From Cenococcum geophilum 1.58 (taxonomy: Eukaryota > Ascomycota > Dothideomycetes > Gloniales > Gloniaceae): a DNA stretch of 64,000 nucleotides. The stretch spans positions 62,001 to 126,000 of the forward strand of contig KV748257.1 of assembly GCA_001692895.1 (NCBI GenBank). Reading direction: 5' to 3'. The translations under genes were made by a program, and so were the position numbers. A model generated the notes under the pieces. That model saw only the letters and a list, made by a program, of their open reading frames with translations, did not search any database and had not been told where the DNA came from. The first letter of the stretch is position 1; each line of letters starts with the position of its first letter. Below, one piece after another: positions 1 through 64,000 of this stretch.

Positions 1-1096
<1,096 letters not shown>

Positions 1097-1368
1097 TGTC
1101 GAAGGGTTTTAGGTCAAGCGATTGAGAAGGGATGTAATTGGTACTGGGAGCATGATGTTGGGCGGCGAAGCTGGAGTCCGGAAGTTTTCATATCGTCAGC
1201 AAGTCTACTTTTCGATCGTTATTACCCAATCGAAGACCGGAAACATGTGACTGCGCGACCTTTCGCGTCGTCGGCGTCTGCCTCGAGCGCCTCAACACCA
1301 CCACTATCCTAATCAACCCCGCCAACCACATCCTCACATCCTCACATCCTCACCTAAATCGACTAGTA
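1097..1368. promoter_or_regulatory. Shared divergent promoter region, HEM15 / KU70
   Basis: This 272-bp interval separates the two start codons, so both promoters must lie here or overlap the 5' ends. The KU70-proximal part is pyrimidine-rich and carries a perfect 8-bp direct repeat (unit TCCTCACA, three copies, 1331-1353) just before the KU70 ATG. No clear TATA box is seen. Assignment as a bidirectional promoter is inferred from gene orientation. Confidence 0.6.
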
Positions 1369-3863
1369 ATGGCGGATGCTTTAGAATACAATCGACACGA
1401 GGGAGAAAAGGACGAAGAAGAGGAAGAGGAGGAAATCGATGATACTGTAGGAACTATACTTGTCTAAATAATGACTCTTGCTCATCATTCTTCAGGGCTA
1501 CAAAACCGTCAAAGATGCCGTGCTCTTCGCAATTGACGTCAGCCCTTCAATGCTCAAACGCCCTCCTCCCTCCGATAATAAGAAAGCAGATAGAGATTCT
1601 CCAACTTCCGCAGCCCTAAAATGTGCCTACCAACTGATGCAGCAGCGCATAATATCCAACCCAAACGACATGATGGGCATACTGCTCTTCGGCACCAAAG
1701 AGACTAAATTTGACGAGACAAGTGCTAGTGATATGGCATATCCTCACTGTTATCTCTTAGCGGACCTTGATGTTCCTGCTGCCGGAGACGTTAAACGATT
1801 GAGGAATCTGGTTGAGGATGAGGCAGAGTCCGAGGAATTGTTGGTCCCATCTAAAGAGGGCGTCAACATGTCGAACCTGCTATTCTGTGCCAATCAGGTT
1901 TTCACCACCAATGCACCGAACTTCTCTTCAAGGCGATTGTTTCTAGTTACAGATAATGACAATCCTCATGCGGACGATAGGTCTCTAAGGTCTGCAGCAG
2001 CAGTCCGAGCAAAGGATCTATATGATCTCGGCGTAATAATTGAGCTCTTCCCTATCTCAAAGCCTGGGTATGGCTTTGATCGTGCCAAGTTCTACGATGT
2101 AAGAGCAGGATCTATATTCATCCAACACCCCACTTACAATTCCAGGACATCATCTACCGAACATCCCTCTCAGATCCTGATTCACCTGCTCCTATCTCCT
2201 CGGCAGCAAAGAACTCATCAAGTGGAGATGGCATCACTCTCTTGCAGTCTCTCCTTTCTTCCATAAACTCAAAAGCCGCTCCTCGTCGCGCTCTTTTTAA
2301 TCTTCCCTTGGAAATCGGTCCCGAAGTTAGAATTGGTGTTAAGGGTTACATTATGATCAAGCGACAAGAGAAAGTGAGATCTTGCTATGTCTGGCTCGGT
2401 GGCGAAAAAGCGCAGATTGCCACTGGCTCTACTACGCAGATGGCGGAAGATACCGCACGCACGGTTGAGAAGACAGAGATTCGCAAGGCGTATAAGTTTG
2501 GAGGGGAAGCGGTATCTTTCACGCCTGACCAAATCAAGGACATGCGAAACTGCTTTGGCGAGCCTGTGATTAGGATCATTGGCTTCAAGCCGATGTCTAT
2601 GCTCCCAATCTGGGCTAACTTACGGACCCCAACCTTCATCTATCCCTCTGAAACTGACTATGTTGGCTCTACACGCGTCTTCTCTGCCTTGCAGCAAAAG
2701 CTACTGAAAGACAAGAAAATGGGTATAGCATGGTTCATCGCACGTAAGAATGCGGCTCCTGTCATTGCAGCCCTTATCCCTGGAGCGGAACAACTGGGTG
2801 ACAATGACGAACAACTCATGCCTCCGGGTATATGGATTGTGCCACTGCCGTTTGCAGACGATATACGACAAAATCCAGAGACGACACTTGTACAGACGAC
2901 AGACACACTAACGGATTTGATGAGATCTGTGATCCAACAGCTTCAGTTACCTAAAGCGATTTATGATCCCGTTAGGTATCCAAATCCATGTGAGCAGATT
3001 CTCTAAGGAAGAGATGGCGGTATTCAGGTGTGGATGGCTGATGTTGGTTTCTAGCTCTTCAGTGGTTCTATCGCATCCTTCAGGCTATCGCGCTTGAGGA
3101 GGATCTCCCAGAACGCCCTGAGGACAAGACGATCCCAAAGTACAAGCAAATTGACAAGGTACGCATCATTTCCCTCCAATTAGGACGAATGCAATTCCAA
3201 ACCTCTTCACTTTCACTTCTCAAGCTCATCATTTGTTCCATCCTCACCTTTTCGACTGGTCCAGCATTGGCCGCTCCCTTGTGCAGAAGCCTAGCAGCGA
3301 ACAGTAAATGCACAACAGGATGGAAAATGAATTCCATCTTTTTCTTCGGTCATCCCCATATTCAACAGTTCTCATATCTGTCACATCTTAGATTACCATT
3401 TCTATCCTCTGTCTATCCGTTAATATACTTCTAACACCAAAGATTCCAGCGGGCTGGTCAATATGTAATTGAATGGGGCGAAGAACTCGAGAATGAGTAC
3501 CGCCACTGGGCATCCAAGAGCCGGAAGTCTTCATCAGCTCTCACCAAACGTAGTGCAGATACCGCCGCTGCACACGCTACATCGCTAGCCAAACGCGTCA
3601 AAACCGAATCCGGCGCCCCTCCGGCCAGTACGTCTGATAGAGGCATGACGGATGCGGAAATGATGGAACAAAATGAGAGAGGTAATATCAGTAAGGTAAG
3701 AATATCAATTTGCCGAGCTGCTGAATGTAATTTTTACTGACGGAGTGACGGATTATAGCTCACAATGCCAGTCCTAAAAGAATGGCTAGGTGCAAGACGG
3801 CTTCCGACTTCGGGAAAGAAAGCCGACCTCGTTGATCGTATACAGAAGTATTTCGACAAATGA
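1369..3863 (+). CDS. KU70: ATP-dependent DNA helicase II subunit 1 (Ku70), non-homologous end joining
   Basis: Ku70 pairs with Ku80 to form the ring that binds DNA double-strand ends, starts non-homologous end joining and supports telomere maintenance in the nucleus. Exons are 1369-1446, 1496-2098, 2146-2989, 3055-3158, 3450-3695 and 3759-3863. Together they make 1980 nt, 659 residues, the usual length for filamentous fungi. The protein has a Glu-rich N-terminus, the Ku-type von Willebrand A domain opening [12 protein letters not shown] (residues 34-45), and the central beta-barrel with GYIMIKRQE and SCYVWLGGE. The C-terminal arm contains [21 protein letters not shown]-terminal SAP DNA-binding domain starts about residue 626 ([25 protein letters not shown]). 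All introns are GT-AG. Four are 47-65 nt, but the fourth (3159-3449) is 291 nt. The start is the first ATG and gives the acidic leader seen in fungal Ku70. Confidence 0.97.
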
Positions 3864-4675
3864 TAATCCCAAATCTTCTTAGCCAACACTGCCCAGGCTT
3901 TTTGCAAATAAGCTTAGTAGGAACGGGTCGGTTGGTGTCGGTGTCCAGGTTTCAGAGTTTATATGCCGAAAATAAGCTATTAATCGGCGCCTCTTGAATT
4001 ATGGCCTCCGGTACAAGTAGCATGTATCTCCATTGGTAAGATTCATGTGTATCTTAGCTTTGGCGTTCTTGAAATCTCTCGAACGGGGCGGAGATAGTCA
4101 AGCTGCTTTAACGAGACCAGAGGACAAACCAATATCACTTAAGAGGCTTTGAAGAAACCGGTTTCTTTGCGTCCTTCTTGCAGGGGTAGACAGGATTTCT
4201 TATTTAAGTTACGTGAAAGGCCACCCGGAGGCGGCAATTGCTCCTATGAGAGGAAAGGTTTTAAAGTAATTCCTGCGCGCCGCTAATGAGATATGCAAGA
4301 AATTTAAGGTGCCATCTGGACTTTTGAGGTTTCTTTGCGTGAAATCTTTCACAATGTAGCTTCCCAGAAACGCAATTCAAGCAGGAATGAAGGTCCCCGC
4401 TCCTAAATGCGTCTTCAAAACAGCGTCAACCAGTCACGACTTATCTCATAAAATCAGACGCTTCGCTGAAGAATTCAAGGGGGTATAGGGAGCAGTACGC
4501 ACGTGCCCCCCCCCCACCAACATTCTGCCACGAAATGAGATAAGTCACGACGAGATTCTTCTTTCTTCCACCATGACTTCTAGGTACCGATACCGATACC
4601 TGGATAGACAATCATCAAATATACCATTCGAGCGCGGTATTTGTGTTTCGAGAGGCAGAGGTTGTGCCTGAGCAG
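3864..4675. other. Non-coding interval downstream of KU70
   Basis: No convincing gene. It holds the KU70 3' region, a run of ten C at about 4507-4516, and a 12-bp perfect inverted repeat (GACTTATCTCAT at 4438-4449 against ATGAGATAAGTC at 4535-4546) separated by 85 nt. The 9-mer AGTCACGAC also occurs directly beside each arm (4432-4440 and 4543-4551). Composition is like the neighbouring genes, not like the RIP-mutated block. Confidence 0.5.
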
Positions 4676-4948
4676 TTAGGTGTTGGGAATGGCTGCTGGG
4701 TCTAAATCAATCAACCCAGTGCTTTCTGCAGAACATTGGCCTAGTAGCAAGGAGGGGAAAGGGAAGCCGGGACTATCTAACCTGTATAATAATAATGGCG
4801 AAACGCACCTCTGGGACCTAGTGGAGCGACGTTGCAAACGCCGTTGCAATTGCCAAGTAGCAAAGCCGACAATGAGGGCGAGGAATCCAATGGCAAATGT
4901 GAGGACTACCCCAGTGATATTGATGCTATCGCTGCGGGATAATATCAT
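4676..4948 (-). CDS. Hypothetical small membrane protein, copy 1 of a related pair
   Basis: The 90-residue frame starts MILSRSDSINITGVV and contains one strong hydrophobic helix (about residues 12-31, GVVLTFAIGFLALIVGFATW), followed at once by a basic stretch (QLQRRLQRRSTRSQR). That is the pattern of a single-pass membrane anchor with a positive cytosolic flank. The region closely matches the frame at 7466-7711 (shared GFATW-LQRR and INxxGVVL). Similarity extends upstream of both, including GAGGCTCTT and ACTAGGCAAC blocks, so gene and promoter were probably duplicated together. A TATATATA run lies at about 5112-5119, some 165 bp upstream of the ATG. After the basic stretch the sequence is unlike its relative, so the true 3' end may be an unseen splice or a decayed tail. 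I do not recognise a function; it may be a gene fragment. Confidence 0.35.
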   Translation of the reverse strand: MILSRSDSINITGVVLTFAIGFLALIVGFATWQLQRRLQRRSTRSQRCVSPLLLYRLDSPGFPFPSLLLGQCSAESTGLIDLDPAAIPNT

Positions 4949-5411
4949 ATTGCGCAGGGTGGTAACTATTTTCTATGGCGTCCTAAAAATTGTAAGTTGA
5001 GATCATGATGTGCCTAATTTTCGACTGGTACCTATCAACGCTCGGGGTGGTGAATCCGGATTTAGGTAGGATGTGGTATGAGCGAAGGAATGCATTTTGA
5101 GGTCCAGAGGCGTATATATATCATGCTGCAAGGTGAGAATGAGGCTCTTGGCTCTTAAAAGAACGGAACATTCGCAAGTTGGCGAACCGCTACTAGGCAA
5201 CTGCTTTGCCTTCTCGTGACTTGCATGCCAATCACAGCTTACGAACTTTGAGGCTTAATTAAAGAAGAGCATTGGGGTTCTAATGGGAAAACTATCTGAC
5301 ATTCGCAAGAATATGAACCAATCAACAGGAGGCGTTGGTTGCCTTCCCGTGATTTCGGGTTTTTACACGCGAGGTTAGTATACGATAGCCAAGATTTCGA
5401 AGTTACAGTTA
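4949..5411. other. Upstream region of the small membrane frame, no gene
   Basis: This stretch contains the TATA-like run at about 5112-5119 and the conserved blocks GAGGCTCTT (5140-5150) and CTACTAGGCAAC (5190-5202), which recur upstream of the copy at 7466-7711. Short frames here show no family resemblance. Confidence 0.4.
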
Positions 5412-5889
5412 TCCGTGGCCCACCCAAAGGGTGGTAGACAACTCAATCGCCACCCTAAAACCCACCAAAAATTAGAAAATTCACACTTTAATATCTTAAC
5501 AACCACTAAATAATAAATTTTAAATAATTTAGATTTAGGCTTTTATATATACTCTATAGCTTCTATTAAAATTATAAAATAAATAGTTTAGTAGTTTTTA
5601 AGATGTTAAAATTTGGGGGCTAAAATAAGGTCAAAATGAGGCCAAAATACTATATCTTTAAAACCACTAAACTGTTTATTATGTAATTTTAATAGAAGCT
5701 ATAGAGTATATATAAAAGCCTAAATCCAAATTATTAGAATCTATTATTCAGTGGTTGTTAAGATATTAAGGTATAAATTTTCTAATTTTTGGTGGGTTTT
5801 AGGGTGGCGATTAAGATGTCCTAGCGATTAAGCTGTCCACCACCCACCCAAAGGGTGGGTGGTCAAGGTGTAGCTACAAAGGCCACGGA
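5412..5889. mobile_element. TA-flanked palindromic MITE (non-autonomous DNA transposon)
   Basis: A 478-bp element with termini TCCGTGGCC (5412-5420) and GGCCACGGA (5881-5889) flanked on both sides by TA (5410-5411 and 5890-5891), as expected of Tc1/mariner-type insertion. Subterminal CACCCAAAGGGTGG motifs occur at both ends. Internally two AT-rich arms of about 160 nt are near-perfect inverted copies, running from ATCGCCACCCTAAAACCC near 5445 to its complement ending near 5811, around a central spacer of about 60 nt. The single-stranded form would fold into a long hairpin. There is no coding capacity. The arms remain well matched, suggesting fairly recent insertion or gene-conversion between arms. 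Superfamily assignment rests on the TA duplication only. Confidence 0.85.
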
Positions 5890-7465
5890 TAGGAGACAGA
5901 TTTCAATTGTATGTTTAGTTGGAGACGATAACAGAGAGCTGGCCATTTAGCTAGCTGATGTGCTGCCGGGACCATCTTAATTCACATTGGCTCAGCAAAC
6001 ATCTTCGTCCAATAACAGCTAGGGCTTGGCCAATTGCCGTCACCACCCCACTAGGGAACAATGAGTTGAAATTAAGATATTAGCTGCATTGTCAAGGCAA
6101 GCGAGTTGGTTCTATACACCTTTCCCGTAAAACGAGTTCTGTTGATGGCATATAGAACGATCAAAGAGAAAATGGTATTCCTATCACTTCAGTCCTATGG
6201 ACTGATAATCTCCATCTGTATGGTAGGCGAGAGTAATAATAGAGTCATGTTTCCAAAAAGCAATGGCGCTCGCGTCAACCACACTAGCACAACGTGCTGA
6301 CGATGTCATTTGCACAGACAGGGGTACACGATCTCCATAGGGGTCAGCAGTGACGACTCTTCTTTGACCAAATCAATTTGACAATTTTAAAAGAGGTAAG
6401 CGCTGAAGTGGTCGAAAAGGAGCGGTTGGCGTCGGATAGGTAGCGCCCAGTCGCTGGATTCGAGCAGGCAAAGGATATTTGCTGCTACATCACTCGGAAA
6501 CATTGGCCCCAAGGATCCCAATAGAAACAGCAGTGAAAACTATGAAGCGACATTAATTTGGAGTCCAGTGACTAGGCCTCAAACTGGAGTGAGAGGAGTG
6601 TAATCGGACGGTGCAAGGAACCAGATGTTCGTGTACCAGAGCACTATGTAGAGCATTCAGAGCGTGCTAGTGGCTATTCAGCACCTAGCTTACAGCCCCT
6701 CTCTTCGGGTCCGTAAAGCTTGGCCCTATCCCCAAAGGATGTATTAATTTCAACGAACGCTCGATAAAGATAGCCTGCATAGATCGTACCTCCTAGGTAA
6801 GCTGCTCCTGAGAGCTCCTCCGCAAGCCATGTTGAGGTACTGGATGCGTTCATCCGTATCCTAACTGGAATCAAAATTCCACTTCTAAAACGGCTTGCTA
6901 CCAACGCACTGCGTCAGGGAGACAAACCACCACTTCAGCCAGGATCCAGACGATATAGATTCTTCCATATCAAATATATAGAGCACTTCCTAAATTAAGC
7001 GCTGTTTTCATCTAGGTGCTCTCGTTAATAGGGTGCGCGGTCACCTCGCCGGAGAGGTTGCTTTACGCTCATCGTGGGTTCGCCTTAGCCCCCGAGAATC
7101 TACGAGGAAGATGCTGGCAAAGCCGTTGCCAGTGGCAGCCGCGGCCATCTTTGCGTCGGTTCATAAGTGCTTTATGTAGTTAGTTTGAGGCTGTTCAACC
7201 ATGGTGTACCAGCAAGGGCTGCTTTTTACCGAGGAAAATATGGCTTCATTGATCCACTAGTTTGGCAGTGATAGACTGGAATTGACATTCCCCGAGACTG
7301 TCAACTTGCCCCTCTCCATTCTTCCACTACGATCTCGGTGTAGTATCGGCATCGTTCCAAACGCAGATTCGGAGGGGATATGGACCGAGTAGCTTGTGCC
7401 CTGGAAGGCGCGAGAGCCTGGAGCCGAGTTGGTGAATGTTGGCCTGATCTGATATATAATTTAGC
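5890..7465. other. Gene-poor interval between MITE and second membrane-protein frame
   Basis: No gene can be supported. The longest frame, 6904-6674 on the minus strand (76 residues, containing GAAYLGGTIYAGYLYRAFVE), has no family resemblance that I recognise, and lacks splice-linked neighbours. Base composition is like the flanking genes and shows no RIP. The stretch 7010-7330 may be decayed 3' sequence of the gene copy at 7466-7711, but this is a guess. Confidence 0.35.
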
Positions 7466-7711
7466 TCATTGACTTTTTTGTAGGTTTCTTGGTATAGTGG
7501 ATAGAGAGCCAATAAGCGCATACCGATAGAATGGTAAAGGAGTGTGAGGACATCCGCTTCTGGTGGGCATGGCGAAATGACGACGGCGCTGCAACCTCCA
7601 TGTCGCAAAGCCAACAAGAAGGGCAAGAGAACCGATAGCGAAAGCGAGAACCACGCCAATCACGTTGATCTGATCCTCGCTGGACAAAGCGCGGCTGAAA
7701 ATAACCGTCAT
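7466..7711 (-). CDS. Hypothetical small membrane protein, copy 2 of a related pair
   Basis: An 81-residue frame starting MTVIFSRALSSEDQINVIG, with one hydrophobic helix (about residues 18-38, IGVVLAFAIGSLALLVGFATW) followed by RLQRRRHFAMPTR. The helix and the basic flank align with the frame at 4676-4948 almost residue for residue, with conservative substitutions (Val/Ile, Leu/Phe), as under protein-level constraint. The two other minus-strand frames overlapping this region are alternative readings. The upstream side shares GAGGCTCTTTT and ACTACTAGGCAAC blocks with copy 1. Downstream of the basic flank the two copies diverge completely. A spliced continuation towards 7327 is possible but I cannot choose sites. 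Function unknown; both copies may be remnants of a larger gene. Confidence 0.35.
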   Translation of the reverse strand: MTVIFSRALSSEDQINVIGVVLAFAIGSLALLVGFATWRLQRRRHFAMPTRSGCPHTPLPFYRYALIGSLSTIPRNLQKSQ

Positions 7712-8507
7712 AATTGGCTAGGAAGGGGAAGGCAGCGAGAAGAAGTACCACAGGCCTGGATTCAACCATTTAAGGTCGGCTATGATTGAGGCTCAAGTAC
7801 GTAGTTGATAAAGCTCAAGTGGCTGGCAGAGCACAGCATTATACAAAATTTTAAAAGAGCTAAGGGCCCGAGGGTGTTTTTCTGTTGGAGGTGCAAAAGC
7901 ACCGTACATGTAGCATGCTGTGAGGCTCTTTTAAAGATGGGGACGTTTCGCACGATTGCGAACGAGTGCTAACACTACTAGGCAACCGCCTTTCGCCTTA
8001 CTTACTTGAACGAACCATTTGTAACTGGCTGTGTCTATGGAGTGGATGCATGGAGCGGAGGAAAAACAACAGTACTAACTCTTATGGGTACTAGAATCTG
8101 CCATTTCATACGCCAAAAACCTTAAAAGATGAGATTAGCTTGATTACTGCACCACTGAACAACGGTTTAGGCCTAGTCTTTTCTAACCCCGGTTAGCATA
8201 ACAACTCTCACCTACGGCCACTCCTTGGCCCGCAAATCAGCCTAACATCTCGTGTCCCACAAGACAAGGCGTTATATACATGGACGAAGGCATCGAGGGT
8301 CGTTTAAATGAGCAGAGGAGAGACAGACTTTTCCTGAGCTGGATTTGAACAAACAAACAACGTAACTTCAGAATTTTGATCCCATAAAAGAATTTCTATG
8401 TTATTTTGGCTAGGAAAAAGTTTTGGGGCAAGATAAATAATTCCAAACATCTATTTCTAGACATTCTACTTCAAACTAATCTCAAGCTGAGATCTCTTGG
8501 TCTGAAT
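7712..8507. other. Intergenic, upstream of membrane frame and downstream of MFS gene
   Basis: No gene seen. The part next to the membrane frame carries the upstream blocks shared with copy 1 (about 7920-8010). The part up to 8507 is the 3' flank of the minus-strand MFS transporter and is mildly AT-rich. Confidence 0.4.
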
Positions 8508-10412
8508 TTAGTGTACCATACCTTCCCCATTAATGAGTTCTTCATCTAGCGTAGAGGAATCCGGAACGTCCTGTTCGTCAAGGTATACTGTAGCAATGTC
8601 GTCTCAGTGATTATCATTCGGAAAACTTGGTTTCGACTCACCATGTGGTCTAATAAACCAACTACACAAGAAGGCCAACCCGAAAGTAGCCGCTAAGCAG
8701 ACAAAAACAGTCTGCCTGAACTTCCCTACTGTTGCACTGTATATCGCATTAAAGATGGTTGGTCCGATAATCCGTGCTAATGCATGTAAAAGTCCTGTCG
8801 CGCCAAGAAGCTGTCCAGTCCTGTCGGGAGGTACATGCTTTGTAAGTGCAGATCCGAGAGTAGGAGATCCAATTCCACCAACAGATGCCACGACACCAGA
8901 GACGATAAACAGCGTGCCCGAACGTGAAAGAGCATAGCCCAAGTATCCCAATGTGTCGAAAAATATCGCAATACGAATAACGGAAAGGTCGAAGTTATCC
9001 GAACCAGAATTTTTCTGACGAGACGTGCCGCTGGGACCACGGACAAGTCGATTGACGATCGGGAGAAGTATAATGAGACAGAAGACCCGGGAGCTGTTAA
9101 CAATAGAAACGAATTCGCTGGATTGAAAATCTCCCCAACCGAACTGGATGTTCGTGTATATAACTATAACGGTCATGGCACCCATCGCTACACTGAATAC
9201 GATGGTATCGACGGACGCTAAGAGTAGCAAATTTCGACGGACAGCGCTGCTAGAGCCTTCCCCCGTTGGATAAAGGATCTTGAGCGGCGCTAGCAAGTTA
9301 AATGCTCTTATTTGGTTGATCCAGTCTGCTGCAGGTCCAAGCCGGATCACTTCAAGCCGATGCTTTTCACGTGCTGCGGCTTGACGAGTTTTCGAGAGCG
9401 ATTCGGGTATGAAAAATATCAAAAACACGATAAAAAGTAAGTGGCAACCAAGTGCAACGTAGAAAACTGATAAGACGGAGTTCGTGCCTTTAATAATATA
9501 TCCAGCAACGATTGGTCCTAAAGCGATGCCAGTAAAGAGACAGCCGTGGAAGTAACCAAATGCTACGTTCCTCTCCTGCGGAGGAGTACAGTCTGTTGCG
9601 TACGAATGGGCGAGAACCATTCCAACAATAAACGACCCACACAAGCCATCCATGGCATATCCGACAAGGATCCAGTTAAATGGGAATGATTCTGGGTATT
9701 TTGCAGCAAATATTGTGATGATTTCTCCAGTAAGCATTCCTGCTGCTGATACTAACAGTAGTTTCTTGCGTCCATATCGATCCGAAAGGGCTCCAAGCTT
9801 TGGACTCGTAATTGCAGACAGAATTCCCGAGATCAAATTCCCATATAGCGTGAACTGTGCAACACGGGATTGGACCTCAGGAATTCGGCATTGTGGATTC
9901 TCCCCCCCAAAGACCACAGGGAGCACTGTAAAGTTTGGGTCATCGGCGGATCGATCGGCGATGTACTCGCGGCATATTAAAGTGAGTATGAGGTTAAGTT
10001 TTGGGACAACAATGCCTCCGAAGGCAAGTGCAAAGAGGAGGAATGCTGGTAGAAGCCAGAAGATCTGGTTCAAAGGAGTTAGCAAACCCACGAAAGGTTG
10101 ATGAATTGCAGCTCATACCGAAGGTTTTTTCCACCATGGCAGCCCTTCGAATTCCGTCATTCCTGGCCACGAAGATAGTTCATTATTGCCTTCCTCTCCC
10201 CAATGCCTATCCGAGTACCCACCGTCTTCCCTTCTTAGTAGCGGTGTCTCCTCATGGGCAGGGTGCTGCCGCGCACTCGGGCCGGACTCTGCTTTGCTAC
10301 CCTTTCTCACATAGTCATTTCCAGAGTATCGGTTTGGAGGCTTGCTGGAATGGGCGGGGTGAAACCCAACATCAACATCAGCTTCGGTAGCAAAAACCGC
10401 GTCGTTCTCCAT
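8508..10412 (-). CDS. Major facilitator superfamily transporter (DHA1/TetA-like), probably vacuolar
   Basis: A multi-pass membrane transporter of 598 residues in three exons: 10412-10119, 10064-8642 and 8587-8508. Intron 1 (54 nt) starts GTATGA, has a perfect GCTAAC branch point and joins KKPS to IFWLLPAF. Intron 2 (54 nt) starts GTGAGT, ends CTACAG and replaces a short read-through tail with an acidic tail (VYLDEQDVPDSS...GMVH). Residues 1-98 are a soluble N-terminus with EETPLL (54-59), a [DE]xxxL[LI] dileucine signal of the kind that sends proteins to the vacuole by AP-3. About 12 hydrophobic segments follow. The MFS signature GALSDRYGRKK (189-199) sits in loop 2-3, and the LPWWKKPS/FGGIVVPKLNLI block is typical of this fungal group. 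Substrate is unknown. No cluster partners are present. The alternative single-exon reading from 10091 would lack the conserved N-terminus and is less likely. Confidence 0.92.
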
Positions 10413-11130
10413 TATGTAGAAATATTGAGAGGGTTAAACTTCAGTGTGTGCGCCCTCAAGTGGTCGTCCGGTTGTTCGTCCGGAAAAAGCGGGTTGATGT
10501 CTACCTGACAGGTAATTCAGAGTTTCGCTTCTTCATTTCCATCTAAACCCTCTTAGTGAAGCTATGGACAGGGTGGAATCATCGAAGAGAGAGAGTGGGA
10601 ACGCGGCTGGACAGCGCCGCGGCCAACGACGCAGATGCTCGGTCGGCTTAATCGCTGTCGGGTTTCGGTTTCAGCCAAGTCGCTGACTCGGGTAGATATT
10701 TTCTCGATGCAATCGGAGTCGACATATGGAATAATAAAAGGCTTCCTGGCAATTGAACTTTGCTGACGTGTGACTCGATAGTTCCAGCTTGCCATTTGTG
10801 GGCGACCTGAACGTCAGACGGTTCTTGGCCGAAGCTTTATCGATGATGTCTCTCAGCCACGAATGCATGCAAGGTTGGTACGGAGGACCGCGCGAAAATA
10901 GACTTACCCTTCCTTTTTGGGACTAGTGGCTACTTCCCATAAAGGCCCAGAGTTCCAGGGGCTCCATCACCTTTACCTCAGCAAGCTCAGACGTGATTCC
11001 GTTGGTGCGGATTTTCAATCGGCCCGCAACCTGACTAACTACGTTTGTGCGAAACCACCGGAATCACGTCTAAGGGACATTTCCAATGTTTCTTACGCGC
11101 TCCGACGATATCCGCGTTGCGGAGGTTGCG
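10413..11130. other. MFS promoter side and transition to the AT-rich block
   Basis: No gene supported. The first few hundred bases are the 5' flank of the minus-strand MFS gene. Near the right end, TATCCGC (about 11,109) and GCGGATA (about 11,129) form a 7-bp inverted repeat, directly before the composition changes to TpA-rich, CpA-poor sequence. The frame 10917-11210 crosses that boundary and has no family resemblance, so it is not called. Confidence 0.4.
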
Positions 11131-11476
11131 GATATTCAAATAACTTAACACTAATATTTTATATTACTTCCCAAAGTTCATCGATTATACAACAGAGCCT
11201 AGGCTTTTAGAATATATCATTTTTATTACTTAGGTATTTTTAGGTCTTATGCTTATTTTCATATAAAAAAAAAACGCGTTCTTAGGGATTGTAGAACTAT
11301 ATATAATTTTATTAAACGCTAGCTAATGTGCATAAAACCTATATAGATCTATAATAGGTACCTTAAGGCACCTACTATAGCTAGGTGGATATACAGCATC
11401 CGCGTTATACTGGATAATCTTACTCTAAACCCTACTATAAGCCGGCTACTAAGTCACGGATATTTAAGTTAACCTA
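11131..11476. other. Start of AT-rich RIP-mutated block, no gene seen
   Basis: Sequence becomes rich in TA and nearly free of CA/TG. It contains an A run at about 11,266-11,275. A short block GGATATTCAAATAACTTAAC at about 11,131 is loosely echoed by GGATATTTAAGTTAAC at 11,458. This may be the left end of the element or gene that contains the helicase relic, but no TSD or terminal repeat pair can be confirmed. Confidence 0.4.
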
Positions 11477-13300
11477 TAGTATGCCGCCACAAAAACCTAT
11501 TAAAAGGAAAGATAGAAGGTTAAATAAGATACTACAACAGCTGCTACCGTATTAGGTGCCGGATACTTAAACTTAGAGAGGTTATATAATAGAGCGGGCA
11601 CGACGGCTATAGGACCTTTAAGATTAGCTTCTTACGCTTCGCAGGAAGAGCGAGGCCTAGCAGCTAAGTAAGATTAATAAGGCTATTGCATTTTTATATC
11701 CGTACCACGGATATATGGAGCAGCTTAAAGTTCTTAAATAGTTGCTGTTTAAGGAAAAAGATATAATACTTATTATAAGAACCTTATTTAGTAAGAGTAT
11801 AATAATATAAGCAATACTATATCTTCTTCGGGCCTTAGTGGTAATTATTATCTTACCACTTAATATAATTAGTGCGGAGTAAAAGGTAAAGATTAAGGAG
11901 CTTCCTAGAATAAGGCCGGTTTATATATATAAGAAAATAATATCTAAATATCTTTTAGGGGAAATCCGCATTAGAGTATATATCTATATTTTAATATCGC
12001 CGGAGCTATTAGCTAGGAAAAAGCTCTATAAAACTCTTACCTACCCTACTTTCCGCATGTACATTAGCTTAGTGGTAATTAATAAAGTGCACCTTATAGC
12101 TAATTAGGGGGGTTTATTCCGGAGTTCGTATATATAGCTATAGAAAGTATAATTATTATTAGGGCGAAGGCCTTAGTTTACTTATACTGTAACGCTTAAT
12201 AATATAACGTTTAAGATTATATAAGAGTTAGCGGGCTTTTAAGATAATATAAATATAGTACGGACGTTAATTAACCGGCTAGATCTATTAATTATTAGAA
12301 AATATGTTAAGTAAGGAAGTAAGAAGTTTTTTAAGAGCTTATACTTTATTATAGACCGCACGTATAAAAAAGCTCTAAAAGGGAATCTATTATTTATACT
12401 GATCGGAAGGGTATCTAGTTAGATATCCGCTATATCTGCCTATTAGAGGGTTAAATATACGCCAACTCCTTACTAAATCCTAAAGACAATTATCTTCTTT
12501 AATTTAAAGGATATAATATTACAATGCAAAGATATAATTTGTTTGTGGTTAATATATTATAGGTACTAAAAAGCGCAGGCTAAAAAAGTAGTTTAGCTTT
12601 ATTATACATCATTAGCTACCGCGGATAAGGATAGACTATATAAGGAGTTTAGAAAGCCTAACTCTAAAATCCACATTCTAGTCTCTTCTAATACGCTTAC
12701 CTATAGCACTAATATTCCTAATATTAATAATAATAATTCTTTGCTTAACGTCCGATTCGGATCCCTATTGGGCCTACGCGGACTACTCCTTATTTATATG
12801 TGGGGAGAAAACTCAACTTAAGAAAGACTCAACTTGAGAAAACCCCGTGATCCATCTCCCCGCCTCTTAGGACTCGCCTACGAGGCGCCTACGAGGCGAT
12901 ATTCCTAATATTAATTATATTGTGCAGTATTATATACCTAGAATAAAGTTAATTAACATAATATAGCAACAATTTGGGCGCGCTGCTTACAGTAGTAGTT
13001 AAATAAGTGTAGTAATATTCCTAATTAAGAATTGATATAAAGGTCCGCGTAAGGATATTACTAGGCTAGCTAAAGGTTATAGTTATATAGGTAGAGCTTT
13101 CTAATCCTAGCTAAGTTAACTTAGCTATAAATATCGTGTTAAGTAAGAGGTATTATAAGAGGTATTACAAGAAGACAAAGCTACTAATTTTGCTAGTAAT
13201 ATATCTTTAAGAGTGTCTATATATAGTAATGTAGATTCTAATCTATCCGTATTTAATATAGGGTAAAAGCTTAGTCTAGGTAGAACATCTATAGTTTTAT
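11477..13300 (+). pseudogene. RecQ-type DNA helicase relic (telomere-linked-helicase-like), RIP-mutated
   Basis: One strand still reads as a superfamily-2 helicase in canonical order although many stops interrupt it. Pieces seen: a pre-motif block IAFLYPYHGYMEQLK (about 11,685-11,735); motif I as RTLFSKS (about 11,780-11,800; family form RTxFGKS); LPLNIISAE (about 11,855); ISPELLARKKLYKTLTYPTF (about 11,997-12,056); motif II as VVINKVHLIA (12,073-12,102; family form VVIDEVH); then KTIIFFNLKD, FRKPNSKIHILVSS and TNIPNIN (12,485-12,727). After a 171-bp LINE insertion, YIVQYYIP and the arginine-finger motif QFGRAA (12,968-12,985) follow. G-to-A changes in motifs I and II all fall in TpG context, as RIP predicts. 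Such helicases are often multicopy and subtelomeric in fungi. The right end grades into Gypsy sequence and is approximate. Confidence 0.7.
12728..12898 (-). mobile_element. LINE C: 171-bp 5'-truncated LINE insertion
   Basis: A 16-bp target-site duplication, ATATTCCTAATATTAA, stands at 12,712-12,727 and 12,899-12,914. Between them lies only the 3' end of the LINE family found full-length elsewhere in the window: minus-strand terminus ACGTTAAGCAA followed by an ATT-repeat tail at the left edge. Heavy 5' truncation is normal for target-primed reverse transcription. It interrupts the helicase relic between its fifth and sixth motifs. It keeps more CpA than its surroundings, suggesting it came later or was too short to be hit by RIP. 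Confidence 0.9.
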
Positions 13301-13938
13301 CTATAGATATCCTACTAAGGAAGCTAGCGCGGTATCTAAAGACTAAGGCTAAGAAAAGAGTAGAGCTCTTCTATTATATCTATGCTCTTATAAATAAGGA
13401 AAAGGGCTACTTATAAAAGATTATATTGGAGAACTATAAGAAACAGTCTCCATCCGCTAACTAAAAAGATTTTTTATAGAAGAATACTTAAACGGATAAT
13501 AGTAGTGGGAATGCCTAGAGAATATATATTTATAGTATATTAAGGATAAAAAGTAAACTAGGTATTAGCTAAAGAACGAGCTAAGTATATAAGGATTAAG
13601 CAGCTAATAGTTAGGAAAAGTAGAAGCCTATAGAACTAAAGGGAGCTAGTAGTAAAGCCTTAACCCCTTAAAGGAATTTAAGGACAATACCTAAATTTAT
13701 AAGTTAATTAGTAAGATTAATAGTTTAAAGTACTAATAGATAGTAGAGTAATAAGAAACTATATATTACTAGTAGTAGTTAAGTGGATAAAACTACTTTA
13801 TAGATAGAAGGAGTACTTCTATCTATTTATTACAATTTTAAAAAATCCAATAGCTTATAGAGGAGGTATTATTAATCTTAAAATAGGACCTATTTAGATA
13901 ACCATTAAAGGAAGACGAATTAAGATATTTTTTAATAT

Positions 13939-14359
13939 TGTTACGAACGCTTTAAGTACGATGTTACGACTACTTGGAGAAGAGTTAGAAGAAGCTAGTT
14001 GGTTAATACAAGTACGGTCCAGGATGGAACCCGTAGAACTATATAATAAAGAATAGTAACCGAGGTTATATAACGTGCTATGTATTAAACGCGAGGAATA
14101 AGAGGAACTTACGTACCTTATATATAACACGTATATTACGTATAAGAAGGATTTTATAGAAGTACGGTTATGTATTTAAGGACCCTCAATCCCTACCTAG
14201 ATAGTTCCTTCCTTATAGTAATTCTTAGAATACAATTAGAGTTAATCTATTAGGCAACTACTCCACTAGTTATTATTATATTATTAACTTACCTACGGTA
14301 CCTATATACCTAGCCCATTAACAAGTCTACCGTAGTTCCTGCTATAAGGCTCCGTTACA
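13939..14359 (+). repeat. Left LTR of G1
   Basis: About 421 bp, direct repeat of 21,518-21,938, beginning TGTTACGAACGC and ending CCGTTACA, with AATAT flanking. Confidence 0.92.
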
Positions 14360-16009
14360 TAATCACTACCACCGTTACGGTCTTAGTAAGTTAAATAATA
14401 TGCTACTAAAAGCAGCCACCACGACGCCATTGACGGCGGTAACTACGTTAGGATTAGGTAACGATACTAGTATAGCAGATACTAATTCCTAACAACCTAT
14501 AACGGTAGGACAGTTATAAGCAATAGTCGACTAGTTAATGGGAGATAATGTAGCACTTAAAAATAGGATTAATGGAATAGGAGTAGTAAAGGTTAAGTTA
14601 CTATTAATTAAAAGATTCTTAGGAGAGAGATCGAAGCTTAAAGGATTCCTTACGCAAATATACTTTAAGGTTGCGTAAAAGGGAGCAAAGCTAGTAATAA
14701 CTATAGATTAAGTAGCATATGTAGGATTATTCTTATTAGGAAGAGCACTTAAATAGTTTAAGCCTTACCTTATAGAGATATAAGTAAATAGAATAATAAC
14801 TACGAACTAAGAGGTACGGTTTATATTCTTAAGCTAAAGTGGATTCGCAGAGCAACTTATACAAATGTTTAAAGATCTAAAGGCAATAACTATAGCGGAA
14901 AGAAAACTCTAAGACATTATATAACAAACCTTAGTAATTAAGTATATAATATAGTTCTAAACGCTAGCTATATAAGTTAAGTAAAATAATAAGGCGCTTA
15001 TGGTATAGTATAAATAGGGACTTAAGGCTAAAGTCTAGAATATAATTATTCTAATAGAAGACGTGGACACCCTAAGGGAACTAATAGATTAAGTAATAAA
15101 AATTAATAATAGGATCTACTAAAGGGAACAGACTAAGAGAGGTTAGGATAGAGTTCTATAGTTATATAAGACATAGAGTACGCAACAACCTAAGCTAAAT
15201 TAGAAAATATAGTATAGCGCAGAGCTAATAGACCTAAGTAGTACTAAAGAAATCTATAAAAGATGGAGTAAGAAACTATAGAAACCTAAAGGTTAAGGAT
15301 TAAGTAATTATAGGACTAGAGAGTATAGGCCAAACTAAGGATCTTAGTAGTAGAAGATATTTAAGCGGACTCTATAATAAAAGCAATAGTTTAAAGAGGG
15401 AGCTTATATAAATTACGGAAAATAGGGTTATTTTACTAAAGACTATAAAAGTGGTTAGAGTTATTACGTAGTAAAGGGAACTAGACTAGCAGTATATAAT
15501 ATAAATGTATAGAGGGATAATAGTGTACTATAAGAAACAAAAGAATGTTTAATTAAAAGTTTTGCGTTTTATTATAATAACGCATGCTAAATTTATAAAG
15601 ACGCTAAGTATAGTGCAAGCTATTAGCTATAAAAGCTAGAGTTAAGAGGACTTAAAGGAACTAAAGAGTTAGATAAAGAATAAGATTAACTCTATAAGCT
15701 GGATTAGGATATTATAGTAATATACGGATAAAGATTAGTAATAATAATAATGGAGTTAGAGTACTTATTAATTAATAGCAACGAGGATAGTAAAGGAACT
15801 AACTGGGGGTATCTAAACCTTAATAATGCAATAGAAGTAGAAACTAAGACCGCTATAAAGTAAGGTTTAGTAACGGGTATTATAATACCATTAGATATGG
15901 CATCTATTGCTTTATAAGACGGAAGGAGCAATATCTAGAGACGATTAAGTAAGTAGATAACTGCTAGTGCTAGCTTACTACTTAATAAAGGCAAAAGGCC
16001 AAAGGCTTA

Positions 16010-16215
16010 AGATTCTTAAGATAAGATAAGAGATGACTAAGATTCTTAAGATAAGATAAGGTACGCTTAAGGACCTATAATAGATAAAAACTAATGGGAT
16101 AGAGTAATAGCTTAGTTTAGTAATATACGAATAAGCTTAGGACGAAGTTTCCTAAAGGTATAAGACTTTTAAGACGAGATAAATGAGATCTAGGACTCTT
16201 AAGATAAGATGAGGA
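16010..16215. repeat. Short imperfect direct repeats inside G1
   Basis: The motif AGATTCTTAAGATAAGATAAG occurs in imperfect copies (about 16,012, 16,038 and variants to about 16,210), forming a loose tandem cluster between the gag-like and protease regions of G1. Confidence 0.6.
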
Positions 16216-19200
16216 CACTAGTAAAGCCTAGTTAGACTAAGGCTAGAGCGCAGCTTAAGAAAGAAGCAAGCTTAGGATTAAAGAATTTAAGGGGTTAAGA
16301 ATTTGGAGTATAAATAAGGACACCCATAAGAAAGAAGTAAGAGACTTTGCTATAGATTAGAGAATCGGTAGTAGAAATAGCAGTTAGATTAAGAGACAGA
16401 TATATAGACTTAGAAGACTTACTAGGGAAATATAGTATTCGGCCTAAAGATTAAAAAGTTAATATAGCGATTAAGAAGTAAGAGAACTTTAAGGATCTAA
16501 TTATAAGACGTAAATAAAAAGAAACTATAGACGAATTTAGAGCAAGAATTATCATATAGTAAGAAAAAAAACTAGATATAAGATCTAGCACACTAGGTCA
16601 TATAAGGGATAAAGCACTTATATAAAGAATTACTAATAGGCTAAGAATAGGTATACTAAGAGCTAAGTAGCTTACTAAACTAGAAAATAAAGAAGATCTA
16701 GGGATTCCTACTAGGTTTAAAGAACGATATATAAAAGGCTGTTATAACACAGTAATAAGAAGATACTTCTTTACGGATAAACCGTATATACTCTAGCAGC
16801 TATACTAAAAGTAGTATAGGCAACAATATAATAATAAGTGGGAAGATTTCTATATATAGTTGGACGAAAAAGTTATCTAAGACCACCTAATTACGGAAAA
16901 GGCGATAAATTATATTAAGGGAGCCTTAATTATAATATTAAAGGATTTAGAGGAACGATTAGAGAGAGAAGTAAGAGGCGCGTCTTAGTACCTACGAATA
17001 AAGTTATAATGTTTAGATTAGTGTAATAGAGGTTTAAACTTAAGAATAAAGATAAGTTAAGAGTTAACCTAAAGCACCTAGTATACTATATGCTATTATG
17101 GATTATATATATAGACGATATATATAAGATGCACAAGAATCTAAAAGAGAAAAACCGGAAATACTCTATAAGGATATACTGGATAACAGATAAATAATAG
17201 TATAGGAATGCTAAGTATATATACGGCTGGCATCCAGCAGAAGTCTAAGAGGAAGGAAATTTAATACTTTAACTAGGAAAATTCCTTACGGAAGGATGCT
17301 TAGATGGATAATAATAGTAGAAATATCTAGAAAATACCTATCTATAGTATATTAAAGATAAAAAGCGAACTAGGTATTAGCTAAAGAATAAGCTAAGTAT
17401 AATAGGATTAAGCAGCTAATAGTTAGGAAAAGAAGAGGCCTATAGGACTAAAGGGAGCTAGTAGTAGAGCCTTAGACCCTTAAAGGAATTTAAGGATAAC
17501 ACTTAAACCTAAGAATTAATTAGCAAGATTAACAGTTTAAAGCGTTAGTAGATAGTGGAGTAATATAAAACCATATCTTATTAGCAGTAGTTAAAAGAAT
17601 AGGGCTACTATATAGGCAAAAAGAGTACCTTTATCTATTAGTAATAATTTTAGGAGATCTAATAGCCTATAGAGGAGGCATTATTAATCTTAAAATAGGA
17701 CCAATTTAGATAACTATTAAAGGGAGATAAGTTAAGATATCTTTTAATATATTACTATTAGGGAATAATAAGGCAGTATTAGGAATGCCTTAGTTATAGA
17801 AATATAATCTAAAGATTAATTAGGTTATAGGTTAGGTTAATATTAGAGATATATAATAATATAAAATGTAATAATAAACTAAGTTAGTATAGTACTAAGT
17901 CGGAGTAATATATAAGGAGACCAATTAAAGATTAAGCCATATACCAAAAAGATACTATAAGTATAGTAAGAAGCTATAGTTACTAGAAAGTAAAAGCTAT
18001 TAAATTATATAGTATAGAACTATAAAATAAAGCTAGAACTAGGAATAAGTTTAAGGTTCTACCTAACTTATAAATTAACAGAAAAAGAGTTATAGGCACT
18101 TAAGGAGTTTGTCTAGGAAAATCTTTAAAAAGGATATATTAGACCATCGCAGTTATTAGTAGGATATCTAGTACTATTCGTACCAAAGAAGAATAAAAAA
18201 CTTAGGCTATGTATTAACTATAGGCAGTTAAATAGCATTACTAGGAAGAATAGGTATCCTTTACCCTTAATTAGCGAAATCTAAGATAGGATTGGTAACG
18301 CGTAAATTTTTATAAAGATAGATCTAAGATAGGCGTACTATTAGATTAGAATTAAGGAAGGCGATAAATAGAAGGCAGCCTTTAGGTTAAAGGAAGGACT
18401 ATATAAATTACTAGTTATATAAGTTGGGCTTATAAACGCACTAGTAATATTTTAGAAGCGTATTAATAATATATTAAGAGAATACTTAGATAAATTTATT
18501 ATAGTATACCTTAATATTATTATTATCTACTTAATAAGTAAGGAAGAATATAGAGAACACGTTAAATAGGTCTTAAAGAGACTATAGAAAGAATAGATGC
18601 TAGTAGTAATTAAGAAATACAAATTCTTTACCAGGAAGACAGATTTTGTAGAATTTATTATTAAACTAGGCTAACTTAGTATAGATCTAAAGAAGATTAA
18701 GGCTATAGTAAATTGGCAAGAACTAGAAAACATAATACAGTTAAGGTTATTTCTAGGGTTTTGTAACTACTATAGAAGGTTTATAGCTTAATAGTTAAAG
18801 GATATTAAGCCACTTATAAGATTAATAAAGAAGGAAAAACTATAGGTATAGGGAAAGGAATAAAAGGAACTATTTAAGAAAATTAAATAGTTGTTTACCC
18901 AGGAGCTAGTTCTTAAGATCTATTAACTATAGTTAGAGATAGTAGTTAAAACAAATGCATTAGACTATACGCTAGGAGCGTACTTTCTATAAAAATATAA
19001 AGATGGATAGCACTTAGTGGTATACTATAGTTAAAAGATAATACTACTAGAACTAAACTATAACATCTATAATAAGGAGTTATTAGGTATAGTTACAGCA
19101 CTAAAAAAATAGAGATTATTTTTATAAGGTATAGAAAAACTATTTATAGTTAAGANNGATTATAAGAACCTAANGGGGTTCCTAATAATAAAAGAACTTA

Positions 19201-21517
19201 ATTATAGATAGGTTAAATAGGTGGAAATACTTACAGAATACCATTTTAAGATTTAGTATACTAAGGGAACAAAGAATACACGAGCAGACGCTCTAAGCAG
19301 AAAGGCTAAACTATAAAATAATGAAAAGCCATTAGGGGCTTTGTTGCGAAAGGATATAGATAGATTAATTAGGTATAATTATCCGAAGATCGCAGCAATA
19401 TAAGAGAAGAAGATCTATAAATTACCGGAAAGTAATTGGATATAAAAGATCTTAGACGTATAAATAGAGGATCTAAACTTAGAGCAGTACGAAAATTAAA
19501 AAGTAATATATATACTAAGATCTATCGCAAAGGAGTTTATTAAGTTATTTTATAAAGGACTAACTTAAGGATATAACGGAGCTATAAGCTTAGTATTAAG
19601 ACTTTAAGAGGAATATATTATTAATAGAATCTAGGGACTAACTAGGTAAGTTATAAAAGAATATTTAGATTGCTAAAGGAATAAACTAATAAGGTATAAG
19701 CTATATAGAGAGCTATAACCTATTAAAATACTAAAAAGACTATAGGAAGTCATATTATAGGACTTTATTATTAAGTTACTAAAATTAAGAGATCCTATTA
19801 CCGGATAAGATTATAACGCGATCTTAGTAATAATAGATAAGCTTATAAAATGGGGATACTTTATAGCATATTTAGAAGAAATATCAGCGAAAGATATTAC
19901 TAGAATCTATATTAAAGAAGTATTTATAAGATACGGAGTACTAAATAAGATTATATTAGATAGAGATCTAAGATTTATAGTAGCATTTTAGGAAGTGTTT
20001 TTAGTAGAGTAAGGAGTTTAAGCAGTAACTTCTACTATATATTATCTATAAACAGACGGTTAAACGGAAAGATTAAATTAGACACTAGAATAGTATCTAA
20101 GGCATTATATTAATCACGTATAGAATAATTAGGTATCGCTATTACTAGTTATATAGTTTATATATAATATAACACTATAAGAAGGAATAGGCACGTTGCT
20201 ATTTAAGGCGAACTATGGATATAAGCTAAGGACCTCATTATCGCTACGTTAGGTAAAGAAGATAAGTAGTATAGCTAAGTAAAGAATAAAGAGTTTAATA
20301 AATCTTTATATAGACCTTACAGAAACAGCTAAGACGGTATAGTAAAGAATAAAAAAGTACTACGATGCTAAGAGATCTAAGGGACTAGATCTTAAAGAGG
20401 GAGATAAAGTATAGCTACTATATAAAAATTTTAAGAGTTAACTAAGTAAGAAGTTAGACCACGTCAGACTAGGACCTTTTAAAATTGTGTAGAAAATTTT
20501 ATTAGTTATATTTAAGTTAAACCTACTAGCTAGGATAAAGATCTACCCTATATAGTATATCGCAATACTAGAGCTAGTATATAGGAATATTAAGCCACCG
20601 GTTTATAAAGTAGACACATATAGAGGATAAGAGGAAGATAAATAGTAAGTTTTAAGGATTATTAGTTATAAGAACGTAGACAATAAAATATAGTACGAAG
20701 TAAAGTGGATAGGCTATAATAAGACTACCTAGGAACTACTAGAGAACCTAAAAAACGCTATAGGAAAGGTATAGGAGTATTAGAAGAGAAAAGGTCAGGT
20801 AATATTAATAAAAAGGAATTGCTAAAGAATAAGTTACCTAAGGGGGACCTAAAAAGAGCGACTGCTGAACTACTTAGAGTTGTTTCCTTCTCTATTAGAA
20901 GAGAATCCGTTCTTTTATTACTAAGTTCCTGCAGACCTTATTCTATAAGTTTCTACTTCTTAAAATAAACCTTTTCGCAAACTTTCTTAAGACAAAGTAG
21001 ATAGGTAGACGCCGCAATACGAGCATCTAGGGCCTTCTATTCCGTATCTTAAGAATACTTAAGCTTTACAAGGGCCTATACCAGGTTACTATTAAGCTTT
21101 ATAGCAGTAAATTAAATATAAGACCCTATAATAAATTACTTAGGGAACTTAGAGACTATTAAGAGTTATAGGGCGCGTATACTTAGCGTTAGAAATAGAG
21201 CGAATATCGCAAGACAATTAAACGTTTGCTTTAGTGCACTCTAAATAAGAAGAGGGTTATTAAGATAAAGGACTCGCTAACGCAATATAAATTAACCCCT
21301 TTTTCAAACAACGAGAATATAAAGATAGTATTATTTTACTAAGCGATAATATTATAGTAATAGTGCGGGCACGACGTTGCGCGTATAAAGAGGAAGAGGC
21401 TTTAGGCATTATAAGTAACAATATTAACTAAATTAATTAAACGGATATTATACCTCTAGTAAACGACTTGGAGATATTAGGTATCTTTAAGGACGAAGAT
21501 AGAGAGGAGGGAGATGG

Positions 21518-21938
21518 TATTACGAACGCTTTAAGTACGATGTTATAACTACTTAGAGAAGAGTTGGAAGAAGCTAGTTAGTTAATATAAGCACGGTCTA
21601 AGATGGAACCCGTGGAACTATATAACGAAGAATAGTAACTAAGGTTATATAACGTGCTATGTATTAAACGCAAGAAATAAAAGGAACTTACGTACCTTAT
21701 ATATAACACGTACATTATATATAAGAAGGATTTCATAGGAGTACGGTTGTGTATTTAAGGACCCTTAGTCCCTACCTAGATAGTTCCTTCCTTATAGTAA
21801 TTCTCAGAATACAATTAGAGTTAATTTATTAGGCAACCACTCCACTAGTTATTATTACGTTATTAACTTACCTGCGGTACTTACATACCTAGCCTATTAA
21901 CAAGTCCACCGTAGTTCCTGCTATAAGGCTCCGTTACA
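21518..21938 (+). repeat. Right LTR of G1
   Basis: Direct repeat partner of 13,939-14,359. It is preceded by a purine-rich tract (about 21,500-21,517) and followed by the AATAT duplication. Confidence 0.92.
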
Positions 21939-23956
21939 AATATCCTACTATTAGGAAGGGATAAGGCAGTATTAGGTATACCTTAGTTATAAGAATATAA
22001 TTATAACGAAATCCCCCAGAAGGTATATATTAGATAAGATAGTAAGAGGTTTTATCTATATCATATTTATATTTTATCTACGTCCTAGGAGATACAGTTA
22101 GATAGATAAGGGGCGAAGGGTTTTACTAGCGTCTTAAAAGGATTATATAGGGAGCTGGTTCTCCTATAGAGAAGAACTAGCAATTAGTCTCTAAATAAAA
22201 GAGGTTAGAAAGTATTTATTCTTTATATATAAAGATTATTCTACCTTAACTTATCTTCTACTTACCTATAACTTTTATTCTATACTATTAATTAAATAAT
22301 TATACGTTCCGGTTAAACTAGCCTCTTATAATTTTAATTGCTTATAATCCTTTACGGAAGGAACGCACGGCTATTAATTAACGATAACGGGCTATACCTC
22401 CTTACCCCCTAAAACAACGCCCCTACTATAAGAGGCTTAGAGCGTCTCCCTAGAGGAGCGTATTCCCTCTTCCTATAAAGAAGCTACGGCTAATCTGTCT
22501 AACCTTATAAGACCCTTAGAAACGATTACTATTAGAAAGTTATTAGAGAAATTACTATATAAGACTTTATAAAAAAACAAAGGAGTTAGAGATAAGTATA
22601 TTAAAACTACTAAGAATAATTATAAGGACAATTAGGGGAAGTATAGACACCCTAGATATAAAGTAGACTTAAAGGGGCAACGCTATACAACGCTATAATG
22701 TTAAAAAAACCTAAATTCCGCATAAAGGAACCTAATAAGTACTATAGTAATAGTCTCCGGAACTGTAATTGTTTTATCCATTAATATAAAATTAAGTTTT
22801 GGTTAGATCTAAAATATTACTTTAATAAGTATAATTAGACACTAATTGCTTTTACCTTCCTACGTAGCACCGTTAAGAGTTTATAGATATGGTATAAGAA
22901 GAAACTTACTATATCCCTTAAATTTAGCAAACTTAAGTCCTAGTTGGTTAATTAGGTCTAAGACCCTACTAATTAAGGGATAGATTATAACTAGCAATAC
23001 TATAACGCTAAATAGCGAGAAGGCTAGAGTATAGTCTAGTTTATAAACTACTTAGAAGAACTAGAAGATAATATACCCTACTTAAACCTATAGGATAACA
23101 CTATATAACTTTACTAGCTACTTACTAAGCTATAACCTAAGATTTAATAGGCTATATAGGAGAAGGGCGAAATTCCTACCTCTTAAGAAAAGCTTATCTC
23201 TAAAGCTACTTAGATTAAAAATGCTAAAAGAGACGATTTAGGTAAGTAAAAGGAATAAGATACTAATAATAAAGAGCGTAGAACTAGACCTAGCTTTAAT
23301 AATAAGGGTAGATTCTAACCTAACTACTCTGCGGAAGAATAACGCGAGTAGGCTTTAAAGCCCTAGAGCAATACTAGTTAGCCCTAGAATAATAATAGGC
23401 AAAAACCTAATCCAAATAAGTAATACTAAGAGTTACGCGTTTATTATAACTGCGGCAAAAAGGGCTATATAAAGCGCTTCTGCTAGTAAAAGAAATAAGA
23501 GTTAGATTAATTAGGAAAAGAGAAAGCCTAGTAGATCTTTACTCCCTTATACTAGGCTAGTAAAAGAAGGAGAGAGTAAGCTACCATATAGTTATTCCTA
23601 TCTCTATTTAAGTTAATAATAAATAGGTAATATAAGACTGCTTTATAGATAGCGGCGCGGCTATAGGGTTTATTTTTTAATTACTAGTAAAAGAATTAGA
23701 TTTAAACCTTAGCGGCTTATAAGTACGCACTATTTAAAGCATTAGAGGCTACTAGATTCTATACTATAGGAAATAGGCTTTTTCTATAGCTAGCTAAGAC
23801 TGCGATAGTCTATAGGATACGTAGGAGATGCGCTTCTATACCGTAGAAATTAAGGGATATAACCTTATTTTAGGATACCTATAGCTTTACTAAGTTAATC
23901 TATATATTAATTAGCCTTTAGCCTCGTATTAATATCGGAAGTCTTAACCGCGTATT

Positions 23957-23986
23957 ATAATAATAATAATAATAATAATAATAATT
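23957..23986. repeat. TAA/ATT microsatellite tail of LINE A
   Basis: About nine uninterrupted TAA/ATA units adjoin the LINE A 3' end. Shorter versions of the same tail mark LINE B (41,143-41,152), LINE C (12,728-12,738) and LINE D (55,765-55,775), so the tail is made by the element. Confidence 0.85.
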
Positions 23987-26900
23987 CATTGCTTAACGTC
24001 CGATTTGGATCCCTATTGGGCCTACACGGACTACTCCTTATTTACATATAGGGAGAAAACTCTATTTAAGAAAAATAAGAAAACCCCGTAATCCATCTCC
24101 CTGCCTTTTAGGACTCGCCTAATTAGCGCCTATAAGTCGCCTATAGTGCTTTACTACCTTACTGTTTAACCTTTTTAGGAACTACTGCTGCCGTAATAAG
24201 CCTACGGACGCGCTAGTATTATAAACTATTACTCTACTACTATAGAGTTACTAGGGGGCACCTACTGCTTGCCCCCTTGCCTTTTATTACTATTTCCCTT
24301 GCAACCCAGAACTAATTTAGCATATTTTAACTAATAAGCCACTAGGTAACCGCCTTAAGGCCTTTTTATATTAAGAGTAGTGTATTATAGTTCTCTATGC
24401 CAGCTGCTAAGAGTATTGTTTCTTAATTAGTGCGTAGGGGGCATAGTAATATTACGTGTTTTAGTGTCTGTCTTGGCTAGCTATATTTATATCTTAGGCT
24501 ACCTACTAGGATACCTACCTAGTAAAGCTAATCTTTTAGTTCTATTATTCCTGTTCTTAAGAGTATTGCTATTATATTTTCTGCCTTTGTTAGGCCTTCT
24601 TAGAGCCCTTAGGTATTTACCCCCTATAGCGTTAACTATGCTATAGCTTAGGTTTATCTTACCTAAGTTAGCCTCTATACCTTTAACTCCTATTTACCTC
24701 TCTAGCGTTAGTCCAACTAGTATTATATTGCAGTAGATGGTTTCCTAGCATTCTTATATATTCTACTTTAGCTCCTTTCTCTATCTTACTATTATCTTTA
24801 TTAACCTCTTACACGTCTCCCTTTCTCCTCTATATAGGCCTAGGCTCTAAAGCGGCACTATTCTTCTTTTACTTTTTTTTACCTATTTCTCTAATATCTC
24901 TTCCCTACTTTAGGGTTGTTAGTTTATTCTCCTATAGGGCACCCTAGAGTCCCTCTATAGTTTACTTAGGCGTGTCTTAATGTACTTTATAATATTAGAG
25001 TTATATTTATTTTGCATTCTTTATATTACAGCGGCTTTAATATATAACTATAGGGGGGGAATATTAGATTCCTTCTTAAGCAGTACTATAGCCGTTTACT
25101 TATACCCGCCTATAATACTCTAGAGGTAGGCTGTTTAGACCTTTTAAAGTAGTTTAAGGAGTAATTTAGGGGGGCCCTTCTTAGTTTCTCTAATAGCCTA
25201 AATACTGGATCTATATATTATAGTTGGCCAGACGACTGCTATATATAGTAGGCGTAACCTCTAGAAGCATAGACCCTATATAGAATTAACAATCCTAAAT
25301 AAAGCGATAAACTATGCTTAGCCTTTATAGGCCGCTTGCGCCATATATACGCTCCACCGGAGCTTACTATCTACCTATACTCCTAATACCCTTAGGCCAT
25401 AAACTAGTTAACCCCTAAAGCCTTAGATGCGAATTATATGCTAAAGATCTATAGATTAGTTACGTTTTCTTATAAAATGGATTAGCTAGTATTTCTCTAG
25501 TAAGAATTGGACTCTATAACGTTTTGCCTATTCTATATAAGTGTTATAGGCTTTCTCTAGTATTCTATAATTCTTTGCGGCTATTAGCCCGTATATAATT
25601 AGGTTTATATTATTAATAAAGCCTATCCTCTAGGTCGCCCCTTCCTTAAAGGAGTTAAGTAGTTTGCTTATAAATAAAAGGAAGAGTATAGGCGAGAGGG
25701 GTAATTCTTGTGGTATTCCTATTATAACTATAATAGGGGGGCTCTAGTATCTACTAAAGACCAGTAATATTTCTTTCTGGCCTATAAACCCTTAAATAAA
25801 TTATATAATCTATTCTAGGAAGCCCTTTGCCCTAAGGATATATAGGAGACGCTTATAGGGTATATTGTTGTAGGCACCACTAATATCTAGGCTAAGTATT
25901 AATCCTATAAAGTTCTTTCGCATCGCCTATACAGATTTAATAGTGGTAGCGAGTAGCGTAAGTGCTAATAGTGTTAAGTGGTTCTTTCTTGCCCCTATTT
26001 AGCTTTGTGGTAGTAGGGCGTGTTCCTCTACCATATCTACTATACATTCTACTATTACCCTTTCTAAGATCTTATTAAGGGTGTTTTTTAAGGCAATAGG
26101 GCAGTAGCTTTCTAGAATTAAGTAATCTGCTTTACTTTCTTTTTATAGGATAACCGTCGTTATAGATCTTCTAAGTCGTGGGTAGTAGCCTATAGTAAAG
26201 CATACTTTAGCTATATCTATAAGCTAAGGTGCTATAAGTGGCCCATAGGTTTTTAGGGCCTTATTTAGAATCCTATTTAGTCCTAGTGCTATATTATTTA
26301 AAAGGCGGCTAATAGTTCTAGCCATTTCCTCTATTATTATATCGCTGTTAACCCGTAGGCGAGTTACCGGTATTTCGCCTATAATATTACTAAGGTCTGC
26401 TAGAGCTAGTTAGGGGAAGAACCTTTCTATAAGGATCTTTGCCTTCTTATTATTATTGTTTATAGCCTATAATTCTCCTGCTCTTTATAGGGGTAATAGG
26501 TATAAGTCTTCTGCTAGGCGCCTTACCTTTTTCTTTACCTATTTTACTATAGCCTAAAGGCCCTTATTATAGGGGAGGCTCGGGTTAAAAGTATACTTAT
26601 TTATAAACCGTCTCTAGTTATTCCTTACTTCTTTTTTTAGGGTATTCTTTAGCTAGGTTCTTATATCTTTATATTATCTCTTATCTTTAGGGTCATGGCT
26701 GCTTATATATTTCCTTCTTACTTATTATTAGCTAGTAACTAGAACTGCGCATTATATAGACCATATATATTACGCGTAGGGGCCCAGTTTTAAGATTAGG
26801 CAGTGCTCTTCTAGCCTATTTTTAATCGCTGCCTAGATCCTTTCTAGTCTTCGGTTAATTTCCTTAGGGGTAGCCAATAAGCCTCGCTTGTTTGGTATTA

Positions 26901-29900
26901 GGTGGATTTCTTCTAGGTCTTAGAGTTATTATTTAACTATATTAAGGAAACTATCTATTTTAAGCTTCCTTATTGCGTATCTTTTTCTATTTAGTTACGC
27001 TTTAGTATTTAGGTCTAGCTATATCTAAATAAGGATATAGTTTAGAGTAAGTGCCTATTCTTCTTTAGGGTTGCACCTTTTAAGTCTTTAGTATAGGCCT
27101 TCGTCTATAAATATAAGGTTAATTATACTTCTAGCGGTGCCTTATTGCTATATAATTACTCCTAGGGGGGTGGCTAGCTTAAGGCCCTAGATATTTATAG
27201 CTCTTAGTAGGCACTCTAACTGTTAATCTACAGCAATATAGATACCCCCCTACTATAGGTAGTAGAGGTTTATATCTCCTAGTAGAATAAACTCTATACC
27301 TTTAGTTTCTAATAAGCTTATTACTAATATAATATTCTCTGTTTATAGGACCCCTTTAACCCTAGGGTTATATATATTAATAATTTATACCAGTCCCCTA
27401 TATATTTAGATTATTATAACTATAATATCTGGGTTAACTGCCTACTATAACTATAAGGATAGGCTAATAGCCTTACTAATTATAAAGCATACGCGTATAG
27501 CTGCTTTTAGTTTATATAGAAGCTAGAATTCTTAGGGGTAGTATATTAATTATATAAAGGTATTATAATACAGTTCTTATATAGCAAGGATATAGTATTT
27601 CTTTAGGTCTAAACTGTCTAGTAGGGGCCTTATAAGGCAGTAGTTTATATTACTACAGTTATACTATATAATAGATAGGTAGCGGACCCCTAGCAAAAGT
27701 CCTTTAACTCTTCTTCGTTCCTTACTTCTTCTATTTCTACTTTCTTTAAGATATTTAGAGCTTCTATCTCTTATATCTACACCCTAGTTACTACTTATTT
27801 TATATAGAGCTTTTTATTCCCGTATTTTATATTCCTATTAGCGCTTCTATATCTAAATCTATTATTATTACCAGTTCTTCCCCTGTTCTTACTAGTTAGC
27901 TATATACCCTTTATAGGTTAGCTATAAATATTATATTTGCCGTATTAAGTCTAATTCTTAATTATCCTAGTTTTAAGCCTACTGTCGCTGTCTATAGGGG
28001 TCTTCCTATAGGGCGTTCTCTCCTTTATATCCCCTATAACCCTTATATCCCTAATTAGTCTAATAATATCGCGCGGCGTCGCTTCTGGCCCGTTAAGGCT
28101 TGGGATAGCCAGCCTAGCCCTCTAGTATTAAAGGTAAGAAACACTAGGAAGGCGCCTACGTCCCCTTAGCTTATTACCTATTATTTCCATTTATATAACC
28201 TAGCGTATAGTTATTCCCGTAGCTATTAAGCCCTTACCTTTTATCTCCTATATTTAATATAGTTTTCTTTTTCCTATGCCTTATATATACTTCGGTAGCA
28301 GTTTATACATTTTATTTAGTCTTAATTTAAGCAGTGTCTCGTATTATAGGGGCCTATATAGTGGCCGCAGCATACCTATACTGCGTATATAGATTAGGTG
28401 TGTCCCTATTATATATAGCGATAGCATTATTTTAGGCGTAGTCTATAGTTATAGAGCCTTATATTATATATAAGGCCATTTATAATTATTTCTTTTTAAA
28501 TAAGGAGTTTTTGCATTCCTAGTGTATATATGCTAATAATAAAGGAGCTATATATTCGTCTAGCGTCTCCAGCGAGTCTCTAGTAACCCTTATATCCTCT
28601 TATTGTTCTTATTATATACTTAGTTTATATTTTCCTATTAAAGCTATTAAATTTAGGTGATTTTAAGTCCTAGTATAAGGCGTTCCGTTTGTCTTACTAT
28701 CTCCTATATAATTGCTATATTATCTACCTAGTGTCCCTTTTCTACCCTAAGGCTTATAGAAACCGCTGGGACTTTAACTAGGTAATCCTTATAGAGTACT
28801 TTTATGCTAATACGTTCTCCTAGCCTATCTCCTACCCTTATAGCTTATTTCTTTGCCTATTAGTCCTTTAGAGTAACTCTAATATCTCCACTCTTAAGGT
28901 GTTAGACTATAACAGCGTTATAAACCTCTTTATATATCTTTATAAGGACTTTTGTTTCTAATTATCCCCTAAGCCCCTCTACTTATTCTATGTTTGGTTA
29001 TATTATAATTATATACCCATTTATTAACTTAAGGGGGGTGGGTTCCCTATGCTATAAAAGCGCAGCTATAGCGGCCTAGGTGCAGTTCGCCGGTAAGGGG
29101 GGGTTATACTTATTTTTAATTTTGCTTAGCCGTTAGAGGATTTAATTAAGGGTTTGCTAGAGGGGCGCCTAAGGTTTACTAGACTAGCGGAGCTATTCTG
29201 CTAGCTATATTAGTTTATTATAGCTAATAGTTACTCCCCTATAATTCTAGATACTAAACGCGTCTAATAGGCTTTATATTTTATTAGATGCCTTCTTAAT
29301 AGAGGTATTTCCGCTTTATAGTATAGTATTCGCCCGTCTTTATTGTGGAGGGCTATTACTAGGCGTAGTTCTAGCGGTCACGCGTAAGTGCAAGCCACCG
29401 TTATTTGATATATGCCTCCCCTGCGATGCATACATCTTAGGGGGATTCTCTAGGTGTTTTTTAAGGTTCTTTTGGTTAGTTTTGGTCTTTTTAGGCCGGT
29501 AGGTGGTTATATAGTAGAGTTTAACGTACCTACTTATTTAGGCCTCTACCCTAGTTTTCTAGTATTTATCCTAAACCTAGGCCTAAAGGCCTAGGGGCTT
29601 TCTATAAGCAGTTAGCTGCCACTACCTTAATAGGGGGTTTTACTAGTTCTTTTGGATATCTTATAATAGGTTAGCCTAAGTACTAGTCTACCCCCCCGCA
29701 GTCTATATAAGAGTCTCCTCCTAAAGTTGGTACGCTTTTATATGGCTTAGAAGCCTTCTATAGCCTCTAGTTTTATATCTTTTTTATTATTTCCGCTAGT
29801 ATAGGCATAAGCTGCCTTTTCTAGGGGTTATAACTCCCGTCTTACGTGCCTATTAGCGTAATCCTGTAAAGGTATTATAGCTACATCCTATAATATAGAA

Positions 29901-30444
29901 GCCTTAGGTACCTTCTATAATTAAAGCCTAGACTAAAAAAGCCTCCCCTACCTAAGTAACTCCTATTTGCTTCTTAAGCGTATCTTACTAGTATACCGCC
30001 CTAGAGGTGAACGGTTCTATCTATTAATATACTAATACGCGTATCCGTTCTCTTAAGCTATATAATAATCTCTCTAGCTAGGGCGTAATCCTACCTGCCT
30101 ACTAGGTGCACTAGGAGTTAGAGCCTAGCTAAGGGGTAAGGTCCCTAGAGCTAGCAGTAGCTACTATATACTACGCCCTATAGGAGGCTAGTAGAAGTAT
30201 AGGGGTGTAACACCCTATATTACTACCAGTTCTCGTTTCGCGTTACCTATAGGAGTCTTTTTATAATAGGCCGACCGTATCTTATAGGAGGGGGGCTATA
30301 GAGACGCTAGGTCCCGCACTAGGCGACCTACTCCCCCCCCTCCTACTAACTAAGCTTATATCCCCTCTTTTTATAAGCTATACCTATGTCTCTAACTATT
30401 AAGTCCTTATTTAACTGGCCTATGTTTCCCCTATAGCCTCCCCT

Positions 30445-30780
30445 ATATATATATATTAGGTCGCATATACTACGCCTATTAAGACCCTCCTATAAGTCGC
30501 CTTATATATATACGTATTAGGTTACGTACACTACGCCTATTAAGACCCTTCTATAAGTCGCCTATAAGTTAACTATAAGCTAACTGTGAGTTAACTAAGT
30601 TGTACGCCATAGGGCCGTCGAAGCTAGCCTATGTTTCCGCTACCTAGAGCTTTGCCTGTATTTCTACCTCGTTAAGCTGTCTAGTCGCCATCGCGTTGCC
30701 ATTATATCGCTATCGCGTCACTATTACTATACTAGGTCGCGCATACTACGCCTATTAAGACCCTCTTTTAAGTCACTTAG
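30445..30780 (-). repeat. About 40-bp repeat family in LINE A 5' module
   Basis: Three copies of a block whose plus-strand core is ACTACGCCTATTAAGACCC followed by T-rich AAGTCGCCT-like sequence, at about 30,468-30,505, 30,530-30,562 and 30,745-30,778. Confidence 0.75.
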
Positions 30781-30816
30781 GTGTAACCGGATACTAGATA
30801 GACCCTTATAGAGGGG

Positions 30817-30924
30817 CCTTAATAAGTTCTCTAGGTAGGGCCTTAATAAGTTCTTTATAGTGGCCTTAGGGCCTTAATAAGTTTTATATAAAGTATCTAT
30901 AACGCGTTAACCTTAATAAGTTCT
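30817..30924 (-). repeat. CCTTAATAAGTTCT repeats in LINE A 5' module
   Basis: Four copies of CCTTAATAAGTT(C/T)T start at 30,817, 30,841, 30,872 and 30,911, spaced 24-39 bp apart. The arrangement resembles the promoter monomers in some LINE 5' ends (comparison is inference). Confidence 0.8.
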
Positions 30925-31944
30925 TATAAAAAAAAGGATCCCTATGCCCTTATCGCGTATATTTTATAATCTTAGAGCTAGTATAAGCCTAAGGGTGTCC
31001 TGTTATACGCCTAGGACACATTTATATTAACTAGCTGGATAAGGCTAGTTTTGGGCCTAGCTGCGAGCTAGGTAGTTATATATTAGGCGGTTTTTATATC
31101 CTAGTTTCCCTTAATAGGCCTCCCTAGATGGTAGAATAGGAGCTTTAAGCGGAGGCAGTAAGGCTCCTAGTGTTATTAAGGGTAATGCTTTATACGCGTC
31201 GCGGGCTTATTACTACAGAGTTAAACAACAGCGCTACACACGCTGCGACGGCTCTCTACCATTGCCTCTGCACTTGGCCATTAAGAAGAATAGGATTCCA
31301 GATAATGTTTCCACCCGCGGCGACGTAGACGCGTGTAGTAGGGCTTTGCGGGCTAACCGCGTATTATAGTTAAAGATTAAAAGACTTTCTTAAACCATAT
31401 ATAAGAAAAATGGTGGGCATATATTATATATACTACTCTTAACACTAAGAACGGGGATATAGGATATTTATTTTTGGATATTTAGCTATATATAGTTAAG
31501 GAACTAGAGATTCTATAGGAATATATAGACTTAGAGGATATTTTTAATAAAGAGGCTATATAAACCTTACCTAACCCTATATTAGTTAAGTATAAGATAA
31601 ATATAGGGGATAAATAACCTCCTTTTAGACCATTATATAACTTATTAGAAAATAAGCTAGTAGTATTATATTAATATATAGTAGACAATCTTAAGGATAG
31701 ATTTGGCCCTCTATAAGCCTACATCGGGAAAATATTCGCAGGCTGGGTTTCAAGTCGACTTTGTTAAGCGCGTTTCGCGACCAACTTAACATATTTAAAA
31801 GTCAAATAACACGCAATTAACCTGCAATTGACCTGCAATTAACCAACTTGACATATTTAAAAGTTAAATAACACGCAGTTAACCAACTTATATATTCCTT
31901 AATATACAATTAAGGTAATATAATATATTATTTTTAAGTTATAT

Positions 31945-32192
31945 GCTCAAGAGGCTCTACACGAAGCTCTACACGAAGCTCTGCGACAGAGGCTCTGCAC
32001 GAGGCTCTGCACGAAGCTCTGCACGAAGCTCTGCGACAGAGGCTCTGCACGAAGCTCTGCGTACAGATGCTCTGCACGAGGCTCTGCATGAAGCTCTACA
32101 CGAAGCTCTACACGAAGCTCTACGTACAGAGGCTCTGCACGAGGCTCTGCGCGAAGCTCTGCGTACGGAGGCTCTACATGAAGCTCTACATC
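31945..32192. repeat. 12-bp tandem array (GAAGCTCTGCAC) with 15-bp variants
   Basis: About 20 units of GAAGCTCT(A/G)CAC and close variants with GCGACAGAG or GCGTACAGAG inserts. The period of 12 keeps three frames open on both strands, giving low-complexity frames such as repeated EALH; these are artefacts, not genes. CpA is retained. Confidence 0.9.
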
Positions 32193-32302
32193 GGGTCCCC
32201 GCACGTGCCTCTGCCAAGTTACCCCCTTTGCAGCCACCTTATTTTTTACCCTTCCTTACATCCTCCCTACCTTAGGAGGCACTGGAACGGCAGCCAGNAG
32301 AG

Positions 32303-32382
32303 GACCGTCGCCAGAACTAGATAACCGTCGCCAGAACTAGACGACCGTCGCCAGGACCAGATGACCGTCGCTAGAACCAGAT
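32303..32382. repeat. 20-bp minisatellite, short array (4 units)
   Basis: Four units of (G/A)ACCGTCGCCAGAACTAGAT and variants, starting just after an ambiguous base at 32,298. Confidence 0.9.
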
Positions 32383-32623
32383 AATAACCGTTTAAATAAC
32401 TAGCTAGCAAACACCATAAACAATTCAATCAATTAATTAATTAAATTAAACTAGAGCTTTAATATCGGCCTATTACTAAATTAAATTAAGACTTCCTAGG
32501 GAGGCACCTTAGACGACTACTATTTAAATATATAGCCAGCAAACGGCTATAGAGAACAATTCGAATTAATAAGAGCCTTTAATTAGGCTAACTCCTCCCC
32601 CGAATTAAACTAGATACTAACGC
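32383..32623. repeat. Spacer copy 1 (about 240 bp)
   Basis: Begins AATAACCGTTTAAATAACTAG and contains GGGAGGCACCTTA and TATATAGCCAGC(A/G)AACGGCTAT. It is repeated as spacer copy 2 at 33,124-33,352, with scattered substitutions and small indels. Confidence 0.85.
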
Positions 32624-32722
32624 AGGTAGGTAGGTAGGTAGGTAGGTAGGTAGGTAGATAAGTAAGTAGATAAATAAGTAGGTAGGCAGATAAGTAGGTA
32701 GGCAGGCAGGTAGGTAGGTAGG
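32624..32722. repeat. GGTA tetranucleotide array
   Basis: GGTA repeats with AGTA, GATA and GGCA variants. They follow spacer copy 1 directly and end at GAGAGGACC, which also precedes the first 20-bp array. Confidence 0.9.
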
Positions 32723-32726
32723 AGAG

Positions 32727-33123
32727 GACCATTACTAAAACTAGACGACTGTTACCAGAACTAGATAACCGTCGCTAGAACTAAATAACCGTCGCTAGAA
32801 CTACGACCGTTGCCAAAACTAGACGACCGTCGCTAGAACTAGACGACCGTCGCCAGAACTAGACAACCATCGCTAGAACTAAACGACCGTCGCTAGAACT
32901 ACGACCGTCGCTAGAACTAGACGAACGTCGCTAGAACTAAATAACCGTCGCCAAAACCAGATAACTGTTACCAAAACTAGACAACTGTTGCCAGAACTAG
33001 ACGACCGTCGCCAAAACTAGATAACCGTCGCTAGAACTAGATAACCGTTACTAGAACTAGATAACCGTCACTAGAACTAGATAACTGTCGCTAGAACTAG
33101 CAGACGACCGTTATTAGAACTAG
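32727..33123. repeat. 20-bp minisatellite, long array (about 20 units)
   Basis: Units of GACCGTCGCTAGAACTAGAC with substitutions and two short units, the same family as 32,303-32,382. Confidence 0.9.
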
Positions 33124-33352
33124 ATAATAACCGTTTAAATAACTAGCTAGCGAACACCACAAACAATTTAATTAATTAATTAAATTAATTTAGAGCCTAT
33201 TACCAAATTAAATTGAATTAAGGCCTTCTAGGGAGGCACCTTAAATAACTACTGTTTAAATATATAGCCAGCGAACGGCTATGGAGAACGATTCAAATTA
33301 ATTAGAGCCTTTAATCGGGCCGACCTCTCCCCTAAATTAAATTAGACACTAT
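33124..33352. repeat. Spacer copy 2 (about 230 bp)
   Basis: Direct repeat of 32,383-32,623, again between a 20-bp array and a GGTA-derived array. Confidence 0.85.
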
Positions 33353-33757
33353 AGGCAGATATAAACAGGTAGGCAATATAGACAGGTAGATAATACAAAT
33401 AGGTAGATAATATAGATAGGTAGGCGATATAGATAGGTAGGTAATATAGATAGGTAGGTAATATAGATAGGTAGGTAATATAGATAGGTAGGTAATATAG
33501 ATAGGTAGGTAATATAAATAGGTAGACAATACAGACCGGTAGACGATGTAGATAGGTAGGCGATGCAGATAGGTAGACGATATAGATAGGTAGACAATAT
33601 AAATAGGTAGGTAATATAGATAGGTAGATAATATAGACAGGTAGATAATATAGACAGATAGGCGATATAAATAGGTAGGTAATGCAGATAGGTAGGTAAT
33701 ATAGATAGGTAGGTAATATAGATAGGTAGATAATGCAGATAGGTAGTAGATATAGAC
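33353..33757. repeat. 17-bp array (GATAGGTAGGTAATATA)
   Basis: About 24 units. Three units make 51 bp, so minus-strand frames are open and show a 17-residue period (YLYYLPIYITYLSILPT); these long frames are array artefacts. The unit looks derived from GGTA repeats plus AATATA. Confidence 0.9.
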
Positions 33758-34210
33758 ATAATAGATTATATAAAGAAGTGTATACAATTTATCTTAATAG
33801 CTTTATAAACGGCTTTAAAGTAGCCTTTATTATCTAAAATTATAAGTTATATAGGTTGCGCAGGTTATGTAGGTTGCGTAGGTTATATAGGCTATATATA
33901 GGCTACGCGCAGGCTGCGTATTAAATGAACTCAATATAGGCTGGTTTGTCAAGTTGGTTAATACCCTTAATGGCCCGCCAACGACGCCAACTTCTAGCAG
34001 CTAAGGTCATTTACAAGGGACAATATTTTGCCGATATAGTAGGGGCACTAATTATATTTATACCTAAAAAGGACAAGACCCTTTACCTCTATATTAACTA
34101 TTAGGCGCTAAATAAGATTACTATAAAAAATTACTACCCGTTACCCTTAATAGGGGAGCTTATTAATAGGCTGTTAAGTATAAAAATATTTATAAAATTA
34201 GATTTAAAAG

Positions 34211-34560
34211 TGTTACAGAGTAAGTATAAGCGATAATAATATATAGTAAGGTAGATATTATTAAGCTATATATATAGACTATATGGGGAGGTTAAGACGT
34301 TATATAAGGGAAGAAGGTAGGAAAACGGGAAGAAAGGGCATATATTGTTAACTTAGTTGCTTAGTTAATACGTATATAAGTAGAATAGGGTTTAGGTTAT
34401 AGTCCTAGCAGAACTTAGTAGAATATAGCAGAATACTATAGATTGCCGTTAGATTGCTATTAGATTGCCGTTAAATTACTATTTTACGGTTAGTCTCTAA
34501 TTGCTAAGTTGGTGGAAATAGGTAGATGTGTATAAGGTGTTATAGGGGTATCCCATAATA
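34211..34560 (-). repeat. Left (3') LTR of G3
   Basis: Direct repeat of 63,415-63,784, starting TGTTACAGAGTAAG, with a polypurine tract adjacent on its inner side. Confidence 0.92.
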
Positions 34561-37500
34561 GTACCCCCCCTTTAAACTTAAGCTTCTGCGAGATAGGGCT
34601 ATAGTAGTTCTAGGTAGAGTTCGTGAAAGTCTTTTATGGCTTATATAAGTCCTATAGAGTTAACGGGTTCCCATAAGGACTTAATAAAGCCTCTCTATTT
34701 CGTAAGATATATATATTAGCGTTTCCGTTTATTATACTTAATATTATTAATTCTTTTAATAAAGTACTTATTCTTACTATCTACTTTAACTAGTAGGGGA
34801 GGGTCTTATATTTATTTAGGTAGGGCGTCTAATATAGGGGTAGTAGGGTAGAGGACTAACGTATAGAATATAGGGTGGATTTTAACCGTATTAGGGAGCT
34901 TTAGTTAGTAGGCATAAGGAAAGATAACCTTTTCAACCTTATAAGGGCCAGCGTTTTTTAATTAAGTTTCTTAGTAGGTTGTTTTATATTTAGATTTCTT
35001 ATATCTAGCTAGACAAAATTACTAATTTAGTAAGCTGGTGCTAGGGTTCGTTTCTTATTTGCTACGGCTTTATAGATAGATTAAGCCTATATNATTTTAT
35101 TAGTAAAGAACTATTATAGTTCCTCTATCTTCTCTATAAATTTATTTGCTTCTATAACTTATAAGGCGTAATAAGCGGGGTAAGGAACATTACTAAAGGG
35201 TTTAAACCCTATTTATAGGTGCTAGCCGTAATTAGCTAGGAATAGGGAGACTTTTATAGTTTCTAAGATGGAATTATTTATGGTAAACTTAGTAAATACG
35301 AGCTAATTAATCTAGTTATTCTGTAAATATAACGTATATATCCGAATATACTGTTCTATTATAGCATTTATATATTTTATTTGGCTATCTATTTCTAGGT
35401 AATATATAGTAGATAATAGTACTTTAATATGGAGTTAGGTAGTTAGTTCTTTTTATAATGCTAAAATTAACTAGCTGCCTTTATTGGAAATAATTGTTTT
35501 AGGGAGTCTATAGAGTTTCTATATATAATCTAGGAATAGTTAGGCGATAGTAGGCGTTAATATATTGGGGCAGGCAATTAAGTATCTTATTTTAGATAGT
35601 CGGTCTATAACTACTATAATATTCGTGCAGCCTTTACTCTTAAGAAGGTTAATAATAAAGTTAATTAAAATATTCTTCCATCTTCGGTTTAGAATAGGCA
35701 GCGGCTTTAAAAGACCGTTATACGTCTTATGCGAGGCTTTAGCTCGTCGGCAGGTGTGGTAGCTAGAGACGTACCTTTATATTATATTATGCATATTTAG
35801 CTAATAATACTCCCGTTAGAGTAGTTTTAGGGTCTTTCCTTAGCCTAGGTAGCCGGCGATAGGTAGATTATATACGTGTTTAAGGAGTTTAAGCTTAAGC
35901 TTATTATAATTAGGGATAACTAGACGGTTCTAGTAATATAAGCGGTTTCCGCGGGCTTTATATTTACTTAAAGAAATCTTTTTAAAGCGTTTAATGCTAT
36001 CTTATATTAGCTTAAGCATCTCTTAGATAAACTTATTATTTGGGTATTTATTAACTATAATTTAATTAATTAATTAATTAGTTATTATAAGGACGTATAC
36101 TATAAGATCTTTAGTAGGAGGGTTAAATAGTTTAAGGCAAAGTAGGGTCTGATTTTAGTAAGAGCGCGCTTTTTCTAGGGCTGGCGCGTCTTACGAGTAT
36201 TGGGTTAGGGTATTAGGCTTTTAACCTTAAACGCCTAGGCGGTATATAATTAAGAATTAGAAATAAGATAAATATTCTAACCAGCGGGCCTAATAATAAC
36301 TTAGCTATTTTATAGTTTTAAAGTACTATAGGTTCTTATAGTCGCTAAAGACCTTAATTAGAAATTTAGCGCCTTCTAGTTTAGGTCGCTATTATTTAAA
36401 ATATTTAATAATAGCTAATAATTCCTTATCGTAGATCTCGTAGTTATATTTGGCTAGGCTTAGTTATTTTAAGAAGTATGCTATAGGGTGTAATACTCTA
36501 TCCTCGTTATATTAAGATAGGATACCTTTAGTAACGTAGTTAGATAAGTCAGCTTTTATAATACTTATTTAGTTTAGGTTAAAGTATTAGAGTATAGGCG
36601 TAGTAGTAAATATAACCTTTAGATAGGTAAAGGCCTTCTTATATTCCTTATTAAAGATAAAGACTTTATCCTTTTAGGTTAAAGCTATAAGGGGTAAAAC
36701 CAGGGTGGAGAAGTTATTAATAAACTATTAATAGAAATTAGCAAATCCTATAAAGGCTCTTACATCCTTAACGTTCTTAGGTTCTTACTAGTTTACAATT
36801 ACTTTAACTTTCTTTAGGTCTATTTATATACTATTTATAAAAATAAAGAGTTTAAGGTATAGAACTTCCGTTTTATAAAACTTGTATTTATCTATATCTA
36901 ATTATAGACTAGCTCCGTATAGGGCTTATAGGATAAGGTTAACGTATTTCTAATATTCGGTTAGGTTATTACTATATATTAGGATATCGTTAATATAAGT
37001 AGTATAAAAGATGTCTAGGTAGGGGCGTAGGGTATTATTTATATAATGTTAAAACAAGCTTAGAGCGTTTATAAGGCTAAAGGGTATTATTAAGTACTTA
37101 AATAGTCTATATCGGGTACGAAATGTAGTAAGCTATTTATCCCCTTTTATAATATAAAGACGGTTAAATATAGAGATAATATTAAGCTTTATATAGTAAC
37201 AAGCCTTAGTTAGTTTAGCGTCTCTTATATTAACGGGATCGGATATTAGTTCTTAACGGTAATGGTATTAAGAGCTTAGTAGTCTATATAGAAGCGTAGA
37301 CCGCCGCTAGGTTTCTTAACAAAGATTATTAGTATAGCTATAGGCAATAAGCTTACTCTAATAAATCCTTTACTTAGGTTCTCGTCTAAATATTTTTATA
37401 GCACTTAGAGTTTATTTTAGGATATCCCGTATAAGGGTTTAAATCTAGGCTGCTTTTCTTCTTTAAGTATAATCTTATAGTTATATAGTTAGTATTTTAG

Positions 37501-40500
37501 TAGCTTATCGGCTTCTTTTTATAAGAATATATCTAGGCGATAATAATACTTTATTAGTACCTTTATAGCAGGGTTAGTATACTTCTTTAGTACTAAGGCC
37601 TTTTTAATATCGGCTATTGTAATAGCGAAGATTATATACTTGGGTTTCTTAGCAAGTTACGCTAGTAGGGTAGCTCTAATTATGCGGATATCTAGGGTAC
37701 CAAGCTTGCTTATATTGTCTATAGTTTCTTATTTAGGTTTAGGTTTAGTATTAGGTATAAAGTTAGTATTAAATTTAGGTTTAGGTTCTTTAAGAATCCT
37801 TTTTATAGTAGAATACTAGTCCTTTTAGTATTTTTATATATAGAGCTTAAGCTTTTACTTAGCTTAGGGTGGTGTAGTACTTAGTAATAACTTATGGAAT
37901 TTAGTAGAGTTTTTAGATTCTTAGTGGATGTTAGTAGAATTCTTAGGCGTAGAGTGGGTATTAGTGGAATTCTTAGGCGTAGAGTGGGTATTAGTAGAAA
38001 TCTTACGTTAGTAGAATTTAGTAGAATTCCTTAGGTATAGGGTAAATAGTTATAGAAATTTTAGACTAGTGGATCCTAGTAGATTTTTTAGATTTTAGTT
38101 TTAGGTCTAAGTAGTAAATTATAAGGCACTTCTGCTTATAATGGGAGGTAGTAAATAGAAGCTTAAGGTTATCTTAATTAATAGTTACCTTATATAGCTT
38201 TATTTAGGGTTATTTAAGGATTATTAAGTGACCTAGGGTAGTAACGAAAAGTTTAATTAATTCTTTATGGTATAACTACCTGCCTAGAGCTCTTGCTGCA
38301 CCCGGCCCAAAAAAGACCAAAACCAACCAAAAGAACCCTAAAAAAACACCTAGAGAATCCCCCTAAGATGCACGTATTACAGGGGAAATATATATCAAAT
38401 GACGGTGGTTCGCACTTATGTGCGTCCACTAGAACCACGCCTAGCAATAGCCCTCTATAATAAGAATGGGCGAATACTACACTATAAAGCGGAAAGACCT
38501 CTATTAAGAAGGCATCTAATAAAATATAAAGCCTATTAGACGCGTTTAGTATCTATAGTTATAGGGGAGTAACCGTTAGCTATAATAAACTAATATAGCT
38601 AGTAGAATAGCTCCGCTAGTTTAGCGAACCTTAAGCGCCCCTCTAGTAAACCCTTAATTAAATCCTCTAATAGCTAAGTAAAATTAAAAATAAATAAAAC
38701 CCTTTTTTACCAGTAAACTGCACCTAGGCCGCTGTAGCTACGCTTCTATAATATAGGGAACCTACCCCCCTAAAGACAATATTTGGGTATATAATTATAA
38801 TATAACTAAATATAGAAAAAGCAGAGGGGCTTAGGGGATAATTAGAAATAGAAATCCTTATAAAGATTTATAAAGAGGTTTATAACGCTATTATAGTCTA
38901 ATACCTTAGGAGCGGAGATATTAGAGTTATCCTAAGGGACTAATAGGTAAAGGAATAAGCTATAAGGGTAAGAGATAGGCTAAGAGAATATATTAGTATA
39001 AAAGTACTCCGCGAAGATTACCTAGTTAAAGTCTTAGCGGTTTCCCTAAGCCTTAGGGTAGAAAAGGGACGCTAGGCGGATAATATAGTAACTATATATA
39101 TGATAGTAAAATAAACGGAACGCCTTATACCAGGACTTAAGATTACCTAAATTTAATGGCTATAATAGGAAAATGCAAACTAAGTATATAATAAAATAAT
39201 AAAAGAATATAAGGGTTGCTAGAGACTTGCTAGGGAGGCGCTAGTTAAACGTATAGCTCCCTTATTATTAGTATATATATACTAGGAATGTAAAAACTCC
39301 TTATCTAAAAAGGTATTATTATAAATGGCCTTATATACAATATAAGGCTCTATAACTATAGACTCCGCCTAGAATAATACTATTACTATATATAATAGGG
39401 ATATACCTAATCTACATACGTAGTATAGGTGTGCTGCGGCTACTATATAGGCCCCTATAATATAAGATATTGCTTAAATTAAGACTAAATAAAATGTATA
39501 AACTGCCACTAAAGTATATATAAGGCGTAGGAGAGAGAAGACTGTATTAAATATAGGAGATAGAAGGTAAGGGCTTAATAGCTGCGGGAATAACTGTATA
39601 CTAGGTTATATAAATGAAAATAATAGGCAATAAGCTAGGGGGGCGTAGGTGCCTTTCTAGCGTTTCCTACCTTTAATACTAGGGGGCTAAGCTAGCTATC
39701 CTAAGCCTTAACGAGCTAGAAGCGACGCCGCGCGATATTACTAAACTATATAAGGATATAAGGGTTATAGGGAATATAAGGGAGAGGACGCCCTATAGGA
39801 AGACCCTTATGGACAGCTATAGTAAGCTTAAGACTAGGATAATTAAGAATTAGACTTAATGCGGCAAATATAATATTTATAGCTAACTCTTAAAGGGTAT
39901 ATAGCTAACTAGTAAAAATAGGGGAAGAACTAGAGATAATAATAGATTTAGATATAGAAGCGCTAGTAGGAACATAAGATATGGAAATGAAAAGCTTTAT
40001 ATAAAATAAGTAGTAACTAGGGTGTAGATATAAGAGATAGAAGTTCTAAATATTCTAAAGAAAGTGGAAATAGAAGAAGTAAGGAATAAAGGAAAGGTAA
40101 AGGACCCTTATTAGGGGTCCGCTACTTATCCATTATATAGTATAACTGCGGCAATATAAACCACCGTCTTATAAGGCCCTTACTAAACAGTTTAGACCTA
40201 GGGAAATACTATATCCTTACTATATAAGAGCCGTATTATAATGCCTATATATAATTAATATACTGCCCCCGAGGATTTTAGCTCCTATATAAACTAAAAG
40301 CAGCTATATATATATACTTTATAATTAGCAAGGCTATTAGCCTGTCCTTATAATTATAGTAGGTAGTTAACCTAGATATTATAGTAATAATAATCTAGAT
40401 ATATAGGGGACTGGTATAGATTATTAATATATATAACCCTAGGGTTAAAGGGGTCCTATAAATAGAGAATATTATATTAGTAATAAGCTTACTAAAAACC

Positions 40501-41142
40501 AAAGGTATAGAGTCTATCCTATTAGGAGATATAAACCTCTACCACCCGTAGTAGGGGGGTATTTATATTACTGCTAAACGATAGGTAGAGTGCCTACTAA
40601 GAGCTATAGACACCGGGGGCCTTAAGCTAGCCACCCCCCTAGGAGCAATTATATAGCAATAAGGCACCGCTAAAAGTATAATTAACCTTATATTTATAGA
40701 TAAAGGCCTATACTAGAGACTTAAAAGATATAAACCTAAAGAAAAATAGGCACTTGCCTTAGATTATATCCCTATTTAGATATAGCTAGATCTAGATATT
40801 AAGGCGTAACTAAATAATAAAAGATATATAATAAGAAAGCTTAAGATAGACAGCTTCCTTAATATAGTTAAATAATAACTTTAAGACCTAGAAGAAATTT
40901 ACCTAATACTAAATAAGTAAGGCTTATTAGCTACCCCTAAGGAAATTAACTAAAGACTAGAAAAGATCTAGGCAGTAATTAAAAATAGGCTAAAAGAGTA
41001 CTACCCGGTTTTAAAACTAGGCCCCTATACGCAATATATATAGTCCGTATAATACGCAATTCTTATTACTAGCTAATAATAAGTAAGAAGAAAATATATA
41101 AGTAGCTATAATTCTAAAGATAAGAGATAATATAAAGATATA

Positions 41143-44100
41143 ATAATAATTTATTACTTAACGTCCGATTCGGATCCCTATTAGGCCCACGCGGACTACT
41201 CCTTATTTACATATAGGGAGAAAACTCTATTTAAGAAAAATGAGAAAACCCCGTAATCTATCTCCCCGCCTTTTAGGACTCGCCTACTTAGCGCCTACTT
41301 AGCGCCTACAAGTCGCCTATAGTGCTCTACTACCTTACTATTTAACCTCCTTAGGAACCACTGCTGCCGTAATAAGCCTACGGACGCGCTAGTATTACAA
41401 ACTATTATTCTGCTACTATAGAGTTACTAGGGGGTACCTACTACTTACCCCCTTGCCTTTTATTACTATTTCCCTTACAACCCAGAACTAATTTAGCATA
41501 TTTTAACTAATAAGCCACTAGGTGACCGCCTTAAGGCCTTTTTATATTAAGAGCAGTGTATTATAGTTCTCTGTGCTAGCTACTAAGAGCATTATTTCTT
41601 AATTAGTGCGTAGGGGGTATAGCAGTATTATATATTTTAGTGTCTGTCTTAGCTAGCCATATTTACATCTTAGGCTACCTACTAGGATACCCACCTAGTA
41701 AAGCCAATCTTTTAGTCCTATTATTCCTGTTCTTAAAAGTATTGCTATTATATTTTCTACCTTTATTAGGCCTTCTTAGAGCCCTTAGGTATTTACCCCC
41801 TATAGTATTAACTATACTATAGCTTAGGTTTGTCTTGCCTAAATTAGCCTCTATACCTTTAACTCCTATTCGCCTCTTTAGCGTTAGTCCAACCAGTATT
41901 ATATTACGGTAGATGGTTTTCCGGCGTTCTTATATGTTCTACTTTAGGTCCTTTCTCTATCTTACTGTTATCTTTACTAACCTCTTACGCGTTTCCCTTC
42001 CTCCTTTATATAGGCTTAGGCCCTAAAGCGGCACCATTCTTCTTCTGCTTTCTTTACCTGTTTCTCTAATATTTCTTCCCTACTTTAGGGTTATTGGTTT
42101 GTTCTCCTATAGGGCACCCTAAGGTCCCTCTATAGTTTACTTAGGCGTGTCTTAATATACTTTATAATATTAAAGTTACGTTTATTTTACGTCCTTTATA
42201 TTATAGCGGCTTTAATATATAACTATAGGGGGGGAATATTGGATTCCTTCTCAAGCAGTACTGTGGCCGTTTACTTATACCCACCTATAATACTCTAAAG
42301 GCAGGCTATTTAGACCTTTTAAAGTAGTTTAAGGAGTAATTTAGGGGAGCCCTTCTTAGTTTCTCTAATGGCCTAAATACTAGATCTATATATTATGGTT
42401 AGCCGGACAACTGCTATATATAGTAGGCGTGACCTCTAGAAGTATAGACCCTATATAAAATTAACAATCCTAGATAAAGTAATAAACTATACTTGGCCTT
42501 TATAGGCCGCTTATGCCGTATATACGCTCTACCAGAGCTTACTATCTACCCATACTCCTAATACCCTTAGGCCCTAAACTAGTTAACCCCTAAAGCCTTA
42601 GATGCGAATTATATACTAGAGATCTATAGATTAGTTACGTTTTCTTATAAAATAGATTAGCTAGTATTTCTTTAGTAAGAATTAGACTTTATAACGTTTT
42701 GCCTATTTTATATAAGTGTTATAAGCTTTCTCTAGTGTTCTGTAATTCTCTGCGGCTATTAGCCCGTATATAATTAGGTTTATATTATTAATAAAGCCTA
42801 TCCCCTAGGTCGCCCCTTCCTTAAAGAAGTTAAGTAGGTTGCTTATAAAGAAAAGGAAGAGTATAGGCGAGAGGGGTAATTCTTATGGTATTCCTGTTGT
42901 AACTATAATAGGGGGGCTCTAGTATCCGCTAAAGACTAGTAATGTTTCTTTCTGGCCTATAAACCCTTAGATAAATTATATAATCTATTTTAGGAAGCCC
43001 TTTACCCTAAGGATATATAGGAGACGCTTATGGGGTATATTATTATAGGCACCACTAATATCTAGGCTAAGTATTAATACTATAAAGTCCTTTCGCATCG
43101 CCTATATAGATTTAATAGTAGCAGCGAGTAGCGTAAGTGCTAATAGTGTTAAGCGGTTCTTTCTTACCCCTATTTAGCTTTATAGTAGTAGGGTGTATTT
43201 CTCTGCCGTATCTACTATATATTCCGCTATTACCCTTTCTAAGATCTTACTAAGGGTGTTTTCTAAGGCAATAGGGCGGTAGCTTCCTGGGATTAAGTAA
43301 TCTACTTTACTTTCTTTTTGTAGGACAACCGTTATTATAGATCTTCTAAGTTGCGGGTAGTAGCCTATAGTAAAGCATGCTTTAGCTATATCTATAAGCT
43401 AAGGTGCTATAAGTAGCCTATAGGTTTTTAGGGCCTTATTTAGAATCCCATCTAATCCTAGTACTATATTATTTAAAAGGCGGCTAATAGTTCTAGCCAT
43501 TTCCTNTATTATTATGTNGCTGTTAACCNNTAGGNAAGTNACNNGTGTTTCGCCNNTAATATTACTAAGGTCTACTAGAGCTAGTTAGGGGAAGAACCTT
43601 TCTATAAGGATCTTTACCTTCTTATCGTTATTATTTATAGCCTATAATTCTCCTACTCTTCGTAGGGGTAATAGGTATAGGTCTTCTATTAGGCACTTTG
43701 CCTTTTTTTTTATTACCTATTTCGCTATAGTCTAAAGGCCCTTATTATAGGGGAGGCTCGGGTTAAAAGTATGCTCGTTTATAAACCGTCTCTAGTTATT
43801 CCTTACTTCTTTTTTTAGGGTATTCTTTAGCTGGTTTTTTGTGTCTTTATATTATCTCTTATCTTTAGGGTTATAGCTACTTATATATTTCCTTTTTGCT
43901 CGTTATTAGCTGGTAACCAGAACTGCGCATTATATAGACTATGCGTGTCGCGCATAGGGGCCCGGTTTTAAGATTGGGTAGTGCTCTTTTAGCCTATTTT
44001 TAATTGCTGCCTAGATCCTTTTTAGTCTTTGGTTAATTTCCTTAATGGTAGCCAATAAGCCTCACTTGTTTAGTATTAGGTGGATTTCTTCTAGGTCTTA

Positions 44101-46710
44101 GAGTTATTATTTAACTATATTAAGGAAACTGTTTATCTTAAGCTTCCTTATTACGTATCTTTTTTATTTAGTTACGCTTTAGTATCTAGGTCTAGCTATA
44201 TCTAAATAGGGATATAGTCTAGGGTAAGTACTTATTCTTCTTTAGGTTTGTACCTTTTAAGTCTCTAGTATAGGCCTTTATTTATAAATATAAGGTTAAT
44301 TATACTTCTAGCGGTGCCTTATTGCTATATAATTGCTCCTAGGGGGGTAGCTAACTTAAGGCCCTAGATATCTATAGCTCTTAGTAGGCACTCTAACTAT
44401 TAATCTATAGCAATATAGATACCCCCCTACCGTAAGTAGTAGAGGTTTATATCTCCTAATAGGATAAACTCTATACCTTTAGTTTCTAGTAAGCTTATTA
44501 CTAATATAATATTCTCTATTTATAGGACCCCTTTAACCCTAGGGTTATATATATTAATAATTTATACCAGTCCCCTATATATTTAGATTATTATAACTAT
44601 AATATTTAGGTTAACTGCCTACTATAACTATAAGGATAGGCTAATAGCCTTACTAATTATAAAGTATACGCGTATAGCTGCTTTTAGTTTATATAGGAGC
44701 TAAAATCCTTAAGGGTAGTATATTAATTATATAAAGGTATTATAATACGGTTCTTATATAGTAAGGATATAATATTTCTCTAGGTCTAGACTATCTAGTA
44801 GGGGCCTTACAAGGCGGTAGTTTATATTGCTATAGTTATACTATATAATAGATAGGTAGCGGACCCCCGGCAAGGGTCCTTTAACTTTCCTTTATTTCTC
44901 GCTTTTTTTATTTCCACTTTCTTTAGAATATTTAGAGCTTCTATCTCTTATATCTATACCCTAGTTACTACTTATTTTATATAGAGCTTTCTATTCCTAT
45001 ATCTTATGTTCCTATTAGCGCTTCTATATTTAAATCTATTATTATTACTAGTTCTTCCCCTATTCTTACTAGTCGGCTATATACCCTTTATAGGTCGGCT
45101 GCGAATATTATATTTACCGTATTAAGTCTAATTCTTAATTATCCTAGTCTTAAGCCTACTATTGCTGTCTATAGGGGTCTTCCTATAGGGTGTCCTCTCC
45201 CTTATATCCCCTGTAACCCTTATATCCCTAATTAGTCTAGTAATATTACGCGGCGTCGCTTCTAGCCTATTAAGGCTTGGGATGGCTAGCCTAGCCCTCT
45301 AGTGTTAAAGGTAAGAAACGCTAGGAAGGCGCCTGTGTCCCCCTAGCTTATCGCCTATTATTTCTATTTATATAACCTAGCGTATAGTTATTCCCGTAGC
45401 TGTTAAGCCCTTACCTTCCGTCTTCTATATTTAATACAAGCTTTTTTTTCCTACGCCTTATATATACTTCGGTAGCAGTTTATATATTTTATTTAGTCTT
45501 AATTTAAGCAATATCTCGTATTATAGGGGCCTGCACAGTAGCCGTAGCACACCTATACTACGCATATAGATTAGGTATATCCCTATTATATATAGCAATA
45601 GCATTATTCTAGGCGTAGTCTATAGTTATAGAGCCTTATATTATATATAAGGCTATTTATAATTATTCCTTTTTAGATAAGGAGTTTTTATATTCCTAGT
45701 ATATATATACTAATAATAAGGGAGCTATGTATTTGTCCGGCGTCTTCCTAGCAAGTCTCTAATAACCCTTATATCCTCTTATTATTCTTATTATATACTT
45801 AGTTTATATTTTCCTATTAAAGCTATTAGATTTAGGTAATTTTAAGTCCTAGTATAAGGCGTTCCGTTTATCTTACTATCTCCTATATAATTGCTATATT
45901 GTTTACCTAGCGTCCCTTTTCTACCCTAAGGCTTATAAAAACCGCTAGGACTTTAACTAGGTAATCCTTATAGAGTACTTTTATACTAATACGTTCTCCT
46001 AGCCTATCCCCTACCCTTATAGCTCGTTCCTTTGCCTATTAGTCCTTTAGGGTAACTCTAATATCTCCGCTCTTAAGGTATTGGACTATAATAGCGTTAT
46101 AGACCTCTTTGCGTATCTTTATAAGGACTTCTATTTCTAATTATCCCCTAAGCCCCTCTACTTATTCTATATTTGGTTATATTATAATTAAATACCCGGT
46201 TATTAACTTAAGGGGGGTAGGTTCCCTATACTATAAAAGCGCAGCTATAGCGGCCTAGGTGCGGTTTACCGGTAGGGGGGAGTTATACTTATTTTTAATT
46301 TTACTTAGCCGTTAGAGGATTTAATTAAGGGTTTACTAGAGGGGTGCCTAAGGTTTACTAAACTAGCGGAGCTATTCTGCTAGCTATATTAGTTCGTTAT
46401 AGCTAATAGTTACTCCCCTATAATTCTAGATACTAGACGCGTTTAATAGGCTTTATATTTTATTAAATGCCTTCTTAATAGAGATATTTCCACTTTATAG
46501 TATAGTATTCGCCCGTCTTTATTATAGAGGGCTATTGCTAGGCGTAGTTCTAGCGGTCGCGCGCGAATGCGAGCCACCGTCGTTTGACGTGTGCCTTCCC
46601 TGCAATGCATGCATCTTAGGGGAATTCTCTAGGTGTTTTTCAGGGTTCTTTTAGTTAGTTTTAGTCTTTTTGGGCCGGGTGTAGCAAGAGCTCCTTTTAA
46701 GATAGAATTT
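41143..46710 (-). mobile_element. LINE B: 5.57-kb LINE inserted in LINE D
   Basis: A 14-bp target duplication AATATAAAGATATA (41,129-41,142 and 46,711-46,724). Length is 5,568 bp, the same as LINE D. Minus-strand order: start GAGCTCTTGCTACACCCGGCC (about 46,693), ORF1-like CCHC patch about 45,580-45,440, endonuclease patch about 44,460-44,430, reverse transcriptase GI-x-LPLSPILF box about 42,897-42,855, 3' end at 41,143 with ATT tail. It is very similar to LINE A over the shared part. Many stops; several ambiguous bases at 43,506-43,555. Confidence 0.9.
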
Positions 46711-48499
46711 AATATAAAGATATAAGAAACCAGCTAAAGAATACCCTAAAAAAAGAAGTAAGGAATAGCTAGAGATAGTTTATAAATAAGTATACTATTA
46801 ACCTAAGCCTCCCCTATAATAAAGGTCTTTAAAGGATAGTAAAATAGGTAAAGAAAAAGGCGGGACGTCTAGTAGAAGATCTACACCTTCCGCCCCTATA
46901 AAGACTAGGTAAATTACTAGCTATAAGCGACAATAATAAGAAGGCAAAGATCCTTATAGAAAGATTTTTCCCTTAACTAGCTTTAGTAGACCTTAGCAAT
47001 ATTACGGGTAAAGCACCGGTAACTCGCCTAAGGGTTAATAGTGATATAATAACTAAAGAAATAGCTAGAACTATTAGCCGCCTTTTAAATAATATAGTAC
47101 TAGAACTAGATAGGATCCTAAATAAAGCCCTAAAGACCTATAGACCACTAATAGCACCTTAGCTTACGGATATAGCTAAAGTATACTTTATAATAGGCTA
47201 CTACCTAAGACTTAGAAGAGCTATAATAATGTTTATCCTACATAAAGAAGGTAAAGTAAATTACTTACTCCTAGGAAGCTACCGCCCTATTGCCTTAGAG
47301 AATACCCTTAATAAGATCTTAAAAAGGGTAATAGCGGACCGTATAGTAGATATAGCTAAGAAATACGCCCTACTACTATAAAGCTAAATAGGGGTAAGAA
47401 AGAACCGCTTAACACTATTAGTACTTACGCTACTCGCTGCTACCATTAAATCTATATAGGCGATGTAAAGGGACTTTGTAGTATTAATGCTCAGCCTAAA
47501 TATTAGTAGCGCCTACGATAATATACCCCACAAGCGTCTCCTATATATCTTTAGGGTAAAAGGCTTCCTAAAATGGATTATATAATTTATTTAAGGGTTT
47601 ATAGGTTAAAAAGAAATATTACTAGTCTTTAGCGGATACTAAAGCCCCCCTATTATAGTTGCAACAGGAATACTATAAGGATTACCCCTCTCGCCTATAC
47701 TCTTCCTTTTTTTTATAAGTAACCTACTTAACTCCTTTAAGAAAGGGGTGACCTAGGGAATAGGCTTCGTTAATAATACAAACCTAATTATATACGGGCT
47801 AATAGCCGTAAAGAATTGCAGAATACTAGAGAAAGTATATAATACCTATATAAAATGGGCAAGACAATATAAAGTCCAATTTTTACTAGAGAAATACTAG
47901 CTAATCTATTTTATAAGAAAACGTAACTAATCTATAGATCTCTAGTATATAATTTGCATCTAAGGCTTTAGGGGTTAACTAGTTTAGGGCCTAAGAGTAT
48001 TAGGAGTATAGGTAGATAGTAAGCTCTAATAGAGCGTATATATAGTATAAGCGGCCTATAAGGGCTAAGTATAGTACATCGCATTATCTAGAATCGTTAA
48101 TTCTATATAGGGTCTATACTTCTAAAGGTTACGCCTACTATATATAGCAGTTATCCGGCTAACTATAACGTATAGGTCTAGTATCTAGGCTATTAGAGAA
48201 TCTAAGAAAGGCCTCCCTAAATTGCTCCTTAAACTACTCTAAAAGGTCTAAATAGTCTGCCTTTAGAGTATAATAGGCGGATATAAGCGAACAGCCATAG
48301 CTCTGCTTAAGAAGGAAGCTAATATTTCCCCCCTATAACTATATATTAAAGCCGCTGTAATATAAAGGGCGTAAAAGGAACGTAATTCTAATGTTATAAA
48401 GTATATTAAGACACGCCTAAATAAACTATAGAGGGACCCTAGGGCGCCTTATAGGAGGATAAACTAATAACCCTAAAGTAGGGAAGATATATTAGAGAA

Positions 48500-48691
48500 T
48501 GTCACAGAACCCTACCGCAGGGGCCTCTATAGGAGAGCCCCGTGCTCTCGCGTACACCTCGCGTATAGCTTATATCAGCTACGCGTAGGTATATCACCTC
48601 CTTACGCCCTTGACCCTTACGATCGATCGCGCAACGTCTTGTAGACTCCTCGAATACATACGTCTTGTAGCCACTACCCCGTCCCGTGACA
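48500..48691 (+). repeat. Left LTR of G6
   Basis: 192-bp direct repeat of 54,652-54,843 with TG...CA ends. Confidence 0.93.
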
Positions 48692-51600
48692 TTACGTTAC
48701 GCCTTTTTACTACCAACACCCAGCCTACGACCAATTCTACGTCTTTATAATACTATAGGCGCTGCCAGAAGCAGCGTGCCTACGAGTTACCTTACTTTAT
48801 ACTTCTAAGGAACCCATAATAGTAAGATAATATTCCTTACTAGCCACTATATTAAACCCAAAGAATAATCTAATACCTATACTTAACCTACGACGCCAAT
48901 TAATCCCAGGAGAATTTGATTTATTAGCCTTAGCCTTAACCCCTAAGGAGATAGACACTGATAATATCTTATCTTTTATTAATTATATAACTATAGACAA
49001 GTAAGCGGAAGGGCTACTACCTATTAAAATTGAAATATAAGACGCCAAGACGTTTATAAAAATGGTAGCACGAGAACCTAATAAATACTACCGCCTTCTA
49101 TAGAACTATTACCTAAAGCTTATATAAGCCGAGATGTATACTGCCTAAGATCGCGATATTATCTAAGACCTATAAGCTTGTGAGGCGCTCGCCAATAACA
49201 CGCGTTAAGAAACTGAAGATAACCTCCGCGTGTTTAAACGCGACATCTAACAGTTAAAGAAGGCTGAGATTATACTTATTGCTACAGTTACTAAAAGAGA
49301 AGGCATAATTAAATACTTATAATCTTAGCTTAATAAGCATATTTGTAATAACGCTAGACACCTCTCTACTGTATATAACGCCACTTAAGTCTCTACGCCC
49401 CCGGCAATTTCACCTACTTAACGCTTAACGGAGGGTTAGCGCTAAGCAGCCTTACCTAACGGGAACCCCTACTAAAGTAATAACGAAAGCTATAATAACT
49501 GAACCTAAGCTGCTACTGTAGGGTCTAATGCACGTTACCCTAATCCCCTAGTTTTTTAGGGAAACCGTAAAGAATATAGCTACTAGAAGATATAAATCCG
49601 TAAGAAACTAACTTAGAGCGCCTGCCTTTTTCCTACGGAAGATACTAAGATTGGCTATATTATCGGGCGAATAAAGGGTACACCGTTTAATAGACTCTTC
49701 GCCTAATAGGAGACCAATAGCCCCTAAAAGTGGTAGTCCCACTAAAAAGTCCTTAATAATCTTAACCTAATATACCGCGACCACAACCTACTAGCCACCA
49801 ACCGAGCTAAACTATATGCCCTAAAGATAAGCCCTACTAAATTATTTAACGAGTTCTATGTTAAATTCTAGGAATATACTGGAGCCCTCGCCCGAGACGA
49901 TACTAAAGACCAAAAAGATCTCCTTAAAAAAGTCACTTATCGCCTTAGTCACGCAGCCGCTAGCTATAACTATAATAATGTTTATAATATGGTAGCAGCT
50001 ATATGGAAGATTAAACGACGACTAAATTAAATCGCTACTATAAACCCCTACCCGAAGACCTCCCTATAGAAGCCCTCCGGACCTACTAAACCACCAACGC
50101 CTACTACCCTAAGTAATACTACTAGTCCTAATATCGACCTTTCTATACTAACCTTCCTATAGAAGCTACTAGATGGAGAACACAAGCTACTCTAGAAGCT
50201 AAAGCGTTGCTATAGATGTTATTAAGAAGGCTATTATAGCTATAGCCCAAACTGCCTAATAGCTAGGTTTAGCAGCTGCCGCCTAATACCTAACCTAGTA
50301 CCTTAAACACCAAATACGTTGCTATATGCCACTACCGTATAAGACGAAAACGCAGTAATAGCGGTAGAGTTGGATACGGAAATAGAAAACGCCAAGTCCT
50401 AGCCCTAAGTTGTAGGTTAGGACGCCTTAATAATAAGGGGATCTATATATCGGCCTACTTAATAGATAATTTAGTAAAGATAAATAGACGGAAATAGATA
50501 GTTTTACCTATAATAGGAACTACTGCCAAAAAACAATATAAAAGCCGTTCTATAATTAATTGCGGAGCTACTAATAAATTTATAGATACTTAATTCGTGT
50601 GTACTTATAACCTACCTACCTTACCCCTTACTAAAGCCCGCGCCCTATAACTCGCTAACGGTAGTTATACCGCATAGAAGATTACCTATATGGCACAACT
50701 CTACCTAGATATAAATGGGCACTAGGAAGAACTCTGGGCCTATATTATACTACTTGCTAACTACCCTATTATCCTTAAAATAAACTAGCTTAAATAATAT
50801 AACCCTATTATTAACTAGAAAAAGAGAGAAGTAACCTTTAACTTTAAATACTATAGAGAGACCTGCCTAGGATATAGCCTAGCCGCCTCTATCTACTCCC
50901 TAGGATACTAACCTAAGGAACCCCTTATTACTTTACCTACAACCAACTACCACTATATAAGTGCCGCGGCCTTCTACTATATAGCACGTAGGAAAGGCTG
51001 GACCGTTACTATAGCCTCCCGATCACGACTATATAAGCTTAATAAAGAATAGGACTATATCCTCTACAGTAATAGGATAGATATAGTTAACCTTTTAGAA
51101 AACGATGCCCCCGCAGAACTCTACGGACTTTTACCTTTAGACTTTAAGAAGTTTATAAAGCTTAAAAAAGGACTTACTAATAAGGAACTCCGTAAGCTCC
51201 TCCCTAAGAGGTACTATAACTTTATTAACGTGTGCTTATAAAAGAGCGTAGATATACTCCCCCTATATTAACCTAATAACTATGCCATTAATATTAAATA
51301 AGGAAAAACGCTACCCTATAAGAGACCCTACTTAATGTTAAAAGACAAACTTCTAGTTATTAAAAAGTATATCGACGAACACCTTAATAAAGGGTTTATT
51401 TGCCCTAGCATATCCCTAGCAGCCGCCCCTATCCTCCTTACTAAGAAGCTAGAAGAAGGTATTTAATTCTGCGTTAACTATAGAGGACTTAACGCTATTA
51501 TAATTAAGAACCGATACCCCATACCGCTTATATATAAGACTCTTAAGCGGCTTAGCTAAGCCAAAATCTATACTAAGCTTGATATTATCGCTGCCTTTAA

Positions 51601-54600
51601 CCGCCTTTAAATACGAGAAGGTAACAAATAGAAAACCGCATTTATATCGCGCTTCGGCCAATTCAAATATACTATTATGCCCTTTGGCGTATATAACGGC
51701 CCAGGCAGCTTCTAAAGCTATATTAATAACGCCTTATGGGACTACCTTAATAACTTCTGCTCTGCGTACCTAGATAATATACTTATTTATAGCAATAACC
51801 CTTCTAAGTATACCGAGCATGTTTAAAAGGTCCTATAGCGCCTTAGGGACGTAGGACTTTATATTAATTTAAAGAAGTGCGAATTCTTAGTTATAGAAGT
51901 AAAATACCTTAGACTAATCGTTACTACTAAGGGTGTCCGTATAGACCCTAAGAAGGTACGTATAATTACCGAATGGTAAACCCCTAACTGCATTAAAGAC
52001 GTATAAGCTTTCCTTAGTTTTGCCAACTTCTATTAAAAATTTATATATAACTTCTTAGGTGTTATAGCACCACTTATAGCAATAATATAAACGAAGGGCT
52101 TTTCCGTAAAAGAAAGAAAAATATATCTATGTTTTATCTGGACGCCTAAATATAAGAAGGCGTTCTAAGACCTTAAAGATACTTTTACTAAAGCACCTAT
52201 CCTAGCTTACTTTATACTAGGACGACAACTCTATTTTAAGACTAACTCCTTAGACCACGTTAATGTAGGCGTCCTCTCCCAGATAGGTGACAACGGTCTT
52301 CTCTACTTAGTTATATTCTATTCGTCTAAGCTTATACTACAAGAATATAACTATAAGATCTATAATAAGGAACTTCTCGTAATTATATAAGCGTTTAAGA
52401 AATTCTAACCGGAACTCTCCTTAGCAGAACCTAACTAGCCAACTAAAGTCCTTACGGATTATCGCAACCTTAAGTACTTTATAACTATAAAATAGCTAAA
52501 CTAACGCCAAGCACGCTGGAACGAGTTCCTTTCTAGTTTTAACTTTAAAATTGTATATAGGTTAGGAGTATAAGGTACTAAGCCTAATAGCCTAACACAC
52601 CGCTTATAAGACCTTCCTTAGTCTAAAGATAACCCCTGTAACTAGTTCCAACAATAGACAATCCTAAAAGCACGGAATTTGGCCCTAGGTATGCTACCTA
52701 CGATAGAGTTAACTATACCTTAGCTCCACACCACAGAACTAAAATTACCTCCCGAAATTAACGAGCTTATTACTACGGCATATAACACCTCTGTTAACCT
52801 ATTACTATATTAACTTATTACCGCAAAGACCACTAGCGCCCGTACGCTGCTGACTAAACTCTAAAGCTTAGGCTAGATTAATATGGCAGCCTTAGAAGTA
52901 AAAGAGAATAGGCTCTATTATAGAGGCCGTCTATTTATCCCTAACTTAGAAAATCTACAATGGTAACTAATCTAAATGGCCTATAACCTCTAATTAAGCG
53001 GCCACCTAGGTAGAGGAGGAACCTATAAGCTTCTTAGCCGATACTACTTTTGGCCTAAAATAATAGACTTAGTTAAACGCTTTATAGGCGCCTGCTACGG
53101 TTATAAGCGCGCTAAGGCCTTTAATATAAAGTACTAAGGACTACTATACCCTCTACTAGTACCTATACAACGATAGGCAGATATCGCTATAGATTTCGTT
53201 ATTAACCTACCACCCTATAAGCGATATAGCCGTACCTATAAGAACATCCTTATAATAATATACCAACTTATAAAAGAGCGCCACTACGTCCTAACCAAAG
53301 GCGTAGCCGTTAGCAACGTTACTAATGCCTTTTTTCGCAAAATCTACCGATTATATGGGTTACCTAACTTAATTACGTCCGACTGAGGTATATAGTTCGG
53401 CTCTAATATATAGAGACAAATCTGCCAACGCCTTGGCATCTCTATTAAGATGTCTATATCCTTTTACTACAAAACTACTAGGTAACTGGAAAACGCTAAT
53501 GCTAGTATAAAAGCGTACCTACGATAGGTAGTCGCCTATAGTTAAGATAACTAGGTAGATTACCTCCTACTAGGTAAATTCGCAGCGAATAACTACGTCT
53601 TAACTACTATAGGACTTACCCCGTTCTTCGCAAATAAGGGATATTACCCTTAATCTAGTATAGAACCACCAGAACCTATTAATAAGAAACTGCTATATGG
53701 AAAACGCCTTAAGATGCTATTTGCCAACCAGTATATAGACCGCATAAAAAATCTACTTAATTACTGTAAGGGAGAAATGGCCTAGGCTTAAGTAAAGCAG
53801 GCCTACTTCGCCGACTATTATAAAACGCCACCACCGGAGATGCGTGTTGGCGACTAGGTATGGCTAAATGTATATAATATCTCTACGCAGAGGCCTATAA
53901 AGTCACTTAATTATAAGAACCTCGGCCCCTACCTAATTAAACAAGTCATTAATAGGGGAGCCGTATACGAGCTAGAGCTCCCGCCTGCCCTAGCTACCCG
54001 CGGGATATGGCCTATATTTTACCTATAGCTACTATACCTTTACTAGCCTAACCCCTTACCGGGGCAGACACAGCCTAAACCCCTATTAGTACTAATCTAA
54101 GATAAGAACAAAGATAAGAACTATAAGGAGTGGACCGTTAAATAAATTATTGACTCTAAATACTTTAGCAAAGGTAGAGGATAACGGCTCTACTACAGAG
54201 CTATATACACAGGATTCGACATAAATTAGCCAGAATGGCAACTATAGGAAAACTTTAAAAATGTAAAGGATCTAATTAGCGACTTTTACTACGNNAACCC
54301 ACAGAAACTGGGCCTAAGCAGAGATTTTATACCTAATCCTCTATAGGAGCCCTTATAGAGTTAAACCGTTGTACATTACCACGTAGGGGCAAATTGCCGT
54401 TAGATTGCCGTTAGATTGCGGTAAAGTATAATTACGTGACCGGAATATCGTTAAGATGTTTAGGAACTTTGACTAGCGGTTAAAGTTATCTAATTGGTTG
54501 GATTCTTAGATGCCAAGCCTTATTATATAACGTTGTTTTAAGCCTTTAGCGATACCCCCTTTTCTTCTTTTCTATACCCTAAGTGTCCCTTCTATATATA

Positions 54601-54651
54601 TATAGTAACCACAGCGTCGCCGGAGCTCCGCCTTTATAGGAGGGGGGGTAG

Positions 54652-54843
54652 TGTTACGGAACCCTACCGCAGGGGCCTCTATAGGAGAGCCCCGTGCTCT
54701 CGCGTACACCTCGCGTATAGCTTATGTCAGCTACGCGTAGGTATATCACCTCTTTACGCCCTCGACCCTTATGATTGATCGCGCAATGTCTTGTAGACTC
54801 CTTAAATATATACGTCTTGTAGCCACTGCCCTGTCCCGTGATA
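54652..54843 (+). repeat. Right LTR of G6
   Basis: Partner of 48,500-48,691, preceded by a polypurine tract and followed by the GAGAA duplication. Confidence 0.93.
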
Positions 54844-55899
54844 GAGAAACAGGTAAAGAAAGTAGAAGAAAAATGGTGCTGCTTTAGGGCCTAGGCCTAT
54901 ATAGAGAAAAAAGAAAGACGTATAAGAGGCTAGTAAGGACAATAGTAAGAGAGAGAAAGGAGCTAAAGTAGAGCATAAAAGAATGCTAGGAAACTATTTA
55001 CCGCAATATAATACTGGCTAGACTAACGCTAGAGAGGCGTATAGGAATTAAAGGTATAGAGGCTAACTAAGGTAAGAGGAACCTAAGCTATAGCATGGTT
55101 AACGCTATAGGGAGTAAACACCCTAGGGCTCTAAGAAGGCCTAATAAAGGCAGAAAATATAATAGTAACGCTTTTAAGAATAGGAATAATAGGACTAAAA
55201 ACCTGGCTCTACTAGGTGGGTGTCCTAGTAGGTAGCCTAAGATGCAAATATAGCTGGCTAAGATAGACACCAAAACATGTAATACTGTTATGCCCCTTAC
55301 GTACTAACTAAAAAGTAATACTTTTAGTAGCTGGTATAGAGAACTATAAAACACTACTCTTAATATAAAAAGGCCTTAAGGCGGTTACCTAGTGGCTTAT
55401 TAGCTAAAATATACTAAACTAGTTCTAGATTATAAAGGAAATAATAATAGAGGGTAGGGGGGTGAGTAACGGGCGCCCCTTAATGACTTTATAGTAGTAG
55501 AGTAAAGTATACAATACTAGCGCGTCCGTAGGCTAGTTACGGCAGTAGTGGTTCCTAAGGAGGTTAAAAAGTAAGGTAGTAGGAGCACTATAGGTGACTT
55601 NNAGGCGCCTTATAGGCGCCTTATAGGCGAGTCCTAAGAGGCAGGGAGATGGATTACGGGGTTTTCTTAAGTTAAGTCTTTTTTAAGTTGAGTTTTCTCC
55701 CTATATATAAATAAGGAGTAGTCTACGTAGGCCTAATAGGGATCTAAATCGGACGTTAAGCAATGAATTATTATTAATTCTTTATAGTTTAGATATTAGA
55801 GTTTTAGGAATACTACATAGGTAATATAGCCTAAGATAGTGCATTTGCCATTAAATTTAAATACGTTAATATGCCGGTTAAGGGGGGTTAGGGTAAAAC

Positions 55900-56122
55900 T
55901 GTTAGGAATAAAGGCAAGTGGTCACTATATAAGGCATATTGCCACCACGTATAACAAGTTGCCATTACGAGCGGCAAGTTGCCGTCACGTGCCGCCGCGG
56001 CACTAGCGTGGTAAGGAACCTTAAGTTCCTTACCCCTTTCTTTAAGAATTAAATAACAAGAATAATAGTTATTATACTATCTACAAACCGTAGCTACGTA
56101 ATATCCCCTTATAAGTCCAACA
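55900..56122 (+). repeat. Left LTR of Copia element
   Basis: 223 bp, direct repeat of 61,756-61,978. It contains two GGCAAGTTGCCGT-like motifs and an AAGGAACCTTAAGTTCCTTAC palindrome. Confidence 0.93.
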
Positions 56123-59100
56123 CTAATTAGTGGTTAACTTTACTATTATACTATAGAATAGCTAGGTATTTCACCAAGAAGAGACAAGCCACTATACTAG
56201 TGCTACTTGTACTAAAGGAAGCTGTCTTTTAAGGTTAGAACTGGTCCTAAACCTTAAATAGAACTCTTCTATAAATCTAAGGATCTAAAGGCTAGAACTA
56301 GTCCTAAGCCTTTTTAAAATTATAGATTCTTACGTTTATTACGCAGAACAATACGCTTTATAAGTCTTTGTAATTTAAGGCTAGAACTAGTCCTAAGCCC
56401 TATAATCGCAAATATACGTTATAAACGCGTACTAAACGACAAATATATATCACGAACGCGTACTAAACGACAATCCCTACGCTAATAACACTCCCCTCCC
56501 TCTAAAAACATAGCTACGCCTACTTTAAACGACTGGGAAAACTCCTTACTACTAGGGGTAGCTTTATACGCGAAACTTATTAATAAAAATTAGAACGAAT
56601 TTACCTTTAATATAATAACTTATACCGTAAAATAAGTTAATAGCTTTCTCCTACACCATATTATATTCTACTAAAGTAGATACTACGCCGATATATAGCT
56701 ATAGGAATATTTTAGGGAAGATTTCGTAGGATAGACCGCTAACACCTAGGTACTTAGCAATATTAATATTGTTTAGGATTTTTAAGACTTCCTCTATAGA
56801 AACGGTGTATACGTTACTAAGAACGGTAACCTAATTACTAGTAATATTTAGGCCGTTATTACTAGTATAGAAGAACTAGTATAGACGGAAGCTAAGATTA
56901 TACGTTAACTATAGAAACCTAGAACCAACCTATATTTTTTAAAAGGTAACTTTAATTCGGAATAAAACCCCTAGAACGCTACTCTTCTACCTAAAGATAC
57001 TCTCCTACCTAAAGGTACTTATCCTCTACCTCCGCCACCTCTAGCTCCTCTACTTTAGCTAACCGGTAAGCCTCTATTATAAGAAGTCACGAATTTAATA
57101 AAGGTATATTTAGACGAAGAGAAGAAGTTTAGAGGAGAACTATATGATATACTTAGAGCAAAACTATAGGTCTTCTATAACTATTATAATAAGGTTAAAA
57201 TTTAATGCCACTAGTACCACTATGTTTTCTCTATTATATTAAAGGGACGGGTAGCAATATTCTATTATAACTATATTACGGGTAAAAACTATAGCTTTAA
57301 TATAATGCTTTAGCTTACTAAATCCTACTTTAAGACTAACGAGAATCGCTAACTTTATATATCTAAATGGCGAGAGACTATATTCTAGAGAGTTATTGCT
57401 TCTAACCTAATAAAGACTTATTTAGAGTGCCTTTAACTACTCTTTAATAAACTCTAAAAAATCTAATATAGCCTTACTAAAACTTACTAAAATAAGAACA
57501 GCTTAAGGGACTAGGTTATCTTAGTATGCTATAGCGTTTCTAAGTGCAACTTAGCGCTATATAAACCTATAGATACGTTTAAAGGAGTATATACTAAGCT
57601 ATGCTCTGCTATAGGTACTGTAATATAAATATAAGAATCTTAACAGTTCTATACTAAAAACCCTACCTAATTAAGTATTCCCGACTAATATAATTATAAC
57701 TAGACTAATTAAATATATAGTGGCCGCGGTAGGGAATACGGAAGAGGGTACGATTAACGTTAACTATAAGGTAATTATAGAGGTCCTTGTGGAGGTTTAT
57801 TTTAAAGTAATTGCTAAAAGAAATGCTATGTTTATAAGAAGCCAAATTACTAGTTAACTAGACACTCCCTTAATGAGTAAAAAGAGGTATATAATAAGTT
57901 CCGTTAAAGTATAAGAAACGTTAGAAATTACAAGATTACTATGGCCTACTTTTAAAGCTTCCTAGTTTAATATAAAGGTGTAAAAGACCTTAAGGGTAAG
58001 GTTAATAAGACCGAATGGCTCCTTATGGATATAGAAATTAAGGACTACTTACCTAACTAATACTTTACTGAGTATGGTAAGGTAAATAGTATATAAACTA
58101 TTGCTGTTTTTAATAACTAATTTACGCTCCATTCTATTATAAAGTTAGATATCTTTAATAAGCCAAAGGAGAGCTCTGCGTTCTCCTTTAACGATAAATA
58201 CTTGGCAAATGTTTTTTATAATATTATGCCAGATACTAGAGCCGCAGGAGTATTTACAGTAGGAGAACCTTAAGTTTAAGCCCTTTAGCAGCTTAATAAC
58301 TCTATTTAGATTAACTATTTAACGGTAGGCCAATATACAATTTGTTTTAGCAAAAGTACTACGATCTTTCTCGGCATAATTAGGGTTTAAACCCCCTTAG
58401 GGTATATTAGTTTTTACATTATTTCTATAAATACTCCGTTTCTATTTTGCATTAAAGATATAGATAAGTTAGGTATTAGGCTTAACAACCTTAAGAATAT
58501 ACTTATTTAGGGAGATAATTGGGTACCTATTATACGCAAGTAGAGTTACTCCTAGTTGCTCCTTTATTAACTAGAAAAGAGTGTTACTTAGAGCTACTTA
58601 ACTAAGTTAGAATTACGCTAACTATACCATTGTTTTAGCTACCTATCCGTTTATTAATTACTTAGGGTTCTTTAATAAGTAGGCTATAAAGTTAAGGTTA
58701 AGGCAATTAAGTATCTTATAAAGTACTGTTATTACTACTAAATAAACTAGAAGTCCCCTAGCCGATTTAAGTTTACCCTTAAAGATAACTACGACTTTAA
58801 CTTCTGTATTATTGTCGACGTTATATATCTTAGCGGCAAGCCAGTACTCTAAGTTATTGACTTCTTAACCTCCTTCTAAGCCGCACGATTTTTAAAGGAT
58901 ATATTAGCTAGGAACGCATAGGATACCCTTTAGTTATACTAGATTAATATCTACCTAGGACCCCCTAATTAAATCGTCTANNANNNANNAAAGAACTTCT
59001 TATNTNNAGAGTTCCGANAATAAATAAAGGCAATNGCAATTAAGGTTAAGGAAGTCCCTATTAAGGCATATAATAGTATTAAAAAAGTGGAGCAATATTA

Positions 59101-61755
59101 TACGCCATTACGCCGCGTATATAAAATTATCTCTTTAGAACTAAAGGACGCTAGCGAAGAACTTACCTTGTAAATGGCTATTAAAGCTATTAATAATTCC
59201 GCTAGCCTAGATAGACTTATACCTATATTACTAGTCTTTAGTACCTACCCATAAATAACTAATAATTCTCTACTATCTCCCTCTATTATATAATAAGCTA
59301 AGGTAATTCGCAAAACAATAAAGGAGGTGCGATGCCTCTATACTATACGCCAGGTTAATAACGCACTAGGAATAAGAAATAGCCTAAATACCTTAACTAC
59401 GCTTAATCTGCCACTCCAGTCTAAAGTACGCGTATAGCGTAAAAGGGGAGGATAGTTAGGCCTACATTAACTTATTATAATTAATGGTTAAACTTATACT
59501 ATTTAGATGCCTTATAGACCTACCTAATTCCATTTAACTATTATTAAGCCTTACTATAAAGATAATAATTCCGAGCCTTTATAGGATGCCCTAAAAGATG
59601 CCCTAAAAGAGAACCACGATTAATATGCTCTAAAAGGCGACTATAATCCTAATATAATTATAGTAGATACGCTATAACTATAACGTAGTAGAGGTCGCCT
59701 GAAGGAATTACAAAATCGCTAATACCTTATTAATTTTAAAGAACAATTTATTGCCGCTATTAAGAATAAAGTCAAGTTATTAATGGCCTTTATGACAGCT
59801 AAAGAGAAGGCTAACTTTAAGCTCGCAAAACAGCTCTAAAAGGAAGGTCGTATTATAACCCTAGGAGCTCCTTTCTAAGCATTTGATAAGCAGGAGATCG
59901 ACGGTCTTATTGTAAGAGGAGTCTTTAAATTTAAGAAATATAACCCTACTAAGTTTAATGGAGTTCGCATCTTTAAGTTAAGAATAGTTAATAAGATTAA
60001 GGGCAAAGCTACTAACGCCCTATTTAAGAAATTAAGGCTTATTATTTAAGGTTACAATAATAATAGCAAAGAGATAATTCTTATATAATCTTCTACAATT
60101 TAATGAGCTAGTTAGTAAGTTATTGTTATATTAGCTCCCTCCTTAATAAAGAATAGAATAGTAGTTTATTTATAAGATATTACTTAAGCCTACACCTAAT
60201 TAGAGACGCACCTTTAGCGCTTAATATTGGTATACCTTCTGGAGCAAATTTGCCACCAGTATCCTAAAGACACGATTATAGTTATGCTTAAGCCATTATA
60301 TAGAATCGTAGAGGTAGGAATTTACTAGTAGGCTACCTATAGCAAGCACTATAAAGAGAAGCTTTTAATAACTACTTCTACATTTAATCCCTGCTTTCTT
60401 ATTATAACTATAGGAACCCTATTTAGAATTATTGGTATATAAACTAATAATACAATTATCTTAGGAGACGACCAATTCTTAGCTCTTAAAGAGGATAAGC
60501 TAGTAAAGGTAAATCTTATAGCAAAGCCAAAGGAAAAGCTTAACTTAATAACACCATTACTCTTTAATGGATGCATCCTCTCCCTAAATAAGGATTCCAT
60601 TGCTTTGCGCCAGAAGGGTTAAGGTAAGAAGATTAACATTATTAACGTTAATTCTCCGAAGTAAGGATATATAGAGTAACGTGCTCGCGGAGCTTATATT
60701 GCTTCTATCTATTAACCTAAGGCTTTATTTAATCTCTTTATTACGGCTTAATACTAGAAACTAATTAAGGATAATGTCCTTACCCTAAATAAGCGTTTTT
60801 TTTTAGCAAATAAACTATCTCGATTGGGGACTACTCTATATACCTATTAATCTTCCTACTACTAAGCTCTTTATATTTGTTAATAGATCGTTTACAAATA
60901 ATAAAGATTTTAGCTCCTAGTTGGGATATAAGATTATTATTACGAATAAATTTACTGAAGAGAATAACTTTATAATCTATGGCAATCTTATTTATTAGAG
61001 CTTAACTAAGAGTAAGCGCGTTACCTAAAGTGTTTTGGCGTTAGAGATATATAGAATAGTTAGCGGAGTTAATATAGCAATTGCAATTAGAACTACCCTA
61101 AAGATAATTATAGATTAACTCAAACTTTTTATTATCCCTATAATTATGTACACCGACTTATATTCCCTCTATAAATATTTAGTTAAGCTTAGTACTACGA
61201 AAGAGAAGCGCCTTATAATTGATATTATAGCACTTTAGCAATCCTACAAGCGTTAAAAACTCTTTAAGATTTAATGGATTAATGGCTAAGATAACTTAGT
61301 AGATGTGATAACGAAGGCGAACCTAAATAAGGCACTAGAGACGTTTGTTAATATAAATACTCTACGTATATAAGTTAAAGGTTGGGTTAAAAGGGAGTCC
61401 CTAGAAATTTCTTAGTTATATAAGGTCTTAAGATATTTAGGAACTTTAACCGGCGGTTAAAGTTGTTTAATTAGTTAGATTCTGCAGACCCTGACTTAAA
61501 CTAGCTAATTAGGATTTTCCATCCCCGGGATGGAAAATCGCTATTGGCTCGCTTACTACTAGCGCCTTAGCGGCCCTTCGAATATAATATCTACCTGCGA
61601 CTCCTAAGTAAGAAAGCACTACGTGCTAAGAGGCAAATTTTGGGATAGCGAGACTTATATTATAATGGCAATAGTAAGTAAGGAGAATTAATATTTGTTA
61701 CGCTAGTCAAGCGGTATATATATATAGATAGCAACTATAAAAGAAGAGTTGCTAG

Positions 61756-61978
61756 TGTTGGGAATAAAGGCAAGTAGTTACTATATAAGGCATATTACCA
61801 CCATATGTGGTAAGTTGCCGTTACGAGCGGCAAGTTGCCGTCACGTGCTGCCGCGGCACTAGCGTAGTAAGGAACCTTAAGTTCCTTACCCCTTTCTTTA
61901 AGAATTAAATAATAAGAATAATAATTATCATACTATCTACGAACCGTAGCTACGTAATATCCCCTTGTAAGTCTAATA
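61756..61978 (+). repeat. Right LTR of Copia element
   Basis: Same length and motifs as 55,900-56,122, flanked outside by AAAAC. Confidence 0.93.
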
Positions 61979-63414
61979 AAAACTATTATCTTATATAAAG
62001 ATCTTATTAATAAATCCTATACCGCTAGCTCCTATGTTAATTAGGATTTAAGTATTAGCCTATTAACTATTCTACTAAACACAGTAGTTAATAGTTATAC
62101 TACGGTCCTAAGAGTTAGAGTTTATAACGTTAAATATATTTAACAAGATCCTATAGTAGAGCCGTTTTAGAGAGCGACTTAGCTCTAGGACCTTCCTTTT
62201 AGAGGTAATTAGGGTAGGGTTCTTATAGGACGTTAGCTGTAGCTTTGTTCTTATAAATAGTGCTTACTAGATATAGGGCTAGAACTAGGTAAAGATTAGG
62301 GACGGTAACTAGAAGATTAATACGGTAAACGGCTACTAGTATTAGCCGTTTATAATTTATATTTAGGTATAGGGATAGAGTAGTAGTTAGAGAGGTAAGA
62401 GCTACTTTTATATTTAAAGTAGAGGCCTAGCTTAATGCGTTATTCTTATTTAGAGGACCCTAGTAGGGCGTACCCTAGGGTCCTAGTGTTAATATCCATA
62501 GCGTTAAGGTGCTTAGGCTGAAATAATAACTTAGTAAATATTTACGGGGTTACCGTATTATATTAAGGAGCGGGCTTTAGTGTTAGGCGTAGTATATTAT
62601 TATATTGTTTATTAATAACGTTTATATAGGCATTAAGGGCTCCTAGTAGGTCTACGCCTATTAGGGAGGTTTTTAGTTTAGGGCTTAAGGATTTAATAAG
62701 GCTATTAATTAGTGCGGAGTTGTTCTAGCCTATTTTCTTTATATAATAGTTAAATTTGGAGAAGTATATTAGGAAACTTTTTATTTCTTAAGTTATATAG
62801 TTTATCTTTCTTTAAGCAGTAGCTTAGCGGTTTAGGTTACTATATATAGCTTTAAGAAGTATAATTAGGCTTTATACTAAGTTTGGCTAAAGCGGTTTAA
62901 TAAGGTTAGCTATATCTCCTTCTAGTTAACTTAGGGCGTAACAGAGTTAGTTAGCTTTAGTTAGGTAATAGTTAGCGTTACTAATTAGCTTATTTTTAAG
63001 CTGGCTTAAAAATAATTGGAGCTTTTATTATTTACTAGTAAATATTAGGGGATCTAGTAGTTGTTTAGATTGTTTTAGTATAGTAGTTAACTTAGGGTAA
63101 GTAGCTACTACAGGTTTAGGGCTTGCGTTCCGCGTATTTATCTCTAGAGATAGCGTTTAGTCTTAAGGTCCTAGCGTAGGCATCTTAAGGGCGCGGACTT
63201 CTTCTTAGAGGTTCTTAATTAATTACTAGTATTATGCTTCTTGTTTGGCTTATTATTAATTTAAAGTAGCTTAGTTCTATTTAAGGGCGTCTATAAAAGA
63301 CTTCTATATCCCTACTAATTGTTTTTAGAGTGCGGATATAATACTAGCGGCCGTTATAGGGGCTTTAGGTTCACTCTGTATGTTAATAGTAGTATAGGTA
63401 GTTATATAACGTAG

Positions 63415-63784
63415 TGTTACGGAGTAAGTATAAGCGACAATAATATATAGTAAGGTAGATATTATTAAGCTATATATATAGACTATATAAGGAAGTTAAG
63501 ACGTTATATAAGAGAAGAAGGTAGGAAAACGGGAAGAAAGGGCATATATTGTTAACTTAGTTGCTTAGTTAATACGTATATAGGCAGAATAGGGTTCAGG
63601 TTATAGTCCTAGTAGAACTTAGCAGAATTTGGTAAAACTTAGTAAAATATAGCAGAATGCCGTAGATTACCGTTAGATTACCATTAGATTGCCGTTAGAT
63701 TGCTATTTCGCGGTTAGTCTCTAATTGCTAAGTCGGTGAAAATAGGTAGACGTATGTAAGGTGTTACGGGGGTGTTCTATAACA
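63415..63784 (-). repeat. Right (5') LTR of G3
   Basis: About 370 bp, the partner of 34,211-34,560. It contains several AGAACTTAGCAGAA-like and GATTGCCGTTA short repeats and ends at the AAAAG duplication. Confidence 0.92.
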
Positions 63785-64000
63785 AAAAGATATATACTAT
63801 TAAATTTAGATTAAAGCTAGCGATAAGTGGAAAACGGCGTTCTAAATATAGTACAGCCACTTTAAGTACCTAGTAATGCCATTTGGGCTTACTAACGCAC
63901 TAGTGATATTTTAGGCCTATATTAATAAGGCATTATTGGGCCTATTGGACACAATATATATAGTCTACCTTAATAACATTATAGTTTACTTTAATAACTA

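Follow-up and report, generated by a model that had tools for sequence, protein, structure and literature searches.

Animals, plants and a bacterium are known to have non-autonomous DNA transposons that carry tandem repeat arrays (PMC9659126, PMC4079207, PMC4596501). Tetris of Drosophila virilis, apparently a non-autonomous DNA transposon, contains internal tandem repeats and has been proposed as a source of satellite arrays. Its terminal sequence is common to the MITE DAIBAM (PMC4079207). The MITE miDNA4 of Xenopus tropicalis, Xmix and Xstir of X. laevis, lepidopteran MITEs with (GTCY)n repeats, and Pearl of bivalves are class II non-autonomous elements that carry or generate tandem repeats (PMC9659126), and a minisatellite-bearing MITE is present in the bacterium Porphyromonas gingivalis (PMC4596501). 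In the fungus Mycosphaerella graminicola, MITEs are flanked by 2-bp duplications (TA in eight families and CT in one), and there is a family of non-LTR retrotransposons in which length is set by the copy number of a tandem repeat. That array-bearing element belongs to class I, and the part of the report available to us mentions no DNA transposon with internal arrays (PMC4522978). We found no fungal DNA transposon of the form described below in the literature searched (mostly open-access papers, some available in part).

We found an element of 2.3 kb at positions 31722-34036 of the window, the 64-kb stretch of Cenococcum geophilum 1.58 DNA analysed here, with borders that inspection of the sequence places exactly to the base. 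The left terminal inverted repeat is CATCGGGAAAATATT (31722-31736, forward strand), and the right one, on the reverse strand, is TATCGGCAAAATATT when read as its reverse complement (34022-34036). The two match at 13 of 15 bases. TA is present on both sides, at 31720-31721 (assigned from the sequence and from the empty site described below) and at 34037-34038. A sequence-only reading of the window had reported near-perfect 15-bp inverted ends with TA on both sides here, and this was confirmed.

The interior of the element is laid out as follows on the forward strand. The left subterminal region (31737-31953) contains short 11-bp repeats at 31813-31844, called by TRF; in many other copies this position has a longer array with a period of ~40. 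Next come a 12-bp array (GCTCTGCACGAA, 18.4 units, 31954-32187), a first 20-bp array (4.1 units, 32304-32384), a first spacer copy (32385-32623, from the sequence and from self-alignment of the window), a GGTA array (24.8 units, 32624-32722), a second 20-bp array (18.5 units, 32735-33100), a second spacer copy (33101-33358, from the self-alignment) and a 17-bp array (ATATAGATAGGTAGGTA, 23.4 units, 33359-33756), all arrays being TRF calls. The right subterminal region (33757-34021) contains short repeats at 33846-33891 (TRF), and its outer part is akin to the right end of ~0.5-kb relatives of the element. Positions 32304-32720 and 33044-33460 match at 78.6% in the self-alignment. On the basis of this alignment, the middle of the element looks like a module (20-bp array, spacer and GGTA-type array) that is present twice. 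The 12-bp, 20-bp, GGTA and 17-bp arrays were found where the sequence-only reading had placed them, but its two spacers are better described as part of an internal duplication. The spacer pattern had 95 matches genome-wide, compared to 0 for a control.

The element had also been said to contain almost no unique DNA. This was too strong: TRF arrays cover 54% of the window copy and 50-73% across the 24 complete copies described below. Six open reading frames of at least 60 amino acids overlap the window copy and seven were found in another copy (L081), in both cases running mainly through arrays (the 12-bp or 17-bp array in the window copy). None of these frames, read without introns, was a plausible gene.

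Within the 64-kb window, the four array patterns had no match beyond the borders of the element. The window also contains three small arrays with an 11-bp unit of the AGATTGCCGTT type, called by TRF at 34439-34477, 54393-54419 and 63654-63703, direct repeats of 5.5 kb (23960-29499 and 41127-46678, 91%) and inverted repeats of 2.9 kb (38287-41138 and 43844-46693, 88%). The long direct and inverted repeats are probably copies of retroelements.

We found that the element is one of many. The genome searched was the assembly from which the window was taken (177.19 Mb in 162 contigs), and copy numbers derived from scored candidates are lower bounds. A search with the whole element gave 117 alignment rows (40 of 2174 candidates scored), and the limits of many alignments were bases 1 or 2 and 2314 or 2315 of the query. 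The right end alone had at least 40 matches of 83-100% (40 of 515 candidates scored), and the left end at least 67 rows (40 of 565 candidates scored). A degenerate pattern for the 15-base end, YATYGGSAAAATATT, matched 566 places in the genome, compared to 24 for the reversed control. By eye, 86 of the 100 listed sites (of 566) were left-type ends. Of 20 places sampled, 17 had left-type ends; 15 of these had the subterminal sequence of the array family and two belonged to short relatives. Units of the 12-bp array were present in 5 of those 15 short stretches. By extrapolation, rather than by count, the family comprises several hundred copies. The sequence-only reading would have been undermined had no second copy with the same ends existed, and many such copies were found.

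We examined 33 loci (L001-L030 and L081-L083). Twenty-four contained a complete copy, and nine were omitted with an end that was missing, altered or outside the stretch. The complete copies are 1935-2960 bp long, and their two ends match each other at 14 of the 15 bases in seven copies, 13 in thirteen, 12 in two and 11 in two. L081-L083 form a second array subfamily with the arrays in the same order as in the first type, and the right ends of L082 and L083 are identical over 243 aligned bases. Two ~0.5-kb relatives, L062 (564 bp) and L075 (515 bp), have identical-type ends and different middles.

The complete copies are flanked by 2-bp duplications. The duplication was exact in 23 of the 24, the remaining copy having AA on one side and GA on the other. 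In comparison, a 3-bp match was present in 1/24 and shifted offsets gave 0-4/24. The duplicated sequence was TA in 11 copies, TT in six, AA in two, CA in two, TG in one and GG in one. The earlier expectation of further copies with matching ends and TA duplications was thus borne out for the ends and for the 2-bp length, but only in part for the TA. One copy (L025:1501-3609) lies within the 17-bp array of a second member of the family, with TA on both sides.

We found an empty site for the window copy. The left flank (31560-31721, forward strand), by eye part of a fossil Gypsy-type reverse transcriptase, was joined to the right flank (34039-34199, forward strand) with a single TA, and all 40 scored copies of the surrounding retroelement (367 candidates) matched this query. 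The matches cover 321-323 of the 323 query bases. They therefore cross the junction, indicating a clean empty site. In two retroelement copies in which we read the junction it was identical, with a length difference of four bases upstream of it. By eye, the joined flanks read in frame as a reverse transcriptase motif region. These results bear out the proposal that the element sits cleanly in a fossil reverse transcriptase region.

The copies carry many mutations. C-to-T changes that are biased to CpA are the pattern of repeat-induced point mutation (RIP), a fungal process. For the 21 copies of the first type, we counted changes in the right end. C-to-T changes were found at 75/252 CpA sites (74/357 on the other strand), were lower at CpG (17/273; other strand, 27/273), and were rare at CpT (4/294; 4/399) and at CpC (2/168; 5/315). 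In pairwise comparisons of the right ends, transitions were approximately 10 times as frequent as transversions. Judged by these counts, the element copies are heavily mutated in a RIP-like manner.

The order of the arrays is constant and their lengths are not. The called arrays were in one order throughout the 24 complete copies, and all five main arrays were called in 19 of them. L013 had no called 12-bp array, and L027, L028, L082 and L083 had no GGTA array and a single 20-bp array. In L006 and L015, TRF called the 17-bp array at a period of 8. Among the 24 copies, unit counts from TRF were 7.8-58.9 for the 12-bp array and 3.4-35.1 for the 17/18-bp array, and the second 20-bp array had 5.3-25.6 units in copies with two 20-bp arrays. 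Two copies at different sites, L018 and L025, have identical right ends (265 bp) and differ in unit number both for the second 20-bp array (14.4 in L018, 5.3 in L025) and for the 17-bp array (18.2 and 22.9), which indicates that arrays can alter in length more quickly than the ends acquire mutations. Across pairs of copies, the difference in array count bore no relation to divergence for the 12-bp array (Spearman, -0.02) or the 20-bp array (0.01) and a weak relation for the 17-bp array (0.26; pairs not independent).

We compared array units within and between copies, using a unit finder that was loose. Counting transversions, units differed by 0.169 within and 0.169 between copies for the 12-bp array, 0.931 and 0.930 for the 20-bp array, and 0.982 and 1.093 for the 17-bp array. 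The equal values for the 12-bp and 20-bp arrays are as expected if the arrays predate dispersal of the element. Shuffles fell at or below the observed within-copy value in 65, 90 and 100 of 100 cases for the 12-, 20- and 17-bp arrays, giving no support for homogenisation in place. Counting all differences, including those of RIP type, the values were 2.40 and 2.54 (12-bp), 3.69 and 4.01 (20-bp), and 3.94 and 4.29 (17-bp). The slightly greater likeness within copies could reflect RIP affecting each copy separately or a degree of local turnover.

We conclude, with a probability of roughly 0.9, that the element represents a family of non-autonomous cut-and-paste DNA transposons. This conclusion is drawn from the recurring copies, the fixed 15-bp ends, the 2-bp duplications, the empty site, the constant order of the arrays, and the finding of no plausible gene. 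A transposase encoded elsewhere would bind the shared ends and move the whole block, with the arrays carried along as ancestral cargo. The same ends are found on the ~0.5-kb relatives, so movement was probably by a transposase acting in trans. Slippage, unequal exchange or repair, at the time of each move or later, might lengthen or shorten the arrays and so give different unit counts, and RIP-like mutation would degrade the copies afterwards. The alternative of arrays formed in place through local amplification, the inverted ends being a coincidence or the remains of an old MITE, is very improbable. Some local turnover does appear to be real, given how strongly array lengths vary among copies and the slightly greater likeness of units within copies in the count of all differences, but local amplification would not account for one array order and common ends in 24 complete copies at different sites, 23 with exact 2-bp duplications, or for the empty site.

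The family resembles MITEs in having fixed terminal inverted repeats, a target duplication with an empty site and, in the window copy and L081, no coding capacity. MITEs in the strict sense are shorter than ~0.6 kb, and at 1935-2960 bp the array copies exceed this size. The 15-bp ends and the internal, direct arrays are not those of a foldback element. The inverted ends and target duplication also set the family apart from Helitrons, which have neither (PMC4522978). The sequence-only reading was upheld in proposing a mobile element that disperses arrays: copies recur, with common ends, 2-bp duplications and an empty site. Its proposal of a new class was not, as the element behaves as a family of non-autonomous DNA transposons, and such transposons with arrays are known from organisms other than fungi.

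Which superfamily supplied the transposase is a separate matter. TA is the commonest duplication, and genes of the Fot1/pogo type (PF03184) are abundant, with at least 150 matches in the genome (150 of 713 candidates scored), as would suit a MITE of the Tc1/mariner (pogo/Fot1) kind that inserts strictly at TA. However, 12 of the 24 complete copies have exact duplications that are not TA (TT, AA, CA, TG or GG), so Tc1/mariner is not a natural home, and by eye the 100 listed end sites (of 566) have no listed PF03184 match closer than 3 kb. We regard this origin as unlikely. A piggyBac-type (DDE_Tnp_1_7) transposase with a relaxed target seems equally unlikely. It was suggested by the 117 PF13843 matches in the genome and by a match (E = 7.1e-17) that lies between CATCGG-type ends in L091, but the gene there is part of a nested element with ends of its own (TATCCCTTC...GGGATA), and a comparison by eye placed no PF13843 match at less than 3 kb from any of the 100 listed end sites (of 566). 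In addition, the target duplication of piggyBac elements is TTAA, and that of this family is 2 bp. Somewhat better placed, and still doubtful, is a defective member of a superfamily that combines 2-bp duplications with subterminal repeats, such as CACTA/EnSpm or a relative. CACTA/EnSpm elements make duplications of 2-3 bp and have ends that start with CACTA or CACTG. The 2-bp duplication without a fixed sequence and the short ends fit such an element, as do motifs of the GCAGGCTG type, present close to the ends of 5 of 5 copies checked; against it, the ends here are CATCGG rather than CACTA or CACTG, and no transposase was seen with the profiles searched (PF03184 and PF13843). With low confidence, we take a CACTA/EnSpm-like or other 2-bp-duplicating superfamily to be the most natural home of these non-autonomous transposons.

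We found no autonomous partner with CATCGG ends when PF03184 and PF13843 matches were compared with 100 of the 566 end sites and when three longer loci were inspected. These loci, L089, L090 and L091, had the look of long forms of the element; alignments indicated that they are short relatives carrying insertions, a reading that for L089 and L090 comes from alignment gaps alone. The piggyBac-type gene in L091 was dropped as a candidate partner, as it belongs to the nested insertion. The nested element has at least 40 copies, L091 included (40 of 4879 candidates scored), and none of the other four copies in which ends were read has a CATCGG end (one chance-like match, 3 mismatches). Likewise, no CATCGG-type end was found at five Fot1-type loci (L084-L088; one chance-like match, 2 mismatches). 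The piggyBac-type (DDE_Tnp_1_7) element itself extends over L091:337-3911, and its ends, which begin TATCCC, are also found in L094-L101. At five of its insertions with ends read, no TTAA duplication was visible, and a 2-bp TA duplication or none fits better.

The 12-bp array is also found outside the element. Its pattern had 8764 matches in the genome (overlapping), compared to 149 for a control. By eye, 3 of 17 clusters of 12-bp arrays in the first 2.98 Mb of contig C1 (C1:1-2.98 Mb) were close to exact end sites; the remaining 14 may be outside the element or in copies with changed ends. Also by eye, exact spacer matches in C1-C5 were near an exact end at 6 of 13 loci. Two C1 loci with 12-bp arrays and without exact ends, L104 and L105, were examined on one side of each array (701 and 661 bases) and had no end within 4 mismatches. 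They match the two sides of a single other repeat (L028:416-941), which lies beside the copy in L028. This repeat, unrelated to the element with inverted ends, carries the 12-bp array as L104 and L105 do. It begins with TGTCACAG, preceded by a stretch rich in purines, and by eye this suggests an LTR. A third array, at L086:3383-3528, is approximately 1.4 kb from a PF03184 match, where, by eye, that Fot1/pogo-type element ends. These three loci indicate that the 12-bp array is not private to the element. They do not support the earlier suggestion that the element seeds new satellites: two of the three arrays outside it are in another repeat family and one is beside a Fot1-type element. The element may have donated the array or acquired it, or the array may have reached both from a shared source. 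A wider reading, less likely than not, is that minisatellites pass between unrelated mobile elements and spread as passengers of several transposon classes, at least the 12-bp array being common to the five-array DNA transposon and a family resembling LTR retrotransposons.

So far as the available parts of the published accounts go, the family is like Tetris in being a non-autonomous DNA transposon with tandem repeats and with ends common to other elements. In contrast, Tetris is a foldback element with repeats of ~220 bp within its inverted repeats, whereas here the ends are 15 bp and five main arrays with units of 4-20 bp are internal and not inverted (PMC4079207). The miDNA4, Xmix, Xstir, (GTCY)n and Pearl elements are each named with one kind of repeat and are from animals; the fungal element has five ordered arrays that make up half or more of its length (PMC9659126). 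As in the P. gingivalis MITE, a minisatellite lies inside a non-autonomous element, the host in that case being bacterial (PMC4596501). What is distinctive here is the number of arrays, the share of the element that they occupy, their fixed order, and the host.

These findings extend array-bearing DNA transposons to a fungal genome with RIP-like mutation, a process expected to act on repeated DNA. The scattering of satellite arrays over genomes is usually inferred after the fact. In this family each jump would plant ready-made repeat arrays at a new site, and the many copies, clean duplications, empty site and differing array lengths would allow the change in arrays per transposition to be measured.
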